Of a stretch of DNA of 64,000 bases, positions 1 to 64,000 are shown one piece after another. The position numbers and the translations under genes were made by a program. The stretch covers positions 8,718 through 72,717 of the forward strand of contig CALGNK010000017.1 of NCBI GenBank assembly GCA_937958695.1. Reading direction: 5' to 3'. This DNA is from an uncultured bacterium (lineage in GTDB: Bacteria; DUMJ01). Each line of letters opens with the position of its first letter. Position 1 is the first letter of the stretch. The notes under the pieces were generated by a model, which did no database searches, had not been told where the DNA came from, and saw only the letters and a program-made list of their open reading frames with translations.

Positions 1-635
1 AATGGACAGGACTTTATATCAGCAATACCTGAGTATAAATCTTCACTCTCATACTCTAAGCCAAAGTATAATGTATTAACAGGTATATTGTATGTAACAC
101 TAGAAACCAAAGGATCATCAGCATTTATAACAAATGTGATATCAGGATTAGCTTCTGCTATGCTTCTAAATGTCTTTGCTAACTTATCGACCTCACCATA
201 CCTATCTAATTGATCACGAAAGAGATTAGTAATGACAATTGTATCTGGCTTTACCTCTTTAACCAATAGATTTAGATTTGCCTCGTCAATCTCAAAGACA
301 CCAACAGCATCTGAAAATTTATTGTTAAAAGAGTATCTCTCTATGAGACTAGTACAGACTCCTCTAACAAGGTTTGCCCCTGCCCTATTATGAACACAAT
401 CAATCCCTAATCCATCCAATATGGTAGCTATAACCCTAGCAGTTGTAGTCTTACCATTTGTCCCTGTTACAAATATCTTGAATCTTAACTTTTCCCCTAG
501 CTCTTTCAGTATAGGAGGATATATAGATAACGCTAATTTACCAGGATAGCTTGTCCCACCAAATCTGAATATACGAGATGAAACTATGGCTAATTTTCCA
601 ATTAGAACACTAGTATAAAACCTCGTTGATTTCAT
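1..635 (-). CDS. murT: MurT, lipid II isoglutaminyl synthase subunit (3' end off window)
   Basis: The first 211 residues of MurT, the Mur-ligase-like ATPase that with glutaminase GatD amidates the D-Glu of lipid II in peptidoglycan synthesis at the cytoplasmic membrane. Translating the minus strand gives FGGTSYPGK (about residues 25-33), typical of MurT, then the P-loop TGTNGKTTT (57-65) and a Mur-ligase FEIDEAN motif. The last codons read S-C-P, where the family's four-Cys zinc ribbon would begin. The ATG (633-635) overlaps the stop of the upstream reductoisomerase-like gene as ATGA, so translation is probably coupled. The C-terminal half, and probably gatD, lie left of base 1. The MurT call is firm from motifs; the gatD partner is expected but not seen. 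Confidence 0.85.
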   Translation of the reverse strand, partial: MKSTRFYTSVLIGKLAIVSSRIFRFGGTSYPGKLALSIYPPILKELGEKLRFKIFVTGTNGKTTTARVIATILDGLGIDCVHNRAGANLVRGVCTSLIERYSFNNKFSDAVGVFEIDEANLNLLVKEVKPDTIVITNLFRDQLDRYGEVDKLAKTFRSIAEANPDITFVINADDPLVSSVTYNIPVNTLYFGLEYESEDLYSGIADIKSCP

Positions 636-1624
636 CTCCTTCCTAAGACTTTATAGAGTTTATCCTCCTCCTTGCAGATAGGATGAGATAGAGCTATCTT
701 CCAAAGTCTACTGAAAGAGGGGAGCCCTAATAACTGTTCTAAACCCCACTCTCTAGCAAAACGTCCATCCTTAATCTCCTCAATTGCAGATTTCATAAGT
801 TCTTTCATGTCTTCTGTGATATAACGCTTACCCCAAGTCATATGTCCATACTGACTTGTGTGCGAGTGTAGACTCAATTGGTTCCAAAGTCCAAACTGAG
901 CTATTGCATGACCTATCTCTCCTAGCTCTCCAGAAGCATATAATTCTAAGATGGCAACTTCTGGGCTGACCCCTTCTTCTACAAGAACCTCATAGCAAGC
1001 CTGAAGAAGGTATAGCATCGCCCCTGCCCAAGAGTGTTCGCTAAAGAGGTCAACAAGAGTCTCTTCATAGAAGCTCGATTCGACTGCACAGCCACCTGGT
1101 AAAAATGCACCTATACCCTTTGATATAGCTAGTGCATAATCCCAAGCCTTACCTGAGGCATCTTGTTCTACTCCAACTAGAACAGGAAAACCTTTACCTT
1201 GCAAGAAGAGATCTCTAACTCCCTTTCCTATCATCCTAGGAGCTACTAAGACTACATCTACATCTTTTGGTAGCGTTATAAAACCATAGGTGATATTATA
1301 GCCACTGGCAAAATCTAGCACCTTACCCTTGGATAAATGTGGGAGGACGTCATTTTCCATTACCCTTGGAGCAACCTCATCTGGAATGAGAAGTAGAATA
1401 ATCTCTGATTCTTCTGCAGTCTCACTAATACTCTTTACAGTAAAACCATCAGAAATAGCCAAGTCCCAGGCTTTGTCTTTTATATTTCCGATAATAACAT
1501 TTAAACCATTGTCTCTTAAGTTTAGAGCCTGAGACCTTCCCTGGTTTCCATAACCTATAATACCTATAGTCTTATCCTTCAGTATATCTAGACTTGCATC
1601 CTTATCCATAAATATCCTTGCCAT
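632..1624 (-). CDS. Ketol-acid reductoisomerase-like protein lacking catalytic His and Lys
   Basis: A homologue of IlvC (330 residues, normal class I length) with an N-terminal Rossmann motif GYGNQG and the C-terminal knotted helical domain. Numbered from the longer GTG start, the Mg ligands of the E-x-x-x-D-L-F-x-E motif are kept (D195, E199), as is E230. However, the conserved H-G-x-N-I histidine is Ser (S110, in SGYNI) and the conserved VAPK lysine is Arg (R133), so normal acetohydroxyacid isomeroreduction is doubtful. It is not linked to ilvB/ilvN but to an ADP-ribosylglycohydrolase and a TIM-barrel isomerase. The ATG at 1624 is chosen because AGAGGTGA sits just before it; the GTG at 1633 lies inside that site. 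It may act on a different 2-keto acid or sugar acid; the substrate is unknown. Confidence 0.75.
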   Translation of the reverse strand: MARIFMDKDASLDILKDKTIGIIGYGNQGRSQALNLRDNGLNVIIGNIKDKAWDLAISDGFTVKSISETAEESEIILLLIPDEVAPRVMENDVLPHLSKGKVLDFASGYNITYGFITLPKDVDVVLVAPRMIGKGVRDLFLQGKGFPVLVGVEQDASGKAWDYALAISKGIGAFLPGGCAVESSFYEETLVDLFSEHSWAGAMLYLLQACYEVLVEEGVSPEVAILELYASGELGEIGHAIAQFGLWNQLSLHSHTSQYGHMTWGKRYITEDMKELMKSAIEEIKDGRFAREWGLEQLLGLPSFSRLWKIALSHPICKEEDKLYKVLGRR

Positions 1625-1629
1625 AGTCT

Positions 1630-2919
1630 TCACCTCTTAAATATTTTATAAACTCTTTCGGCTAATTCGGATATCTTAAATCTTTCGAACCCTATTACAA
1701 TACTCTCTACAGTATCATTCAAAGGTCTTATCCATTTCTCGGGAAGGTTCTTACCACCAAGTAAGACTCCCATTATAGAACCAGCAGTAGCGCCATTACA
1801 ATCAGTATCGAATCCACACATAACACTTGTAGTTATTGCCTTCTCAAAGTCCCCCTCTGATAGCATAAGTCCAAGAACAACAAAACAGGCATTATTTATA
1901 GTATGAACGGGATGATAATCTCCATACTGATCCATAATTTTAGACCAAACATTCTTCCAATCCTTTTCCTTTCTGCACCAATCCATAACATTATTGATTG
2001 CTTCATAAAGTCTAGAGGTCTTTGGTATCTCTGTAAGTCCTATCTCTATTGCAGACTCAACATTATCTACAACAAATGCAGAAGAGATTGTAGAAGAAAT
2101 AAACATCTCGCCATAGATGCCATTTTTAGTGTGGGATAGAACGGCATCCCTATATGCAAATTCCCCTGCCCTCTCAGGATGACCAGGATTTACATAGCCG
2201 AAGATGTCAGCCCTTATCTGCGCTCCTATCCACTCTCTATAAGGATTCATAAACATAGCGGTCTCAGGGGGCTTTATTCCATTAACCAGATTCCTATAGG
2301 CAATCCTCTCCGCAGTATAGACAAGTAGGTATGGAAGATGTGTAAGCCACTCATTTGCTATATCATTGGTAGTAAATGAATCACCATAAGTCTCTAAGAT
2401 ATGTAGACCAAGGATCGTATAATCTATATCATCATCTCTAACCATCCTATCTATGTTTCCGGCTGTCCAACTCTTTACCTGTTTTATCCTTTTAAATGGT
2501 TCTTCATTAGATTCTAGATATGGGAAATAGTAATCTAGCTTCTCTATACCAGCGATATCTAAATACTCTTCTATATCTTTTCTCTTCCAGCCTTCGACTG
2601 GTTTTCCTAAGAGACAACCAGCACATCTACCAAGAATACCACCTAGAATCTTATCTTTTATAGTATCTTCAGATATATGGATATCTAATCTTCTTGGTCC
2701 ATCTGGTCTATATCTTTTTATCCCCTCTAGATCTGAAGGTTCTGTATAGAGAAAATTCTCAGATGGCTTTAGGCTTAAAAGTTCCTTGTAGAGGTTCAAA
2801 ATAATGTCTTCTGTAAGGAGATTGGGGTCAAAATTCTTGAAAAAAGAAACATCACAGCCTTCTTCTTCTTTTTCTTTCATTTCATCTACAAAAAGCCTTC
2901 TCATTTCATTTATATCCAT
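1630..2919 (-). CDS. ADP-ribosylglycohydrolase family protein
   Basis: A 429-residue member of the ADP-ribosylglycohydrolase (DraG/ARH) fold family, which usually removes ADP-ribose or similar ribosyl groups using a dinuclear Mg centre. Both metal motifs are visible: DDDID (162-166) and GFDTDCNGAT (369-378, with D371 and D373). About 85 extra residues precede the fold, so it is longer than DraG (around 300). The gene follows a TIM-barrel isomerase by 10 bases and overlaps the possible GTG of the next gene, so it is in the same operon. Many bacterial members of this family act on unknown small molecules; the metabolic neighbours make a small-molecule ribosyl or glycosyl substrate more likely here than protein de-ADP-ribosylation, which is inference. 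Confidence 0.85.
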   Translation of the reverse strand: MDINEMRRLFVDEMKEKEEEGCDVSFFKNFDPNLLTEDIILNLYKELLSLKPSENFLYTEPSDLEGIKRYRPDGPRRLDIHISEDTIKDKILGGILGRCAGCLLGKPVEGWKRKDIEEYLDIAGIEKLDYYFPYLESNEEPFKRIKQVKSWTAGNIDRMVRDDDIDYTILGLHILETYGDSFTTNDIANEWLTHLPYLLVYTAERIAYRNLVNGIKPPETAMFMNPYREWIGAQIRADIFGYVNPGHPERAGEFAYRDAVLSHTKNGIYGEMFISSTISSAFVVDNVESAIEIGLTEIPKTSRLYEAINNVMDWCRKEKDWKNVWSKIMDQYGDYHPVHTINNACFVVLGLMLSEGDFEKAITTSVMCGFDTDCNGATAGSIMGVLLGGKNLPEKWIRPLNDTVESIVIGFERFKISELAERVYKIFKR

Positions 2920-2929
2920 AATTAACCCC

Positions 2930-3715
2930 TTACATCAAGGATTTTAAAAACTTAGCTGTCTTTGGAAGCAGTTCATCTGGGTCACCCGGAATCCCACATT
3001 CTAATGTCATATAACCAGAGTATCCTTTCTCTTTTAAAACCTTAAAGGAGCTTGCAAAATCTGTATGTCCCATACCTGGAAGGAGCCTATTACTATCAGC
3101 TAGATGAATATGGGCTATAAGATCAATATTATTAGAGAGAGATTGAGGGATATTAGCCTCTTCTATATTCATGTGGAAAAAGTCCGCCATTATCTTTAAT
3201 CCTTTTCTATGAGTAGCATTTAATATCTCCTTAGCATCGTTTAGAGTTTTTACAAAATGGGTTTCATATCTATTTAAAGGCTCTAATAAAATATATGTAC
3301 CTTGAGAATATGCATATTCACCTAGTTCATTTAAGAGCTCAACGAGTAGTTTCTTTTCTAGCTCTAATACGTTCATAATAGGGGTAAGATCAGGCAGTTT
3401 AGGTGGACCAAAGATGGGAACTACAACTAGTCCTACAGCTTGTAAGTCAGCACATAAGGAGAGTAACTCTTTTATATCTCTAATAGCCTTACCTCTTTCA
3501 TCTTTATCGGGGTCAAGTAAACATCCACCATAACCAGAACAGATTGTGCTTACCTTTAAATCTCTACCCTTAAGTGCTATTTTCACCTCATCAATTCGCT
3601 CTTTCAAATTATTTCCCCAAAGCTCTATACCTTCAAATCCGAAGGATTCTAACTTTTCTACCTTTTCTTTAAGGTTAGAACCTTTAACCAGGTTCTCTTG
3701 ACAGGAAAGCTTCAT
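2930..3715 (-). CDS. Sugar phosphate isomerase/epimerase (AP-endonuclease-2 fold TIM barrel)
   Basis: A 261-residue TIM-barrel protein of the xylose-isomerase-like family that includes hydroxypyruvate isomerase, D-psicose/tagatose 3-epimerase and myo-inositol catabolic enzymes. The expected metal ligands are in place: E145 (in LLEPLNRYE), D178 (ADFFHM), H204 (HIHLADS) and E239 (TLECG). The NRYE segment resembles ketose 3-epimerases, but the true substrate cannot be read from the sequence. A GGGGAGGTG ribosome binding site precedes the ATG. It lies 25 bases after the UPF0210 gene and 10 bases before the ADP-ribosylglycohydrolase, in the tail of the aspartate-family operon. Confidence 0.8.
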   Translation of the reverse strand: MKLSCQENLVKGSNLKEKVEKLESFGFEGIELWGNNLKERIDEVKIALKGRDLKVSTICSGYGGCLLDPDKDERGKAIRDIKELLSLCADLQAVGLVVVPIFGPPKLPDLTPIMNVLELEKKLLVELLNELGEYAYSQGTYILLEPLNRYETHFVKTLNDAKEILNATHRKGLKIMADFFHMNIEEANIPQSLSNNIDLIAHIHLADSNRLLPGMGHTDFASSFKVLKEKGYSGYMTLECGIPGDPDELLPKTAKFLKSLM

Positions 3716-3740
3716 TTATACACCTCCCCAATATAGTTTT

Positions 3741-5099
3741 TTAGTTTCTATAACTAGTAAGAGGAGGAGGTATCCTTCCTCCACGTTTAAAGATATCTAT
3801 ACATGGTGTACTATTAACACTTATAATAGGTGCCCTACCTAAAAGACCTCCAAGTTCTACCCATTCCCCAGGTTTTCCTCCAGGGACAGGGAGTATTCTT
3901 ACCGCTGTGGTCTTATTATGCATAACACCTATAGCCATCTCGTCAAGTATAATTCCCATAAGTGTATATGGAGAGATATCTCCAGGTATTGGAATCATAT
4001 CAAGCCCAACAGAACACACATTTGTAAGTGACTCTAATTTCTCTAAAGTAAGGACACCCTTGCCAACCGCTTCAGCTATCCCCTTATCTTCGCTTACAGG
4101 AACAAATGTTCCACTCAAGCCTCCAACAGATGAAGAAGCCATTAAGCATCCCTTCTTTAGCGCATCGTTTAGAAGAAATAAAAGCCCGGTAGTACCTGGA
4201 GCCCCAAAGGTTTCGACGCCTATCCTTTCTATAATCCTGGCTACACTGTCTCCTTCTTCAGGAGTCGGAGCAAGCGAGATATCTACACTTACAGAATTTA
4301 TTCCTAGTCTACTTGCAATCTCCTTACCTATAAATTCACCAGATCTTGTTATCTTAAACGAAACCCTCTTTATCTCTTCTACAATAGATAGGATATCAGC
4401 GTCTTTTGGAAGTCTCTCTATAGCAGACCTTATAGTTCCAGGACCACTTATGCCAACATTTATAACCCTTTCTCCTCTCTTTATACCATGGAAGGCTCCT
4501 GCCATAAAAGGATTATCACCTGGAGGATTACAAAGGACGATCAATTTGGCACATACGATAGGTCTAGCCTTTATTCTAGCAGTTTCTAGTATTACATAAC
4601 TAGACTCTCTTATGGCATCTAGATTTATACCCGCCTTCGTTGTAGCAGTAACGATAGATGCGCAGAGCCTTTCTGTCTCATTTAGGATTATAGGAATCGA
4701 TTTTAAAAAGACTTTATCCGTAGAGGAAACTTCATATTCCAAAAAGCAGGTGTACCCCCCAATAAAATCTAACCCCACATCTAAGGCAAGTTTATCTAGC
4801 TCTTTAGCAAGGTGTATATAATCTTCTACATCTAGACTAGATATGAGTAGAGAAGCAGGTGTTATAGCAATTCTCTTATTCACTATAGGTATTCCATACT
4901 CTAGTTCTACTCTTTTTATAGTATCCAAAAAGCCTTCTGTAGCATTTAGTAGCTTCTCTCGTAGGCGCTTAATAGTTTCATCTACGCTGTCTCTTCTACA
5001 GTCTAACAGGTCAACGCCAAGTGTAACAGTTCTTATATCTAGATGCTCTATCTGTATCATCCTAATTGTTTCTAGTATCTCTTCGGTAGTAAATATCAT
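3741..5099 (-). CDS. UPF0210 (DUF711, PFL-like) family protein
   Basis: A 452-residue cytoplasmic protein of the UPF0210/DUF711 family, distantly related in fold to glycyl-radical enzymes but without an established reaction. Sequence support comes from overall length, the LVTLG-like start region, the long Gly-rich segments (GPGTIRSAIE, SSVGGLSGTFVPVSED, GAPGTTGLLF) and the end of the protein. The family is recurrently encoded next to a short UPF0237 ACT protein, exactly as here: the ACT gene ends three bases upstream. The placement in an aspartate-pathway operon suggests an amino-acid-related role, which is inference. Confidence 0.85.
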   Translation of the reverse strand: MIFTTEEILETIRMIQIEHLDIRTVTLGVDLLDCRRDSVDETIKRLREKLLNATEGFLDTIKRVELEYGIPIVNKRIAITPASLLISSLDVEDYIHLAKELDKLALDVGLDFIGGYTCFLEYEVSSTDKVFLKSIPIILNETERLCASIVTATTKAGINLDAIRESSYVILETARIKARPIVCAKLIVLCNPPGDNPFMAGAFHGIKRGERVINVGISGPGTIRSAIERLPKDADILSIVEEIKRVSFKITRSGEFIGKEIASRLGINSVSVDISLAPTPEEGDSVARIIERIGVETFGAPGTTGLLFLLNDALKKGCLMASSSVGGLSGTFVPVSEDKGIAEAVGKGVLTLEKLESLTNVCSVGLDMIPIPGDISPYTLMGIILDEMAIGVMHNKTTAVRILPVPGGKPGEWVELGGLLGRAPIISVNSTPCIDIFKRGGRIPPPLTSYRN

Positions 5100-5102
5100 A
5101 CC

Positions 5103-5372
5103 CTATATCCTATGCATGACCCTAAAGATCTCTTCTCTTTCAAAAGAGACCTTTACTTTGAGTCTTTCTCCTTCCTCTAAGAGCTTCTCTACCAGGGGAG
5201 TAATATCTTCTAGTTTAGTTATATCTACTAATAGAGCCATTACAAAAATGTCACCCATAATAGTTTGTGTTATGTCTAATATGTTAACTCCAAAATTAGC
5301 CAATACAGAGCTTATACCTGCCACTATACCTGTATGGTCTATCCCTGTTACCGTAATTATTGCCCTCTTCAA
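5103..5372 (-). CDS. ACT domain protein, UPF0237 family
   Basis: An 89-residue stand-alone ACT domain (ITVTGIDHTGIVAGISSVLA at the N terminus), the fold used for binding amino acids or other small ligands. It belongs to the UPF0237 type normally paired with UPF0210. It uses a TTG start (5370-5372) directly after the lysC stop, with GGAGAGGAA upstream as ribosome binding site; no ATG is available in frame nearby. Lying between lysC and the UPF0210 gene, it is likely a ligand-sensing partner of the UPF0210 protein; the ligand is unknown. Confidence 0.88.
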   Translation of the reverse strand: MKRAIITVTGIDHTGIVAGISSVLANFGVNILDITQTIMGDIFVMALLVDITKLEDITPLVEKLLEEGERLKVKVSFEREEIFRVMHRI

Positions 5373-6587
5373 TTATTCCTCTCCAAGACCAAATCCGTCG
5401 TGTAGAACAATTACAGCCCTTTCTACGTCATCCTCGTTTATTATACATCCAATCTTTATCTCTGATGTGGATATCATATCTATATTTATACCTGCTTCAC
5501 CTAAAAGCCCAAACATCTTTGCTGCTATCCCAGGGGTGCTTTGTATCCCAACACCAACAATGGATACCTTACCAACTTTCTTATTGCAAGATACTTCTCT
5601 TATGCCTAGCTCTCTCTTTACATTTTCTAATATCTCTAATGCCCTATCCACATCGTCTATGGGGATTGTAAATGATATATCTGTATAACCAGACTCACTG
5701 GCATTTTGAATAATGTCATCCACATTTATACCAACGTCTCCTAACGGCTTAAATATCTTGTGGGCTATCCCTGGTTTATCTAGGACATGTTTCAATGTTA
5801 TCTTTGCTATATCTTTCCTATGAGCAATACCTCTAACTCTGCTTACTGGTTCCATCTCATTTACCTCCTGTATAATAGTTCCTGGCTCATCCTCAAAGGA
5901 AGATTTTACCTCTATCTTCATATTGTAGATCCACCCTAATTCTACTGCTCTATTATGCATAACTCTAGCTCCTTGGCTGGCAAGTTCTAACATTTCTTCA
6001 TAAGAAATTACATCGAGTTTTTTTGCATTTTTCACTATCCTAGGGTCTGCGGTATATATGCCTTTTACATCGGTAAATATCTCTGTTTTTTCTACCTCTA
6101 AAGCTATTCCAAGGGCAACAGCGGTTGTATCAGAACCTCCTCTTCCTAAGGTTGTTATATCGTTCTGATCACATATCCCTTGAAAACCAGCCACAACTAC
6201 AATTTTACCTTTCTTCAATTCTTCTTTTATCCTTGTTGGGTCAACGGACTTTATCCTAGCCCTACCAGCGTTTTCATCTGTATATATACCTGCCTGCCAT
6301 CCAGTTAGAGAAATAGCAGGTATACCTATGTCCTCCAAAGCCATAGCCATAAGTGCTCCTGAAATCTGTTCTCCGGTTGACATAAGGGCATCCAATTCTC
6401 TAGGAGAAGGTCTTTTAGAAATCTTTTTAGCTAGATCTATCAATTCATCTGTTGTATCACCCATAGCGGAGACTACTACAACAAGATCATTCCCCGCTTC
6501 TTTTAATCTTGCCAACTTCTTAGCGATATTCTTTATCCTGTCTATCGTTCCTACAGAGCTTCCTCCATACTTATGAACTAGAAGCAT
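5373..6587 (-). CDS. lysC: Aspartate kinase
   Basis: Aspartate kinase (404 residues) phosphorylates aspartate, the first step to lysine, threonine and methionine. The kinase domain is recognisable by KYGGSSVG (6-13), the TTLGRGGSD loop (145-153) and FTDVKGIYTADPR (171-183). Two ACT repeats follow (about 260-330 and 340-400), so it should be feedback regulated by an end-product amino acid; which one cannot be told by eye. Length matches monofunctional LysC of Gram-positive bacteria. It is preceded by asd with a nine-base gap and followed directly by the ACT protein, consistent with one operon. Confidence 0.96.
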   Translation of the reverse strand: MLLVHKYGGSSVGTIDRIKNIAKKLARLKEAGNDLVVVVSAMGDTTDELIDLAKKISKRPSPRELDALMSTGEQISGALMAMALEDIGIPAISLTGWQAGIYTDENAGRARIKSVDPTRIKEELKKGKIVVVAGFQGICDQNDITTLGRGGSDTTAVALGIALEVEKTEIFTDVKGIYTADPRIVKNAKKLDVISYEEMLELASQGARVMHNRAVELGWIYNMKIEVKSSFEDEPGTIIQEVNEMEPVSRVRGIAHRKDIAKITLKHVLDKPGIAHKIFKPLGDVGINVDDIIQNASESGYTDISFTIPIDDVDRALEILENVKRELGIREVSCNKKVGKVSIVGVGIQSTPGIAAKMFGLLGEAGINIDMISTSEIKIGCIINEDDVERAVIVLHDGFGLGEE

Positions 6588-6596
6588 ATCTTCCTC

Positions 6597-7604
6597 CTAA
6601 ATTAGGCCTAATTTAATAAGAGATTCTGCTATCTGGACAGCATTTAACGCTGCTCCTTTTCTAATATTATCAGCAACTATCCACATAGCTATACCATTCT
6701 CTACCGACTCATCTTTTCTTATCCTCCCTACAAATACTTCATCCTTACCCTCTGCCATTATAGGCATAGGATAAACAGCATCCTCCGGCTTATCTACAAC
6801 GACTACACCTGGAGCATTACTTAAGATCTCTCTTACCTCTTCTGGAGTTATAGGTAACTCTGTCTCTATATTTACACTCTCAGAGTGAGCCTTAAATACT
6901 GGAACCCTGACTGTGGTAGCACAGACCTTTATAGAGTGGTCATCTAGGATCTTTCTTGTCTCATTTACCATCTTCATCTCTTCTTTGGAGAAGCCATTAG
7001 GGTAGAAGATATCTATGTGTGGCAGTAGATTAAACGCTATCTGATGAGGATAGATTTTTGGAGATATAGGCTTTCCCTCAAGGATATTCTTTGTCTCTTC
7101 CCAAAGTTCTTCTACAGCTTCTCTTCCTGTGCCGGAGACAGACTGATATGTGGATACAACAATTCTCTTTATCTTAAATCTCTTATGCAGTGGAGCTAAT
7201 GCTACTACCATCTGAATAGTGGAACAGTTAGGATTAGCTATAATGCCTTTATGCTCTCTTAACTTCTCTTCGTTTACCTCTGGGACAACAAGAGGCACAT
7301 CTGGTTCCATCCTAAAGGCATTACTGTTATCTATAACTACCGCTCCAGCTTTCACCGCTGATGGAGCAAGTTCTTTACTCCCCTTTTCTCCGGCAGAGAA
7401 AAGAGCAATCTGAACCCCCTCAAAGCTGTTAGGTGTGGCTTCTTCTACTACTATATCTTGCCCCTTAAATCTAACTACAGTCCCTTGAGACCTGCTTGTA
7501 GCTAAAAGCCTTAGAGACTTAACTGGGAAATTTCTGGTTTCAAGTATAGAGACCATCTCTCTACCTACTAAACCGGTAGCTCCTACTACCGCTACATTAT
7601 ACAT
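6597..7604 (-). CDS. asd: Aspartate-semialdehyde dehydrogenase
   Basis: Reduces aspartyl phosphate to aspartate semialdehyde using NADPH, the second step of the aspartate family pathway. The 335-residue protein starts with the Rossmann motif GATGLVG, has the catalytic cysteine in NPNCSTIQ (C127) and the active-site histidine in VFKAHSE (H240). Length is typical. The start overlaps the end of thrB by 13 bases, with GGAGGTGA inside thrB as ribosome binding site. It is cotranscribed with hom, thrC, thrB and lysC. Confidence 0.96.
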   Translation of the reverse strand: MYNVAVVGATGLVGREMVSILETRNFPVKSLRLLATSRSQGTVVRFKGQDIVVEEATPNSFEGVQIALFSAGEKGSKELAPSAVKAGAVVIDNSNAFRMEPDVPLVVPEVNEEKLREHKGIIANPNCSTIQMVVALAPLHKRFKIKRIVVSTYQSVSGTGREAVEELWEETKNILEGKPISPKIYPHQIAFNLLPHIDIFYPNGFSKEEMKMVNETRKILDDHSIKVCATTVRVPVFKAHSESVNIETELPITPEEVREILSNAPGVVVVDKPEDAVYPMPIMAEGKDEVFVGRIRKDESVENGIAMWIVADNIRKGAALNAVQIAESLIKLGLI

Positions 7605-8515
7605 TCTTTCACCTCCAATAAAGCACCTTCGTTATCTATCTCTAGGTCAAAGATCTTAGATTCAATATTGTTTTTAAGGAGAATTAACTCTATATCTTCC
7701 TTTAACTGCTTTACTTTATCTATCTTACTAAGAACGGCCATAGATGGTCCAGATCCACTTATCACAACACCTAAGGCACCTCTAGATATAACCTCTTCCT
7801 TTATCTTCTTATAGTTTGGTATATACTTTGCCCTATATGGTTCATGAAGTTCATCTTCTAGTATTAATGGTAAGTCATTTAAGTCTTTAGTCAATAGAGA
7901 ATTTATAAATATTCCCATCTTAGCTAGTCCTCTAATTGTTACATCAAGAGGGACACAATCTGGTATTAATTTTCTTGATGGCTCTGTCTTAACATTAAAC
8001 TGAGGCACTGCTACTATAACAGCTATCTCCTCTGGGAAAGGTATTTTCTTAACAAGAATCTCCCCATTATTTACAAGAGAGATTGTGCAACCTCCAAACA
8101 TTGCAGGGGTTACATTATCAGGATGTCCTTCAAGTTCTACAGCATATCTTAGTAGAGTTTCTTTAGAGAGATTCTTGCCAGTAAGTGTATTTCCTACCAT
8201 CAACCCTGCTACTATCGCAGAGGCACTGCTACCTAATCCTCTACATAATGGGATATTGCTAAAAATCTTTATGGCTAGATGAGGGATGGGTAGATTATAC
8301 AATCTATAAAAGTATTCTATAGCCTTTATAAAACTATTATTCTCTCTCTTAATAAGCTCTTCTCTACCTTCTCCTACTATTTCTATAGTATCTGGAGTAT
8401 CTGGTTCTGTTACTCTTACTTCAAATATATTGTATAGCTTTAAAGCTAATCCCAAAGTATCAAATCCAACCCCTAGATTTGCAGTAGTAGCAGGAACTTT
8501 AGAAACTAACATCAT
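7592..8515 (-). CDS. thrB: Homoserine kinase
   Basis: A GHMP-superfamily kinase that phosphorylates homoserine for threonine synthesis. The ATP-binding signature GLGSSASA is at 93-100 and the N terminus ([19 protein letters not shown]) is the family's first motif; the C-terminal [11 protein letters not shown] is motif 3. At 307 residues it has the normal length. The start ATG (8513-8515) overlaps the thrC stop as ATGA; a second ATG follows directly, so the exact first residue is uncertain by one codon. Order in the operon is hom, thrC, thrB, asd. Confidence 0.95.
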
Positions 8516-9555
8516 AGATAATCTGCCAACTCCTCTAAGTTAGGAGATATTACTATGGGTGGAGATGCAGTCTTTACTGCAGTATCCGGATCCTTTAATC
8601 CATGCCCAGTAAGTACACAGGTAACTATGCTTCCCTTCTCTATCTTTTCTTCTCTCACATACTTAATCAATCCAGCTATTGAAGCAGAAGATGCCGGCTC
8701 AACAAAGATTCCTTCCATGCTGGCAACAAATTTATAGGCGTTTAGAATCTCTTCGTCAGAAACCATGTCTATAATACCACCTGAATCTCTAGCTGCGGAT
8801 ACTGCAGAATTCCAACTGGCAGGATTCCCTATCCTTATGGCAGTGGCTATTGTCTTTGGGTTCTCTATAGGATGACCTCTTACTATTGGAGCGGAGCCTT
8901 CAGCCTGAAATCCCATCATCTTTGGCAGTTTCTGAACCTTACCATTCTCTTTATACTCTTTAAATCCCTTCCAGTATGCTGTAATATTCCCAGCATTCCC
9001 TACTGGTATGAAAAGATAATCTGGAGCTTCATTCAACACATCGCATATCTCAAATGCAGCGGTCTTCTGTCCTTCTATCCGGTATGGATTTATTGAGTTA
9101 ACAATTGTAACTGGAAATCTTTTCCCTGCCTCTCTAACTAGATTTAAGGCAGAGTCGAAATTCCCCCTAACTGCTATCACCTGTGCACCATACATTAATG
9201 CTTGGGCAAGTTTACCAAGGGCTATAGCTCCTTCGGGGATAAGGACTATCGATTTTAATCCAGCTACGGCAGAATAGGCAGAAGCAGAAGCACTGGTATT
9301 TCCAGTAGAGGCACATATGACAGCTCTAGCTCCTTCTTCAACAGCCTTAGCAATAGCTACAACCATCCCTCTATCTTTAAAGGAACCTGTAGGATTCATT
9401 CCTTCATACTTTAGATATACCTTAACTCCTAATTCGTTAGATATATGACTTGCATAGATAAGTGGAGTGTTCCCTTCATAGAGTGTGATCTGAGGAGTTT
9501 TTTCATTTATGGGGAGAAATTCCCTATATTCTTTTAATACTCCACCCCATCTCAC
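8512..9555 (-). CDS. thrC: Threonine synthase
   Basis: A PLP enzyme (347 residues, the short bacterial type) that converts O-phosphohomoserine to threonine. The PLP lysine is K60 in [12 protein letters not shown], followed by the ASTGNTSAS phosphate-binding loop and a Gly-rich PVGNAGN loop. It starts with GTG (9553-9555) overlapping the stop of hom as GTGA, and its own stop overlaps thrB, so the hom-thrC-thrB trio is translationally coupled. No regulatory domain is present. Confidence 0.95.
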
Positions 9556-10853
9556 TCTTCAACAACTCCTTCTATCCTTAGCGTAGATTCAACCTTGTTT
9601 ACCACATCTAATCTCTCCATCTGAGACATAGCCTGTCTGAAAGGACCCTCTTGAGCAGTATGTGTGATAATAACTAATTCTGCCTGTCCTCTTGTATCAG
9701 GAACTTCCTTCTGGACAACACTAGCTATACTTATTCCTAGATCGCCAAAGACCTTAGCTATACCAGCTAATACACCTGCCCTATCAGGGACATTGAGTCT
9801 TATATAGTACCTTGTTTCAAGTTTTTCTATAGGTCTTATGGGTAGTTCTACTAGATTCGGTATATCAAACTGTCCACTAGATCCATCCCTTAGGGACCTT
9901 ACAAGGTCACAAAGGTCAGATACTACAGCACTTGCGGTAGGTAAACTGCCAGCTCCCCTGCCATAGAGCATCATAGGTCCAACAGCATCACCAACTAGAT
10001 AGATGCCGTTATATACACCTCTTACCGCAGCTAGCATAGAAGTTCTTGGAATCATTGTAGGATGAACTCTTAATTCTAATCCATCAGGGTGTTTTCTAGC
10101 TATAGCCAGGGATTTTATCTCATAACCAAGTTCGTGAGCATATTGAATATCTCTAATACTAATAATATCTATCCCTTCTGTATATATGTCTTCCGGTTTA
10201 ACAAAAGCGTTAAATGCTATAGAGGAGAGTATGGTTATCTTGTAAGCGGAGTCTATCCCTTTAACATCATTAGCAGGATTTGGTTCGGCATAGCCTAGCC
10301 TCTGAGCCATAGCTAGAGCAGTTTCAAAGTCTTCTCCAACCTCTGACATTCTAGTTAAGATATAATTACTTGTTCCATTAAGAATTGCCCTAATCTCTTG
10401 GATACTATTGGCAACTAAGTCTTCTCTTAGAACCCTTATAATAGGTATCCCAGCTCCGACACTTGCTTCAAAGTATATCTTTACACCCTTAGACCTTGCC
10501 ATCTGAAAGAGTTTAAGACCATAAGAGGCGATAACATCCTTGTTAGCTGTTACAACATGTTTTCCTGCTTCTATAGCCTTACTGATAATTTTAAAGCCCT
10601 CTTCTTTACCACCAGCAACTTCTATAATTACATCGATATCTGGAGAGTTGATAATATCTTCGACATCCTGAGTAAGTAATTCAGGCGGAACCTTAACCTG
10701 TCTCTCCTTTTTTATATCTCTTACACCTATCCTCTTTATATCTAGGATATTCCATGGGAAAGCCCTAACTTCTGCTTTCTTCTTTTCTAATACTCTCCAG
10801 ACACCACTACCTACATTACCAAGACCAATCATCCCTATATTTATATTTTTCAT
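9552..10853 (-). CDS. hom: Homoserine dehydrogenase with C-terminal ACT domain
   Basis: Reduces aspartate semialdehyde to homoserine. The N-terminal NAD(P) motif GLGNVGSGV starts at residue 10; the catalytic domain shows the conserved [15 protein letters not shown] segment. A C-terminal ACT domain (about 355-430, starting [19 protein letters not shown]) suggests feedback inhibition, threonine being the usual effector in this family. Length (433) is typical of monofunctional bacterial enzymes. The ATG overlaps the lysA stop as ATGA. Confidence 0.96.
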
Positions 10854-12157
10854 CTTTGCAACCTCACTAAATCTATATATTTTTCTCTTTCTACCCAGAC
10901 CTCTTCTTTCCCATTATTTACACCTATCACAATAGGCCTGGGACACATATTATAATTGCTAGACATAGAATAGTTATAAGCTCCTGTAGCGGAGATAACA
11001 AGAATATCTCCATTTTCTACCTTGGGAAGAGAAGCCTTATCTATTAGTATATCTCCAGATTCACAGAACCTTCCAGCTATAGTGACTGTTTCTGCCTTAG
11101 GCTTATTCATCTTGTTAGCCAAAAATGCAGTGTATTCTGCCTGATATAGCATTGGTCTAGGATTATCTGCCATTCCACCATCAACACTTACATATTTTCT
11201 AATCCCAGGTATCTCTTTTATCGTTCCAACTGTATATAGAGTAATTCCAGCATTACCAACTATATACCTTCCAGGCTCAAGAATAATGGTGGGATGCTTA
11301 ATACCTTCTCTACTGCAGACTTCTCCTATAGGGTCTGCAACAGAGACCGCCATTTCCTTTGGGGTAGGAGGATCATCGTCTGGTTTATAGGCTATACCTA
11401 AACCACCACCTAGGTCTAGTTCTTCTACAGAAAGATCCCACTCCTTAGTAAAGATAACAATCTGTTCAGCCATTATTTCAGCAGCCATTCTAAAGAACTT
11501 TGTATCGAATATCTGAGAGCCTATGTGACAGTGTAGCCCTTTAAAGTTTAAAAAGGCATCTGTCTTAATAAGTTCAATTGCAGTTTTTAGATCTTTACTG
11601 TTAAGTTGAAAACCAAACTTAGAGTCCACCTTACCTGTACTTATGTAGCTATGTGTATGAGGATCAACTCCAGGGGTAAGCCTAAGTAGGATATTTACAG
11701 GCCTTCTCTTAACTAGAGATGTTAAAAGTCTTAACTCATCAAGGTTATCAACTACTATATTCCCTACTCCAACTTCTAAGGCGAACTTTAGTTCTTCTAT
11801 AGTCTTATTATTTCCGTGAAAATATACATTCTCCATGGGGAAATTAGACTCTTTGGCTATAAATATCTCTCCACCCGAAACAACATCTAATCCTAAACCC
11901 TCTTCGGCAAGAATTCTTGTTATCTTTTTTATCAAGAATGCCTTTCCTGCATATAAGACTTTAGACTTAGGATATGCTTCCTTAAGACTAGAGAGAAACT
12001 CCCTCATCCTATTTCTAAGCGTCATCTCATCGTAGAGATATATGGGGGTTCCATATTTTTTCACTAATTCTACAGTATCTACCCCACCTATCTCTAGATG
12101 GCCTAGACTATTTATCTCTGCTGTATCTGGTAATAATCTATTCTTAGGAATCTCCAT
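10850..12157 (-). CDS. lysA: Diaminopimelate decarboxylase
   Basis: The last enzyme of lysine synthesis (435 residues), fold-type III PLP. The PLP lysine is K72 in YAGKAF; the HCHIGSQ motif and the C-terminal FCESGDIL with the catalytic cysteine are present, as are the LDLGGGLGI and LEPGRYIVG phosphate-binding segments. No dapA/dapB genes are in the window, so diaminopimelate is made from genes elsewhere. It starts one base after the ilvE stop; no convincing ribosome binding site precedes it, suggesting dependence on coupling with ilvE. Confidence 0.96.
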   Translation of the reverse strand: MEIPKNRLLPDTAEINSLGHLEIGGVDTVELVKKYGTPIYLYDEMTLRNRMREFLSSLKEAYPKSKVLYAGKAFLIKKITRILAEEGLGLDVVSGGEIFIAKESNFPMENVYFHGNNKTIEELKFALEVGVGNIVVDNLDELRLLTSLVKRRPVNILLRLTPGVDPHTHSYISTGKVDSKFGFQLNSKDLKTAIELIKTDAFLNFKGLHCHIGSQIFDTKFFRMAAEIMAEQIVIFTKEWDLSVEELDLGGGLGIAYKPDDDPPTPKEMAVSVADPIGEVCSREGIKHPTIILEPGRYIVGNAGITLYTVGTIKEIPGIRKYVSVDGGMADNPRPMLYQAEYTAFLANKMNKPKAETVTIAGRFCESGDILIDKASLPKVENGDILVISATGAYNYSMSSNYNMCPRPIVIGVNNGKEEVWVEREKYIDLVRLQR

Positions 12158-12158
12158 A

Positions 12159-13034
12159 TCAGTATACCGGATATCCAGAATTTTGAGTGAGTTCTCTATA
12201 GGCTGTCATAATCTCTTTGGTAACCTTTCCAGGACTTCCACTACCTATAATTCTTCCGTCAACTCTTACTAATGGAATAACCTCTGCTGCTGTTCCTGTA
12301 AGAAATGATTCAACTGCATTATACAGATCATGCCTAGTAAAGGGTTCTTCTTTTACTGGAATTCCTTTTGCCTTAGCTATTTCTATGACTGTATCTCTAG
12401 TTATACCCCTTAGCGCTCCTAGATACGTTGGAGGTGTTATTAGTTCACCATACTTTGTGTATATGAAGATATTATCTACAGCAGCTTCTACTACATACCC
12501 TTGAGGATTTAAGAATATTGCTTCATCTGCACCTGCTAGATAAGCCTCATACTTTGCCATTGCACTGTTGAGATAGTTCAGAGACTTTATCTGAGGATTA
12601 CATGCATTAGGGTTATTTCTTATGGTTGATGCACAGACTGCAGAGATGCCTTCTTCATACATCTTTGAAGAGTACAGTGTAATCTTATCTGCTATAATAA
12701 TCACAGTAGGAGACATTGCATCCCAGGGGTTTATACCTAGCCCTTTAACTCCTCTAGTAACAATTGGGCGAACATACGCATCTCTTAAATTATTTCTTCT
12801 TATCGTCTCTGCCAAAGTCTCTTTAAACTCTTCTTTAGACATAGGGATATTAATCAGAATACTATGGGCAGACTCATACAGTCTATCAATGTGTTCGTCA
12901 AGCTTAAAAACTCTTCCATTATAAGCCCTTATCCCCTCAAATACTCCATCGCCATATAGGAGTCCTCTATCATAAACAGATACTTTGGCTGACTCTGTAG
13001 GAACAAATTCTCCATTTATATATACTATACCCAT
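12159..13034 (-). CDS. ilvE: Branched-chain amino acid aminotransferase (fold-type IV)
   Basis: A 291-residue PLP transaminase catalysing the final step of valine, leucine and isoleucine synthesis. The DRGLLYGDGVFEGIRAY segment and PLP lysine K150 in NPQIKSLNYLN are diagnostic of the IlvE/D-amino-acid aminotransferase group. The ATG at 13034 is preferred over an upstream one because AGGAGGG lies eight bases before it, a -10 box lies between the two, and homologues begin in this region. D-amino-acid transaminase or 4-amino-4-deoxychorismate lyase activity cannot be excluded by eye, but the IlvE-type GIRAY motif favours the branched-chain role. It is first in the aspartate-family block. Confidence 0.88.
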   Translation of the reverse strand: MGIVYINGEFVPTESAKVSVYDRGLLYGDGVFEGIRAYNGRVFKLDEHIDRLYESAHSILINIPMSKEEFKETLAETIRRNNLRDAYVRPIVTRGVKGLGINPWDAMSPTVIIIADKITLYSSKMYEEGISAVCASTIRNNPNACNPQIKSLNYLNSAMAKYEAYLAGADEAIFLNPQGYVVEAAVDNIFIYTKYGELITPPTYLGALRGITRDTVIEIAKAKGIPVKEEPFTRHDLYNAVESFLTGTAAEVIPLVRVDGRIIGSGSPGKVTKEIMTAYRELTQNSGYPVY

Positions 13035-13068
13035 TACTATAGCCCTCCTAATAGTTAAATTTCCACTA

Positions 13069-13097
13069 ATTATACATAATAGGTAGTTTCCAAGCAA
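13069..13097 (-). promoter_or_regulatory. Internal promoter for ilvE-lysA-hom-thr-asd-lysC
   Basis: On the minus strand a -10 TATAAT (13069-13074) follows a weak -35 TTGCTT (13092-13097) with a 17-base spacer, in the 74-base gap between the metallo-hydrolase and ilvE. No terminator is visible in the gap, so this would add to read-through from the MoxR promoter. Confidence 0.6.
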
Positions 13098-13108
13098 GAG
13101 AATTTTAG

Positions 13109-14704
13109 TTAATATAATATTATATCAGAATCTAATCTCACTTTTTTATTCCACCTAGATAAAAACCAGTCAGGAGATTCTGTATGGATAGGAATAATGA
13201 TGCTTGGATTGATTGTATCTATGAGCTCCTCTAACCCTTTTGGAGATATATGACCTGAAGCATGATATATTCTGTCAAATACTAGTTTGCCAAATTCCTC
13301 TCTTATCCCTTTAGACTCTATATTGAAGTACTTTAACCAGTTTAGCAGTCTAGTAAAATCTATATTTTGCTCCTCAGTATAAGCCTCACTGTTGGAATGG
13401 ATATAGATTGCGCCATTAAGTGTATCATAAGAAAAATCTAAAAGGTTCGGCAGTTCATAATAACCTATATTTAGTATGTAAGAACCTGGAAATTTCTCTA
13501 TCTCAAAAGGTCTTATAAGAATATCCTCAACAGGAGGATCGTTAAATATCTCACCCTTTAAAAATTTACCCTCCCAACCCCTCCACTCTCCCTTTCCCTG
13601 ATGATAGACTCTGATATGGTCTATATATCTGTTAAAGTTCCAGTCAGAATTTATCATTGCTAAGGCATTCAAAAGTAGATAGTCTTTTGGAAGGACAACA
13701 AATTGTCTATCTGTTTCTTTTGCCACTTTAAGAAATGTATGAAATCTCTCTAGATGTCTAAGAGGGAAATCTGCAATTACAAGTTTATCCTTGTTTTTCT
13801 TTACTTCTTCATATACATTAGTATAAAGGGTAGCTTCAGTTATTACACTATGAGACTCTTTTGTTCTAGTGCCCTCTACTATAAGAACATCTACCTTACC
13901 TTTTAGATATTCAATCATCCTTCTAGTAGAATTTGCTAACTTTAACCTATTCTCTCCAATATCTGATAGAAGCCTTTCTTCTTCAGGAAGAGGAGAATCT
14001 CTTAGGTCTCCAGTATAGAGAAATCTCATTCCATCAAGTCTAAAATATATACCTGCAGAACCAATAACAGAGTGATAAACAGGTAGAACCTTTGCATCTA
14101 CAAATCTTACAGGGAAGGAGTCCTCTATACTTAATTCTTCGAAATATCCTTCTATATTACTCATCGATAGCGGAAGAGATGAAATACCATTGTCTCCAGA
14201 GTATATAAGTGTTCTCTTAATTGGCTCCTTATTATTTTTAAGCTTTATCAAAACATCTTCTCTTATAGGATAACTACCAGGTGTTCTCTTCTCTACTATT
14301 AATCTGCTCTTCTCTTCAGCATGTACTTCATTGATGGCTATAATTAGTGCCAACGTCTCTCCAGTAGAGAGTATTGGAATGTCTTCGTTTAAAAGACCTA
14401 TAAAACCCATATGATCCATATGTGCATGGGATAGAAATACAAAGATTATCTCTTTTGATGGTTTCGGCAGTTTTAAATTAGCAGTAAGGTCTGATCTATA
14501 AAGATCTATCTTAGGGAGAAGCCCTAGTTTTAATAAATCCTTGATGATTAGTCCTGTCCTAGGATTAACAAACTCTTCAAAGTATTTTCCCCAGGAGGAA
14601 AAGTTCATACCGAAGTCTAATAAGACACTCCCCTCTTCACTTTCTACTAAAATTTTATTCCCTCCTATTACTCTATAGCCATCGAGAATTTTTACCCTTA
14701 TCAT
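13109..14704 (-). CDS. Metallo-beta-lactamase-fold hydrolase, RNase J / beta-CASP-like
   Basis: A 531-residue dinuclear zinc hydrolase. Zinc ligands are visible in SHAHMDH (H93, H95, D97, H98), YTGDLR and the later histidine of VYHSVIGSAG. The C-terminal half has the beta-CASP-type HASGHISPKGLEELI and the final PIHTE motif found in RNase J, where the SGH motif sits in the nuclease core. It lacks RNase J's long C-terminal extension and is divergent, so an RNA or DNA nuclease role is likely but not proven. ATGA overlap with the sugar kinase upstream places it in the MoxR-led transcript. Confidence 0.8.
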   Translation of the reverse strand: MIRVKILDGYRVIGGNKILVESEEGSVLLDFGMNFSSWGKYFEEFVNPRTGLIIKDLLKLGLLPKIDLYRSDLTANLKLPKPSKEIIFVFLSHAHMDHMGFIGLLNEDIPILSTGETLALIIAINEVHAEEKSRLIVEKRTPGSYPIREDVLIKLKNNKEPIKRTLIYSGDNGISSLPLSMSNIEGYFEELSIEDSFPVRFVDAKVLPVYHSVIGSAGIYFRLDGMRFLYTGDLRDSPLPEEERLLSDIGENRLKLANSTRRMIEYLKGKVDVLIVEGTRTKESHSVITEATLYTNVYEEVKKNKDKLVIADFPLRHLERFHTFLKVAKETDRQFVVLPKDYLLLNALAMINSDWNFNRYIDHIRVYHQGKGEWRGWEGKFLKGEIFNDPPVEDILIRPFEIEKFPGSYILNIGYYELPNLLDFSYDTLNGAIYIHSNSEAYTEEQNIDFTRLLNWLKYFNIESKGIREEFGKLVFDRIYHASGHISPKGLEELIDTINPSIIIPIHTESPDWFLSRWNKKVRLDSDIILY

Positions 14705-16119
14705 ATATAGCCCTTTTCAGAGAGAATTCCTATGAATTTCCTGTATCTATCTTCATATATAGAAACAAGCCCTTTATCAGGTTCAACCTCGGTATCTATC
14801 TTGACCATATAAGAAACTGCAGAATCTAAAGAACTATAAAGGGTCTTACTGGCACCTAAAATCGCTACACCCATACCTGAAGTTGCATTCCTAGGCCTCT
14901 TTAAAATCTTATTCATAATATTAGCCCTAATCTTTAACCAGATGGGACTCCTAGATCCTCCTCCAACTGTATATATAGTATCGCTAGACTCTACGCCAAT
15001 CTTAGAAAGCATCTCATAACAAAGTCTTTCTACATAGGCTACTCCCTCTAGATAACCAAGGTATAATTCTTCTTTGGAGGATGGATATCCTATGACAAAA
15101 CCAACCGCTTTAGGATTTACAAATGGAAATCTTTCCCCTTCTCTAACTAATGGGTAAACAATGAGAGGGCTTGGAATTAGATTTTCTATCCTTTTATCAA
15201 ACTCTTTATAGCTTTCTCCAGGAAAGACCTTTTCTAAAGCTTCTCCACCCACATTACTAGAACCGCCAGGAAACCAGCTTTTCTTTTCCGGATGAAGATG
15301 ACTGTAAAATCTTCCCAAAGGATCCTTTATAAGGGAAGATGAAACACATTTTATTACTAGTGTAGTTCCAAGGGTAGTAGAAGATTCTCCTATCTTTACT
15401 GCCCCTGATGCTATCTGTCCACTAGTCCCATCGGTGAGACCAGTAAATACAGGTATATCATAGTTTATTCCAAATTCCTCTAGAAGTTCTCTTTTGACAT
15501 TTCCAATAAATTCTCCTGGAGTTGTAACCTTTGGGAGCTTATTGATTTCGATTCCTAACTCTTCTATCTTAGACGGCCATCTATAATCTATTAGGTCAAA
15601 CCCAAACTTTAGTGCGTTTGTATGGTCTGTTATCCCTAAGATTCCAGTAAGCTTGAGATTTATAAAGTCTGTTGGGGATAAGAAGTATCTCGTCTTTTCA
15701 TAAATTTCTGGAAGATTATTCTTTAGCCATAAGATTTTGGATAAGGCATAAGAGGCATTAAACTTATAGCCAAGCTTTTCTGTTAAATCTTTAAGGCATT
15801 CATTTAGAATTTTAGATTCTTCGAAACCTCTAGGGTCGTTGTACATCAATGCGGGTATCAAAGGCTCTCCATCATCGTCTATACAGACCACTGTCCCAGA
15901 GGTAGAAGTAACAATAAGAGATAAAATTTTGTCTTTTCTTTTCAACCTAGATATAGCAGAACCTAGGGAATCTTTAGCTATTTCCCACCAGTGAGAAGGA
16001 TCGGTAGGGCTCTCCTTAAATATATCTTCAGCAGAGGATGCAATATTTCCTCCTCCATCTACTATAACTATCCTAACCCCTTGAGTTCCCAGATCTAATC
16101 CAAGAAATAATTCACTCAT
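14701..16119 (-). CDS. FGGY-family carbohydrate kinase (xylulokinase-like)
   Basis: A 472-residue ATP-dependent sugar kinase of the FGGY family. The N-terminal phosphate loop GLDLGTQG, the middle GLTDGTSGQIASGA and LGTTLVIK segments, and the C-terminal adenosine motif TVGGGSRSPIWLKI are all present. Closest in appearance to xylulokinase/L-fuculokinase types; the substrate cannot be assigned. The ATG at 16119 is chosen because it overlaps the upstream stop (ATGA) and begins right at the kinase fold; a start 51 bases upstream would add a basic tail read from inside the previous gene. Confidence 0.85.
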   Translation of the reverse strand: MSELFLGLDLGTQGVRIVIVDGGGNIASSAEDIFKESPTDPSHWWEIAKDSLGSAISRLKRKDKILSLIVTSTSGTVVCIDDDGEPLIPALMYNDPRGFEESKILNECLKDLTEKLGYKFNASYALSKILWLKNNLPEIYEKTRYFLSPTDFINLKLTGILGITDHTNALKFGFDLIDYRWPSKIEELGIEINKLPKVTTPGEFIGNVKRELLEEFGINYDIPVFTGLTDGTSGQIASGAVKIGESSTTLGTTLVIKCVSSSLIKDPLGRFYSHLHPEKKSWFPGGSSNVGGEALEKVFPGESYKEFDKRIENLIPSPLIVYPLVREGERFPFVNPKAVGFVIGYPSSKEELYLGYLEGVAYVERLCYEMLSKIGVESSDTIYTVGGGSRSPIWLKIRANIMNKILKRPRNATSGMGVAILGASKTLYSSLDSAVSYMVKIDTEVEPDKGLVSIYEDRYRKFIGILSEKGYI

Positions 16120-17543
16120 TTTAGCTTTTCTCTCACCTCTTTTATACGTCCTTTCATAATAGATATCCATTCTTTTTGCGGTGTAATTCTCTTATATCTC
16201 GATGTTACAAATATCTCAGTAATCTTCCAATACGGAGCACTAATCTCGGGCATTAAGGATTCAATCCTTTTAGCATACTCATAAGGGGTCTCCCACTTCT
16301 CCTTTCCAAGGTTCTTATTTGCCATAATTTTAAGAGAAAGTCTGTAATAGTATACTATCCAGCCCAAAATAGTGGATGGCCTTTCTATAGAGATGAACTT
16401 AGGTAAACGAATACTAGACGTATTAATATTTTTCAGAAAGCCAAATTCTTTAGATAGCTCTATTATAGAATAGAACAATCTAGTAAAACCTTCTTTTAAT
16501 ATAGATAAAACTTTAGAGAAGAAACCCACCTTTATGAGTAGAATTAGAAGATAACTCATACCTATACCTAGGACTGTCCAGAAGATATAGTTTGGTATAT
16601 AGAGTCTCTCTGGGTTATTAGGAGTAGAGATCCTAGGTCTTAGATATAAGATCCTGAGTCTCCAAAATAGGGGGTTAATAAGCGGAGTCCCATAATCTAC
16701 AGGCTTAGGTTGAAAGAGTCTAGCCAAAAAATCTCCAAGTTTAGAGAGTGACAGGGGAGAATATCCCCATGGTAATATTAGACTAAAGATAAATACAGAA
16801 GACAAGATTAATACAGGTAGAAATAGATCTCCACTAAAGTTTTTATTAGATATAATATGACCATCTAATACCTTTTCTGTAATTCTTATTCTTAGAGTTC
16901 CATACCAAATAAATATAAGATATAGAAGGAAGTATAGAGTAGCTATATACCATAGATATTGTGGAATTTCCCTCTTCCACTCCCATACAACAGCTAATAC
17001 GATTATCACTAGAAAAAGAATCGATATCCAATGGACCCCTATTCTTCTAAGATAAGGGACTCTATCTATCCTATGTGTAGGACTAGTTACCCACTCATAG
17101 TATCTTTTAGAATCTAATGGTGGTGGATACTCTTCCTTTTGAGGGAAAAGGAGAGCCCAGGATTCTGCGGTAGAGCCGGAGAGAGAATAAAAGATCAGAG
17201 AGATTAATAGATTGATTGGAAAGTAAAAATCTCCTATCTGAAAGAAGCCTAAATCTAGACCAAGGTCCTTTCTTATTCCAAGGATAAAGATGAATCTAGC
17301 TAGAGGCAAGTAGGGTATAAGGCCTACCAAGCTAGAACCGGATAATTGAAAGAAATATGCAAATATAACCGCTAGAAGGATATTAAGGGTAGCAAAAGAG
17401 GATACATATAAGGATGGGAAAAGGATATTAATAATGCCATCTATCAATCTAAATCCTAAAAGAGAAAGGATAATAACAAAAGATAGACCACCGCATTCCT
17501 TCAAGCTATAATGCTTTGATCTTATCCTCATTAGGGACCTCAT
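16116..17543 (-). CDS. Multi-pass membrane protein with C-terminal DUF4129-like domain
   Basis: A 475-residue membrane protein with about eight hydrophobic segments between residues 20 and 350, then a cytoplasmic tail. The end (YYYRLSLKIM...TPYEYAKRIESL...ITEIFVTSRYKR) matches the pattern of DUF4129, normally found at the C terminus of TgpA-type transglutaminases beside MoxR and DUF58 genes. No transglutaminase Cys-His-Asp core is visible between the membrane segments. It starts at 17543 after GGAGGGGATC and overlaps the DUF58 gene by 38 bases. Probably the membrane partner in the MoxR-DUF58 complex; function unknown. Confidence 0.75.
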   Translation of the reverse strand: MRSLMRIRSKHYSLKECGGLSFVIILSLLGFRLIDGIINILFPSLYVSSFATLNILLAVIFAYFFQLSGSSLVGLIPYLPLARFIFILGIRKDLGLDLGFFQIGDFYFPINLLISLIFYSLSGSTAESWALLFPQKEEYPPPLDSKRYYEWVTSPTHRIDRVPYLRRIGVHWISILFLVIIVLAVVWEWKREIPQYLWYIATLYFLLYLIFIWYGTLRIRITEKVLDGHIISNKNFSGDLFLPVLILSSVFIFSLILPWGYSPLSLSKLGDFLARLFQPKPVDYGTPLINPLFWRLRILYLRPRISTPNNPERLYIPNYIFWTVLGIGMSYLLILLIKVGFFSKVLSILKEGFTRLFYSIIELSKEFGFLKNINTSSIRLPKFISIERPSTILGWIVYYYRLSLKIMANKNLGKEKWETPYEYAKRIESLMPEISAPYWKITEIFVTSRYKRITPQKEWISIMKGRIKEVREKLK

Positions 17544-18675
17544 ATACGAAGATCCCCTCCTCTCGCCTGTCCCCCCTATAATCCGTTAGAGTAAAGAGAG
17601 AAACATTTGTTCCTCTTCTATTTATACCTATTAGTGTCTTCATAAGATGATCGTTTTCTTTTGGGGTAATCACAAGCAGATTTACCCATCTAGGAAAAGA
17701 TAGACTTTCAGAGTAAATTATAGGTGCAAATTCTTCTGTCCTTCTAGAGACTACTCTGGCAAGCAACTCTAAGATTCTTATCAGATGCTCCTCTCCTCTT
17801 CTGGGAGGAATTTTCTGGACCTTAAGTTCTGTGTCTCCTATCAACATATCCCCACCGTTTGTTACTAAGCCAACCTCCTGTTTCTTTCTAACAAGAAATG
17901 TCGCTAAGGAGGCGGTTAGGGTTATTGCCAGCTCTACCTTATAATCCCTGTCAAAAGGCATATAGTCTTGATACCTAAGATTCAGGAATATAACGCTTTG
18001 AGCTCCAATCGTGGGTTCATACGTCTTTACCTGGAGAGTTCCAGTTCTAGCCGATAACTTCCAGTGGATCCTTTTTATAGGGTCATTATAACTATACTCT
18101 CTCGTGCCCCTAAAGAGTGAAGGATCCTCAAAGGCAACTTCATCTGAACGCAATTCTCCTATAGGTTGATATGAATGTATTCTTCCAAAGAGTATCGGAA
18201 CAATCTTAGGATAAACGGTTAATCTTTCATTAAGACTAGAGATATTTTTAAACTCTTCTCCAGAGATAATATCTGATGTCTGCAAGATCACTGGTCCTAG
18301 CTCGTATATCCCCCTTTTTAGTCCTTTTATCTCATAATTCAAAGAGACTTTACTCTTAGGAGGAACTCTAACAAGTTCACCAATCTTATTTGGAAAGACA
18401 AGCCTTTCCGGAAGATAAGAAATCACCTCTAACCAGTATAGAGGAAGAGAAGCTCTGTTTTTTATATTTATATTGAATCTCGATACCTCTCTATGAAATA
18501 TGTTCTTTGGTTCTAGAGAGGTATCTAACTCTATACGATTAAAGACAAACTTCAAGAGATATTTGCTTAATAAGGGGAGAATAATAGATAGGTAAAAGAG
18601 AGTATAAAGGAAGTGGACCTTAAAAAATATAGATAAAACTCCAAAAAACACAATGAGGGAAAACCATCTTATCAT
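17506..18675 (-). CDS. DUF58 domain protein
   Basis: A 389-residue protein with two N-terminal membrane segments (about 5-45), a beta-rich middle region, and the DUF58 signature DPSLFRGTREYSYNDPIKRI then HWKLSARTG (about residues 185-215). DUF58 proteins carry a von Willebrand-like fold and are almost always linked to MoxR ATPases, as here through an ATGA overlap. They are thought to work with MoxR in assembly or maturation of envelope proteins or enzymes, but the client is not known. Confidence 0.9.
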   Translation of the reverse strand: MIRWFSLIVFFGVLSIFFKVHFLYTLFYLSIILPLLSKYLLKFVFNRIELDTSLEPKNIFHREVSRFNINIKNRASLPLYWLEVISYLPERLVFPNKIGELVRVPPKSKVSLNYEIKGLKRGIYELGPVILQTSDIISGEEFKNISSLNERLTVYPKIVPILFGRIHSYQPIGELRSDEVAFEDPSLFRGTREYSYNDPIKRIHWKLSARTGTLQVKTYEPTIGAQSVIFLNLRYQDYMPFDRDYKVELAITLTASLATFLVRKKQEVGLVTNGGDMLIGDTELKVQKIPPRRGEEHLIRILELLARVVSRRTEEFAPIIYSESLSFPRWVNLLVITPKENDHLMKTLIGINRRGTNVSLFTLTDYRGDRREEGIFVYEVPNEDKIKAL

Positions 18676-19601
18676 TCTGCCCTTCCTACAGGTACCTCAG
18701 CAGAAGTTAATATGCTAGAAATTATACCTCTTGGTGTATAGCCTCTAAGGTGACTCTCAGACTTTAGAATTATACGGTGGCTCAAGACTAATGGAGCCAG
18801 CTCTTTTATATCATCGGGAAGAACATAATCCCTACCTCTTATATAGGCTAAAGCCTGAGACGTTCTATAAAGGGCAAGACTCCCTCTAGGACTTGAGCCT
18901 ACAGCTATATCACTATGTTTTCGGGTTAGATTAACAATATCCAATATATATTGGATTATTGTTTCATCAACATACACTTCTTTTATCTTCTCTTGCAAGA
19001 ATAATACATCTTCAAGGGTAGCTACAGGTTTTAACTCTTCTATTGGATGCCTAAACTTCTGCATCTTTATAATCTCTTTCTCATCCTCATACGATGGATA
19101 CCCGATAGAAAGTTTCATTAAGAAACGGTCAAGTTGAGCTTCAGGAAGAGGGAATACACCTTCATATTCGATTGGATTCTGAGTAGCCATAACAATGAAG
19201 GGTCTAGGTAACTTTATCGATATCCCTTCAACTGTAACCTGCCTTTCTTCCATACACTCTAGTAGACTTGATTGTGTCCTTGGTGTGGCTCTATTTATTT
19301 CATCAGCCAAAACAAGATTTGCAAAGACTGGTCCTGGCTTAAACTCAAATTCTTGCGTCTTCTGGTTAAAGACAGATACGCCAGTAATATCTGAAGGAAG
19401 TAAATCTGGAGTACACTGAATTCTCTTAAAACTCATACCTAAAGAGATAGCTATAGCCCTTGATAACATAGTCTTACCTACACCTGGAATATCTTCAAGA
19501 AGAATATGCCCATTGGATAGTATTGCTGTAAGAAAATATTCTATTACCTGTCTCTTACCAATTATTACCTTCTCTATATTTTCTATAATCTGCTGAATCA
19601 T
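18672..19601 (-). CDS. MoxR-family AAA+ ATPase
   Basis: A 309-residue AAA+ ATPase of the MoxR subgroup, chaperone-like enzymes that act on complexes with DUF58/VWA partners. Walker A EDIPGVGKT ends at residue 44, Walker B VLADEIN is at 97-103, and the arginine-rich sensor segment GSSPRGSLAL is typical. A TGT-TATAAT promoter lies about 30 bases upstream, making this the first gene of the long minus-strand transcript. The ribosome binding site is weak (AAGAGTGGAT). Confidence 0.92.
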   Translation of the reverse strand: MIQQIIENIEKVIIGKRQVIEYFLTAILSNGHILLEDIPGVGKTMLSRAIAISLGMSFKRIQCTPDLLPSDITGVSVFNQKTQEFEFKPGPVFANLVLADEINRATPRTQSSLLECMEERQVTVEGISIKLPRPFIVMATQNPIEYEGVFPLPEAQLDRFLMKLSIGYPSYEDEKEIIKMQKFRHPIEELKPVATLEDVLFLQEKIKEVYVDETIIQYILDIVNLTRKHSDIAVGSSPRGSLALYRTSQALAYIRGRDYVLPDDIKELAPLVLSHRIILKSESHLRGYTPRGIISSILTSAEVPVGRAE

Positions 19602-19637
19602 AATAAATTATCCACTCTTAATATCAAATACAACTAG

Positions 19638-19646
19638 ATTATAACA
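19638..19646 (-). promoter_or_regulatory. Extended -10 promoter of the MoxR operon
   Basis: Minus-strand TGTTATAAT, an extended -10 element, about 30 bases upstream of the MoxR start at the distance expected for a short leader. No good -35 is seen. It lies downstream of the GuaB3 terminator, so transcription restarts here. Confidence 0.6.
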
Positions 19647-19707
19647 CGAAAAGTCTAAGACAACATTAAGATATCCTTTCAATAAATATACTATTACCTG
19701 CCATTTA

Positions 19708-19740
19708 TATAAAATCTAGGGGATAGATTTTTCTATCCCC
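19708..19740 (-). terminator. Rho-independent terminator after GuaB3 gene
   Basis: A perfect 9-base stem, GGGGATAGA/TCTATCCCC with a four-base loop (19719-19740), followed on the minus strand by an AT-rich stretch containing TTTT. It sits six bases past the GuaB3 stop. The T tract is interrupted, so efficiency may be moderate. Confidence 0.75.
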
Positions 19741-19746
19741 TAATAT

Positions 19747-20907
19747 TTATTTACCCATTCCTACCCTTTGAGCCTGTTGTAAGACTTTACCTTCAGTCTT
19801 TATTGATGGAGCAATAACAAGCTCCACCTGATGGAATTCTCTTATATTCATAGAACCACAGACACCAAGAGAGTTTTTCAATGCACCAACTAGATTTTGA
19901 GTCCCATCGTCCGTTTTGGCAGGACCGAAAAGTATCTCCTTCAGGGTCCCAGTAGTTCCTGTATAAACCCTTGTTCCTCTTGGTAAAGCAGAATGGCTCA
20001 TTGCCATACCCCAGTGATATCCCCTACCAAATGCCTCTTGGGCACGAGCCAAAGCTTGACCAAGCATTACTCCATCTGCTCCGCAGGCAATAGCCTTTGC
20101 TATATCTCCACCAGTATTCATACCTCCGTCTCCTATTACAGGTATATATCTTCCAGTTTTATGATAGAAAACATCTCTCGCATAAGCAACGTCTGCTATT
20201 GCGGTTACCTGAGGAACACCTATACCTAAGACCTGTCTAGTGGTACAAGCACCACCTGGTCCAACCCCAACTAAAATACCACTTATTCCCGTTTCAAATA
20301 ACTCCATAGCGGTACTAAAACTTACTACATTTCCTACCACTACTGGTACAGGGACCTTTTTAGTAAACTTCTCTAGACTTAATGGGGTATAGTTTTTAGC
20401 CTTGTGTCTTTCAGTAATTACTGTAGACTGAACAACAAAGATGTCAACCCCTGCTTCTATTGCTATTTGAGCCATTCTTTCAGCCTCTTGAGGAATTGAA
20501 GAACAAGCGGTAATAACTCCAGCTTCCTTAATCTCTTTTATTCTCTTATATACAAGATCATCCTTTACAGGTTCTCTATAGATTCTCTGCATTACCTCAG
20601 TAGCCTTATCTGGAGTAGCAGAGATTATCTCTTCTAATACTTCCTGTGGATTTTCATACCTTGTCTGTATTCCTTGAAGGTTTAATACTGCCAAACCTCC
20701 AAGTTTTCCCATCACTTTAGCAAACTCTGGGCCAACAACACCATCCATGGCAGCAGCAAGTATAGGTATCTCTAACTTAAATCCTCCTATCTCTAAAGAG
20801 ACATCAACCAGTTCTGGATCAACAGTAACATCCCCTGGCACTATAGATATCTCTTCAAATCCATATGCCCTTCTTGCCCATCTTCCTTTACCAATAGGCA
20901 CTTCCAT
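19747..20907 (-). CDS. GuaB3-type IMP dehydrogenase-related protein
   Basis: A 386-residue TIM-barrel protein of the IMP dehydrogenase/GMP reductase superfamily. The catalytic loop GPGGACTTRQ holds Cys (C221), and the phosphate site IGDGGMNTGGDIAKA is present. There is no CBS-domain insertion, and the C-terminal half (LPRGTRVYTGTTG) matches the GuaB3 group best known from actinobacteria and cyanobacteria. GuaB3 proteins are clearly nucleotide-binding but their reaction differs from classic GuaB, so I do not assign guaB. GGAGGTG precedes the ATG. It is monocistronic with its own promoter and terminator. Confidence 0.85.
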   Translation of the reverse strand: MEVPIGKGRWARRAYGFEEISIVPGDVTVDPELVDVSLEIGGFKLEIPILAAAMDGVVGPEFAKVMGKLGGLAVLNLQGIQTRYENPQEVLEEIISATPDKATEVMQRIYREPVKDDLVYKRIKEIKEAGVITACSSIPQEAERMAQIAIEAGVDIFVVQSTVITERHKAKNYTPLSLEKFTKKVPVPVVVGNVVSFSTAMELFETGISGILVGVGPGGACTTRQVLGIGVPQVTAIADVAYARDVFYHKTGRYIPVIGDGGMNTGGDIAKAIACGADGVMLGQALARAQEAFGRGYHWGMAMSHSALPRGTRVYTGTTGTLKEILFGPAKTDDGTQNLVGALKNSLGVCGSMNIREFHQVELVIAPSIKTEGKVLQQAQRVGMGK

Positions 20908-20954
20908 TTAAAATCTACACCTCCAGATTTGTTATAATTTTTAGCATTCTAAAT

Positions 20955-20982
20955 ATTTTACAAGTAAAAAAAGATATATCAA
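20955..20982 (-). promoter_or_regulatory. Promoter of the GuaB3 gene
   Basis: Minus-strand TTGATA (20977-20982), 16-base spacer, TAAAAT (20955-20960), about 50 bases before the start codon. The rest of the 133-base gap to the M42 genes shows no terminator. Confidence 0.55.
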
Positions 20983-21040
20983 GCTAAATCTGAGCTAATA
21001 AAAATACCTGATAATGATTACTATATTGGAAATTTATGGT

Positions 21041-22045
21041 TTATTCCTCTTCTACTAATGCCTTTAAAAGTCTTACTGCGTTTTCTGCATCATCTAGGTC
21101 TATCATCTCATGGGGAGAATGGACATACCTACAAGGTATAGAGAGTGTTCCGCTTGGAATACCTGCAGAAGTCCTCTGAATGGCAGCTGCATCTGTTCCA
21201 CCAAAGATTAGTATCTCTATCTGGTAAGGTATATTATTCTTTTCTGCGATATTTCTTAACTTCTCGACCACATTTCTGTCACTTATAGAGGCGTTGTCTT
21301 TAATCTTTATGGCAGGCCCCTTACCCAGTTCTATGGACATCCTCTTATATCCCTTGGGGGTATCTGACCAAGCAGTAACATCTAAAGCTATTGCAAAGTC
21401 GGGATTTATATTAAAAGCTACTACACTAGCACCAACTAGTCCCATCTCCTCTTGAACTGAGAAAGCTCCATAAAGTCTACATTTCGGTTTAGCCCTCTTT
21501 ATAGTCTCTATTAAAACTGCACATCCGATTCTATCATCCATAGCCTTAGAGACAACTCTCTTGCCCATATCTATAAATTCAGTAGAATAGACTCCGAACA
21601 TTCCTATAGGAACTAGCTCTTCAGCTTCTTCTCGACTTTTGGCTCCTATATCAACAAAGATCTTATCAAAATTGAGCTCTTTTAAATTCTTTTGAACATC
21701 CTGGGTAGTTTCTCCTTCTATCCCTACAACTCCTTCTACCCCAGAATCTGGGAAAATGATTCTACTCCCTATAAGGTTATAGGCAGAGATTCCACCAATA
21801 GCTTCTATTCTGATAAAGCCCTTTTCATCTATAAAAGAGGAAACAACTCCTATTTCATCCATATGTGCATCTAGAAGGAGCTTCTTCTCTGTTTGCCCAT
21901 TCTTCCAAACTATAAGATTTCCTAATTTATCAACCTCATAGCCATCTATAGAGTCTTTCAACTCATTCAAGATAAATTCTCTAATTCTAGATTCTCTCCC
22001 GCTAGGAGAATTTATCTCTGTAAGTTTTCTTATAAGATCTTTCAT
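21041..22045 (-). CDS. M42 family metallopeptidase (third of tandem trio)
   Basis: A 334-residue aminopeptidase of the M42 (TET/glutamyl aminopeptidase) family, which forms large cytoplasmic assemblies that trim peptides. Metal and catalytic residues are visible in AHMDEIG, KAMDDR, the VQEEMGLVGA di-glutamate, ALDVT and the final VHSPHEMI histidine. Its ATG overlaps the stop of the preceding M42 gene (ATGA). It is the last gene of a three-paralogue operon. Confidence 0.92.
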   Translation of the reverse strand: MKDLIRKLTEINSPSGRESRIREFILNELKDSIDGYEVDKLGNLIVWKNGQTEKKLLLDAHMDEIGVVSSFIDEKGFIRIEAIGGISAYNLIGSRIIFPDSGVEGVVGIEGETTQDVQKNLKELNFDKIFVDIGAKSREEAEELVPIGMFGVYSTEFIDMGKRVVSKAMDDRIGCAVLIETIKRAKPKCRLYGAFSVQEEMGLVGASVVAFNINPDFAIALDVTAWSDTPKGYKRMSIELGKGPAIKIKDNASISDRNVVEKLRNIAEKNNIPYQIEILIFGGTDAAAIQRTSAGIPSGTLSIPCRYVHSPHEMIDLDDAENAVRLLKALVEEE

Positions 22046-23052
22046 AGTTTTGCCTCCTTAGTTAGTAGTATAGAGACAAGTCTTAAAGTATTAGCATAAT
22101 CATCAAGACTTATAATAGACATCGGAGAATGTATATACCTTGCAGGAATAGAAATAACTGCTGATGGTATACCTGCTAAGGTAGTAGCTATTCTCCTGGC
22201 ATCTGTTCCTCCCACAGTCCTTCTTTTAATCTGATAAGGTATATTATTCTCTCTTGCGGTATCTATTATCCACCTAAAGAGTCTTTCATCTACCACATAT
22301 CCGCTATGGGCAAAGGTTATTGCAGGACCTTTTCCTAATTCAGTTGACCTTCTATCGGCTGGAAATTCAGGATTATCACCAGATGTAGTAGTTTCAATTA
22401 CTATTGCTAGCTCAGGATTTACCCTTTCAGCAGATACTCCTGCCCCTCTTAATCCAAGTTCTTCTTGGACAGAAAATACAAAATATGTCTCGTAATATAG
22501 GTCTATATCGCTGTCAATTATATCCATTAGAATAGAACATCCACCTCTATCGTCTAAAGCCTTGCCAGAAAAATATCCTTTGTGTTCCATAGAGGCTACG
22601 GAAAAGGCAATAAAATCTCCTATCTTTATCTTACTTTCTGCCTCTGATTTTTTCGTTGCACCTATATCTACTTTTATGTTCTCAATCTTAGGAGGACTGT
22701 ATACTTCGTCTCTCTGTAGATGTATCGCCTTAAAACCAATAACTCCTGGTATCTCTTTCTCCCCAACTACGACCTTTTTCCCTATGATAGACCTTGTATC
22801 TATACCTCCAAGTGGCATAATACTTAACTTTCCATCATCCTCTATATTTGAAACTATAAAACCAACCTCATCCATATGCGCACAGAGAAGTAGTTTCTTA
22901 TCTGTTTTACCTTTTTTCTTAGCTATAAGATTTCCTAAAGGGTCTTCTTCAATAATGTCTACCTTATTAGCTATTTTGTCTTTTATAAATTCTCTCACTC
23001 TTTTTTCATAGCCTGAGACGCCTAAGAGCTCTGTCAATTCTTTTAAATACAA
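22042..23052 (-). CDS. M42 family metallopeptidase (second of tandem trio)
   Basis: A 336-residue M42 aminopeptidase with AHMDEVG, KALDDRGG, VQEELGLRGAG and YIHSPMSII. At the metal position where its two neighbours have Asp (ALDVT, VLDVT) it has Glu (VIETTTSGD), so its metal geometry or specificity may differ. It starts with TTG (23050-23052) behind GAGGAGGCG; no ATG in frame is near. Two bases separate it from the upstream paralogue. Confidence 0.92.
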   Translation of the reverse strand: MYLKELTELLGVSGYEKRVREFIKDKIANKVDIIEEDPLGNLIAKKKGKTDKKLLLCAHMDEVGFIVSNIEDDGKLSIMPLGGIDTRSIIGKKVVVGEKEIPGVIGFKAIHLQRDEVYSPPKIENIKVDIGATKKSEAESKIKIGDFIAFSVASMEHKGYFSGKALDDRGGCSILMDIIDSDIDLYYETYFVFSVQEELGLRGAGVSAERVNPELAIVIETTTSGDNPEFPADRRSTELGKGPAITFAHSGYVVDERLFRWIIDTARENNIPYQIKRRTVGGTDARRIATTLAGIPSAVISIPARYIHSPMSIISLDDYANTLRLVSILLTKEAKL

Positions 23053-23054
23053 TG

Positions 23055-24065
23055 TTATTCGCCTCCTCTAGCTATAAAATAACTGAGAAGTCTAGCAGAT
23101 TCTTCTATGTCTCTTGTATTAACTACCTCATATGGAGTATGCATATAACGTAGTGGGATAGAAACTAAAAGTGTAGGGATACCTCCTCTAGTGATCTGTA
23201 TTAGGTCAGTATCTGTTCCACTCCTTCCACCTAGAGGCTCTATCTGATAGCTGACAGAGATGTTCTCCGCTAGACTCTTTATCTTTTCAAAATAGTTATA
23301 GTCAATCACAGGACCTATTCCTAAAGCAGGACCCTTACCTAATTCTATCTTGGGCATAGAAGGGATAGATATATCTCCATGTGTCACATCTAAAACTATA
23401 GCTAGGTCAGGTTTCAGCCTATGGGCTACGGTCTTTGCACCTGGGCTTCCATCCTCCTCCCTTATATTAAAGACAAAGTAGGATTCTGCCTTTGGGGAAA
23501 AGTTATTTAAAAGTTCCATTATATATAAAAGTGTGACACAGCTTACTCTATTATCTAAAGCCTTACCTGTAAAATATTTATCTGATAATAAGAATGGTTC
23601 CACTGAAAATACCCCGATATCTCCAACACTAACTTTGTCCTGTCCTTCAACTATATCTAGGAAAAGATCATCTAATGAGGGGACTTTCTTTCTGGTCTCT
23701 TCTGTCTGTAAATGCGGTTCAAGCATCCCAACAATTCCCCAAGCTATATTTCCATCCCTAGTATAAATCTTTATTCTTTGGGCGATTACCGACTTAGGAT
23801 CTACTCCGCCAATAGTTGTGAACCTCCAGTAGTTATCAGATTCTCTCTTAGTTAGAAGGAAACCAATTTCATCTGTATGAGCAAAAAGAGCTATTCTTTT
23901 CCCCTTTCCTTCCCTTTTTGCAATAAGATTTCCTAGATGATCAACTTCGAAAGATGTATTGGGAATCTTTTTGACCTCTTCTTCTATAAGCTTTATAGCC
24001 CTATACTCATAACCAGAGGGACCATCGGCAGAAGAGAGATTTTTTAAAACATCAGTTATTATCAC
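23055..24065 (-). CDS. M42 family metallopeptidase (first of tandem trio)
   Basis: A 336-residue M42 aminopeptidase with AHTDEIG, KALDNR, IREEDGSPGA, VLDVTHGD and YMHTPYEVV. The start is set at GTG 24065, six bases after AGGAGG. An upstream in-frame ATG at 24095 would fall at or before the predicted transcription start and puts the ribosome binding site inside the coding region; the GTG start also makes its length equal to its paralogues. First gene of the M42 operon, divergent from ogg. Confidence 0.9.
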   Translation of the reverse strand: MIITDVLKNLSSADGPSGYEYRAIKLIEEEVKKIPNTSFEVDHLGNLIAKREGKGKRIALFAHTDEIGFLLTKRESDNYWRFTTIGGVDPKSVIAQRIKIYTRDGNIAWGIVGMLEPHLQTEETRKKVPSLDDLFLDIVEGQDKVSVGDIGVFSVEPFLLSDKYFTGKALDNRVSCVTLLYIMELLNNFSPKAESYFVFNIREEDGSPGAKTVAHRLKPDLAIVLDVTHGDISIPSMPKIELGKGPALGIGPVIDYNYFEKIKSLAENISVSYQIEPLGGRSGTDTDLIQITRGGIPTLLVSIPLRYMHTPYEVVNTRDIEESARLLSYFIARGGE

Positions 24066-24098
24066 CACTAACCTCCTAAACTTAAATATTTCCATCTA

Positions 24099-24128
24099 AT
24101 TATAGCAGAGTAGTTTTTATAAGTTCAA
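24099..24128 (-). promoter_or_regulatory. Promoter of the M42 peptidase operon
   Basis: Minus-strand TTGAAC (24123-24128), 18-base spacer and TGC-TATAAT (TATAAT at 24099-24104), an extended -10. Transcription should start near 24092, which fits the GTG start at 24065. Confidence 0.7.
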
Positions 24129-24148
24129 TAGTCGAATTATACATGTTG

Positions 24149-24157
24149 TGATAAAAT
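24149..24157 (+). promoter_or_regulatory. Extended -10 promoter of ogg, apparently leaderless
   Basis: TGA-TAAAAT ends seven bases before the A of the ogg ATG (24164), so the usual +1 falls on the start codon itself. No Shine-Dalgarno sequence precedes the ATG. Confidence 0.5.
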
Positions 24158-24163
24158 TTACTT

Positions 24164-24799
24164 ATGAAAAGATTAGACGAATTTATTCTAAAATTAAAGT
24201 CTATAGAAGACAAGGCAAAACCTTTTGTAGAAGAAAGGATATATCAATTTAAAGCTTTAGGTCTATATGGTTCTGAAGATGAATTGTTCTCGGAATTAAG
24301 TTTCTGTGTCATTACTGCTAACTGGAGCGCAAATGGTGGAATAAAAGCCCAAGATAGGATAGGGATCCTAGGTTTTGTTAACTACTCGCAAGAAGAGTTA
24401 GCAGAGGCCCTTTCTAATCTAGGCCATAGATTTCCTTATAAAAGGGCAGAATTTATAGTAGAGAATAGACGTCTTATAGGAAGGCTTAGAAGAATAACAT
24501 CATTGCCATTAATAGAGGCAAGAAAGGAATTAGTAAAAGAGGCTAAAGGAATTGGGTGGAAAGAGGCAAGTCATTTTTTAAGAAACGTAGGCATATTAGA
24601 GACAGCTATTTTAGATAGACATATCCTTAGAGTACTTAAGGATGTAGATTTGATAGATAAAATACCAGACAGCTGGACAGAAAAGAGATACCTTTATATA
24701 GAGGAAAGATTTAAGGAGCTCTCTTTTGCCTTTAATAAGTTGCCTGGCGAAACTGACTTGTATATATGGTATCTTATAAAGGGTAAAGTGGAAAAGTAA
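24164..24799 (+). CDS. ogg: N-glycosylase/DNA lyase, Ogg2-type 8-oxoguanine glycosylase
   Basis: A 211-residue helix-hairpin-helix base-excision repair enzyme that removes 8-oxoguanine and nicks the abasic site. The hairpin with catalytic lysine is in KEAKGIGWKEASHFLRN, followed by the catalytic aspartate in ILDRHILR. The small size and lack of an N-terminal beta domain identify the Ogg2 type common in archaea and thermophilic bacteria. It has no ribosome binding site and a promoter that suggests a leaderless message. Apparently monocistronic. Confidence 0.9.
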   Translation: MKRLDEFILKLKSIEDKAKPFVEERIYQFKALGLYGSEDELFSELSFCVITANWSANGGIKAQDRIGILGFVNYSQEELAEALSNLGHRFPYKRAEFIVENRRLIGRLRRITSLPLIEARKELVKEAKGIGWKEASHFLRNVGILETAILDRHILRVLKDVDLIDKIPDSWTEKRYLYIEERFKELSFAFNKLPGETDLYIWYLIKGKVEK

Positions 24800-24801
24800 T
24801 A

Positions 24802-24862
24802 TTGACATAGAGTTAACTCCTAAGAGTAATTCACTTGACTTATTAATATTTTTTGATAATAT
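24802..24862 (+). promoter_or_regulatory. Tandem candidate promoters of the rubrerythrin operon
   Basis: Two -35-like hexamers are present. TTGACA (24802-24807) has a poor -10 (AGTAAT) after 17 bases and holds the 10-base palindrome GAGTTAACTC (24810-24819) in its spacer. TTGACT (24835-24840) has TAATAT (24857-24862) after 16 bases. The second pair is closer to the gene. The palindrome could be an operator. Confidence 0.45.
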
Positions 24863-24903
24863 TAAGTAAGTGATAAAAATTCTAAAAAAGGAGGTTGATT
24901 GAT

Positions 24904-25410
24904 ATGAGAAAAATGACGGAAGAAAGCTTAAAATCTGCCTTTGCTGGTGAAAGCCAAGCCCATATGAGGTATACTATCTTTGCAGAGATCGCTGAACAGG
25001 AGGGTAGACCAAATCTGGCAAGACTTTTCAGGGCTATAGCAGATGCAGAAAAGGTCCATGCTACAAATCATCTTAAGGCTCTATCTGGAGTTAAAGAATC
25101 TTCTGGTAATATACAGGTCTGTATAGATGGCGAAAACTTTGAGATTCAAGAGATGTATCCAGCTTATAATGCCATAGCAGAATTACAGAATGAGCCAGAG
25201 GCTAAAAGGAGTATAAACTTTGCCCTTGAGGCAGAGAAGATACACTCTGCTATGTATCAAAAGGCAAAGCAAGCTGTAGATAGCGGAAAAGGGGATATAG
25301 AGATAGGAGATATATTTATATGTCAGGTATGTGGTCATACGGTAGAAGGAAATGTTCCTGACAGATGTCCTATATGTGGAGCACCAAAAGAAAAATTCAA
25401 AAAATTCTAA
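24904..25410 (+). CDS. Rubrerythrin
   Basis: A 168-residue non-haem iron peroxidase for oxidative-stress defence in anaerobes. The N-terminal four-helix ferritin-like domain (about 1-130) carries the di-iron Glu/His ligands (FAGESQAHMRY, DAEKVHA, EAEKIH). The C-terminal rubredoxin domain has CQVCG and CPICG (about 139-160). ATG 24904 is chosen over TTG 24895 because AAGGAGG is well spaced from it and homologues begin MRKM. Cotranscribed with a small rubredoxin-domain protein 15 bases downstream. Confidence 0.95.
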   Translation: MRKMTEESLKSAFAGESQAHMRYTIFAEIAEQEGRPNLARLFRAIADAEKVHATNHLKALSGVKESSGNIQVCIDGENFEIQEMYPAYNAIAELQNEPEAKRSINFALEAEKIHSAMYQKAKQAVDSGKGDIEIGDIFICQVCGHTVEGNVPDRCPICGAPKEKFKKF

Positions 25411-25425
25411 GTGAGGTGATTTAAT

Positions 25426-25761
25426 ATGAAAAAGTGGAGATGTGGTGTTTGTGGTATAGTTTTGGATGTAGAAAATCCACCTGAGGTATGCCCAAAGTGT
25501 GGAGCTCCTAGAGAAAAATTCTCTCAAATTCCAGAAGATCAAGCCAATCTTATAGATAGGGCTAGGTTCACTAATAGCCTACATATAGAATTATACACCC
25601 TTATGGTAAAGGTTGCTGAATTGGCTCAGAAAGGGATAGAGGATAATCTGGACCCACCATGTTTTAAAATCTTTACTGAAGCAAAGGAACAAGCTACTCT
25701 ATTCCAGCAGAAGGTGAAGGCAGAGATTCAGGGCCATATAAGCAAAGGCAAGTGGGGCTAA
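25426..25761 (+). CDS. Small protein: N-terminal rubredoxin-like zinc/iron ribbon plus helical tail
   Basis: A 111-residue protein with a rubredoxin-like metal site at the N terminus (CGVCG at about 6-10 and CPKCG at about 22-26), then roughly 70 residues of predicted helix. The helical part is too short for a full four-helix di-iron domain and lacks the repeated ExxH motifs of rubrerythrin. It ends at a strong terminator shared with rubrerythrin. Probably an electron carrier or partner for the rubrerythrin; that role is inferred from position. Confidence 0.8.
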   Translation: MKKWRCGVCGIVLDVENPPEVCPKCGAPREKFSQIPEDQANLIDRARFTNSLHIELYTLMVKVAELAQKGIEDNLDPPCFKIFTEAKEQATLFQQKVKAEIQGHISKGKWG

Positions 25762-25797
25762 ATAATACTTAGATATTGTGATATTATCTAAAATTTA

Positions 25798-25832
25798 TTA
25801 GGGGGCTCAGATTTCTGAGCCCCCTAATTTTT
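25798..25832 (+). terminator. Rho-independent terminator of the rubrerythrin operon
   Basis: A perfect 13-base stem, TTAGGGGGCTCAG / CTGAGCCCCCTAA with a four-base loop (25798-25827), followed by TTTTT. This is the clearest terminator in the window. Confidence 0.93.
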
Positions 25833-25856
25833 AAGAAGGACATTACTTCTATTTTT

Positions 25857-25865
25857 TGATATACT
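25857..25865 (+). promoter_or_regulatory. Extended -10 element before the DegT aminotransferase
   Basis: TGA-TATACT lies about 20 bases before the TTG start and ahead of GGAGGTGAT. No clear -35 is seen. Confidence 0.4.
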
Positions 25866-25886
25866 ATTTAGTGGAGGTGATATCCT

Positions 25887-27068
25887 TTGTATAGGATAGG
25901 GGAAGAAGAATTAGAGGAGATAAGAAGGGTTTTTGAAAGTAAACAGCTATCTAGGTACGGCGATCCTAAAGAAGGTCATCTACAAGAGGTTGTCCAATTT
26001 GAAAGAGAGTGGGCGGAGAAGATTGGAACTAAGTACGCTTTACTTATGTCTGGAGGGGGGACATCCGCTCTAGCAAGTGGCTTAATAGGTCTTGGTATAG
26101 GTCCAGGAGACGAAGTTATTGTCCCAGGTTATACCTTTATTGCTACAGCATCTGCAGTATTAAATGCTGGAGCTATTCCTGTTATTGCAGAGGTTGATGA
26201 AACACTAACACTAGACCCTTTAGATTTTGAAAGAAAGATTACCCCGAATACTAAAGCGGTTATACCTGTTCATATGCAAGGGCTACCAGCCAATATGGAT
26301 AGAATAATAGAGATAGCTCAAAAACATAATATAAAGGTTGTTGAAGATGCCTGTCAGGCTGTAGGAGGAAGCTACAAAGGAAAAAGATTAGGTAGTTTGG
26401 GAAACGTTGGTGTATTTAGCTTTAACTATTACAAAATAATAAGCTGTGGTGAGGGAGGCTGTATAGTTACAAACGATAGGTTAGTTTATGAAAGGGTTTT
26501 GGTTTATCACGATAGTGGATTTGTCTTTCTTAGCCCTTCTCCTAAAGAGGTTAATATCCCAATATTTATAGGGTTACAGCTAAGAGCCAATGAGATTATG
26601 GGAGCAATATTAAGGGTACAACTTAGAAGGCTTGATGTTATACTTTCAGACTTACGACGTATCAAAAAGCTTTTTATAGAAGAGCTAAAATCTACAGGAG
26701 TAAAGTTTGTTCCAATTAATGACCCCGAAGGAGACTGTGGAGTAGTGGTAGGGTTTCAGTTTGAATCGGAGAAGGAAGCTAGGGAGTTTGCACAGAAAGA
26801 AGGAGTCAAAGGATGGCTACCTATAGATACAGGAAAACATGTATATTCTAATTGGGAACCTATCTTAGAACATAGGGTTGGGCATCATCCTAAGATGAAT
26901 CCATTTGAATTCCCTGAGAATAAGTTTCTCAGGATAAACTATTCGAAAGATATGTGCCCTAAGACTTTAGAAATACTAAGTAAGACCGTCTTTATAACTA
27001 TAAATCCTGATTGGAAAGATGAGGAGATAGAGATAAGGATAAAAGCTTGTAGAGAAGCGATGAGATAG
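25887..27068 (+). CDS. DegT/DnrJ/EryC1/StrS-family aminotransferase
   Basis: A 393-residue PLP enzyme of the sugar aminotransferase family, which transfers amino groups to keto-sugars or keto-inositols. The PLP lysine is K183 in SFNYYKIISCGEGG; VPGYTFIATASA and EDACQAVGG, the ring-stacking and Asp sites, are conserved. It starts with TTG after GGAGGTGAT. No other nucleotide-sugar genes are adjacent, so the substrate is open; an amino-sugar or amino-cyclitol step is likely. Confidence 0.9.
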   Translation: MYRIGEEELEEIRRVFESKQLSRYGDPKEGHLQEVVQFEREWAEKIGTKYALLMSGGGTSALASGLIGLGIGPGDEVIVPGYTFIATASAVLNAGAIPVIAEVDETLTLDPLDFERKITPNTKAVIPVHMQGLPANMDRIIEIAQKHNIKVVEDACQAVGGSYKGKRLGSLGNVGVFSFNYYKIISCGEGGCIVTNDRLVYERVLVYHDSGFVFLSPSPKEVNIPIFIGLQLRANEIMGAILRVQLRRLDVILSDLRRIKKLFIEELKSTGVKFVPINDPEGDCGVVVGFQFESEKEAREFAQKEGVKGWLPIDTGKHVYSNWEPILEHRVGHHPKMNPFEFPENKFLRINYSKDMCPKTLEILSKTVFITINPDWKDEEIEIRIKACREAMR

Positions 27069-27079
27069 GAGGAGGAATT

Positions 27080-27523
27080 GTGAGAAATTACAGAGGTTTT
27101 TTTAATGTGCTAAAGGTAATATTAGTTCTTTTTATGTTTATTGTTACAGGTATTGAAGGTTGTAGCTGTAGTAAACCGTTTATAGAGAAGATAGAGATAT
27201 GGATAGATAGGGATACTTCAGATAATGAACCTTTTGAAGAGCAAGTTATCCCTATAGGATTGACTTATAAGATTCCTAAAAACACAAGCTTCAGGATAAA
27301 GGTAAAGACTCAAGAGCCTTTATCTGATAACGATTTAGCTAACAGTATAGTTCAGATTAATTCAAATATAACCATTAACCTACAACGTCTAGAAGATAAT
27401 GTGTATAAGGCAGACTATGATAATCTTACTGGGACTTTAGATACTAGAATATATAATGTTAATATACTTATAACTCATAGTGGAAAGATAATATCTCAAA
27501 GTATTGTAATAGAGATTTCTTAG
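27080..27523 (+). CDS. Secreted hypothetical protein
   Basis: A 147-residue protein with a basic start and a hydrophobic segment (about residues 10-24) ending before GIEGCSCS. The Cys at about 28 could be lipidated, but the residues before it do not fit a normal lipobox. The mature part is Ile/Val/Asn-rich and looks like a beta-sandwich. GTG start behind GGAGGAGG, 11 bases after the aminotransferase, suggests cotranscription. I do not recognise the family. Confidence 0.7.
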   Translation: MRNYRGFFNVLKVILVLFMFIVTGIEGCSCSKPFIEKIEIWIDRDTSDNEPFEEQVIPIGLTYKIPKNTSFRIKVKTQEPLSDNDLANSIVQINSNITINLQRLEDNVYKADYDNLTGTLDTRIYNVNILITHSGKIISQSIVIEIS

Positions 27524-27537
27524 AGAGTAACGCTTGG

Positions 27538-27566
27538 TTGACAGAATTTGCCTAAGATGATATATT
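27538..27566 (+). promoter_or_regulatory. Strong promoter for the small Ig-like protein
   Basis: Consensus TTGACA (27538-27543), a 17-base spacer and TATATT (27561-27566), about 30 bases before a GGAGGAGG ribosome binding site. It is the best -35/-10 pair in the window. Confidence 0.8.
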
Positions 27567-27603
27567 TAGCTTAGAAAATATTTAAGTAGGAGGAGGTATT
27601 ATT

Positions 27604-27882
27604 ATGGCAGAGATATTAAATTTAGATGTAAATCCTACTTCTGGAAAGCAAGGGGATATGGTGACAGTTGTTGTCAAAGCTTCTCCGGACACCAAAGCTG
27701 TTTATGGTAGGATTCCCGAGTATGGATATATAGTTCAGTTCCAGAAAGAAGGAGATCTATTTAAACTCTCTATGCAGGTTCCTTACGGAGCACCTCCTGG
27801 AGTTTATATGGTTTCAGTATACCCAGTAGACAACGAAGGGAATAGAGGCGAAGAAAAGAGGTTTAATTTCCAAGTTCTGTAA
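27604..27882 (+). CDS. Small hypothetical protein, Ig-like beta-sandwich
   Basis: A 92-residue protein with no signal peptide or membrane segment. The pattern VNPTSGKQGDMVTVVVKA ... GAPPGVYMVSVYPVDNEGN is that of a single bacterial Ig-like fold. It has a near-consensus promoter and a very strong ribosome binding site, so it is probably abundant. The last 20 bases overlap the end of the convergent tRNA-nucleotidyltransferase-family gene. Function unknown. Confidence 0.75.
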   Translation: MAEILNLDVNPTSGKQGDMVTVVVKASPDTKAVYGRIPEYGYIVQFQKEGDLFKLSMQVPYGAPPGVYMVSVYPVDNEGNRGEEKRFNFQVL

Positions 27883-28606
27883 AATCTTCTAACAGAATAC
27901 CAAGAGCCTTAAGGGCTTGAAAGATTTCTCGATGTTTTTCTTCTTTTTTACATAAATCGATCTCTTTCTTGATTCTAGCTATTCCAACGGTCCTTAAGGC
28001 TCCATTCTTTATTGCTGATTCAATAAGACCATATGTATGAGGCTCTATAGTAAAGCCAAGTCTTATACTAAATCTTATTGCTCTAAAGATGCGAGTAGGA
28101 TCATCTATGAAACTTTTATCGTGAAGAACTCTTATCTTCTTTTCATTTAAATCTTTTATCCCGTCTAAAGGATCTATTATATCTCCTATTTTCTTATCCG
28201 AATATATTGGTATAGCCAAGGCATTTATAGTAAAGTCTCTTCTATATAGGTCCTCCACAATCGTCCCTGGTTCTACCAGTGGCAATGCCCCAGGTTTAGG
28301 ATAAACCTCTTTTCTTGCAATAGCTATATCCACGTGCTCTATTTCACTATAATCTATAGTAAACTTAAACGTATAGAATCTTTTTAGTAATCTTCCTCTT
28401 TTGCTAAGACTCTCGATATATTTTAGAAAATTCTCTACAGAAGTCTCTACCACTAAGTCTAAATCCTTTACTCTAAAGCCAAGCAGGATATCTCTGAGAG
28501 TTCCACCTACAACATAGATCGGGATTTCTCTTTTATAAGCATGCTCCAAACACAAATCTATATCAGGAATAGACAGAATAGATAAGAGGACGTCTTTTAA
28601 CTTCAT
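27863..28606 (-). CDS. tRNA nucleotidyltransferase / poly(A) polymerase family protein, half-size
   Basis: A 247-residue class II nucleotidyltransferase with the head and neck domains: GGTLRD (34-39), catalytic DLD (48-50), RRDFTINALA (122-131), DPLDG and the neck helix DDPTRIFRAIRF (168-179). Usual CCA-adding enzymes and poly(A) polymerases are around 400 residues or more; here the body and tail domains are nearly absent. It could be a CC- or A-adding half enzyme, or have another nucleotide-transfer role. Its ATG overlaps the upstream phosphorylase gene by 44 bases and has no visible ribosome binding site. Confidence 0.8.
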   Translation of the reverse strand: MKLKDVLLSILSIPDIDLCLEHAYKREIPIYVVGGTLRDILLGFRVKDLDLVVETSVENFLKYIESLSKRGRLLKRFYTFKFTIDYSEIEHVDIAIARKEVYPKPGALPLVEPGTIVEDLYRRDFTINALAIPIYSDKKIGDIIDPLDGIKDLNEKKIRVLHDKSFIDDPTRIFRAIRFSIRLGFTIEPHTYGLIESAIKNGALRTVGIARIKKEIDLCKKEEKHREIFQALKALGILLEDFTELGN

Positions 28607-29807
28607 TTTTATTTAGGGATATTGCCTTTTTTATAAGCTCTATACTATCTTTTAGCTTATTTTCACTATTATAGTATATCTCTAAGATAATTTCTCCCGT
28701 CTCTACAAAGTCTCCAATCTTTTTCTTAAGCACTATACCGACATTTGGGTCTATAGTATCTTCTTTTTTATATCTTCCAGCTCCTAAGACTCTAACTGCT
28801 TCTCCTATAAGATAAGCATCAAGACGTTCTATGTATCCCGATTCTTGTATAGAAAATTTATATACACTAGCTAGGGGGGTTAATTCAGTAATATTACCAC
28901 CCTGTGCGTCTACCATCTCTGTGAATTTTTTAAAGGCATCGCCATTTTTTAAAGATTCTCCTGCTAAATCCTTTGAGGTTAGAGTTCCTACTACCTCTAT
29001 AGCTAATTCCTCAAGGTCTCTAGGACCTTTTCCTTTCAGAGTCTCTATAGCCTCAATAACCTCTAAGAGATTACCAACTGCAAAACCAAGGGGTTGCTCC
29101 ATATCTGATATAACAGCTTTTACCTCTTTTCCAAAGGAGTTTCCTATTTCTATTAGCCAAGAAGTAAGCTCTTTAGCGTCTTTAATATCCTTCATAAAGG
29201 CACCAGAACCAACCTTAACATCAAAAATTATTGTTTTTGCCCCGCCTGCTATCTTCTTACTGAGAATACTGCTAGCTATAAGAGGTATACTATCCACCGT
29301 TCCTGTAACATCTCTTAAAGAATATATATCCTTCTCAACTGGAACAAGCTCTTCTGTCTGACTTATTATACTGCAACCTATCCTTTCTACTATTTTTTTA
29401 AATTTTTTTAGGCTAATGTTAGTCTTAAATCCAGGGATAGCCTCTAATTTGTCTATTGTTCCGCCTGTATGCCCAAGGCCTCTACCGGAAAGTTTAGCCA
29501 CTTTAAAACCAAGAGAAGCTAAAAGAGGAACTACTATTAGACTAAGCTTATCTCCTACCCCACCTGTTGAATGCTTATCTATAACTTGAAAATCCCATTC
29601 TAATATCTTTCCTGTTCTTAATATAGCAGAAATGAAGTGCTTTACTTCTTCTTTTGATAGACCTCTTATAAATGATGCCATAAGCCATGCGCTCATCTGA
29701 TAATCTCTTATTTCCTTTTTATAGAATCTGTCTATAAAGAACTCTATTTCCTCTTTTGATAGGACATTTCCATCCCTTTTTTTGATAATAATATCTATTG
29801 GATTCAT
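28563..29807 (-). CDS. pdp: Pyrimidine-nucleoside phosphorylase
   Basis: A 414-residue enzyme of the thymidine/pyrimidine-nucleoside phosphorylase family, which releases base and (deoxy)ribose 1-phosphate in nucleoside salvage. The signature SGRGLGHTGGTIDKLE and the DKHSTGGVGDK phosphate-site motif are present. The ATG at 29807 is chosen for the AGAGGT site before it and for the family-typical MNPIDIIIKKRDG start; another ATG at 29831 lies inside the upstream gene. Cotranscribed with purine nucleoside phosphorylase. Confidence 0.93.
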   Translation of the reverse strand: MNPIDIIIKKRDGNVLSKEEIEFFIDRFYKKEIRDYQMSAWLMASFIRGLSKEEVKHFISAILRTGKILEWDFQVIDKHSTGGVGDKLSLIVVPLLASLGFKVAKLSGRGLGHTGGTIDKLEAIPGFKTNISLKKFKKIVERIGCSIISQTEELVPVEKDIYSLRDVTGTVDSIPLIASSILSKKIAGGAKTIIFDVKVGSGAFMKDIKDAKELTSWLIEIGNSFGKEVKAVISDMEQPLGFAVGNLLEVIEAIETLKGKGPRDLEELAIEVVGTLTSKDLAGESLKNGDAFKKFTEMVDAQGGNITELTPLASVYKFSIQESGYIERLDAYLIGEAVRVLGAGRYKKEDTIDPNVGIVLKKKIGDFVETGEIILEIYYNSENKLKDSIELIKKAISLNKNEVKRRPLIYSVYS

Positions 29808-29809
29808 CT

Positions 29810-30595
29810 CTATATACCTCTTTTTATCCATTCTCTTAATAAAATCTCTAAGTTTCTACTTATTCTCTTTCCCATCTCTAAGACTTCTTCGTGTGTTACA
29901 GAAGAGAATTCATCTTTATGAACATTAGTTATACTAGATATTCCAACAACTTCTATCCCTAAGCTTCTAGCTTTTATAACCTCTAATACTGTAGACATTC
30001 CAACCGCATCCCCACCGATAGTTCTAAAGAATCTTATCTCTGCTGGTGTCTCATAGGTTGGTCCCTTTACTCCGACATAAATTCCTTCTTTTAGCTCTAT
30101 ACCAATATTCTTTCCAATCTCCTTAAATTGTTGCCTTAATCTATAGGAATAGGCGTTCTTCATATCTACAAAGTTTGGTCCTCCAATAAGAGGATTCTCC
30201 CCTGTAAGATTTATGTGGTCCTTTATAAGCATTATATCTCCTGGAACATAAGTTTCATTTATTCCTCCGCTGGCATTTGTTATAACTAATATATCTACCC
30301 CTAGCCCTTTAAGAACCTCTATGGGAAAGACAACATCCTTTGATGAGTATCCTTCATAGAGATGGTATCTTCCCCGCATAATGATAACACTATTACTTTC
30401 AACTTTAACTACATCAAGCCTCCCTTTATGCCCAGGAACTGTCGATAGAGGCATATTAGGTATTTCTTTATAGTCTATGGAAAACAGGATAAAATCATTA
30501 AAAATATCAAGTCCAGAACCCAGTATCATACCTATCTTTTGCTCAAAATTATATTTATTGATGAGAAACCCAATAGTTTCATCTATCTTATTCAT
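29810..30595 (-). CDS. punA: Purine-nucleoside phosphorylase (trimeric type)
   Basis: A 261-residue enzyme that splits purine nucleosides with phosphate. The phosphate and base sites ILGSGLDIF, ITNASGGINETY, GPTYETPAEIRFFR and GGDAVGMSTVLEV identify the trimeric PNP group. AAGGAGGACGAT precedes the ATG. It is the first gene of the minus-strand nucleoside salvage set, divergent from thymidine kinase. Confidence 0.94.
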   Translation of the reverse strand: MNKIDETIGFLINKYNFEQKIGMILGSGLDIFNDFILFSIDYKEIPNMPLSTVPGHKGRLDVVKVESNSVIIMRGRYHLYEGYSSKDVVFPIEVLKGLGVDILVITNASGGINETYVPGDIMLIKDHINLTGENPLIGGPNFVDMKNAYSYRLRQQFKEIGKNIGIELKEGIYVGVKGPTYETPAEIRFFRTIGGDAVGMSTVLEVIKARSLGIEVVGISSITNVHKDEFSSVTHEEVLEMGKRISRNLEILLREWIKRGI

Positions 30596-30612
30596 ATCGT
30601 CCTCCTTCTCTA

Positions 30613-30621
30613 ATTATAACA
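30613..30621 (-). promoter_or_regulatory. Extended -10 promoter of the punA operon
   Basis: Minus-strand TGT-TATAAT, 18 bases before the punA start, just upstream of AAGGAGG. No convincing -35. Confidence 0.55.
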
Positions 30622-30702
30622 AGTAAACAAAGTGTTTATATTTAATTACACCTTTGGGAATTGATTAGCCTTGTATAATCCTATATTGGAATGCCCTAAA
30701 AT

Positions 30703-30777
30703 TTTTTAAGTGGAAGAATTTTTTAAAGTTTTCCACAAGCTTTTTAAGTGGAAGAAAATAGTAAAGTTATCCACAGG
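30703..30777. repeat. Two-unit 37-base tandem repeat with DnaA-box-like motifs
   Basis: Units at 30703-30739 and 30741-30777 match at 31 of 37 positions. Each starts TTTTTAAGTGGAAGAA and ends with a DnaA-box-like 9-mer: TTTTCCACA (30729-30737, one mismatch) and TTATCCACA (30767-30775, exact). Within each unit GTGGA and TCCAC form an inverted repeat. The repeat lies in the 270-base gap between divergent punA and tdk. Confidence 0.7.
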
Positions 30778-30850
30778 ATAAGCATTAATTCATTTTTAAT
30801 ACTTACTTTATAATAAACCACTTATATTATGAGATAAAATTAAGAAGGTA

Positions 30851-30859
30851 TGGTATAAT
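30851..30859 (+). promoter_or_regulatory. Extended -10 promoter of tdk, apparently leaderless
   Basis: TGG-TATAAT ends seven bases before the A of the tdk ATG (30866). AAGAAGGT further upstream is too far from the ATG to act as ribosome binding site. Confidence 0.55.
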
Positions 30860-30865
30860 AAATCT

Positions 30866-31435
30866 ATGAGTACAGGATGGATAGAAGTAATATGCGGAAG
30901 TATGTTTAGCGGAAAGAGTGAGGAGTTAATAAGAAGGGTCAGGAGGGCTGAGATAGCTCGCCAAAAAGTGCAAGTATTTAAGCCGGCCTTAGATACAAGA
31001 TATACAGACAAGGCTGTAGTTTCCCATGATGGCAATAGAGTTTCTGCCTATAGTGTAAAAGAATCACGTGAAATACTTGAACTCTTGCTACCAGATGTCC
31101 AGGTAGTAGCTATAGATGAAGCTCAATTTTTCGATGATAAGATAGTTGATATATGTCAGATGTTAGCGGATAACGGTAAGAGAGTGATTGTAGCTGGTCT
31201 AGACCAAGACTTTAGAGGAGAGCCTTTTGGTCCTATGCCTAAACTATTGGCTGTTGCAGAAAAGGTAGACAAACTCCAAGCTATATGTATGGTTTGTGGC
31301 AAGCCTGCCAGTAGAACCCAAAGATTGATAAATGGAGAGCCAGCATATTATGATGATCCGACTATACTTATAGGGGCAGAAGACGTATATGAGGCTAGAT
31401 GTAGAGAGCATCATATAGTAAGAAGGAGGGAGTAA
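30866..31435 (+). CDS. tdk: Thymidine kinase (type II)
   Basis: A 189-residue tetrameric-type thymidine kinase for dTMP salvage. P-loop GSMFSGKS (11-18), the DEAQFF motif (84-89) and the lasso-domain zinc cysteines (CMVCG and the later CREHH) are present. First gene of the tdk-DUF1385-prfA-prmC-tsaC-rpiB-glyA run, an order common in Firmicutes. The message appears leaderless. Confidence 0.95.
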
Positions 31436-31436
31436 G

Positions 31437-32303
31437 ATGCAGATAGGTGGGCAAGCAGTAATAGAAGGTGTCATGATGAGAGGCCCTAATAGTTTTAGTG
31501 TAGCTTTAAGAACCCAATCTAATGGGTTAAAGGTTCATAAATTTACCAGTAGAAGTATAACAAATAGTAAGATTGGTAAGATTCCAATCTTAAGAGGATT
31601 TATGGCTTTAATAGATAGCCTTGTATTAGGTATAAAAGCTCTTAATATCTCGGCTGAGGAGTACGGTGGTGAAGAGGTGAAACTTTCTAATAGGGATATC
31701 TTCTTTGCTATGGCTATGGGAATAGGATTGGGCATCTTACTATTTATTGTTTTCCCAGCTTCTATAGCCAGGATACTGCAGAATAGTATACAATCTGCAT
31801 TTCTAGTTAATATATTAGAGGGCTTAGTAAGGATTGGAGTATTTCTTATATATCTATACTCCTTTTCTTTTATAAAGGATATTAGAAGAGTCTTTGAGTA
31901 TCATGGTGCTGAGCACAAGGTAATATTTACATACGAGAAGGGAGAACCTCTCACTATAGATAATGCCATAAAAAATAGCAGACTACATCCCAGATGCGGA
32001 ACTAATTTCTTATTAATAGTTATGGTTGTCAGTATCTTAGTTTTTTCTATATTGGGGAAACAGACATTATTATTAAGAATAGTATCTAGGATAGCGCTAG
32101 TCCCTTTAGTGGCTGGGATATCATATGAGCTTATAAGACTAACATCAAAGTATAGAGACTCAAAACTGGCGAAATTTATAACCTCTCCTGGATTAGCACT
32201 ACAGTATCTTACTACTAGAGAACCAACCCCTGATCAGATTGAGGTAGCTATAGAAGCAGTGAAATCTGTATTGTCATTAGAGGGTGTTTCAGATGTGGGA
32301 TAA
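31437..32303 (+). CDS. DUF1385 membrane protein (YqhQ-like)
   Basis: A 288-residue membrane protein with the family start [14 protein letters not shown], about four hydrophobic segments (around 94-114, 120-150, 190-207, 213-230) and the signature [14 protein letters not shown] ... [10 protein letters not shown]. The His, Glu and Cys residues of these motifs could form a metal site. DUF1385 is regularly found between tdk or rpmE and prfA, but its role is not established. Starts one base after the tdk stop behind AAGGAGGG. Confidence 0.9.
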
Positions 32304-33360
32304 ATTAGAAGAGATAGAAAAAAGATATATAGAGTTAGAGGTATCTTTAGCTAAGCCAGAGATTATATCAAATCAAGAGTTATTTCAAGAACTAGCTAAG
32401 ACATATAGCGAACTTGGAGAGATTGTCAGCGTCTATAGAGAATACAAACAGATAGAAAAAGAGATAAGTGACCTAAAGTCCCTCTTAGACGATCCTGAAC
32501 TTGGATCTATGGCAGAAGAGGAGTTAGAGAAGTTGGAGGAAAAGAGAGAAAAATTAGAAGAGGAGCTTAAGATTAAGCTTTTACCGAAAGATTATAGAGA
32601 TGAGAGAAACGTCATTATGGAGATAAGGGCAGGAACAGGTGGAGAGGAAGCAGCACTTTTTGCTGGAGACCTTCTAAGAATGTACTTAAGATATGTAGAA
32701 CGTAAGGGCTGGAAGGCAGAGATAATGAGCAGTAATCCTACTGACTTAGGTGGGTATAAAGAGGTTATAGTTTCTATCCAGGGGAAAGGTGCTTATAGTA
32801 GGTTAAAGTTTGAAAGTGGGGTCCATAGAGTTCAAAGAGTCCCTATAACAGAATCTGGAGGAAGAATACATACATCTACCGCTACTGTAGCTATACTACC
32901 TGAGGCAACTGAGATAGAAATAGAAATAAATCCTGATGATTTAAAGATAGATACATTCAGAGCTGGTGGACATGGGGGACAAAACGTCAATAAAGTAGAA
33001 ACTGCTGTGAGAATTACCCATATTCCAACAGGTATAGTAGTTACCTGTCAGGATGAAAGGTCTCAGTATCAAAACAGAGAGAAGGCGCTGAAGATATTAA
33101 GAGCTCATCTTCTAGAGATTAAGGAAAGAGAAAGAGAGAAAGAAGAGATTGAGCTTAGAAGGAGTCAGGTTGGTTCTGGAGAAAGAAGTGAAAAGATAAG
33201 GACTTATAATTTCCCTCAGAATAGAGTTACAGACCATAGGATAGGACTAACACTTTATAACCTACAAGATGTATTAGATGGAGACTTAGATGAGATTATA
33301 GATGCTCTTATAAGGGAGTATCAGGTAGAACAGTTAAAGAATCTTTCACTTACTAGATGA
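32293..33360 (+). CDS. prfA: Peptide chain release factor 1
   Basis: A 355-residue class I release factor that reads UAA and UAG. The GGQ peptidyl-tRNA hydrolysis motif is at about 228-230 ([11 protein letters not shown]), and the codon-recognition region reads [20 protein letters not shown]1-like. ATG 32293 has GAGGGTG six bases before it and gives the usual [12 protein letters not shown] start; the GTG at 32284 is disfavoured. Its end overlaps prmC, whose product methylates the GGQ glutamine. Confidence 0.97.
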
Positions 33361-34187
33361 CATTAGGTGATGTTTATAAAGAGGTTCTTAGACTATTCAA
33401 AGATAAGCTTCCCAATAGTCATCTTGAAGCTATTCTTATTATCTCCTTAGGTTTAGAGAGACCTAAAGAGTATATCTTAGCACACCAGGAGATAGAACTA
33501 TCTAAAGATGAATTAGAAAGGATAAGAGAGCTAGCCAATAAAAGACTTGCCGGTATTCCATATGCATACCTTAAGAAAGAAAAAGAATTCTTTGGTATTA
33601 ATTTTTTCATAGAGGAAGGAGTCTTAATTCCCAGACCAGAAACAGAAACTATAGTAGAAATAGTCCTGAGTGAAGGTATCTTTGTGAGTGGGCTGGATCT
33701 ATTCTGCGGTAGCGGTATTATAGGATTAACTATCTTATACAAAGGATTTTGCCAGAGATTTCTAGGGATAGATATATCAAATAAAAGTATAGAAGTATCA
33801 ACTATAAATGCAGAAAGATTAGGGGTCTCAGAAAAATGTAGTTTTTTAAAAGTAGATATTAGAGGTCTTTCACTTGAAGAGAACTTCGACCTTATAGTTG
33901 CAAACCCTCCTTACCTACCTACATCTATGTGGAATTCTCTAGCACAAGAGGTAAGACAAGAGCCAAAGGAAGCACTACTCGGTGGAGATGATGGATTAGA
34001 ATTTTATCCAGATATAGCTAGAATCATTTCTAAAAATCTTCTAAAAGGTGGACTATTTGCTGTGGAAATAGGGGGAGAGGAACATATAGATAAAGTAAAG
34101 GAAATCTTTTTAAGCTATAATATAAAAGATATAAGGGTAAAGGAAGACCTAGCGGGTTTACCTAGAGTAATATGGGGGAGAAAGTAA
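33357..34187 (+). CDS. prmC: Release factor glutamine methyltransferase
   Basis: A 276-residue SAM-dependent methyltransferase that N5-methylates the GGQ glutamine of release factors. The SAM site [12 protein letters not shown] and the NPPY catalytic motif (183-186) are clear; the N-terminal helical substrate domain fills residues 1-80. ATGA overlap with prfA gives direct coupling with its substrate gene. Confidence 0.95.
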
Positions 34188-34191
34188 TATT

Positions 34192-34830
34192 ATGGTAATA
34201 ATAAAAAATGAAGATAAGATAGGACTCCTTGCCGAATTCCTAAGAGAGGGAAAGCTCGTAGTATTTCCAACTGAAACTGTATATGGGCTTGGAACTAATG
34301 CATTTATGAAAGAGAGCGTATATAGAATTTATGAGGTAAAGGGGAGAAAAGAGGAAAAACCGTTAAGCCTACATATAGGAACCCTTGAAAGTCTAGAAGA
34401 CATAGTTGAGATCGATCCTCTTACTAAAAGGCTGATACTTCAATTTTTCCCAGGACCAATAAATATAATAGCTAAAAAGAAAACTAATATCCCAGAATGG
34501 ATAGGAAAGGATGATACATTAGGTATAAGATTCCCTTCCCTACCTATATGTCAAAAACTTCTAAGACTAGCTAAGGTTCCGATAGTTGCTACTAGTGCAA
34601 ACTTGTCAGGAAGTAAAGAGCCTAAAACAGCAGAAGATGTAATAGAGATGTTGGGAGATAAGGTTGATGCAATACTAGATTGGGGTACAGTTACTCTTGG
34701 TAGGCCTTCTACAGTAGTGAATATTTCAGGTGGTAATATAGAGATTATAAGAGAAGGACCTGTAGATAGAAAACTTTTAGAGGGTATAATAAACGAGTTA
34801 AATCTTAAAAGAAATATGGAGGGATTATGA
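34192..34830 (+). CDS. tsaC: L-threonylcarbamoyladenylate synthase (TsaC/YrdC family)
   Basis: A 212-residue YrdC-domain protein that makes threonylcarbamoyl-AMP for the t6A37 modification of ANN-decoding tRNAs. The FPTETVYGLG substrate site near residue 25 and KGRKEEKPLSLHI are conserved, as is TSANLSG. It is the short form without the Sua5 C-terminal domain. It lies between prmC and rpiB, with GGGGGAG eleven bases before the ATG. Confidence 0.94.
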   Translation: MVIIKNEDKIGLLAEFLREGKLVVFPTETVYGLGTNAFMKESVYRIYEVKGRKEEKPLSLHIGTLESLEDIVEIDPLTKRLILQFFPGPINIIAKKKTNIPEWIGKDDTLGIRFPSLPICQKLLRLAKVPIVATSANLSGSKEPKTAEDVIEMLGDKVDAILDWGTVTLGRPSTVVNISGGNIEIIREGPVDRKLLEGIINELNLKRNMEGL

Positions 34831-35276
34831 AGGTAGCTATAGGTAGTGACCATGCAGGCTTTAGATTAAAGGAAGAACTGAAAAGTTACCTAATTTCTTT
34901 AAACATAGAGGTAGAAGATTTTGGATGTTATTCAGAAGAATCTGTAGATTATCCGGATATAGCAAAAGAGGTTGCTCTAAGTGTGGTAAAGGGAGAAACA
35001 GATAGAGGTATTCTTATATGTGGTACTGGCATAGGTATGAGTATATCCGCTAATAAGATTAAAGGGATAAGGGCAGCTGTTGGTAACGAGCTACTTTCTG
35101 TAAGGCTCTCTAGAGAGCATAATAATGCCAATATTCTTACTCTAGGGGCAAGGATTATTGGTATTGAGGTCGCTAAGGAGGCAGTAAAAATCTTCTTAGA
35201 AACTCCATTTTTAGGAGGAAGGCATCAAAGAAGAGTGGAAAAAATAAGAGAGATGGAGGGATTAAAATGTATCTAG
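34827..35276 (+). CDS. rpiB: Ribose 5-phosphate isomerase B
   Basis: A 149-residue isomerase interconverting ribose 5-phosphate and ribulose 5-phosphate. GSDHAGF (8-14), the catalytic cysteine in [15 protein letters not shown] and the C-terminal [11 protein letters not shown] are typical. ATGA overlap with tsaC; its last ten bases contain the glyA start. Confidence 0.95.
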
Positions 35277-36508
35277 AAGTAGTAGACCCTGAGATATTCA
35301 ACGCTATAAAGGGAGAGAGGATAAGAGAGGAGACAACTTTAGAGTTAATCGCCAGCGAAAACTTTACTAGTCTTGCTGTATTAGAGGCGCAAGGTTCTCT
35401 ACTTACAAATAAGTATGCTGAAGGTTATCCTAAAAGGAGATACTATGGAGGGTGTCAATGGGTTGATATAGTAGAGCAACTGGCAATAGACAGGGCTAAG
35501 GCTCTTTTCAAGGCTGATCATGCTAACGTTCAGCCACACTCAGGTTCACAAGCGAATATGGCTGTATACTTTGCAACTTTAAATCCTGGCGATACAGTCT
35601 TAGGTATGAATTTATCCCATGGTGGACATCTAACCCATGGCAGTCCGGTTAATATATCTGGGAAGTATTTTAAATTTGTTTCTTATGGGGTAAATCCTGA
35701 AACAGAAACGATAGACTATGAGCAAGTTAGAGATATCGCAAAAGAAACCAAACCAAGGCTTATAGTAGCAGGAGCAAGTGCTTATCCTAGGATCATAGAT
35801 TTTGAAAAGTTTTCACAGATAGCCAAAGAAGTAGGTGCTTTATTAATGGTTGATATGGCGCACATAGCTGGTTTAGTAGCTGCCGAGATACATCCAAGTC
35901 CTGTTCCTTGGGCAGAATTTGTAACTACCACTACCCATAAAACCTTAAGAGGTCCAAGAAGTGGTCTTATACTTTGCAAGGCTGACTATGCCAAGGACAT
36001 AGATAGAGCGATATTCCCTGGAACACAGGGAGGTCCACTTATGCATATTATAGCTGCAAAAGCAGTAGCACTGAAAGAGACGATGACTCCTGAATTCAAG
36101 GAGTACCAAAATCAGATAGTAAAAAACGCTAAAACCCTAGCAGAAACTCTATTAGAAAATGGATTTAGATTGGTCTCCGGAGGAACAGACAATCACCTTA
36201 TGCTGGTAGATGTAAGACCATTTGGCTTGACTGGAAAAGAAGCTGAGAAACTTTTAGAAGAGATAGGAATTACTGTAAATAAAAATGCCATACCTTTTGA
36301 CCCTCAACCACCTACAATTACTAGTGGTATTAGGATTGGAACACCTGCAGTGACAACTAGAGGGATGAAAGAGGTAGAGATGAAAGAAATTGGGAATATA
36401 ATAGCTAAGTGTCTAAAGAAAGAAGAAGATAAAGAGGTCTTAAAGAATAGAGTCAAAGCTTTATGTGAGGCTTATCCTTTATTCTATAAAGATATAGGAA
36501 TAGTCTAA
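35267..36508 (+). CDS. glyA: Serine hydroxymethyltransferase
   Basis: A 413-residue PLP enzyme converting serine and tetrahydrofolate to glycine and methylene-tetrahydrofolate. The PLP lysine is K225 in [14 protein letters not shown]; the ASENF, HSGSQAN and [11 protein letters not shown] segments are conserved. Start overlaps rpiB by ten bases, with GGAGGG before it. Last housekeeping gene of the tdk-led operon. Confidence 0.97.
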
Positions 36509-36515
36509 TAGGGTA

Positions 36516-38411
36516 ATGAGAATTCCCAAGGTAGGAATATTAACAGTTCTTTTAATATTATTTTTATCATCTAGTCTTTACGCTCAGATCATTTTTGACC
36601 AAGTTCTTATAGCTCCAGGGATAAATTACTCATTAACTATGATAGATATCCCTCCTTTAACTATTCATACCGTAGAATTAGACTTATCAAGCCCGTTTAT
36701 ACAGGTAGAAACTATCCTAGCTAGTGACTCTCTTATGCGGAGGGAGACATTAACCTCTATGGCTAGAAGAAGTGGAGCTACTGTAGCAATAAATGGAGAT
36801 TTCTTCGACCCAACCACAGGGATGATAGTAAATCTTATGGTAAGCAATGGAGAACTCGTCAAACTACCAATATCAAGAGGCATATTCGCTATAACAAAGG
36901 ATAGAAAGCCTATTATATCTATGCTTAGTGTTAACATTAATATAGAAACACAGTATGGAATAATACCCATAAACAATCTCAATACACCAAGAGGGGCAAA
37001 CGAACCAGTATTATTTACATCCAGATTCGGTAGTAATACCTTAATATCTGCCAATGCCTTGGCAGGGGTAGATATAGAACTATTAGACTTTTCTCAAGCC
37101 CTACCTTGCCCAGGGATAATCACCGCTAAGATAGGAAACATATATTATGGGGTTAGCAGTTCTCCGATTCCTAAATCTGGTGGAATTTTGTCTCTAGGAG
37201 GAAGAGCACTCTCTTATCTACCCTATTTAAAACCGGGAGAAGAATTAAGGATAATAACAAGAGTAATCCCACCTATTGATATATCCCAAGCCATAGGTGG
37301 GGGAGCTATATTATTAAAAGATGGAAGTATAGTCTTTAATACTACAGGAGAATTACCTCTACCCAAAGAGGTAACAGACAAAAAGAATCCACTTACAGCA
37401 ATAGGCATAGATAGTAGCGGTAAAGTCTATCTTATATTAGTCGACGGTAGAAATCCAAAAAGCGAAGGTATGAATTATTTGGAGCTAGCTAACTATCTAA
37501 AGAGTATTGGTATTAAAGATGCGTTGACATTAGATGGAGGGGGCTCTAGCCAATTAGTAATAGGGGAGAAGGTAATAAATAATCCGTCAGATGGACGTGA
37601 AAGACCACTACCTAATGCTATCATTGTAAAAACCGTAAGACCCCAAGGAGAGCCTAAAATACTTTCTCTACATCCAAGAAGATTAACTGTAAAAGAAGGA
37701 GAAACTTACAACTTTTCTTTACTCTTACAAGACATTTATGGAAACATATTCCCCATCAGCCAAGAAAAAATTGTATGGAAATTAGAAGGGTTAGCCGGTT
37801 ATATCTCAAAAGATGGAATCTTCTATGCCCAAACTAGTGGCAGCGGAAAGATAATAGCTGTTTTTAATGGACTAACAGCAGAGTCTGAAATTACTGTTGT
37901 CCCATTACAAAAGATCTCTAAAGTGTTAGAAGATTTTGAAAATAATATTTTACTTTCCATCTCTGGAAGCGGGTTTGATTTAAACCTAACAAAAGTTTCT
38001 ATCTCAGACTCTAAATTTATAAGTGGGAAAAAATCGCTAAAATTGGATTATTCTCTAATCAGGAATGGTCCTAGTTTTATATACATAAATCTTAATATCC
38101 CAATACCTAAGGATAGCAGGAAAATTGGACTTTATGTATATGGTGATAATAGTGGACATTGGTTGAGAGGTCTTTTCAGAGATAATAATGGAAGATTATG
38201 GGTTGGAAACTTTACCTCTGCCTCTAGAGGAATAGATTGGGAAGGATGGAGATATTTAGAATTAGAACTTTCTAATTTAGAAGTATTTGTTGGAGATAGA
38301 AGTGTCAAGCCAGAATACCCTTTGGAATTGCTTCAGGTATATCTAGTACAATTAAAAGACGAAAAAAAGAATCAGGGAGTGATATATATAGACTTGATAC
38401 AGAGTTTGTGA
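36516..38411 (+). CDS. Secreted phosphodiester glycosidase (NAGPA/DUF2233) domain protein
   Basis: A 631-residue secreted protein. A signal peptide (about 1-23, ending LYAQ) is followed by an N-terminal beta domain with AINGDFFDP, then the NAGPA-type catalytic region with IGIDSSGKVYLILVDGR and ALTLDGGGSSQL (about 290-345). The remaining 230 residues resemble an Ig-like domain and a carbohydrate-binding-type beta sandwich. The family cleaves N-acetylglucosamine phosphodiesters or acts on exopolysaccharide; the exact target is unknown. It follows glyA by seven bases with a weak ribosome binding site. Confidence 0.85.
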   Translation: MRIPKVGILTVLLILFLSSSLYAQIIFDQVLIAPGINYSLTMIDIPPLTIHTVELDLSSPFIQVETILASDSLMRRETLTSMARRSGATVAINGDFFDPTTGMIVNLMVSNGELVKLPISRGIFAITKDRKPIISMLSVNINIETQYGIIPINNLNTPRGANEPVLFTSRFGSNTLISANALAGVDIELLDFSQALPCPGIITAKIGNIYYGVSSSPIPKSGGILSLGGRALSYLPYLKPGEELRIITRVIPPIDISQAIGGGAILLKDGSIVFNTTGELPLPKEVTDKKNPLTAIGIDSSGKVYLILVDGRNPKSEGMNYLELANYLKSIGIKDALTLDGGGSSQLVIGEKVINNPSDGRERPLPNAIIVKTVRPQGEPKILSLHPRRLTVKEGETYNFSLLLQDIYGNIFPISQEKIVWKLEGLAGYISKDGIFYAQTSGSGKIIAVFNGLTAESEITVVPLQKISKVLEDFENNILLSISGSGFDLNLTKVSISDSKFISGKKSLKLDYSLIRNGPSFIYINLNIPIPKDSRKIGLYVYGDNSGHWLRGLFRDNNGRLWVGNFTSASRGIDWEGWRYLELELSNLEVFVGDRSVKPEYPLELLQVYLVQLKDEKKNQGVIYIDLIQSL

Positions 38412-38449
38412 TATATTATTTAGAAACTCTTTAGAGAGGGGGTGAGGAG

Positions 38450-39034
38450 ATGAGAAAAAGTAAGGTACAATATTATAATACACTATACCAAGTAACTAGA
38501 ACTATTACCTCTACACTAGATCTTAATGAGGTCCTAAGATTAATAGCAGAAAATACCGCTAAGACTATGGATATGAAGGCTTGTTCTATAAGACTTATAG
38601 ATGAGGATAAGAAGACGTTAAGGATAGTATCAGCTTATGGATTAAGTGAAGATTATATAAAGAAAGGCCCAGTAGAGATAGACAAGAGTCCTCTCGATGC
38701 AGAAGTTATTAAGGGGAATATTGTTAAGATTAAAGATGCTACAAGTGATCCAAGATTCCAATATCCAGAAGAGGCAAAAAAAGAAGGTATAAAATCTGTT
38801 CTCTGTGTTCCACTACAACTTAAGGATAGGATAATAGGAGTTATGAGGGTATACACGGAAAAACCTCATAATTTTACTAAGGGCGAGATAGAATTTCTTA
38901 ACGCTCTAGCGAGTTCTGCTGCTATAGCTATAGAAAATGCAAGACTTTATGATCTCCTACGTAGAGATTATAGCAAGCTCTATAATGACTTTATGCAGTG
39001 GTATGATTCTTGGAGTATAACAGTAAAGAGATAG
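38450..39034 (+). CDS. Stand-alone GAF domain protein
   Basis: A 194-residue soluble protein consisting almost entirely of one GAF domain (about 22-165: VLRLIAENTAKTM ... SVLCVPLQLKDRIIGVMRVY), a small-molecule or redox sensor fold. No output domain (kinase, cyclase, DNA binding) is attached; a short helical C terminus follows. AGAGGGGGTGAGG gives a strong ribosome binding site. It could sense a ligand for an unlinked partner. Confidence 0.85.
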   Translation: MRKSKVQYYNTLYQVTRTITSTLDLNEVLRLIAENTAKTMDMKACSIRLIDEDKKTLRIVSAYGLSEDYIKKGPVEIDKSPLDAEVIKGNIVKIKDATSDPRFQYPEEAKKEGIKSVLCVPLQLKDRIIGVMRVYTEKPHNFTKGEIEFLNALASSAAIAIENARLYDLLRRDYSKLYNDFMQWYDSWSITVKR

Positions 39035-39059
39035 TAAATTAAAAACTATGGAGGCTTTT

Positions 39060-40376
39060 ATGAAACGTCTATTAATTTTCACACTAGTAGTTTTACTTTT
39101 TATGCCAGTTACTTTTAGTTATACAGAAGAGGTCAGTATAGAGGATATTGCTAAAGACTTTATAGACTTATTAGCTCATGAGAAATTTGCTGAGGCCGTT
39201 AAGTTATTTACGGGAAAGTTAACTAAAGATCTTCCTGAAAACGCATTAGCATCTATATGGAAAAGCCTAACAGCTACTCTAGGCAAATTTAATAATATCA
39301 TAGATATTAAAACTCCTGAAATACAGTTCTATAAGATAGTTATATTAACATGTGACTTCGAACTAGGAACTTTGAAATTACAAATATCATTTGATGGATC
39401 AAAGATGGCAGGATTATATTTCTCAAAACCGCAGTTAAAAGCTGTTTATATGTTACCTTCATATATAGTCCCTGATAGTTATACAGAAGTAGAACTTACT
39501 ATCCAGTCTAATGGGTGGAGCTTGCCAGCAACCTTAACCCTACCTAGAGCAGATAGACCCTGTCCTGTGGTGGTTCTGGTTCATGGCTCTGGTCCTCAAG
39601 ATAGAGACGAAACAATAGGCCCTAATAAGCCATTCAAAGACATAGCTTTAGGTTTAGCCTCTAGAGGAATAGCTGTCTTAAGATATGAAAAGAGGACTAG
39701 AAAGTATGGAGATAAGGCTCTTGTAAAAGGCTTTACCGTAAACGAGGAAACAATAGAAGATACTCTTAGCGCAATAAATTTACTCTACCAAAGAGATGAT
39801 ATAGATAAAGATAAGATATTTCTTCTAGGACACAGTTTAGGAGGTATGTTAGCTCCTAGAATAGCAGAGAAAACAGATAAATTAAGAGGTATAGTTATAA
39901 TGGCAGGAACATTTAATGACCTTTTGGAACTTATATTAAAACAGATAATTTACTCTGCATCTTTGGATAATGATATTACCGAAGAGGAAAAGGGTCAGAT
40001 AGAAGACATAAAAAGGCAGATAGACTTAATAAGATCTAGAAAAGTAGGAGAAGATGAATGTATCTTAGGAGCTCCAGGTTCTTACTGGATGGATTTAATA
40101 GAATATAAGCCTTTGGTAATTCTTAAGAAGATAGATGTACCGGTTCTAATTCTTTATGGAGATAGAGATTTTCAGGTCCCAATCGATGATTTTTCTCTAT
40201 GGAAAGAAGAACTGAAGGATAAAGATCAGATATCATTTAAGCTTTACAAAGGGTTAAATCATCTCTTTATATTTGGTGAAGGTAAATCAACTATAGCAGA
40301 ATATAACAAATCTGGAAATGTATCTAAAGAGGTAATTGAAGATATAGCTAACTGGATTTTGTCTATTCAGTCTTAA
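39060..40376 (+). CDS. Secreted alpha/beta hydrolase with N-terminal DUF3887-like domain
   Basis: A 438-residue exported hydrolase. A signal peptide (about 1-21) precedes a DUF3887-like helical domain (IAKDFIDLLAHEKFAEAVKLF), then an alpha/beta hydrolase with nucleophile Ser in LGHSLGGM, Asp in YGDRDFQVP and His in GLNHLF. Probably an esterase or peptidase-like acylhydrolase; substrate unknown. ATG 39060 is preferred because GGAGG sits six bases upstream; the ATG at 39048 overlaps that site. Its last 14 bases overlap a convergent ABC permease gene. Confidence 0.88.
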   Translation: MKRLLIFTLVVLLFMPVTFSYTEEVSIEDIAKDFIDLLAHEKFAEAVKLFTGKLTKDLPENALASIWKSLTATLGKFNNIIDIKTPEIQFYKIVILTCDFELGTLKLQISFDGSKMAGLYFSKPQLKAVYMLPSYIVPDSYTEVELTIQSNGWSLPATLTLPRADRPCPVVVLVHGSGPQDRDETIGPNKPFKDIALGLASRGIAVLRYEKRTRKYGDKALVKGFTVNEETIEDTLSAINLLYQRDDIDKDKIFLLGHSLGGMLAPRIAEKTDKLRGIVIMAGTFNDLLELILKQIIYSASLDNDITEEEKGQIEDIKRQIDLIRSRKVGEDECILGAPGSYWMDLIEYKPLVILKKIDVPVLILYGDRDFQVPIDDFSLWKEELKDKDQISFKLYKGLNHLFIFGEGKSTIAEYNKSGNVSKEVIEDIANWILSIQS

Positions 40377-41424
40377 ATATTCTACTTCCAAATATAAAAA
40401 CAAGCGTAAGGAAGGCAAAAACCATTGCTAGGGATACATTTAAGACAGAAGATATAGCCCCACTTTCCACACTAGTTGATATTCTTATACTTTTAGCAAC
40501 ATAACCAAGGGGAAGGAAACCACCAATCGTTCTTAGATATTTGGGCAGAAAATCCAGGGGGAAATAAACCCCAGAAAAGAAAATCATAATTGTCATAAGT
40601 AAAGACCCTATATTTGATGCTACTTCTGGTTCAGTAAATAAAATGCTTATTAAGATTCCAAAAGCCATCATCCCTAAGATGCTACTACTAGCGGTGATAA
40701 GGTACAGAGACCAGTTTATATCAAATCGAATATTAAATATCATTTGGGAAAATATTAGAACCGCGGTAGCAGAAAAGAGTGTAACAATAAATCTCCCTGA
40801 TATCATCCCAATGATAAATTGGTATTCTCTTATAGGTGTAACATTAAATCTTTTTATCATGCCTCTTTTTTTATAGTATGAGAAGATTGAGAGCATAGAA
40901 AATAGAGCCCCATTAAAAATGGAAATAGCAACTACTCCAGGTATCATATAACCTAATCCGGTAGTAGATACCTCTCCAGGGTCGATAGTATTTAGATTCA
41001 GATCTATCACTTTATCAATCTTTACACTACTCTTTGCAAGACGATCTGCTATGGTTTCTCCCAATGTTCTGCTAAAAGGATTCCTTTGCATAACAGCAAG
41101 GTTTAAAATAAGCTTTACTTTATTATCCTCGTAGAGTAAGCCCGCATCTAACTTACCACTAAGTATATTCTGCCTGATATCAACAGCATTATCAAATTTC
41201 CTAGCTTCTAGATTTTCTATACTACTTATAATTTTATGAGGTTCTTCATCAGAGGACAAAACTCCTATTAGTAGTTTATTATCTCCTCCTGATGACCCAG
41301 TGCCAAAGACAAAACCGAATATTATAACAAATATAAAAGGAAACATAAGAGTAAAGAAGAAGGTCATCTTATCTCTATAGAAGATCTTGATTGTGGCAAG
41401 AAAGAGCTTCCATATTATCTTCAT
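40363..41424 (-). CDS. ABC-2 type transporter permease
   Basis: A 353-residue membrane protein with one N-terminal membrane helix, a large extracytoplasmic loop (about 45-165) and five or six helices in the C-terminal half, ending with the typical FLPLGYVAKSIR segment. It is the second permease of an ATPase-permease-permease exporter and starts directly after the stop of the first. Such systems export drugs, lipids or peptides; the substrate is unknown. Confidence 0.9.
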   Translation of the reverse strand: MKIIWKLFLATIKIFYRDKMTFFFTLMFPFIFVIIFGFVFGTGSSGGDNKLLIGVLSSDEEPHKIISSIENLEARKFDNAVDIRQNILSGKLDAGLLYEDNKVKLILNLAVMQRNPFSRTLGETIADRLAKSSVKIDKVIDLNLNTIDPGEVSTTGLGYMIPGVVAISIFNGALFSMLSIFSYYKKRGMIKRFNVTPIREYQFIIGMISGRFIVTLFSATAVLIFSQMIFNIRFDINWSLYLITASSSILGMMAFGILISILFTEPEVASNIGSLLMTIMIFFSGVYFPLDFLPKYLRTIGGFLPLGYVAKSIRISTSVESGAISSVLNVSLAMVFAFLTLVFIFGSRIFKTE

Positions 41425-42591
41425 TTAGACTTCCTCCAATTTAAATCTTTTAATGGTGAACAACAAACAGAATATAATCCAGGCCACAGGGACAATAATG
41501 GTAATATATAACGGATATGGAGATTTCATAATACCTAAGGCATCTCTTATACCAGAAGCCAAGTATGTAATAGGGTTGATAAGAACAAGCCATCTTATAG
41601 CCCAAGGAACCCCTGAGACAGGAAAGTAAATTCCTCCTAAGAATTGCAGGGGAAAATTCAATATCTGGCTTATAGCGTTGGCGCCAGAAGTAGTTTTAGA
41701 CACAGCAGCTAAAAAGAAACCTAGAGAAGAGAGACAAATTATTGTGAGCAATGTATATACTATAAAAGGAAGAGACAATGGATTGACGGTAGTCTTGAAT
41801 AAAAACTTTGCTACCAGAGAGATAAGAACTATCTGTAATACAATAAGATAAATTCTAGAGATTACATAGGAGATAATGAGTCTTGACTTAGGAAGAGAGG
41901 TTACCATTATCCTCTTTAAGATTCCACTCTCTTTCAACCAGGTTAGATGCATTCCTATACCAAATAGTCCTGTCATAAATACAACAAAGATAACTATCCC
42001 TGGATAAATAAAGTCTATATAGGAAAATGTACTTCTAGTACCAATGACCTCTGTTTCACTTTTAACCTCTTTTAGCTTATATCCAATTCTCTTAATAAAT
42101 TCAAGCTCTAATTTCTGCAACACATTCTTTACAGTAAGATACGCAGACTCTGACGAAATGTTATGTTTTAGAGAGTATATATTAATACTAGGAGGAGATG
42201 CAGTCATCCCTAAGTTCTTTAGCATAAACCAGTTTAACATCTGGGCATCAAATCCCTCTGGAATCTCTACAATAAGATCAGTCTTCTTTTCCTTAAGTCT
42301 TTCCATCTCTCTATCTAGATTTTCTTTAGTGTTCTTTACTATTGAAAGACGAAATATCCTATATCTACCCCCACTAAGATCTTTAAATACTTTCTCTATA
42401 ATCTCAGAAAACATCCCCTCTTGGGAGAGAAAAACTAAGTTAAAAGTTACCTCCTTAGGCTCATAAAGTGAGGGAAAGATTAGCATTAATATTACTAGAA
42501 GAATAATAGGAAATACTAGAAGCCAAAAGAAATCAGATCTATCCCTCGTGGTAGATTTAAAAAAGTAGTTAGCCAACTTTATTGTTCTCAT
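41425..42591 (-). CDS. ABC-2 type transporter permease
   Basis: A 388-residue paralogous permease with the same layout: an N-terminal helix (about 22-42), an extracytoplasmic domain to about residue 190, and six helices, including the NPITYLASGIRDALG motif near the end. Its start shares an A with the stop of the ATPase gene (TAATG), so the three genes are tightly coupled. Probably forms a heterodimer with the next gene product. Confidence 0.9.
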   Translation of the reverse strand: MRTIKLANYFFKSTTRDRSDFFWLLVFPIILLVILMLIFPSLYEPKEVTFNLVFLSQEGMFSEIIEKVFKDLSGGRYRIFRLSIVKNTKENLDREMERLKEKKTDLIVEIPEGFDAQMLNWFMLKNLGMTASPPSINIYSLKHNISSESAYLTVKNVLQKLELEFIKRIGYKLKEVKSETEVIGTRSTFSYIDFIYPGIVIFVVFMTGLFGIGMHLTWLKESGILKRIMVTSLPKSRLIISYVISRIYLIVLQIVLISLVAKFLFKTTVNPLSLPFIVYTLLTIICLSSLGFFLAAVSKTTSGANAISQILNFPLQFLGGIYFPVSGVPWAIRWLVLINPITYLASGIRDALGIMKSPYPLYITIIVPVAWIIFCLLFTIKRFKLEEV

Positions 42592-43517
42592 TACTCTTCC
42601 CTTAAAGTTCTACCTGTAAGTGAAAGAAAAACATCTTCTAGGTTTGGCTGTCTTATTACTAAATCTTTTATCTGGAGGGAATTTTCTTTAGACAGTCTTA
42701 ATAAGAGATCTATGGTAGAGAGTATATCATCAGTCTTTAATATTAGCCTTTTATGTTTGGTATCGTAAACAAAATCTAAATTAGTAGATTTTAGTCTTTC
42801 TAATATAGATGAATTAGCATCAACTTCTGCCTCTATAAGGCTTTCCTTCGCTAGACTTTTGATTAGGCTTTTAGGATCTCCTTCTTTTATTATTTTCCCG
42901 TAGTCCATTATACAAACCCAGTCTGAGAGGAATTCTGCCTCCTCCATATAGTGAGTTGTGAGGACTATAGTCTTACCCCTCTTCTTTAGCTCAAGAAGTA
43001 TATCCCAAGTATTTCTACGAGCTTGTGGGTCAAGCCCTGTTGTTGGTTCATCTAGAAAGAGTATCAGAGGATCATTAATCATCGCTAATCCTATTACAAG
43101 TCTTTGTCTTTGACCACCAGAGAGATTTTTTATATAAGTATTAGCTTTATCATCTAGAGATATCATCTTTAAGACTTCATCAATATCGAGAGATTTTGAG
43201 AAGATGCTTTTAAACATATCTAACGTCTCTCTGACGGTAAGATAAGGGATAAGATTAGTCTCTTGAAGGGAAACCCCTATGTGCTCCTTCTCTTTATTAC
43301 CTACCCTAGATATCTCTCTTCCCATAAAGATAACTTTTCCTTCATCAGGAACCCTTAACCCTTCTATAATTTCTATGGTAGTTGTCTTCCCTGCCCCATT
43401 AGGACCTAAAAGGGTAAATATAGATCCTTGTTTTATTTTAAAACTTACCCCATCGACCGCTTTAACAGGCCCATAGTATTTCTTTAGATTCTCTACTTCA
43501 AGAATAAAATCAGCCAC
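42591..43517 (-). CDS. ABC transporter ATP-binding protein (ABC-2 exporter)
   Basis: A 308-residue ATPase with Walker A GPNGAGKTT, the LSGGQRQRL signature and Walker B ILFLDEPTTGLDPQ, plus the H-loop LTTHYMEEAE. The C-terminal 70 residues match the extension found in drug/linearmycin-type exporters. GTG start (43515-43517) lies inside the 3' end of the YqeY gene behind AAGAGGAAA. Energises the two downstream permeases. Confidence 0.94.
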   Translation of the reverse strand: MADFILEVENLKKYYGPVKAVDGVSFKIKQGSIFTLLGPNGAGKTTTIEIIEGLRVPDEGKVIFMGREISRVGNKEKEHIGVSLQETNLIPYLTVRETLDMFKSIFSKSLDIDEVLKMISLDDKANTYIKNLSGGQRQRLVIGLAMINDPLILFLDEPTTGLDPQARRNTWDILLELKKRGKTIVLTTHYMEEAEFLSDWVCIMDYGKIIKEGDPKSLIKSLAKESLIEAEVDANSSILERLKSTNLDFVYDTKHKRLILKTDDILSTIDLLLRLSKENSLQIKDLVIRQPNLEDVFLSLTGRTLREE

Positions 43518-43980
43518 TTATTTCCTCTTTGCCCTTTAGGAGATTCTCAACTACTCTCCTTATGACTTCACCATCAGCCTTTCCCTTTAAATCCTTCATT
43601 ACTTCTTTCATCACTTTACCAAAATCCTTCATACTGACCGCCCCAATATTTTCGATAATCTTCTCTATGATAGATTTAATTTCATCTTCAGAGAGTTGTT
43701 CTGGAAGATATTCTTGAAGAATTTTTAACTCCAAAGATTCTTTCTCTACAAGTTCTTGTCTTTGTCCCTGCTTATATAGTTCTATAGACTCTTTTCTCTT
43801 CTTTATCTCTTGCTTTATCAAATCTATAATATCACTATCCTCTAAGGTTTTACCTTTACTTTTGGCTTCTATCTCTTTATATTTTATGTTTGACTTGAGT
43901 AGATTTAAGACACTCTCCCTTAAGATATAATGATTCTTTTTTGCTTCGATGTAATCTTTATTTATCTTTTCTAAAAGCAT
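43510..43980 (-). CDS. GatB/YqeY domain protein
   Basis: A 156-residue YqeY-family protein, a stand-alone relative of the tRNA-binding tail of GatB. Family features seen are the charged N-terminal helix bundle (LEKINKDYIEAKK), LKILQEYLPEQLSEDEI and MKDFGKVMKEVMKDLKGKADG. It is the first gene of an operon with the ABC-2 exporter. The link to the exporter is probably only transcriptional. Molecular role unresolved. Confidence 0.92.
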   Translation of the reverse strand: MLLEKINKDYIEAKKNHYILRESVLNLLKSNIKYKEIEAKSKGKTLEDSDIIDLIKQEIKKRKESIELYKQGQRQELVEKESLELKILQEYLPEQLSEDEIKSIIEKIIENIGAVSMKDFGKVMKEVMKDLKGKADGEVIRRVVENLLKGKEEISG

Positions 43981-44017
43981 AAGAATCCTCCTATTATCTT
44001 TAAGTTCTACCTACATT

Positions 44018-44046
44018 ATTATAAAGAGTTTCAGTAAAAAATGCAA
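44018..44046 (-). promoter_or_regulatory. Promoter of the yqeY-ABC exporter operon
   Basis: Minus-strand TTGCAT (44041-44046), a 17-base spacer and TATAAT (44018-44023), about 40 bases before the ATG with AGGAGG between. It sits in the short gap after the UDP-sugar dehydrogenase gene. Confidence 0.72.
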
Positions 44047-44055
44047 CTTAATGTT

Positions 44056-45369
44056 CTACCTTACTCCTATACCCTCATATATAAAACCGTAACTTTTGAA
44101 CCGTTTAGAGTCTAGGACATTTACTCCATCTAAGATTATGGGATTTTTCATTAAAGACCTTAATCTCTCTAAGTCGATCTCTTTAAATTCTTCCCAAGCG
44201 GTTAAAATAATTAATGCATCAACGTTTTCTGTAGTCTCATATATATCATTATAGAGATTAATACCATCCAAATATTTTTTAGCCTCTTCAATTCCCTTAG
44301 GGTCATAAGCCTTTATATTCGCCCCGTTTTCTCTGAGTTTTCTAATGATTTCTATAGCCAAAGAATTTCTGACATCATTTGTATTTGGCTTAAACGTTAA
44401 ACCTAATACCCCAATATCTCTATCTTTTATCGAGTCCCCTAGTAATCTTCTTAATTTATTTAAAACATATTCTGTCTGCTGTTTATTCTTTTCCAAAATA
44501 GATCTAAGATAGTTAGCCTTATATCCATATTTTTCTGCCATTTTTATAAAACCAATTAAGTCTTTAATAAGACAGGGCCCTCCAAATCCTATACCTGGAG
44601 AAAAATAATCACCACCTATTCTCTTATCATACTTCATTCCTTCTATAACTTCTTTTACATTAGCACCTACATGGTCACATATATTAGCTATCTCATTTAT
44701 AAAAGAAATCCTAGCAGCCAAAAAGGCATTGGAGGCATATTTAATGAGTTGGGCGGTCACTGGACTAGTATGAACAATAGGAGCATTAAGAGGTAAAAAG
44801 ATCTCTGCCAAAATTTTATCTACTTTCTCTTTATCAGCACCAATAACGATACGTGTGGGATTAAAGAAATCATACACCGCTCTACCCTCTCTTAAAAATT
44901 CTGGAACCACAGCCAAGTCGTAATCTTCTCCCCTTATTCTCCCTTCCCTTTTTAAGATATCTTCCATAAGTTCCAAGGTCCCTATAGGGATAGTGCTCTT
45001 GATAGCTATTATTTTATATCTATCCAGTGACTTTCCTATATCTTCCGTTGCTGACTCTACCTGTGAAAGGTCGACCTCTCCGTTTTCCTCTGATGGAGTA
45101 CCAACACATAAAAAGATAATATCACTGGACTTTACCGCTAAAGCTATATCTATAGTAAAGTAAATCCTGCTAAGTCTCCTATTCTTATTTATAAGTTCGG
45201 ATAGCCCATCTTCGTATATTGGTACATACCCATTGTTTAAGCTATCTATCTTATCTCTGTCCACATCAGCACATATTACTTCATTACCCAATTCAGCTAG
45301 CCCAGCTCCGGTAGCCAAACCTACAAATCCTGTCCCTATAATAGATATTTTATATCTTTTCCCTGTCAT
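44056..45369 (-). CDS. UDP-glucose/GDP-mannose dehydrogenase family protein
   Basis: A 437-residue NAD-dependent enzyme that oxidises a nucleotide sugar (usually UDP-glucose to UDP-glucuronate). N-terminal GTGFVGLATG, the PEFLREG motif, the catalytic cysteine in GFGGPCLIKD (about residue 266; usual form is GFGGSCFPKD) and the C-terminal GLTFKPNTNDVR are present. ATG 45369 directly follows an alternative GTG at 45372; AAGGAG serves either. The catalytic loop variation leaves the exact nucleotide sugar open. Confidence 0.92.
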   Translation of the reverse strand: MTGKRYKISIIGTGFVGLATGAGLAELGNEVICADVDRDKIDSLNNGYVPIYEDGLSELINKNRRLSRIYFTIDIALAVKSSDIIFLCVGTPSEENGEVDLSQVESATEDIGKSLDRYKIIAIKSTIPIGTLELMEDILKREGRIRGEDYDLAVVPEFLREGRAVYDFFNPTRIVIGADKEKVDKILAEIFLPLNAPIVHTSPVTAQLIKYASNAFLAARISFINEIANICDHVGANVKEVIEGMKYDKRIGGDYFSPGIGFGGPCLIKDLIGFIKMAEKYGYKANYLRSILEKNKQQTEYVLNKLRRLLGDSIKDRDIGVLGLTFKPNTNDVRNSLAIEIIRKLRENGANIKAYDPKGIEEAKKYLDGINLYNDIYETTENVDALIILTAWEEFKEIDLERLRSLMKNPIILDGVNVLDSKRFKSYGFIYEGIGVR

Positions 45370-45429
45370 CACTCAGTCTCCTTCTAAATTTATCATATAG
45401 CTCTCTATAGTAGATCTATAGTTAATGAC

Positions 45430-45443
45430 TGTATAATTATACA
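45430..45443. promoter_or_regulatory. 14-base palindrome containing a -10 box
   Basis: TGTATAATTATACA is a perfect inverted repeat, 61 bases before the UDP-sugar dehydrogenase start, and contains TATAAT on both strands. It may be a promoter with an overlapping operator. The remaining 127-base gap holds no gene and no strong terminator. Confidence 0.45.
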
Positions 45444-45499
45444 AAAAGTTCGACATTAGGGACAGTCCATAAAATGGAAAGTAACTAAAGCTTATATCT

Positions 45500-46123
45500 C
45501 TACCCCAAGAATTCTCTAACCATTCTTTTTAACTCTTCAGTGGCAGATTTTACATCCTCTTTAGAAACAACAGCTGATATAACTGCTATACCTTTTATTC
45601 CTGTTTTCATAACATCTCCAACATTATCTCTATTAATACCACCTATAGCAATTACAGGAAGAGAAGAGACTTTAACTATATCTTTTAACCCTTCTAAGCC
45701 TATAATTTTCACATCCTCTTTACTTGATGTCTCAAATATACTTTGAGCACTTATGTAATCTGCCCCTTCTTTCTCTGCCAACACAGCCTCTTCTGGAGAG
45801 GTAACAGAAGCTCCAATAATAAAATTATTGCCTGCTATCCTACGAGCTACAGATATAGGAAGGTCGTTCATCCCTAAATGTACCCCATCTGCTCCTACTG
45901 CTAGAGCTATGTCTAGTCTGTCATTTACTATAAAGAGAGCCTCATACTTCTTGGTAATCTCTCTCAGTTTTACTCCTATCCTATAGATCTCTCTTCCGCT
46001 TTTCTCTTTGTCTCTAAGCTGAATAACAGTAGCTCCACCTTTTAATGCCTCTTCTGCTAGAAAGAGATGACTTCTTCCCAGACCTATCTTTTCATCTGTA
46101 ATAACATAAAGACTTAAGTCCAT
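45500..46123 (-). CDS. thiE: Thiamine phosphate synthase
   Basis: A 207-residue TIM-barrel enzyme that joins hydroxymethylpyrimidine diphosphate and thiazole phosphate to thiamine phosphate. VIQLRDKEKSGRE (pyrophosphate site), DGVHLGMNDLP and the GGIN phosphate motif are present. It overlaps thiM by ten bases and is the last gene of the riboswitch-controlled operon. Confidence 0.95.
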   Translation of the reverse strand: MDLSLYVITDEKIGLGRSHLFLAEEALKGGATVIQLRDKEKSGREIYRIGVKLREITKKYEALFIVNDRLDIALAVGADGVHLGMNDLPISVARRIAGNNFIIGASVTSPEEAVLAEKEGADYISAQSIFETSSKEDVKIIGLEGLKDIVKVSSLPVIAIGGINRDNVGDVMKTGIKGIAVISAVVSKEDVKSATEELKRMVREFLG

Positions 46124-46938
46124 AATTTCACATTCCCTTCTTTCATTATATCTTCACCGCTTATTAAAGACAATTCATCAAATAAATGTAATCTAAAACT
46201 TCCTGGACCTCTGGCATTTTCTTCTGCTCTTTTAGCAGAGAGTTTAAAAGCTATTAGACCAGATATAGATGCTATCAACGGATCTTCTTTTATACCTAAT
46301 ACAGCAGATATTACAGAGCCAGCTATACAGCCGGAACCGGTGATATTTCTTAACATATTGCTACCTCCTCTTACTGAAAATACCTCTTCCCCGTTCGAAA
46401 TAAAATCCTCCTCTCCTGTAGCTATAACTATAGTATTAAACCTATTTGCTAATGTCTTTACTATCTCTTTAAGATCCAAGCTAGTATTACCTACAGCATC
46501 TACCCCTCTAATCATTCCTGAATTTCCTGCTAAAGCCATTATTTCTCCACTATTACCCTTAATAACAGATACTTTATATTCTCTTAATAAGGTATCTACT
46601 ACATAATTCCTATAAGGAGTAGCCCCATATCCAACCGGGTCTAATAAAATTGGTATATTCTTCTTATTTGCCATTTCCATTGCTTTCTCCATAGCAGAGA
46701 AGATTTCAGACGATGGGATCCCTATATTTATAAGAAGGGCGTCTGCTATAGAACACATATCCCCAGATTCCTCAGGGTATAAAGCCATAACAGGACTTGC
46801 ACCAATAGCTAAAGTAGCATGCGCCTGTTCAGGCATGGCAACAAAATTAGTAATATGATGGACTAAGGGCCTAGTCTCTTTCATCTTATCCCAAAATCTC
46901 TGTCCTTCCTTAAGTATAAATCTTATTCTCTCTTCCAT
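46114..46938 (-). CDS. thiM: Hydroxyethylthiazole kinase
   Basis: A 274-residue ribokinase-fold salvage kinase that phosphorylates the thiazole alcohol of thiamine. The VHHITNFVAM start, LLDPVGYGAT, IKGNSGEIMALAG and ITGSGCIAGSVISA (anion hole with catalytic Cys) segments are typical. Start lies in the surE end, 7 bases after GGAGGTGA. No de novo thiazole or pyrimidine genes (thiC, thiG) are nearby, so the operon looks dedicated to salvage. Confidence 0.95.
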   Translation of the reverse strand: MEERIRFILKEGQRFWDKMKETRPLVHHITNFVAMPEQAHATLAIGASPVMALYPEESGDMCSIADALLINIGIPSSEIFSAMEKAMEMANKKNIPILLDPVGYGATPYRNYVVDTLLREYKVSVIKGNSGEIMALAGNSGMIRGVDAVGNTSLDLKEIVKTLANRFNTIVIATGEEDFISNGEEVFSVRGGSNMLRNITGSGCIAGSVISAVLGIKEDPLIASISGLIAFKLSAKRAEENARGPGSFRLHLFDELSLISGEDIMKEGNVKLWT

Positions 46939-47678
46939 CTTTTCATCACCTCCAAAAATGAATAATCTGTTTCATCAACATTTAAAGGTGTTATAGCTAT
47001 ATAATTTTCTCTTAATACCGAATCTTCCGTTTCTTTTTCTTCTTCTCTTAATGGTACTCCGCCTATCCAGAAATATTTTTTACCGTAAGGGTCAAGGACA
47101 GTATGAACCCTATCTTTATATCTTCTCCTGCCCAGTTTTACAAATTTTATTCCTTTTATCTCTTCTATAGGGACATTTGGGACATTAATATTTAAAAAGA
47201 CCCCTGTAGGAAGAGGATTATTCCTAATATAATCTACAATTTTTCTTGTTACCTTGACCGCTCCTTCGTAGAAGTAACCTCTATCTCCATACTCTAAAGA
47301 GATTCCTATAGAAGGAATTCCTGAAAATGTTGCCTCTCTACAAGCTCCAATTGTCCCAGAAAATCTTATATCATCTCCTACGTTAGGTTCATCGTTTATT
47401 CCAGAAATAACTATGTCTAGATCCTTAACTAACATGTCTATTGCAAGGATAACACAGTCTGCTGGAGTTCCAAATACTGAAAAAGCCTTTTTTTCACCCA
47501 AAGAAAGGCTAACCTCTTCAACCCTTAAAGGCTTATCAAATGTTACCCCTCCACCTACCCCAACTAGTCTATAGTGTGGTGCTACAACATAAACCTCATC
47601 CGTCTTTGAGAATTCTACAATAAGCTCTCTAATTCCCCTTGCAGATATACCATCATCGTTTGTAATAAGGATTCTCAT
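46923..47678 (-). CDS. surE: 5'/3'-nucleotidase SurE
   Basis: A 251-residue metal-dependent nucleoside monophosphatase. The metal-binding start ILITNDDGISARGI (D8, D9), SVFGTPADCVI and VVISGINDEPNVGDD are conserved. It sits between thiD and thiM with overlaps on both sides, so it is under the TPP riboswitch. SurE is usually a stress or housekeeping phosphatase; here it may dephosphorylate a thiamine-pathway intermediate, which is inference. Confidence 0.95.
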   Translation of the reverse strand: MRILITNDDGISARGIRELIVEFSKTDEVYVVAPHYRLVGVGGGVTFDKPLRVEEVSLSLGEKKAFSVFGTPADCVILAIDMLVKDLDIVISGINDEPNVGDDIRFSGTIGACREATFSGIPSIGISLEYGDRGYFYEGAVKVTRKIVDYIRNNPLPTGVFLNINVPNVPIEEIKGIKFVKLGRRRYKDRVHTVLDPYGKKYFWIGGVPLREEEKETEDSVLRENYIAITPLNVDETDYSFLEVMKRWKRE

Positions 47679-48475
47679 ACAATACCTCTTATATTATGAT
47701 ATAAGGGGCCAAAGCCCCTTCCTATGTTATTAGGAGCTTCCCTTATAGCTATAGTTATATACTGCTTAGCCTTTTTAACTGCGTTGTAAAGATCTTCTCC
47801 TATAGCTAAACATGCTGTTATAGAAGAGGAAAAGGTGCATCCTGTTCCATGAGTATTCTTTGAGGGTATTCTTTCCTCTTTAAAAAGATAGAACTCTACT
47901 CCATCGTACAGGACATCGGTACTTACACCTTCTTCTAAATGTCCTCCTTTTATAAGCACATTTCTTGCCCCCATCTCCTTTATCTCTCTTGCAGAAATCT
48001 TCATATCCTCGACACTTTCTATCTTTACACCACTAATTACCTCTGCTTCCGGTATATTAGGAGTTATAAGAAAGGCAAGCGGGATAATTAACTCTATAAA
48101 TCTTTTCTCTGCAGACTCCTTTAAAAGTCTAGCTTTACTCTTAGAAACCATAACTGGATCTACAACAATCTTTTCTACCTTATAAAAACTTAATCTATCT
48201 ACAACTGTTTCTATTATTTCTTCATTGGATAGCATACCAGTCTTAACAGCATCTACTCCGATATCTTCAAAGATAGAGTCTATCTGTAGGGCTATTATCT
48301 CCTTTGGAAGGTCATAAATAGCTTTGACTTCTAGAGTATTCTGGGCTGTGATAGAAGTAATAACTGACATACCATAGACATCAAAAGCCTGAAATGTTTT
48401 TAAATCCGCCTGAATACCAGCTCCTCCGCTTGAGTCTGAACCGGCAATAGTTAAAGCCTTACCTTTATAATTCAT
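47675..48475 (-). CDS. thiD: Hydroxymethylpyrimidine/phosphomethylpyrimidine kinase
   Basis: A 266-residue ribokinase-fold kinase that phosphorylates hydroxymethylpyrimidine twice for thiamine synthesis. The start TIAGSDSSGGAGIQADLK, VDPVMVSKS, LITPNIPEAE and NTHGTGCTFSSSITA motifs are diagnostic. It is the first gene after the TPP riboswitch; its ribosome binding site GGGAG lies in the riboswitch closing stem. Confidence 0.96.
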   Translation of the reverse strand: MNYKGKALTIAGSDSSGGAGIQADLKTFQAFDVYGMSVITSITAQNTLEVKAIYDLPKEIIALQIDSIFEDIGVDAVKTGMLSNEEIIETVVDRLSFYKVEKIVVDPVMVSKSKARLLKESAEKRFIELIIPLAFLITPNIPEAEVISGVKIESVEDMKISAREIKEMGARNVLIKGGHLEEGVSTDVLYDGVEFYLFKEERIPSKNTHGTGCTFSSSITACLAIGEDLYNAVKKAKQYITIAIREAPNNIGRGFGPLYHNIRGIV

Positions 48476-48478
48476 AAC

Positions 48479-48582
48479 ATCACTCCCTTCGCTAGTATTA
48501 CCTAGATCAGGTTCAACGGGTTGGAATCCTAAGATTCCTCTCAGCCTAATCGCAAAAAACTTGCTTTCAGCACCCCGGTGAT
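48479..48582 (-). promoter_or_regulatory. TPP riboswitch (THI element)
   Basis: The minus strand shows the conserved TPP aptamer: GGGGTGC near the 5' side, GGCTGAGAGG, CCCGTTGAACCTGATC, GGTAATACTAGCG and AAGGGA. The closing stem pairs ATCAC (48578-48582) with GTGAT (48479-48483). The latter overlaps the thiD ribosome binding site (GGGAGTGA), so TPP binding should directly block thiD translation. It controls thiD-surE-thiM-thiE. Confidence 0.95.
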
Positions 48583-48597
48583 CCTTATCTTAAGAAT

Positions 48598-48626
48598 ATT
48601 ATAAGACTTAGGATATACTAAGTCAA
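48598..48626 (-). promoter_or_regulatory. Promoter of the thiamine salvage operon
   Basis: Minus-strand TTGACT (48621-48626), a 17-base spacer and TATAAT (48598-48603). Transcription would begin about ten bases before the riboswitch. Confidence 0.82.
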
Positions 48627-48716
48627 GCGATTTGCAAGCAAATTGTTTAATATATTGATATCTGTAGTAGAATAAAAGAGGCATATTAGACATTAAGAAT
48701 TAGGAGGATATAGTTT

Positions 48717-49004
48717 ATGAGTATAACGAGAGAAGTACTTGCATATGGTGGAAATCTTATGCTTACCAGAAACACTTTTACTACAAAGGGAACAAAGGCA
48801 GATACTCATACTCATTATCATGAGCAGATAAGCTATATATTATCTGGTAGTTTTAAGTTTATATTAGATAAAGAGGAAAGAATATTAAACTTTGGTGATA
48901 GTCTTTATATACCAGCCAATATGCCTCATAGTGCGGAGGCGCTAGAGGATAATTCTATTGTTTTAGACGTCTTTACACCGCAGAGAGAAGATTTCTTAAG
49001 ATAA
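48717..49004 (+). CDS. Small cupin domain protein
   Basis: A 95-residue single cupin with the metal motif HTHYHEQISYILSG (H31, H33, E36) and the second-motif histidine H71 (PANMPHSAE). Such proteins bind a metal ion and act as small isomerases, dioxygenases or sensors. AGGAGG precedes the ATG. It is ten bases ahead of a trans-sulfuration-family PLP enzyme and likely cotranscribed, so a role in the same sulfur amino-acid reaction is possible but unproven. Confidence 0.88.
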   Translation: MSITREVLAYGGNLMLTRNTFTTKGTKADTHTHYHEQISYILSGSFKFILDKEERILNFGDSLYIPANMPHSAEALEDNSIVLDVFTPQREDFLR

Positions 49005-49014
49005 GGAGGGTTTG

Positions 49015-50178
49015 ATGAAGAGAAATATCAAAACCAATATAGAACATTACGGAGAGGATTACCAGAGATTTTTAGGTGCTATTGCTCCACCAATATTTGA
49101 GGCATCAAACTTTGCCTTCTCTTCTTATGAAGAACTAGAAGAGCATCATAAAGGGAAAATAGACAAGTTTGTATATACTAGGGGTGGAAATCCTACTATT
49201 AAGCTCCTAGAAGATAAGATTGCCATGTTGGAAAAAGGGGAAGAATGTAGAGCTTTCTCTTCAGGGATGGGGGCTATAACTTCTAGTATACTATCTTTAG
49301 TAAAATCAGGAGACCATATAATATGTCTAAGAGGAATATATGGCCCTACTTATAACTTTATCTATAATTACCTAAAGAGATTCGATATCTCTTCAACATT
49401 TGTAGATGGAAGAAATCCGATGGATATAAAATCTGCCATAAAACCTAACACTAAACTTATATATCTAGAAAGTCCAAATACCTTTCTGTTTGAAGTTTTT
49501 GATCTAAGGGCTATAGCCAATATAGCAAAAGAAAATGGTATATATACAGTAATAGACAACACATGGGCTACTCCATATTTTCAAAATCCTATAGATTTTG
49601 GGATAGATATAGTAGTTCATTCTGCTAGTAAATATCTTGGTGGACATAGTGATGTTGTTGCAGGGGTGGTTGTAACAAATAAAAGATTAATAGAAAGTAT
49701 AAATAAAAATCTTCATCTACTTGGAGGAATAATAGGACCTTTTGAAGCATGGTTGATTCTAAGAGGTTTAAGGTCCTTACCGGCTAGGATGGAATTGCAT
49801 CAAAGTAATGCTATAAAGATAGCTGAATTTTTGAGTGAACATCCAAGAGTAATAAAAGTAAACTATCCTGGACTTAAGACAAATCCATATTATCAATTGG
49901 CCATTTCACAGATGAGAGGTTTTAGCGGTTTGATGAGTTTTGAGATAGAGGGAGGAGAAAGGGAACTGAAAAGGTTTATAAATAGTTTAAAGATCTTTAC
50001 TATAGCAGTAAGCTGGGGAGGGTATGAAAGTTTGGTGATACCTGGGAAACATGTATTTAAAGATAGAGTCGATGTGATAGATCCGTCTACTAATTTGATA
50101 AGAATCTCAGTAGGATTAGAAGATGCAGATGACTTAATAACAGACTTAGATAATGCATTAAAGATTGCGTTTAGCTAA
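49015..50178 (+). CDS. Trans-sulfuration PLP enzyme (cystathionine gamma-synthase / methionine gamma-lyase family)
   Basis: A 387-residue Cys/Met-metabolism PLP enzyme. The PLP lysine is at about 206 in HSASKYLGGHSDV; YTRGGNPT, FSSGMGAI and the C-terminal SWGGYESLV motifs are conserved. Whether it synthesises or breaks cystathionine, or degrades methionine, cannot be told by eye. ATG 49015 is chosen; a TTG at 49012 is too close to GGAGGG. Paired with a cupin gene. Confidence 0.9.
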   Translation: MKRNIKTNIEHYGEDYQRFLGAIAPPIFEASNFAFSSYEELEEHHKGKIDKFVYTRGGNPTIKLLEDKIAMLEKGEECRAFSSGMGAITSSILSLVKSGDHIICLRGIYGPTYNFIYNYLKRFDISSTFVDGRNPMDIKSAIKPNTKLIYLESPNTFLFEVFDLRAIANIAKENGIYTVIDNTWATPYFQNPIDFGIDIVVHSASKYLGGHSDVVAGVVVTNKRLIESINKNLHLLGGIIGPFEAWLILRGLRSLPARMELHQSNAIKIAEFLSEHPRVIKVNYPGLKTNPYYQLAISQMRGFSGLMSFEIEGGERELKRFINSLKIFTIAVSWGGYESLVIPGKHVFKDRVDVIDPSTNLIRISVGLEDADDLITDLDNALKIAFS

Positions 50179-50237
50179 TTAGAGTTTTAGTTTCTATAGG
50201 AAATAGATTCCAGATCCATTTTTGTAGTAGAGTTATT

Positions 50238-50256
50238 TTGATATAATGAATATCAA
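50238..50256 (+). promoter_or_regulatory. Extended -10 promoter with inverted repeat, first solute-binding protein
   Basis: TGA-TATAAT (50239-50247) sits inside the inverted repeat TTGATAT-AATGA-ATATCAA (50238-50256), about 60 bases before the gene. A repressor or activator bound here would cover the -10, suggesting substrate-controlled expression. Confidence 0.5.
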
Positions 50257-50305
50257 AGTAGTTTTTTGATGGATTATAAATTTTAATTAAGGAGGTTAGA
50301 GAAAG

Positions 50306-52222
50306 ATGAAAAGATTGCTAGTATTTTTGCTTGTCTTTAGTTTACTGTCAAGTGTAATGTTTAGTTTCAATTCTATTTCTTTTGCTCAGAAAAAGTACAG
50401 TGAAGCTCCAATGCTGGCAGAATTGGTAAGGCAGGGTAAGCTTCCACCTGTAGAAAAAAGAATTCCTGAGAATCCTTTTATAGTTGGTCCAGGCGTATTA
50501 ATAACTAGGACAGATCTTCCCGATTGGAAAGTGGGTAGATATGGAGGAACAATAAGAACTGCTCATTCTGTGGCGGATTGGGCTCCAGATATATTTGTTA
50601 TGAACAATGAGCATCTACTTAGTACACCTGGAATTGGTCTTGGAAAGCTTTGGGATCCTCCAACTATTCGTGGCGGTATTAGGGGAAATATCGTAGAAAG
50701 TTTTGATGTTAAAGAGAGTAGAATCTTTACATTCAAGTTAAGAAAGGGGCTAAAATGGTCTGATGGACAACCAGTAACCACTGAAGACATTAGGTTCACT
50801 TATGAAGATGTATTGATGAATGATAAGCTTACCCCTGTTTTCCCCGCCAGGTTTAGAGTTGGTAACAGTTTAAAAGGGGAGCCAATGAAATTAAACATAG
50901 TAGATGAGTATACCTTCCAGCTTATATTTCCTAAACCTTATGGAGCCTTCCTAGAGATTCTTACTGGTATAATAGGTTGGATGGGATATACTGATCTATT
51001 AAAGCCAGCTCATTATCTAAAGCAGTTCCATATAAAGTATACTCCTCTTGAAAAGCTAAAGCCATTATTAGAAAAAGAAGGCTTCAAAGACGAATGGTGG
51101 CAGTTATTTAATCTTAAAGACTTTACCAACTGGGAACAAACTCAGGCAAAAAGCATCGGTTTTCCTGTACTTACCCCTTGGATGTTGGTGAAAGCCTCTG
51201 GCGGAGTGTATGAGTATGAGAGAAATCCATACTACTTTAAAGTAGATACAGCTGGAAATCAACTACCATATATAGATAGGATTGTTTCTACCCAAGTCCA
51301 AGACGTAGAAATGGTCAATATGAGAGTATTAACTGGAGATATAGATTTCCTAAGGGAAAGTGCTTCTCTAGTAAAGATTCCTCTCTATAAACAGAATGAA
51401 GAAAAGGGCGGATTTAGAACTGTTATATTAGACTTACATAATGATCCAAGTGCTGTATTTATAAATCTTACCTATAAAGATCAAATATGGCGTAAGATAG
51501 TGCAAGATGTAAGATTTAGAAAGGCTATAAGTATGGCTATAAATCGTAAAGAGATTATAGACAGCGTTTACTATGGATTTGCCTCCTTCTCTGAAACTGT
51601 CCCCAGCTCTTATAATGTGAGTGAAGCTAACAAAATCTTAGATCAAGTTGGATTAGATAAAAAGGATTCCGAAGGATTTAGACTTAGACCAGATGGAAAA
51701 AGATTTGAAATGCTTATTGAATGTGGAGCCCAAGCTCCTGACCTCTTACCTGTAGGGGAACTTATTGTTGAACATCTTAAGGCTGTTGGTATAAAAGCGA
51801 CATTGAAGAGAATAGACCCACAGTTATATGGCCAAAGATGGAGTGCTAACGAAATACAGGTTGGTCTTCTCTGGTGTCATGGTCCTGGAGAGGTCAATAG
51901 ATACACAACGGGTGCTATACGTGCTCCGGAGTGGACCAGATGGATTAATACTGATGGTAAAGAAGGCGAAGAACCACCCTTATGGATAAAAAAGGCGATT
52001 GAGATAGATGCAAAGAGATGGCAAAGTATTACCGGTTCTGACGAATATGTAAAACTTTGGAGAGAAGGTATTGCTTGGCATAAACAATATTTGCCCCTTA
52101 TTACCATAGTAGAAAGGGCAAAACAACCCCTTATAGTTTCAGCTAAGATGAGGAATATTCCACGTTCTGGATTTGCTATTGCAGCTAACTTCTCTGCTGA
52201 ACAGTTTTTCTATGAAAAGTAA
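50306..52222 (+). CDS. ABC transporter substrate-binding protein, family 5
   Basis: A 638-residue secreted solute-binding protein of the SBP_bac_5 (peptide/nickel/oligosaccharide) family. A signal peptide (about 1-27) is followed by an unusual lead region (EAPMLAELVRQGKLPPVEKR) seen in the second copy as well, then the family signature GLKWSDGQPVTTEDIRFTYED and RKAISMAINRKEI. Strong GGAGG ribosome binding site. No permease or ATPase gene is nearby. It is followed 11 bases later by an alkaline-phosphatase-superfamily hydrolase, implying a shared substrate. Confidence 0.92.
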   Translation: MKRLLVFLLVFSLLSSVMFSFNSISFAQKKYSEAPMLAELVRQGKLPPVEKRIPENPFIVGPGVLITRTDLPDWKVGRYGGTIRTAHSVADWAPDIFVMNNEHLLSTPGIGLGKLWDPPTIRGGIRGNIVESFDVKESRIFTFKLRKGLKWSDGQPVTTEDIRFTYEDVLMNDKLTPVFPARFRVGNSLKGEPMKLNIVDEYTFQLIFPKPYGAFLEILTGIIGWMGYTDLLKPAHYLKQFHIKYTPLEKLKPLLEKEGFKDEWWQLFNLKDFTNWEQTQAKSIGFPVLTPWMLVKASGGVYEYERNPYYFKVDTAGNQLPYIDRIVSTQVQDVEMVNMRVLTGDIDFLRESASLVKIPLYKQNEEKGGFRTVILDLHNDPSAVFINLTYKDQIWRKIVQDVRFRKAISMAINRKEIIDSVYYGFASFSETVPSSYNVSEANKILDQVGLDKKDSEGFRLRPDGKRFEMLIECGAQAPDLLPVGELIVEHLKAVGIKATLKRIDPQLYGQRWSANEIQVGLLWCHGPGEVNRYTTGAIRAPEWTRWINTDGKEGEEPPLWIKKAIEIDAKRWQSITGSDEYVKLWREGIAWHKQYLPLITIVERAKQPLIVSAKMRNIPRSGFAIAANFSAEQFFYEK

Positions 52223-52233
52223 GGAGGACTATA

Positions 52234-53583
52234 TTGAAGGTACTATTTATTGTAATAGATACACTAAGGGCAGACCATCTTAGTTGTTATGGCTATAAGT
52301 TTGAAACTAGCCCTAATATAGATAGATTAGCTAATGGGGGAATTATATTTGATAATGCTATTGCTAATGGGATTCCTACATCACCTGGATTTACAACTAT
52401 ATTCACCGGACTGCATAGCATTACTCATAGAATAGTTTCACACGGTAGTCTAGATTTTATAGATGCTTCTACACCTCTTTTACCAGAGATCCTTAGAGAT
52501 AATGGTTTTAGGACTTGTGCGGTAGATAATTTGTTTAATATAAAGCCTTACTTTGCAAGAGGATACGAGTATTATATAAATCCAAGGAGTAAGAACATAC
52601 ATCACATAAGTGCAGAACAGATAAATGCTGAGGCAATAAGATGGCTTAAAGAGCATTATAGAGAGGATTTCTTTTTATTCATACACTATTGGGACTGTCA
52701 CACCCCTTATCTACCACCAGAAGAGTATAGGACTATGTTTTATAAAGGTAGAGATCCATTTGATCCAGATAATCATAGTATGGACCAAGCAAAAGAACAG
52801 ATTCCATATCCGTTTTTTAAAAAGTGGCACTATGACTTATTAGGTAACCCTACAGATGCTAAATACATAATATCCCATTATGATGGAGCTATAAGATATG
52901 TAGATCTTGCAGTTGGGGAAATACTAGAGACCTTCAAAAAACTTGATATATATGATGATACACTTATTGTGCTAACTGCAGACCATGGAGAAAATATGAC
53001 TGAACATAACTTCTTCTTTGACCATCAAGGGTTATATGAACCAACCATCCATATACCACTTGTCGTTAAGTTCGCAAAAGAGTCTTATTCAAATAGAATC
53101 AATCCTATAGTTCAACATATGGACATAACACCTACTGTGTTAGATATCCTTGGCATAAGAACTAATAAACAGTTTGATGGAAAGTCTCTATTGCCTCTTA
53201 TTAAGGGTGAGGTAGATAAAATCTATGATGAGGTAATATCTACCGAATGTACTTGGAGAGCTGGTGTATCTATAAGGACTGAAGATTGGAAATTAATAAA
53301 GACTATAGACCAAGGACTATACTCTACCCCTCCCATTGAGCTATTTAATCTAAAGGAAGACCCCGAGGAAAAGATAAATCTATATGAAAGAGAGAAAGAT
53401 ATTAGAGATGGGCTTGAATTAAGATTATCTAGATGGCTTGATGACAAGTTAAAGAATAGACCTGATCCAATTAGAGTTCAAGCAGAAAAAGGTCTTCCGG
53501 CTAAGAGATGGGTTGAAAATGTATTAAAAGATATGCATATAGATTGGGAGGATTGGATTTCAAATAGACAGAGATTCATATAG
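52234..53583 (+). CDS. Sulfatase-fold hydrolase with Thr nucleophile (alkaline phosphatase superfamily)
   Basis: A 449-residue cytoplasmic protein matching the Pfam sulfatase pattern (VIDTLRADHLSCYGY start; metal residues D9, D250, H251, and H264 in FFDHQGLYE). At the position of the formylglycine Cys/Ser of CxPxR there is Thr49 in PTSPGFTTIFTG, and the Arg is Phe. It therefore cannot be a formylglycine sulfatase; a Thr nucleophile points to a phosphodiesterase, phosphomonoesterase or phosphotransferase-type activity. TTG start behind GGAGGAC. Cotranscribed with the solute-binding protein. Confidence 0.85.
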   Translation: MKVLFIVIDTLRADHLSCYGYKFETSPNIDRLANGGIIFDNAIANGIPTSPGFTTIFTGLHSITHRIVSHGSLDFIDASTPLLPEILRDNGFRTCAVDNLFNIKPYFARGYEYYINPRSKNIHHISAEQINAEAIRWLKEHYREDFFLFIHYWDCHTPYLPPEEYRTMFYKGRDPFDPDNHSMDQAKEQIPYPFFKKWHYDLLGNPTDAKYIISHYDGAIRYVDLAVGEILETFKKLDIYDDTLIVLTADHGENMTEHNFFFDHQGLYEPTIHIPLVVKFAKESYSNRINPIVQHMDITPTVLDILGIRTNKQFDGKSLLPLIKGEVDKIYDEVISTECTWRAGVSIRTEDWKLIKTIDQGLYSTPPIELFNLKEDPEEKINLYEREKDIRDGLELRLSRWLDDKLKNRPDPIRVQAEKGLPAKRWVENVLKDMHIDWEDWISNRQRFI

Positions 53584-53606
53584 AGGGCAGGATCCCCTGC
53601 CCTCTA
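53581..53606. terminator. Hairpin covering both convergent stop codons
   Basis: A perfect 11-base stem, TAGAGGGCAGG / CCTGCCCTCTA with loop ATCC. The left arm begins with the plus-strand TAG stop, the right arm ends with the minus-strand stop. No T tract follows on either side, so it may act as an RNA 3' stabiliser or a weak bidirectional terminator. Confidence 0.65.
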
Positions 53607-54611
53607 TATGTCATCTACACTTACTACTCTACCTGTATCTAAAGATCTAATTGCTGCCTCTATAACTATCTGTGCAGAAAGCCCTTCTTCCCCAGAACCA
53701 TCAATTTCTTCCGGCTTAACCCCATCTAGTATCTCTCTGAGGAATGTATTGATCCTATCTCTAAATGTATCATTAAAATCTCGAAAACCTCCAAAGACAG
53801 GATTAGTATAAACTCTTTTTTCTAAGTCTCCTGCCGGATATAAGACCGCTTCTCTCCACATATCTTCTATAACTAATCTTCCCTTAGTTCCAGCCACCTC
53901 ACAACGTTCCATAGGATGGCCACGTTCTATATCATAACTACTAGTCAAATGTCCTACTGCTCCATTCTTGAATTTTACATTGATAGAAGCTGTGGACCAG
54001 ATTGTTCTTCCAGGTGCTTTCATAGCAAAACATTGAACCTTTTCGATAGGTCCTCCCCAATACTGCATTATATTTACTGAATGTGGATTCAGCGCCTTAA
54101 GATGATAATAGGGAGATTCAAAATCTTGGAACTTACCAATCCACAAAGACATATTTATAAAGAGAAGGTCTCCTATTCTACCTTCATCAAACCATCTCTT
54201 AGCTATTCTAAATGCGGGTGTAAACCTATGATTAAGATTTATTCCAAAACAGAGACTTTTCTCTTTTGCAAAAGCCACCATCTCTCTAGCCTTTGCTATA
54301 TCGTTACATATAGGTTTTTCGCATAAAACATGGCATCCATAAGATAGAGCTAATATTGTAGGTTCATAATGGTCACTGCTATACTCATATCCACCAGTAG
54401 TAACGCTACATACATCTGGAGATAGCTTCTCTAACATTTCTTTAGCATCTAAGAAATATGGAACTCCTAACCTCTTCCCTGCCCTTTCAGCCCTTTCTGG
54501 AATAATATCACAAACCCCAACAAGTTCTGCATAGTCACTGGATTTATATACATCAGCATGAATATTACCAATAGGACCCATCCCTATGATGGCAACTCTT
54601 AACTTCCCCAT
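53604..54611 (-). CDS. Gfo/Idh/MocA-family oxidoreductase
   Basis: A 335-residue NAD(P)-dependent dehydrogenase of the MocA/inositol dehydrogenase family. Rossmann motif GMGPIGNIHADV, the family EKP motif (CEKPICN) and HRFTPAFRIAKRW are present. It is a paralogue of the gene at 56840. Likely oxidises a sugar or cyclitol in the same pathway as the isomerase and hydrolase upstream. AAAGGTGG precedes the ATG. Confidence 0.92.
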   Translation of the reverse strand: MGKLRVAIIGMGPIGNIHADVYKSSDYAELVGVCDIIPERAERAGKRLGVPYFLDAKEMLEKLSPDVCSVTTGGYEYSSDHYEPTILALSYGCHVLCEKPICNDIAKAREMVAFAKEKSLCFGINLNHRFTPAFRIAKRWFDEGRIGDLLFINMSLWIGKFQDFESPYYHLKALNPHSVNIMQYWGGPIEKVQCFAMKAPGRTIWSTASINVKFKNGAVGHLTSSYDIERGHPMERCEVAGTKGRLVIEDMWREAVLYPAGDLEKRVYTNPVFGGFRDFNDTFRDRINTFLREILDGVKPEEIDGSGEEGLSAQIVIEAAIRSLDTGRVVSVDDI

Positions 54612-54621
54612 ATTTCCACCT

Positions 54622-56028
54622 TTACTGTCCTTTCTTTGCCTTTTCCTCCAATAGTGCCTGTATCCTTTTGGCTGCCTCTGGTGAACCTATATGTAATGTA
54701 TCATAAGCTTCTTGAGAAGACTTAAATGGCCCTTTACCTTCGATTCCGTGCCAATCTAAGTTAGTGTATATAGGATTTGGTCTTCCTGTTTCATCTTCTC
54801 TTTTCTTTATATGATCCTGCATCCTAGCTTCTAAAAACTTTACTACCTCAGGTTCTTCCTCTGCAAGGTTATGATTCTCTTCTGGATCTTTTATAAGATT
54901 GTAGAGTTCTATCTCTGGTTTAAAGTGGAAGTCGGGTTCAAGGGCATGAATTAACTTCCATTCTGGGGTCCGCCACCCATGTTTACGCATCCAGGTACAC
55001 TCTGTTATATAGAATTCTGGTTCCTGTTTTATCTTTTTCCCTTCCATAAGAGGAACTAGGTCTCTGCCGTCAAATTTTATATCAGCGTCTATCCCTAAAA
55101 GATCTAGAATTGTGGGCATTATATCTTTTAACTGTGTATAATCAGTAAAAATCTTACCTTTAGGGACCTTCTTTGAAAATTTAAATATGAGAGGAACCCT
55201 TAAGGTACATTCATAGAGTCCATGATGGTCAAAGTAGCAATCATGGTCATAGAGTGTTTCTCCATGGTCAGAGGTAACAATAACTAATGTATTGTCCTCT
55301 ATTCCTAGATATTCAATAGTGGTGAATATATTTTTAATACAGGCATCCATATAAGCTATAGCTCCATCATACTGAGCTATAATGTAGTCCTTATCTGTAC
55401 AGCCAGGAGGAAACCATGTTAAGAAGTAATCTCGGAAAGGTTTGAATTCATATACAGGTTTTAAAGATTCATTATTAGGATCGAATTCGTCACCATCATA
55501 GAACATCCTTTCAAAAGGACTTGGTGGTAGATAAGGAGAATGTGGGTCCATATGTCTTAAAAATAGAAAGAAAGGTTGTGCTTCTTTGGCTAATCTTTTT
55601 AATTCTGGGATAGCTACTGCATTTAGATTTTCCGCTTTATGGCTTCTTCCCTCAGCCCAAGAACCCCAACCTTCGTATTGTAAGTAATTGTGAAAACCTC
55701 TAGATGCGGGATTTCCTTTAAATCCTACACAGGTTGTAGTATATCCATACCGTGCTAATATTTCTGGTAGTGTGACAACTCCTTCAGCTAAGTCTCCTTT
55801 GTGTCTAAGAGCAACAACATTAGTGCCGAAAACATCTAACCCTGTTAACATATTGGCATATCCAGAAGTTGTAGGAATATGAGGGCTGAATGTATATAGA
55901 AAAGTTGTCCCTTCTTTGGCAAATTTGTCGATATGAGGAGTAGTTAATTTGTGGTAGCCATAGAGACTCATATGGTCCGCTCTTAGACTATCTATCCCTA
56001 TAAGTATAAGATTAGGTCTATCTGACAT
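54622..56028 (-). CDS. Sulfatase-fold hydrolase with Thr nucleophile (second copy)
   Basis: A 468-residue paralogue of the hydrolase at 52234. The start LIGIDSLRADHMSLYGY, SDHGE and CYFDHHGLYE metal motifs are kept. The nucleophile position is Thr53 in PTTSGYANMLTG; no Cys/Ser-x-Pro-x-Arg motif exists. As with the first copy, a phosphoester rather than sulfate ester substrate is more likely. It has a 25-residue charged C-terminal extension the first copy lacks. AGGAGG ribosome binding site. Confidence 0.85.
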   Translation of the reverse strand: MSDRPNLILIGIDSLRADHMSLYGYHKLTTPHIDKFAKEGTTFLYTFSPHIPTTSGYANMLTGLDVFGTNVVALRHKGDLAEGVVTLPEILARYGYTTTCVGFKGNPASRGFHNYLQYEGWGSWAEGRSHKAENLNAVAIPELKRLAKEAQPFFLFLRHMDPHSPYLPPSPFERMFYDGDEFDPNNESLKPVYEFKPFRDYFLTWFPPGCTDKDYIIAQYDGAIAYMDACIKNIFTTIEYLGIEDNTLVIVTSDHGETLYDHDCYFDHHGLYECTLRVPLIFKFSKKVPKGKIFTDYTQLKDIMPTILDLLGIDADIKFDGRDLVPLMEGKKIKQEPEFYITECTWMRKHGWRTPEWKLIHALEPDFHFKPEIELYNLIKDPEENHNLAEEEPEVVKFLEARMQDHIKKREDETGRPNPIYTNLDWHGIEGKGPFKSSQEAYDTLHIGSPEAAKRIQALLEEKAKKGQ

Positions 56029-56037
56029 ATTAACCTC

Positions 56038-56838
56038 CTATCTCACTCCTATATATTTGAATATTGCATTTAGGTATCCATAACTTTCAGAGGCTATAGC
56101 TACTACTTCAGGTAGAGGTAATTGTAAAGCTCCTATTACTTCTAGACATATAGGTCCAGAATAGCCTCCATCGACTAGATTTTTACAAAAAGCCATAAGA
56201 TTTATATCTCCTCTACCACAAACCTGCATGAAGGGAGATCCAGGTCCTGAAGTCCTACCTTTACAATCCCTTATATGTATGTGTCTTACCCTTGGAAGTA
56301 CTTTTAGAACCGCATCCTCTGGATTTTCCCCAGACCTATATATATGACTTGGGTCCATATCTATACCAAAGGATTTAGAGTCTATCTTGCTCATCGCATA
56401 GAGTGTGGTTGGAGTATTATATATGGCACTGCCAACATGAGCCTTCACACAGAGAATTACTCCATAATCTTTTGCCTTTTCTGACATCTTCTTAAGCTTT
56501 GTTATAGAATTTTCTAAATCTTCAGGGACATCAGATTTCCCGCCAGGACCGACATTTACAATAGGAATTCCTAACTCAGCACTAGCCTCAAAGGCTTTAA
56601 TAAGTCTATCCTCATCTAAAGATGCTACTTCCATAGAAAGTATCTTTAGTCCATTCTCTTCTACTATGCGTTTTATCTCGTCTTTTTGTTCTCTCCAGCT
56701 ATCTAGCACAAGGTGTTCACACATCCCCTTTATAGCGGATATCTCTACCCCATCATAACCGGCTAACTTTATATATCTACATGCGGTAGCAAAATCAAAA
56801 CCACCAAAGAGTACTGAATTTACACCTAATTCTATCAT
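56038..56838 (-). CDS. Sugar phosphate isomerase/epimerase (TIM barrel)
   Basis: A 266-residue xylose-isomerase-like TIM barrel, family of IolE/hydroxypyruvate isomerase/ketose epimerases. Candidate metal ligands are the Asp of GIDMDPSH, the His of HIHIRD and the Glu of CLEVIG; where the first Glu ligand is expected there is Lys (LCVKAHVG), a variant seen in MocA-linked members. ATG 56838 is chosen since the TTG at 56850 lies within the GAGGAGG site. Follows the MocA gene by one base. Confidence 0.85.
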   Translation of the reverse strand: MIELGVNSVLFGGFDFATACRYIKLAGYDGVEISAIKGMCEHLVLDSWREQKDEIKRIVEENGLKILSMEVASLDEDRLIKAFEASAELGIPIVNVGPGGKSDVPEDLENSITKLKKMSEKAKDYGVILCVKAHVGSAIYNTPTTLYAMSKIDSKSFGIDMDPSHIYRSGENPEDAVLKVLPRVRHIHIRDCKGRTSGPGSPFMQVCGRGDINLMAFCKNLVDGGYSGPICLEVIGALQLPLPEVVAIASESYGYLNAIFKYIGVR

Positions 56839-56839
56839 A

Positions 56840-57844
56840 TTAAAATTCAACCTCCTCTACTTCAACTATGCTCCCGGTCTCCCAGGATTTTATAGCTGCT
56901 TCTATTATGAGTTGGGCTTTTAATCCATCAAGACCAGAGCCATCTATCTCTTCATAGCTCGCCCCACTAGAAAGTTGATCTATCCAAACACCAATCCTAT
57001 CTTTAAATGTCTCACTAAAAGACCTCATACCACCAAGGTAGTTATAGGTCTCAGACTCTATGCTAAACCTATTATAGAAGTGTAGATGTTCACATGCCTC
57101 TTCTAAGACAAATCTCCCCTTTGAACCTACCACTTCACAACGTTCAAGCCCAAAAGCACCACCAGCATCATAACTACCTGTAAGTGTCCCTATTACTCCA
57201 TTTTTAAATTCGAGTAATACCTGTGTATTTGACCATATAGTCCTGCCTTCTCCTTTTTTCATAAAAGCTACAACTCTTTTAACATCTCCACAGAAATATC
57301 TCATCACATCAAAAGAATGTGGATGAAGAGCCCTCAAATGAAACCAGGGAGAAGACTCATTAGGATTATTAATCCACATACGCATATTAATCATATTTAT
57401 AGAACCAAGTCTTCCTTCTTCGACCCATTGCTTTGCCCTTCTAGCAGCAGGAGTAAATCTATGATTTAGGTTTATAGCATAAGGAATCTTCTTTTTTCTA
57501 GCCAATGCTACCATCTGTTTTGCCTCTTCTATATTGTTTGATATTGGTTTCTCTCCCAATACTGCTATGCCAGCCTCAAGCAATTCCATCGTAGGGATAA
57601 AGTGATCTCCACCGTTCTCTTTCCCAGCAGTAGTTACACTACATGCATCTAAATGAATTCCACTGGCTAGCATCTCTTTTACACTATAAAATGCCTTAGC
57701 CCCATACCTTTCTGCTGCCCTATCTGCTCTCTCCTTAATGATGTCGCATACAGCTACAAGCTCAACCTTTGGATTTTCCTTGTAGACCTGAGCATGGATA
57801 TTACCTATATTTCCCATCCCAACTATACCAATTTTTAATGTCAT
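56840..57844 (-). CDS. Gfo/Idh/MocA-family oxidoreductase (second copy)
   Basis: A 334-residue dehydrogenase closely related to the one at 53604: GMGNIGNIHAQV, GEKPISN and HRFTPAARRAKQW match position for position. Two paralogues in one pathway suggest consecutive oxidation/reduction steps, as in inositol or keto-sugar catabolism. AAAAGGAGGG precedes the ATG; an attenuator-like terminator separates it from the solute-binding protein gene. Confidence 0.92.
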   Translation of the reverse strand: MTLKIGIVGMGNIGNIHAQVYKENPKVELVAVCDIIKERADRAAERYGAKAFYSVKEMLASGIHLDACSVTTAGKENGGDHFIPTMELLEAGIAVLGEKPISNNIEEAKQMVALARKKKIPYAINLNHRFTPAARRAKQWVEEGRLGSINMINMRMWINNPNESSPWFHLRALHPHSFDVMRYFCGDVKRVVAFMKKGEGRTIWSNTQVLLEFKNGVIGTLTGSYDAGGAFGLERCEVVGSKGRFVLEEACEHLHFYNRFSIESETYNYLGGMRSFSETFKDRIGVWIDQLSSGASYEEIDGSGLDGLKAQLIIEAAIKSWETGSIVEVEEVEF

Positions 57845-57867
57845 AAACTTTCCCTCCTTTTATGTAA

Positions 57868-57922
57868 GGTTTAAAAATTAAAAACCCCCTTACAGGTTAT
57901 GTCTTCTTTCTACCTGCAAGGG
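57868..57922 (-). terminator. Terminator/attenuator between solute-binding protein and catabolic genes
   Basis: Minus-strand stem CCCTTGCAGGT / ACCTGTAAGGG (11 pairs with one G-U), a 14-base loop, then GGTTTTTAATTTTT. Located 24 bases after the solute-binding protein stop, it would let that gene be expressed above the downstream enzymes. Confidence 0.8.
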
Positions 57923-57945
57923 AGCTATGAAACATAAATCTACTC

Positions 57946-59844
57946 TTACTTCTCAAAGAATGATTGTTCTACGTACATATTAGCAGCTATCGCTTGACCT
58001 GAACGTGGAACATTTTTTAGATTTGCGGGAGTTATTAAAACATATTTTGCCCTCTCTACTATAGGGAAGTAATAGACGTTATCATAGTATAGCTTATACA
58101 TCTCATTGGTAAGCCTTACATCTTGAGTAGAATAAGGTATAGCGGAAAGTCTACCTTCGTGAATCTTGTAGAGACGTTTTATATCTGCAGGAGGCTCTTC
58201 TCCCTCTTTTCCGTTTGTAGAATACCACCTTGCCCACTGGGGAGCCCACTGCGAAGTGGGTAGGTAATCTGTCCATGTTCCATCTTTCCACATGGGTTGG
58301 ACACTCCATATCACACATGCCTGAGCCTCATTTGCTGCTAGTCTCTGGCCCCATAAAGATGGATCTATTCTCTTAAGGGAAACCTTAAGTCCTATCGACT
58401 TTAGATGCTCCGTAACTAGCTCGGCTGCTGGCATTAAATCGGGAGCGTGTGCTCCAGATTCAATAAGAATTTCAAAGACTTTTCCATCTGGTCCTAATCT
58501 CCATCCATCAGGACCTCTCTTTAAGCCTATTTCATCTAAGAGCTGTTCTGCTTTAGTAGGGTTATACTCACTAGGAACAGTCTTAGGCAATGAAGCAAAA
58601 CCATAGTAAACACTGTCTATAATCTCTTTACGATTTATAGCCATATTTATCGCTCTTCTGAATCTTACGTCTTGGACTACTTTTCTCCATACAGGGTCTT
58701 TATAAGTTAGATTTAGGTATACAGCACTAGGATCAACATGCATTTCTAAAAGAGAAACCTTATAACCAGCTTTCTTTTCATTCTGCTTATATAGCGGAAG
58801 CTTAATTAAGGCGGTGCTCTCTCTAAGGAAGTTTACCTCTCCTGTTAAAACCCTCATATTTGCCATCTCTGCATCTTGGACTTGTGTGGATATAATCTTA
58901 TCTACATACGGCAGTTGATTTCCGGCAGTATCCACTTTAAAGTAATATGGATTTCTCTCCCATTCGTAAACTCCACCAGAGGCTTTTACTAATATCCAAG
59001 GAGTAAGTACAGGAAAACCGATACTTTTTGCCTGGGTTTGTTCCCAATTAGTAAAATCTTTAAGATGAAATAACTGCCACCATTCGTCTTTGAAGCCCTC
59101 TTTTTCCAATAAAGGCTTTAGTTTTTCAAGAGGAGTATACTTTATATGGAACTGCTTTAGATAATGTGAAGGTTTTATCAAGTCTGTATATCCACTCCAA
59201 CCCTTTACTGTTATTTCTCTGAGAAAGCCTCCATAAGGTTCCCTAAAGGATATTCTGAAAGAGTATTTATCTAAAATCTCTAATTTCATTGGTTCTCCGT
59301 CAGGTCTACCACCACTTTTAAATTTAGATGGAAAAACTGGAGCTAACTTGTCATTTAAAAATATGTCCTCATAAGTAAATCTAATATCTTCAGTGGTTAC
59401 TGGTTGACCATCAGACCACTTTAACCCTTCCCTCAATCTAAAGGTAAAAACCTTATTATCTTTACTTATTTCAAACTTCTCTACTATATTGGGTTTCATA
59501 TCCTTTACTCCTATACCCGGAGCAACAAGTAGATTTTCAGTGCAATTAGCAATAAAGACGTCGGGTGACCAATCTGCAGTCACATGAACTGCCTTTAAAA
59601 CCCCGCCGTATTTACCCACTTGCCAATCTGGAAGGTCTTTCTTAGAGATTAATACACCTGGTCCTACTACAAATGGATTTTTGGGAAGCCTCTCTTCTAC
59701 CGGTGGTAATTTCCCCTGTTTGACAAGCTCTGCTAATTGAGGTGCCTCATTATACTTTTTTTGAGCAAAAGAAAGATTAGAAAAACCTAAGAATAAACTA
59801 GCCACTAAAGTAGTTATCACTATCAATCCTAAAAATCTTCTCAT
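57946..59844 (-). CDS. ABC transporter substrate-binding protein, family 5 (second copy)
   Basis: A 632-residue secreted paralogue of the protein at 50306, with signal peptide (about 1-27), the same EAPQLAELVKQGKLPPVEER lead and the family motif GLKWSDGQPVTTEDIRFTYED. The middle (about 220-330) is nearly identical to the first copy while the N-terminal 120 residues differ more. No permease genes are adjacent. First gene of the minus-strand catabolic operon with a leader of about 140 bases. Confidence 0.92.
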   Translation of the reverse strand: MRRFLGLIVITTLVASLFLGFSNLSFAQKKYNEAPQLAELVKQGKLPPVEERLPKNPFVVGPGVLISKKDLPDWQVGKYGGVLKAVHVTADWSPDVFIANCTENLLVAPGIGVKDMKPNIVEKFEISKDNKVFTFRLREGLKWSDGQPVTTEDIRFTYEDIFLNDKLAPVFPSKFKSGGRPDGEPMKLEILDKYSFRISFREPYGGFLREITVKGWSGYTDLIKPSHYLKQFHIKYTPLEKLKPLLEKEGFKDEWWQLFHLKDFTNWEQTQAKSIGFPVLTPWILVKASGGVYEWERNPYYFKVDTAGNQLPYVDKIISTQVQDAEMANMRVLTGEVNFLRESTALIKLPLYKQNEKKAGYKVSLLEMHVDPSAVYLNLTYKDPVWRKVVQDVRFRRAINMAINRKEIIDSVYYGFASLPKTVPSEYNPTKAEQLLDEIGLKRGPDGWRLGPDGKVFEILIESGAHAPDLMPAAELVTEHLKSIGLKVSLKRIDPSLWGQRLAANEAQACVIWSVQPMWKDGTWTDYLPTSQWAPQWARWYSTNGKEGEEPPADIKRLYKIHEGRLSAIPYSTQDVRLTNEMYKLYYDNVYYFPIVERAKYVLITPANLKNVPRSGQAIAANMYVEQSFFEK

Positions 59845-59989
59845 TCTAAATCCCTCCTCTAAGTTCTATGAAAATTATACTTTAACCACTCTCCTCTTAA
59901 TGAGGCTACTAAACTGTAGTATTTATAATCAGAAATATTAAATCTCTTCTATAAAATCACTTCCTCCTTTATAGCCTATACTAGTCTTA

Positions 59990-60017
59990 ATTATAGAATA
60001 CTATGTATAATTGTCAA
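59990..60017 (-). promoter_or_regulatory. Promoter of the second solute-binding protein operon
   Basis: Minus-strand TTGACA (60012-60017), a 16-base spacer and TATAAT (59990-59995). The 5' leader to the start at 59844 would be about 140 bases, without a recognised riboswitch or open reading frame of note. Confidence 0.75.
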
Positions 60018-60020
60018 ATG

Positions 60021-60036
60021 CTGAAAAATTTTTCAG
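60021..60036. repeat. 16-base palindrome after galK
   Basis: CTGAAAAATTTTTCAG is a perfect palindrome 12 bases after the galK stop, just upstream of the next promoter. It could be a weak terminator for galK or an operator; it has no separate loop. Confidence 0.4.
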
Positions 60037-60047
60037 GGCTAAGACTT

Positions 60048-61226
60048 TTAGAAACCATCTATTATCTCTCTTGAACCATCATCTGTCTCCATTACATAGA
60101 AATCAGGAATTAAACCTGTCTTTTCTGTATAATTCTTACCAACTAGAACTTTAAAATCTTCTACTACTGACTTATGAACAATACTTACAGTGCATCCTCC
60201 AAATCCTGCCCCAGTCATCCTACTACCCAAGACTCCCTCAACCTTTAGAGCTTCTTCAAAAAGTGTATCTAGTTCTTTCCCTGTTACTTCATATAGGTCT
60301 CTAAGAGATTCGTGGGATGCTATCATCAACTTTCCAAATTCAACCAAGTCGTTTTTATTTAACACATCTATAGCTTTCAGTACCCTATCATCTTCATATA
60401 TTACATGCCTTACTCTTTTTTCTATAATCGAGTCTTTTATCACATGCTTAGCAGACTCGAACATCTCTACTGTTACATCTCCAAGGCAGGTTATACCTGG
60501 CAGTTCTTTTTTTAATGCCTCTAAGCCCTTCTCACATTCTTTTCTTCGCTCATTATATTTAGAGTCTGCTAGACTTCTTTTCTTATTAGTATTGGTGATT
60601 ACTAAGACATAATCACCCAAATTTAATGGGACATACTTATACTCAAGTGTCTTACAGTTCAAAAAGATAGCATTATCCCTCTTACCCATAACTGAGGCAA
60701 ATTGGTCCATTATACCGCAGTTTACTCCAACAAACTGATTCTCTGCTCTCTGAGCTAGAAGGGCTAACTCTACCCTATTAATCTCCTCATCCGGATTAAA
60801 TACCTTTATAAGTGCTATGCCCGTTGCACACTCTATTGCAGCTGAAGACGATAGACCTGCTCCATGAGGGACAGTATCATCAAAAAGCATATTGCATCCA
60901 CTAACCTTATATCCTGCCTTTAGCAACTCATATGCAACTCCTAACTGATAATTTCCCCATTCTATCTTTCTATAGGCATCTAGATTTTCTATATCTGCAC
61001 ATACTAGTTCACTTAGATCTGTTGCAGATAGACATATCTTGTTATCTTCCCTTTTACCTATACATACTGTAGTACCAACGTTTAAAGCTACAGGCAAAAC
61101 ATACCCACCATTATAGTCAGTATGCTCACCTAGAAGGTTGACCCTTCCTGGAGAATAAAAAAACCTTACCTGTTCATCTCTGAATATTTCTAAAAATTTT
61201 CTTTTTAGCTCATATATATTTGTCAT
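60048..61226 (-). CDS. galK: Galactokinase
   Basis: A 392-residue GHMP kinase that phosphorylates galactose at C1. The galactokinase signature GRVNLLGEHTDYNGGYVLP, the ATP loop PHGAGLSSSAAIE and GSRMTGAGFGGCTV are all present. ATGA overlap with galT gives coupled expression; together they run the Leloir steps to UDP-galactose (galE is not in the window). Confidence 0.96.
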   Translation of the reverse strand: MTNIYELKRKFLEIFRDEQVRFFYSPGRVNLLGEHTDYNGGYVLPVALNVGTTVCIGKREDNKICLSATDLSELVCADIENLDAYRKIEWGNYQLGVAYELLKAGYKVSGCNMLFDDTVPHGAGLSSSAAIECATGIALIKVFNPDEEINRVELALLAQRAENQFVGVNCGIMDQFASVMGKRDNAIFLNCKTLEYKYVPLNLGDYVLVITNTNKKRSLADSKYNERRKECEKGLEALKKELPGITCLGDVTVEMFESAKHVIKDSIIEKRVRHVIYEDDRVLKAIDVLNKNDLVEFGKLMIASHESLRDLYEVTGKELDTLFEEALKVEGVLGSRMTGAGFGGCTVSIVHKSVVEDFKVLVGKNYTEKTGLIPDFYVMETDDGSREIIDGF

Positions 61227-62191
61227 AAGCCTTTGAACCTCCTGTATGCCAACTTTAATTCCTCTGCCTTTTCCTCTGGAGCAGTAGTATTACAGGGAGC
61301 CCAAGCTCCGGTTTCACTAGATGCATTAAACTTTTGTTTGTCTTTAGACCTCATAGGTGGATAGAATTCTATATGGAAGTGGTAAAATTCATCACAGGAT
61401 TCACTATTTACAGGACTCTGATGCATACAAAGCATATAGGGAAACTCGTAATCAAAAAGACTATCTAGCATTCCAACAGTGTCTCGCAAGATTTCTGCTA
61501 AGGCAGTTTTTTCTTCATCTGAAAAATCTATAATCTTACTCTTATGATCTTTGCTTACTATAAATACGCCATAGGGATACTCTGTAAAAAATGGAAGATA
61601 CGTAAAAAAGTGTTCATTTTCTATAATTAGTCGCTTTTTAAATGAAACCTCCTCTTTATTCATTCTACATATAAGACATTCATTCTTTTCTTCATAGTAC
61701 CTTTTACAGCTTTCTAATTCTCTTTGGATTTTTAAAGGTATATAAGAATATCCATATATCTGACCATGGGGATGGGGAATAGTCACTCCTACAACTTCTC
61801 CTCTATTTTCAAAGATAAATATATACTTTATCTTTTCATATTTACTCAATTCTACAAATCTATTACACCAAAGGTCAACGAGTTTTCGTATATGTGTAAG
61901 AGGAAGCTTGGGTAAAGAAGTATAATGGTCAGAAGAGTAAAGGATTACTTCACATTTACCATACGCTGGAGCTACTCTATAAAACTCGGTAGCTACATCG
62001 TCAGGTTCTGGCGGATTCAACATAAGGGCTGGGAAATCATTATCATAAGCTAGTACATCATAGTTATCTGGCACTTTACCTGAACCAGGACAAAAAGGGC
62101 ACCAATCCTTAGGCATTTGGGGTCTCTCTTGCCTATGAGATGCTATCATAACCCAATCATTAAGGAGAGGATTCCATCTTAGCTCAGCCAT
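61223..62191 (-). CDS. galT: Galactose-1-phosphate uridylyltransferase
   Basis: A 322-residue HIT-superfamily enzyme that swaps UMP between UDP-glucose and galactose 1-phosphate. The nucleophile motif is HPHGQIYGY (H140, P141, H142), and the zinc pair CPFC (31-34) is present. It lacks the long form of Firmicutes GalT and matches the shorter E. coli/Thermotoga type. AAAGGAG precedes the ATG. Confidence 0.95.
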   Translation of the reverse strand: MAELRWNPLLNDWVMIASHRQERPQMPKDWCPFCPGSGKVPDNYDVLAYDNDFPALMLNPPEPDDVATEFYRVAPAYGKCEVILYSSDHYTSLPKLPLTHIRKLVDLWCNRFVELSKYEKIKYIFIFENRGEVVGVTIPHPHGQIYGYSYIPLKIQRELESCKRYYEEKNECLICRMNKEEVSFKKRLIIENEHFFTYLPFFTEYPYGVFIVSKDHKSKIIDFSDEEKTALAEILRDTVGMLDSLFDYEFPYMLCMHQSPVNSESCDEFYHFHIEFYPPMRSKDKQKFNASSETGAWAPCNTTAPEEKAEELKLAYRRFKGL

Positions 62192-62229
62192 CTAATCAAC
62201 TCCTTTCCAACTGTAAATATCAATGTCTA

Positions 62230-62238
62230 ATTATATCA
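62230..62238 (-). promoter_or_regulatory. Extended -10 promoter of galT-galK
   Basis: Minus-strand TGA-TATAAT about 39 bases before the galT start. No -35 of quality is seen. Confidence 0.55.
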
Positions 62239-62267
62239 TAATTCCCATCTATAATATTATTGCAAGA

Positions 62268-62306
62268 ATAAAGAGAACAAAGAGGGATAGGTATTTAACC
62301 TATCCC
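62268..62306 (-). terminator. Terminator after the OsmC-family gene
   Basis: A 9-base stem, GGGATAGGT / ACCTATCCC with a five-base loop (62284-62306), followed on the minus strand by a T-rich run. It lies about 38 bases after the OsmC-family stop codon. Confidence 0.75.
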
Positions 62307-62344
62307 ATTATTGAAATTTACAAAATTATTAAATCACACAATAT

Positions 62345-62779
62345 TTACTTAAGAGTTATATGAATCGGTGTAGGATTTCTAAGGTTATCCCCTACGGGGC
62401 ATCTCTCCTCTATAGCCTTTACCCATTCTTCTAACTTCTCTCTAGAAGCATCGGATTTTACTTCTATTTCTAGATCAATACTCTTATACCCTGTCCTATC
62501 TGGACTTGCTTTACCCATAAACTTTAGAGGATTAAGGTCTCCTGAAAGCTTAATCTTGAAGCTTTCTATCTTTATTCCCATCTCATTAGCTACTACCTGT
62601 CCTACAATTACAACACAACCACCTAAAGCCATAAGGACATACTCTACAGGATTGGGTCCCTTATCTTTTCCCCCTAAGTTTGGGGGTTCATCTATATATA
62701 AAGTAAAATCCCTAGCCTTTGCCTCTACAGTAAAACCCTCCTTCCACTCTACTTGAGCCTCAAATCTTATATCGCTCAT
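62345..62779 (-). CDS. OsmC/Ohr-family protein
   Basis: A 144-residue OsmC-family protein, typically a thiol peroxidase reducing organic hydroperoxides. Two cysteines in family positions are seen: ALGGCVVIVGQ and EERCPVGDNL. The ATG at 62779 follows AGGAGGT; an upstream in-frame ATG at 62818 lies within the promoter -10 and is not used. Divergent from the 6-phosphogluconate dehydrogenase gene and ended by its own terminator. Confidence 0.9.
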   Translation of the reverse strand: MSDIRFEAQVEWKEGFTVEAKARDFTLYIDEPPNLGGKDKGPNPVEYVLMALGGCVVIVGQVVANEMGIKIESFKIKLSGDLNPLKFMGKASPDRTGYKSIDLEIEVKSDASREKLEEWVKAIEERCPVGDNLRNPTPIHITLK

Positions 62780-62816
62780 AATGTTTTGACCTCCTTTTAT
62801 AATAAATTCTATCAAC

Positions 62817-62844
62817 ATTATAACATTAATTGAAAAATTTTCAA
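62817..62844 (-). promoter_or_regulatory. Promoter of the OsmC-family gene
   Basis: Minus-strand TTGAAA (62839-62844), a 16-base spacer and TGT-TATAAT (TATAAT 62817-62822). Confidence 0.75.
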
Positions 62845-62850
62845 AATAGT

Positions 62851-62879
62851 TTGAATCTGTCTATATTGTGATTTATAAT
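62851..62879 (+). promoter_or_regulatory. Promoter of the 6-phosphogluconate dehydrogenase gene
   Basis: TTGAAT (62851-62856), a 17-base spacer and TATAAT (62874-62879). Its -35 is six bases from the -35 of the divergent promoter; together they form TTCAAA-ATAG-TTTGAA. Confidence 0.75.
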
Positions 62880-62914
62880 CTAAATCTAGTAATCTAAAAA
62901 TTAGGGGTGAGCTT

Positions 62915-63820
62915 ATGGAGATATTAATAATAGGATTAGGAAGGATGGGAGCAAATATTGCAAGAAGACTAAATAAGGGAGGGCATAAGGTATTTGCCTA
63001 TAATAGGACTCAAGAGAAGACTAAAGAAATAGAGAAGGAAGGAATAATAGGGGTATATTCTCTAGAAGAGATACCGAATATACTATTACCTCCAAGGGTG
63101 GTCTGGGTAATGTTACCAGCTGGTGAACCTACTGAAGAAATGATAGAGACGCTAACCAAGATACTCTCTCCAAACGATATTATTATAGACGGAGCAAACT
63201 CAAATTATAAAGATACAATAAGACGAGCTTCTATATTAAAAGAGAAGGGCTTCAGATTTATAGATGTAGGAACTAGCGGAGGTATTTGGGGATTAACAGA
63301 AGGTTATAGTCTTATGATAGGTGGAGACAGAGAAACAGTAGAGTACCTTAGACCCATATTCGAGACCTTAGCCCCTTCTCCCAATACAGGATGGGGCCAT
63401 GTAGGTCCAAATGGAGCAGGACATTTTGTAAAGATGGTACACAACGGAATAGAATACGGTATGATGGAATCTCTTGCAGAAGGTTTCGAAATCCTTAAGA
63501 ATAAAGAAGAATTCAAATTAGATCTAGCTCAGATAGCCCAAATATGGCGATTTGGAAGTGTTATAAGGTCCTGGTTATTAGACTTAACAGCTTTAGCCTT
63601 AGAAGAAGACCAAGAGTTAAAAGATATAAAAGACTATGTACCTGATTCAGGCGAAGGGAGATGGACAGTTATGGAATCTATAGAGTTAGGGGTGCCTGCA
63701 CCGGTTATAGCTATATCTCTTATGAATAGATTTTACTCACAACAAGAAGAAAGTTATTCAGCTAAGCTACTTTCTGCTATGAGAAACAAATTTGGAGGAC
63801 ATGAGGTAAAGAAAAAGTAG
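62915..63820 (+). CDS. gnd: 6-phosphogluconate dehydrogenase, decarboxylating (short NAD-type)
   Basis: A 301-residue enzyme converting 6-phosphogluconate to ribulose 5-phosphate and CO2. Rossmann motif GLGRMGANIA, the GANSNYKDT and DVGTSGGIWG substrate loops and the catalytic lysine in GHFVKMVHNGIEYG are present. It is the short (about 300-residue) form, usually NAD-dependent, rather than the 470-residue form. AGGGGTGA precedes the ATG. Confidence 0.94.
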   Translation: MEILIIGLGRMGANIARRLNKGGHKVFAYNRTQEKTKEIEKEGIIGVYSLEEIPNILLPPRVVWVMLPAGEPTEEMIETLTKILSPNDIIIDGANSNYKDTIRRASILKEKGFRFIDVGTSGGIWGLTEGYSLMIGGDRETVEYLRPIFETLAPSPNTGWGHVGPNGAGHFVKMVHNGIEYGMMESLAEGFEILKNKEEFKLDLAQIAQIWRFGSVIRSWLLDLTALALEEDQELKDIKDYVPDSGEGRWTVMESIELGVPAPVIAISLMNRFYSQQEESYSAKLLSAMRNKFGGHEVKKK

Positions 63821-63936
63821 TAGTGTTTGTAAGGCAAGTTGTAGTATATTCCGATATTTAGAAATTACTCATTTTGATCCTTGATGATCTTAAAAAGATG
63901 AAAAAATAACTCAACAATTGATAGCATAGTACCATC

Positions 63937-63969
63937 TTAGTCTCTTTCAAAATATTTAAAAGAGACTAA
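63937..63969. repeat. 11-base inverted repeat near right edge
   Basis: TTAGTCTCTTT (63937-63947) and AAAGAGACTAA (63959-63969) can form a perfect stem with an 11-base loop. No T tract follows on either strand. The remaining 180 bases after gnd contain no gene I can support. Confidence 0.5.
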
Positions 63970-64000
63970 CTACACTTCCCCATAGAATTCCTTAAAAATC

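Follow-up and report, generated by a model that had tools for sequence, protein, structure and literature searches.

Does the locus at positions 50306-59844 form one functional unit, and on what kind of compound would its products act? The window, the whole 64,000-nucleotide stretch of DNA that was analysed, is part of contig C17 of a 57-contig, 2.09-Mb genome, and an initial annotation had read this segment as a mirrored uptake and degradation locus for an esterified polyol or sugar.

Layout of the two convergent operons

The segment holds seven intact, open ORFs arranged as two convergent operons, each headed by a gene for a family-5 solute-binding protein. SBPplus and SulfA are encoded on the plus strand and, in transcription order, SBPminus, MocA2, Isom, SulfB and MocA1 on the minus strand. 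Pfam matches (two SBP_bac_5, two Sulfatase, two GFO_IDH_MocA and one AP_endonuc_2) were all over cut-off, and the pairwise identities are 62% for SBPplus and SBPminus, 39% for SulfA and SulfB and 48% for MocA1 and MocA2, which bears out the gene families and the mirrored arrangement named in the initial annotation. The features, with the evidence for each, are as follows.

50237..50257, no strand: perfect inverted repeat TTTGATAT-N5-ATATCAAA overlapping TATAAT, upstream of SBPplus (exact-match search of the window)
50306..52222, plus strand: SBPplus, family-5 solute-binding protein, 638 aa, with an N-terminal signal-like stretch (PF00496, E 4e-49)
52234..53583, plus strand: SulfA, sulfatase-fold hydrolase, 449 aa, Thr at the formylglycine position (PTSPGF) (PF00884, E 5e-48)
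53580..53607, no strand: perfect 12-bp stem with a 4-base loop, between the convergent operons (read from the sequence)
53604..54611, minus strand: MocA1, Gfo/Idh/MocA oxidoreductase, 335 aa (Pfam)
54622..56028, minus strand: SulfB, sulfatase-fold hydrolase, 468 aa, T53, D13, D254 and H255 invariant (Pfam, ortholog alignment, model with pLDDT 90.5)
56038..56850, minus strand: Isom, AP_endonuc_2 TIM barrel, 270 aa, Lys136 replacing the first metal Glu (Pfam, alignment, model with pLDDT 96.7)
56840..57844, minus strand: MocA2, Gfo/Idh/MocA oxidoreductase, 334 aa, 11-base overlap with Isom (Pfam)
57885..57922, minus strand: hairpin followed by a T-run, between SBPminus and MocA2 (read from the sequence)
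57946..59844, minus strand: SBPminus, family-5 solute-binding protein, 632 aa (PF00496, E 8e-54)
59990..60017, minus strand: promoter-like site TTGACA-16-TATAAT upstream of SBPminus (12/12 consensus positions)

Judged from the sequence, the inverted repeat upstream of SBPplus may be operator-like. It is the sole exact match within the window, and since three matches were found with up to three mismatches versus 1.85 expected, only the exact match is notable. The 12-bp stem is probably a terminator shared by both operons, while the hairpin between SBPminus and MocA2 could act as an attenuator or partial terminator. No motif common to the regions upstream of SBPplus and SBPminus was found (12 bases with one mismatch or 16 bases with three mismatches), so the sequence gives co-regulation of the two operons no support. 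No Rfam families were found at the locus.

Presence and conservation of the block

The search for relatives included two congeners, G001 and G002, with all other genomes marked as being of the same domain. At 1e-100, SulfB has no match in either congener. In G001, both operons are missing and the Cys/Met lyase gene and galK lie ~40 bases apart with only a hairpin between them; the genes flanking this site have 84-85% DNA identity to the flanks in the window. Because exactly this segment is missing between two conserved genes, the 9.9-kb two-operon block behaves as one unit that is gained or lost together. This could be a gain in one lineage or a loss in the other, with the patchy spread favouring gain. 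In G002, there is no close galK to mark the insertion site, and the first ~180 residues of an SBPminus ortholog are found at a contig end with an IS110-like transposase and a LacI-type regulator as neighbours. It is very unlikely that the two operons are coincidental neighbours, acquired separately for different substrates and merely facing each other. SulfA is seldom near the enzyme module elsewhere (at least 40% identity only at one locus, L058), as such an origin would have it, but the joint absence of both operons in G001 with clean edges speaks against it, as do the closely related binding proteins with which both operons start and the paralogous hydrolases that both hold.

A scan of GTDB species genomes gave 110 SulfB relatives, the best 80 of which (60-74% identity) were kept and come from Bacillota, Lentisphaerota, Chloroflexota, Armatimonadota, Planctomycetota, Verrucomicrobiota and Sumerlaeota. 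Neighbouring genes were counted by tblastn at the 44 loci that were adequately flanked (at least 3.5 kb on both sides of SulfB). Isom (at least 50% identity) was detected at 39/44 loci, MocA1 (at least 52%) also at 39/44 and both at 34/44, counts that come from a single similarity scan in which some gut MAGs are almost identical to one another, and that vary with how far the contigs extend. Thus, at 34 of the 44 loci, in several phyla, Isom, SulfB and MocA1 stand side by side at 50-74% identity. The order Isom-SulfB-MocA1 followed by a MocA2-like gene was found at 26 of the flanked loci and the order of the window, MocA2-Isom-SulfB-MocA1, at five; the MocA2-like gene of other loci usually has 35-42% identity and may be a different enzyme from MocA2. 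One genome, G041, has SulfB without a nearby Isom or MocA gene. A cultured carrier, Oligosphaera ethanolica DSM 24202 (L054), has both SulfB and MocA1. The pairwise divergences of Isom, SulfB and MocA1 are correlated (r 0.81-0.83, with 0/999 permutations as high), part of which would be expected from shared species history alone. The SulfB tree places the window not among the 48 Bacillota rows but in a group with good support, whose mixed membership includes Chloroflexota, Lentisphaerota and Armatimonadota. The search for the same gene set in other genomes, suggested as a check in the initial annotation, thus revealed an Isom-SulfB-MocA1 order conserved across phyla, and the claim that the genes are one unit is supported, given the presence or absence of the whole block in a congener and the conservation of the enzyme set in ~80 genomes (the best 80 of 110 SulfB relatives). 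Our verdict is that the block is a real, conserved, mobile-looking accessory catabolic cassette.

Among the genes that recur near the module at the best 80 of the 110 relatives, those for a third MocA and for an AraC regulator are the most frequent (27 loci each), followed by genes for a Cys-type sulfatase (18), a second AP_endonuc_2 protein (15), Sulfotransfer_3 (14), a GH18 protein (11), permeases of the sugar or Opp type (10) and CysD (6). Three other neighbour clusters (3, 6 and 7) lie on the strand opposite to known genes and were taken as antisense artefacts rather than true partners.

The sulfatase-fold hydrolases

In all 77 SulfB orthologs, Thr (T53) occupies the formylglycine position and Tyr (Y57) replaces the motif Arg. 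The [C/S]-x-P-x-R motif, which is the maturation rule for formylglycine (S1) sulfatases (PMC5066984), is absent from SulfB (77/77 orthologs) as well as from SulfA (PTSPGF), and the SulfB positions that align by eye with the sulfatase GKxH motif do not carry its Lys and His. D13, D254 and H255 are invariant, and the sulfatase fold and the residues of a single-metal site are present. The SulfB model (pLDDT 90.5) matches sulfatases and phosphonate monoester hydrolases with Z scores of 32-36, rmsd values of ~3-4 Å and 20-27% identity. The phosphonate monoester hydrolase/arylsulfatase branch of the alkaline phosphatase superfamily (2W8S, 4UPH and EfAS, 9KOQ) has the same fold (Z 32-34) and the same Asp/nucleophile/Asp-His metal set. 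For EfAS, which hydrolyses sulfates, phosphates and phosphonates, Mn is held by D20, C61, D311 and H312, to which D13, T53, D254 and H255 of SulfB correspond (PMC12421950). However, the nucleophile in this branch is a Cys-derived formylglycine, whereas SulfB has Thr and the motif Arg is missing.

Conversion of Thr to formylglycine has never been demonstrated, and it has been argued that, without proof, such proteins should not be named sulfatases (PMC5066984). The genome of the window encodes a sulfatase maturase together with Cys-type sulfatases, which fits a maturase that serves these enzymes and not SulfA or SulfB. With Thr in place of Cys or Ser and Tyr in place of the motif Arg, SulfB should not be a formylglycine sulfatase, and a phosphoester-type hydrolase appears likelier than a sulfatase. 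The term phosphoesterase-like, used in the initial annotation, is therefore supported at the level of sequence by the Thr at the nucleophile position (77/77) and the loss of the formylglycine motif.

The neighbours in other genomes raise the alternative that the module serves to build or modify a sulfated saccharide and that SulfB acts on this sulfated compound or its precursor. Sulfotransfer_3, a PAPS-type sulfotransferase, is encoded at 14/80 loci (best 80 of 110), several times between SulfB and MocA1, and the closest neighbours of the window in the SulfB tree (L033-L035 and L038-L040) are among these loci. Additionally, CysD is present at six loci, with the sulfotransferase gene of one (L064) adjoining those for APS kinase, CysD and CysN, and a Cys-type sulfatase is present at 18. 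We nevertheless consider this alternative unlikely, as no Sulfotransfer_3 match was found in the genome of the window and SulfB lacks four sulfatase motif residues, namely Cys and Arg of the formylglycine motif and, as placed by eye, Lys and His of GKxH. A sulfotransferase within the operons of the closest relatives is unexpected for a purely degradative pathway all the same, which counts against our catabolic reading; a sulfate ester may be part of the pathway in relatives, and we therefore added sulfated sugars to the candidate substrates, where the initial annotation had not listed them. The sulfotransferase (14 of 80 loci) and the importer (10 of 80) never occur at the same locus, which could be due to chance.

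The Isom barrel, the dehydrogenases and a candidate pathway

The closest folds to the Isom model (pLDDT 96.7) are isomerases, 3-epimerases and IolE; the C-glycoside eliminase DgpB-DgpC ranks below them by a few Z units. Fold searches with Isom did not separate eliminases from epimerases; epimerases scored at or above eliminases, with close scores. In a profile alignment to IolI, K136 replaces the first metal Glu, and Lys is found at this position in 67/67 aligned family members, while Glu remains in AP_endonuc_2 proteins outside this family, among them the second barrel encoded at related loci and three proteins from the genome of the window. Of the metal site, Isom retains Asp, His and Glu. 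Judged by spacing and place in the profile, D166, H192 and E237 are approximately equivalent to D163, H189 and E233 of AtOGE (8BVK), and H138 to its catalytic H134. The 3-keto-glycoside beta-eliminases AtOGE and CGE (DgpB-DgpC) thus share with Isom the fold, the Asp/His/Glu metal residues and the catalytic His, but differ in the first metal ligand, which is His in AtOGE, Glu in CGE and Lys in all Isom members, and sequence similarity is low (8BVK, E 3e-5). Two points count against assigning an eliminase activity: the E-x-H arrangement is also present in ordinary AP_endonuc_2 proteins, and the Lys at the place of the first metal Glu appears to have no testable characterised precedent.

These data bear on a second alternative, in which the ketone formed from a polyol or sugar by one MocA would be isomerised by Isom and then reduced by the other MocA, yielding a usable sugar with no bond cleavage; the hydrolases would only free the sugar from its ester. 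Such an epimerisation or isomerisation would match the fold ranking of the Isom model, which is led at closely spaced scores by 3-epimerases, IolE and isomerases related to them. We regard it as rather unlikely, as these epimerases depend on the first metal-binding Glu, a position taken by Lys in 67/67 aligned members.

Both MocA proteins have NAD-binding and C-terminal domains over the Pfam cut-offs, and the Lys of EKP and the His of ALxPH are invariant in 57 MocA1 orthologs. IDH has an Asp four residues before the catalytic His; the MocA proteins here have Ala at that place. TIGR04380, an inositol 2-dehydrogenase family, is the best NCBIfam match of MocA1 and MocA2, and IolE and IolI are among the distant relatives of Isom, as would be expected if the locus served phospho-inositol or glycerophospho-inositol catabolism with the MocA proteins as inositol dehydrogenases and Isom as inosose dehydratase. 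Scores are, however, far below the curated cut-offs (113 and 130 versus 355 for iolG and 35 versus 290 for iolE), the genome has no inositol-1-phosphate synthase match and a single KduI/IolB-superfamily match, on another contig, and no iolC/D-like neighbour was seen in the conserved module. We consider this reading most improbable, and the phospho-inositol substrate proposed in the initial annotation is weakened.

The initial annotation could name no pathway for the enzyme set. Indeed, a literature search by family names retrieved no described pathway for the exact gene set, but the core of dehydrogenase and TIM barrel does resemble levoglucosan and 3-keto-glycoside beta-elimination (PMC7676230, PMC10628242). 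The levoglucosan pathway (LgdA, LgdB1, LgdB2 and LgdC) proceeds by oxidation, beta-elimination, hydration and reduction, and its eliminase LgdB1 is independent of Mn while LgdB2 is Mn-dependent (PMC7676230). It likewise places Gfo/Idh/MocA oxidation and reduction around an AP_endonuc_2-type eliminase and hydratase, and its genes lie beside an ABC importer and vary in presence between strains (PMC7676230). Unlike the window, this four-enzyme pathway has no sulfatase-fold hydrolases. It also has two AP_endonuc_2 proteins, whereas the window has two MocA proteins and one AP_endonuc_2 protein with Lys at the metal Glu; with no second TIM barrel encoded in the window, hydration would have to be carried out by the product of a further gene. 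At 15 related loci (best 80 of 110), a second, Glu-type TIM barrel is encoded beside the Lys-type one. Against the levoglucosan dehydrogenase model NF052479, the MocA proteins scored 60 and 63 bits versus a cut-off of 650. The levoglucosan dehydrogenase homologs in 20 module-bearing genomes were likewise all below the family cut-off, and several of them adjoin a TIM barrel of the Glu type.

Of the uptake function proposed in the initial annotation, the binding proteins stand and a complete uptake system does not, as the locus is without a permease or ATPase: none was seen in the ORF list around the locus, and there is no BPD_transp_1 permease on C17. The genome has 44 SBP_bac_5 matches, and each congener has ~50. 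One binding protein, encoded on contig C35, is 80% identical to SBPplus and 66% to SBPminus and adjoins a permease pair that is ~95% identical to the pair of an importer with an ATPase in G001. The simplest reading is that SBPplus and SBPminus may use the Opp-type importer on C35, relatedness to the C35 binding protein being what they share with Opp-type family-5 importers and the lack of a permease and ATPase at this locus what sets them apart. In an Anaerolineae genome (L063), the enzyme module adjoins a full Opp importer whose binding protein is 39% identical to SBPminus. An importer is near only 10/80 loci (best 80 of 110), which counts against the importer link.

The reading we prefer, though tentatively and at somewhat less than even confidence, is that of an accessory catabolic cassette in which an imported esterified saccharide is de-esterified and then oxidised, eliminated and reduced. 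Outside the cell, SBPplus and SBPminus would bind a small esterified saccharide or glycoside, which an Opp-type importer encoded elsewhere would then take up. In the cytosol, SulfB would remove a phosphoester-type substituent with a single metal and a Thr nucleophile, as its conserved residues suggest, and SulfA might do the same on a related group. As judged from family chemistry and by analogy with the levoglucosan pathway, one MocA with NAD would then convert a sugar hydroxyl to a ketone, the Isom barrel would use this ketone to eliminate or isomerise a neighbouring bond and the other MocA would turn the product into a common sugar by reduction. The sugar or Opp importer at 10/80 loci and the AraC regulator at 27/80 (best 80 of 110) support this catabolic reading. 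In its layout, the cassette resembles known oxidation-elimination-reduction routes, with two unusual invariant residues (Thr and Lys). A bolder reading, which we find doubtful, is that it represents an undescribed, widespread sugar route combining Thr-dependent ester removal by a sulfatase fold, a metal-independent Lys TIM-barrel eliminase, two dehydrogenases and glycosidase-free cleavage.

The hydrolases of the module are of the type misnamed as sulfatases in databases (PMC5066984), and a known substrate would correct their annotation. The module is found in gut Clostridia, Lentisphaerota, Armatimonadota, Chloroflexota and a deep-branching lineage, and no assigned pathway was found for it. 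Its substrate, once known, could define a further non-hydrolytic sugar pathway.

Sulfatase-fold and other loci in the genome of the window and a congener

The following gene groups lie in the window, elsewhere in its genome (G000) and in the congener G002:

Window, 2930-5688: AP_endonuc_2, ADP-ribosylglycohydrolase-like and one large conserved gene
L112 (G000, contig C46), 190-20000: importer and six sulfatase-fold genes
L114 (G000, contig C24), 8945-14389: consecutive glycosidase-like, ROK, MocA, Cys-type sulfatase and AP_endonuc_2 genes
L130 (G002), 4576-7869: ribonucleotide reductase with apparent intein-like insert

The group within the window adjoins threonine/lysine pathway genes. At L112, four of the six sulfatase-fold genes encode Thr at the formylglycine position, with the downstream P-x-R or x-x-R retained (PTLPTR, PTGPFR, PTVPNR and PTIPVR), and the other two are Cys-type. 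The L114 gene row follows the logic of the cassette, but its sulfatase is Cys-type. On G002 contig C181 (L128), the SBPminus ortholog is broken off by the contig end, with an IS110-like transposase and a LacI-type regulator upstream. The G002 ribonucleotide reductase appears to be split by the insert, which carries homing-endonuclease-like sequence.

Family-5 solute-binding proteins

Approximately 44-54 family-5 solute-binding proteins are encoded per genome of 2.1-2.4 Mb (G000, G001 and G002; for example on G000 contigs C35, C43, C3 and C50), and Opp-type permease pairs are fewer in all three.

Genes accompanying the module

The Isom-SulfB-MocA1 module is adjoined by the following genes at L064:

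L064, 2973-8992: APS kinase, CysD, CysN, sulfotransferase and type I phosphodiesterase (639 aa)

In rumen and gut Oscillospiraceae (L075-L094), a GH18 gene lies within the module, directly 3´ of SulfB; the protein has an intact DGIDLDWEYP motif and looks cytosolic. The presence of GH18 hints at an N-acetylhexosamine-containing substrate in those bacteria.
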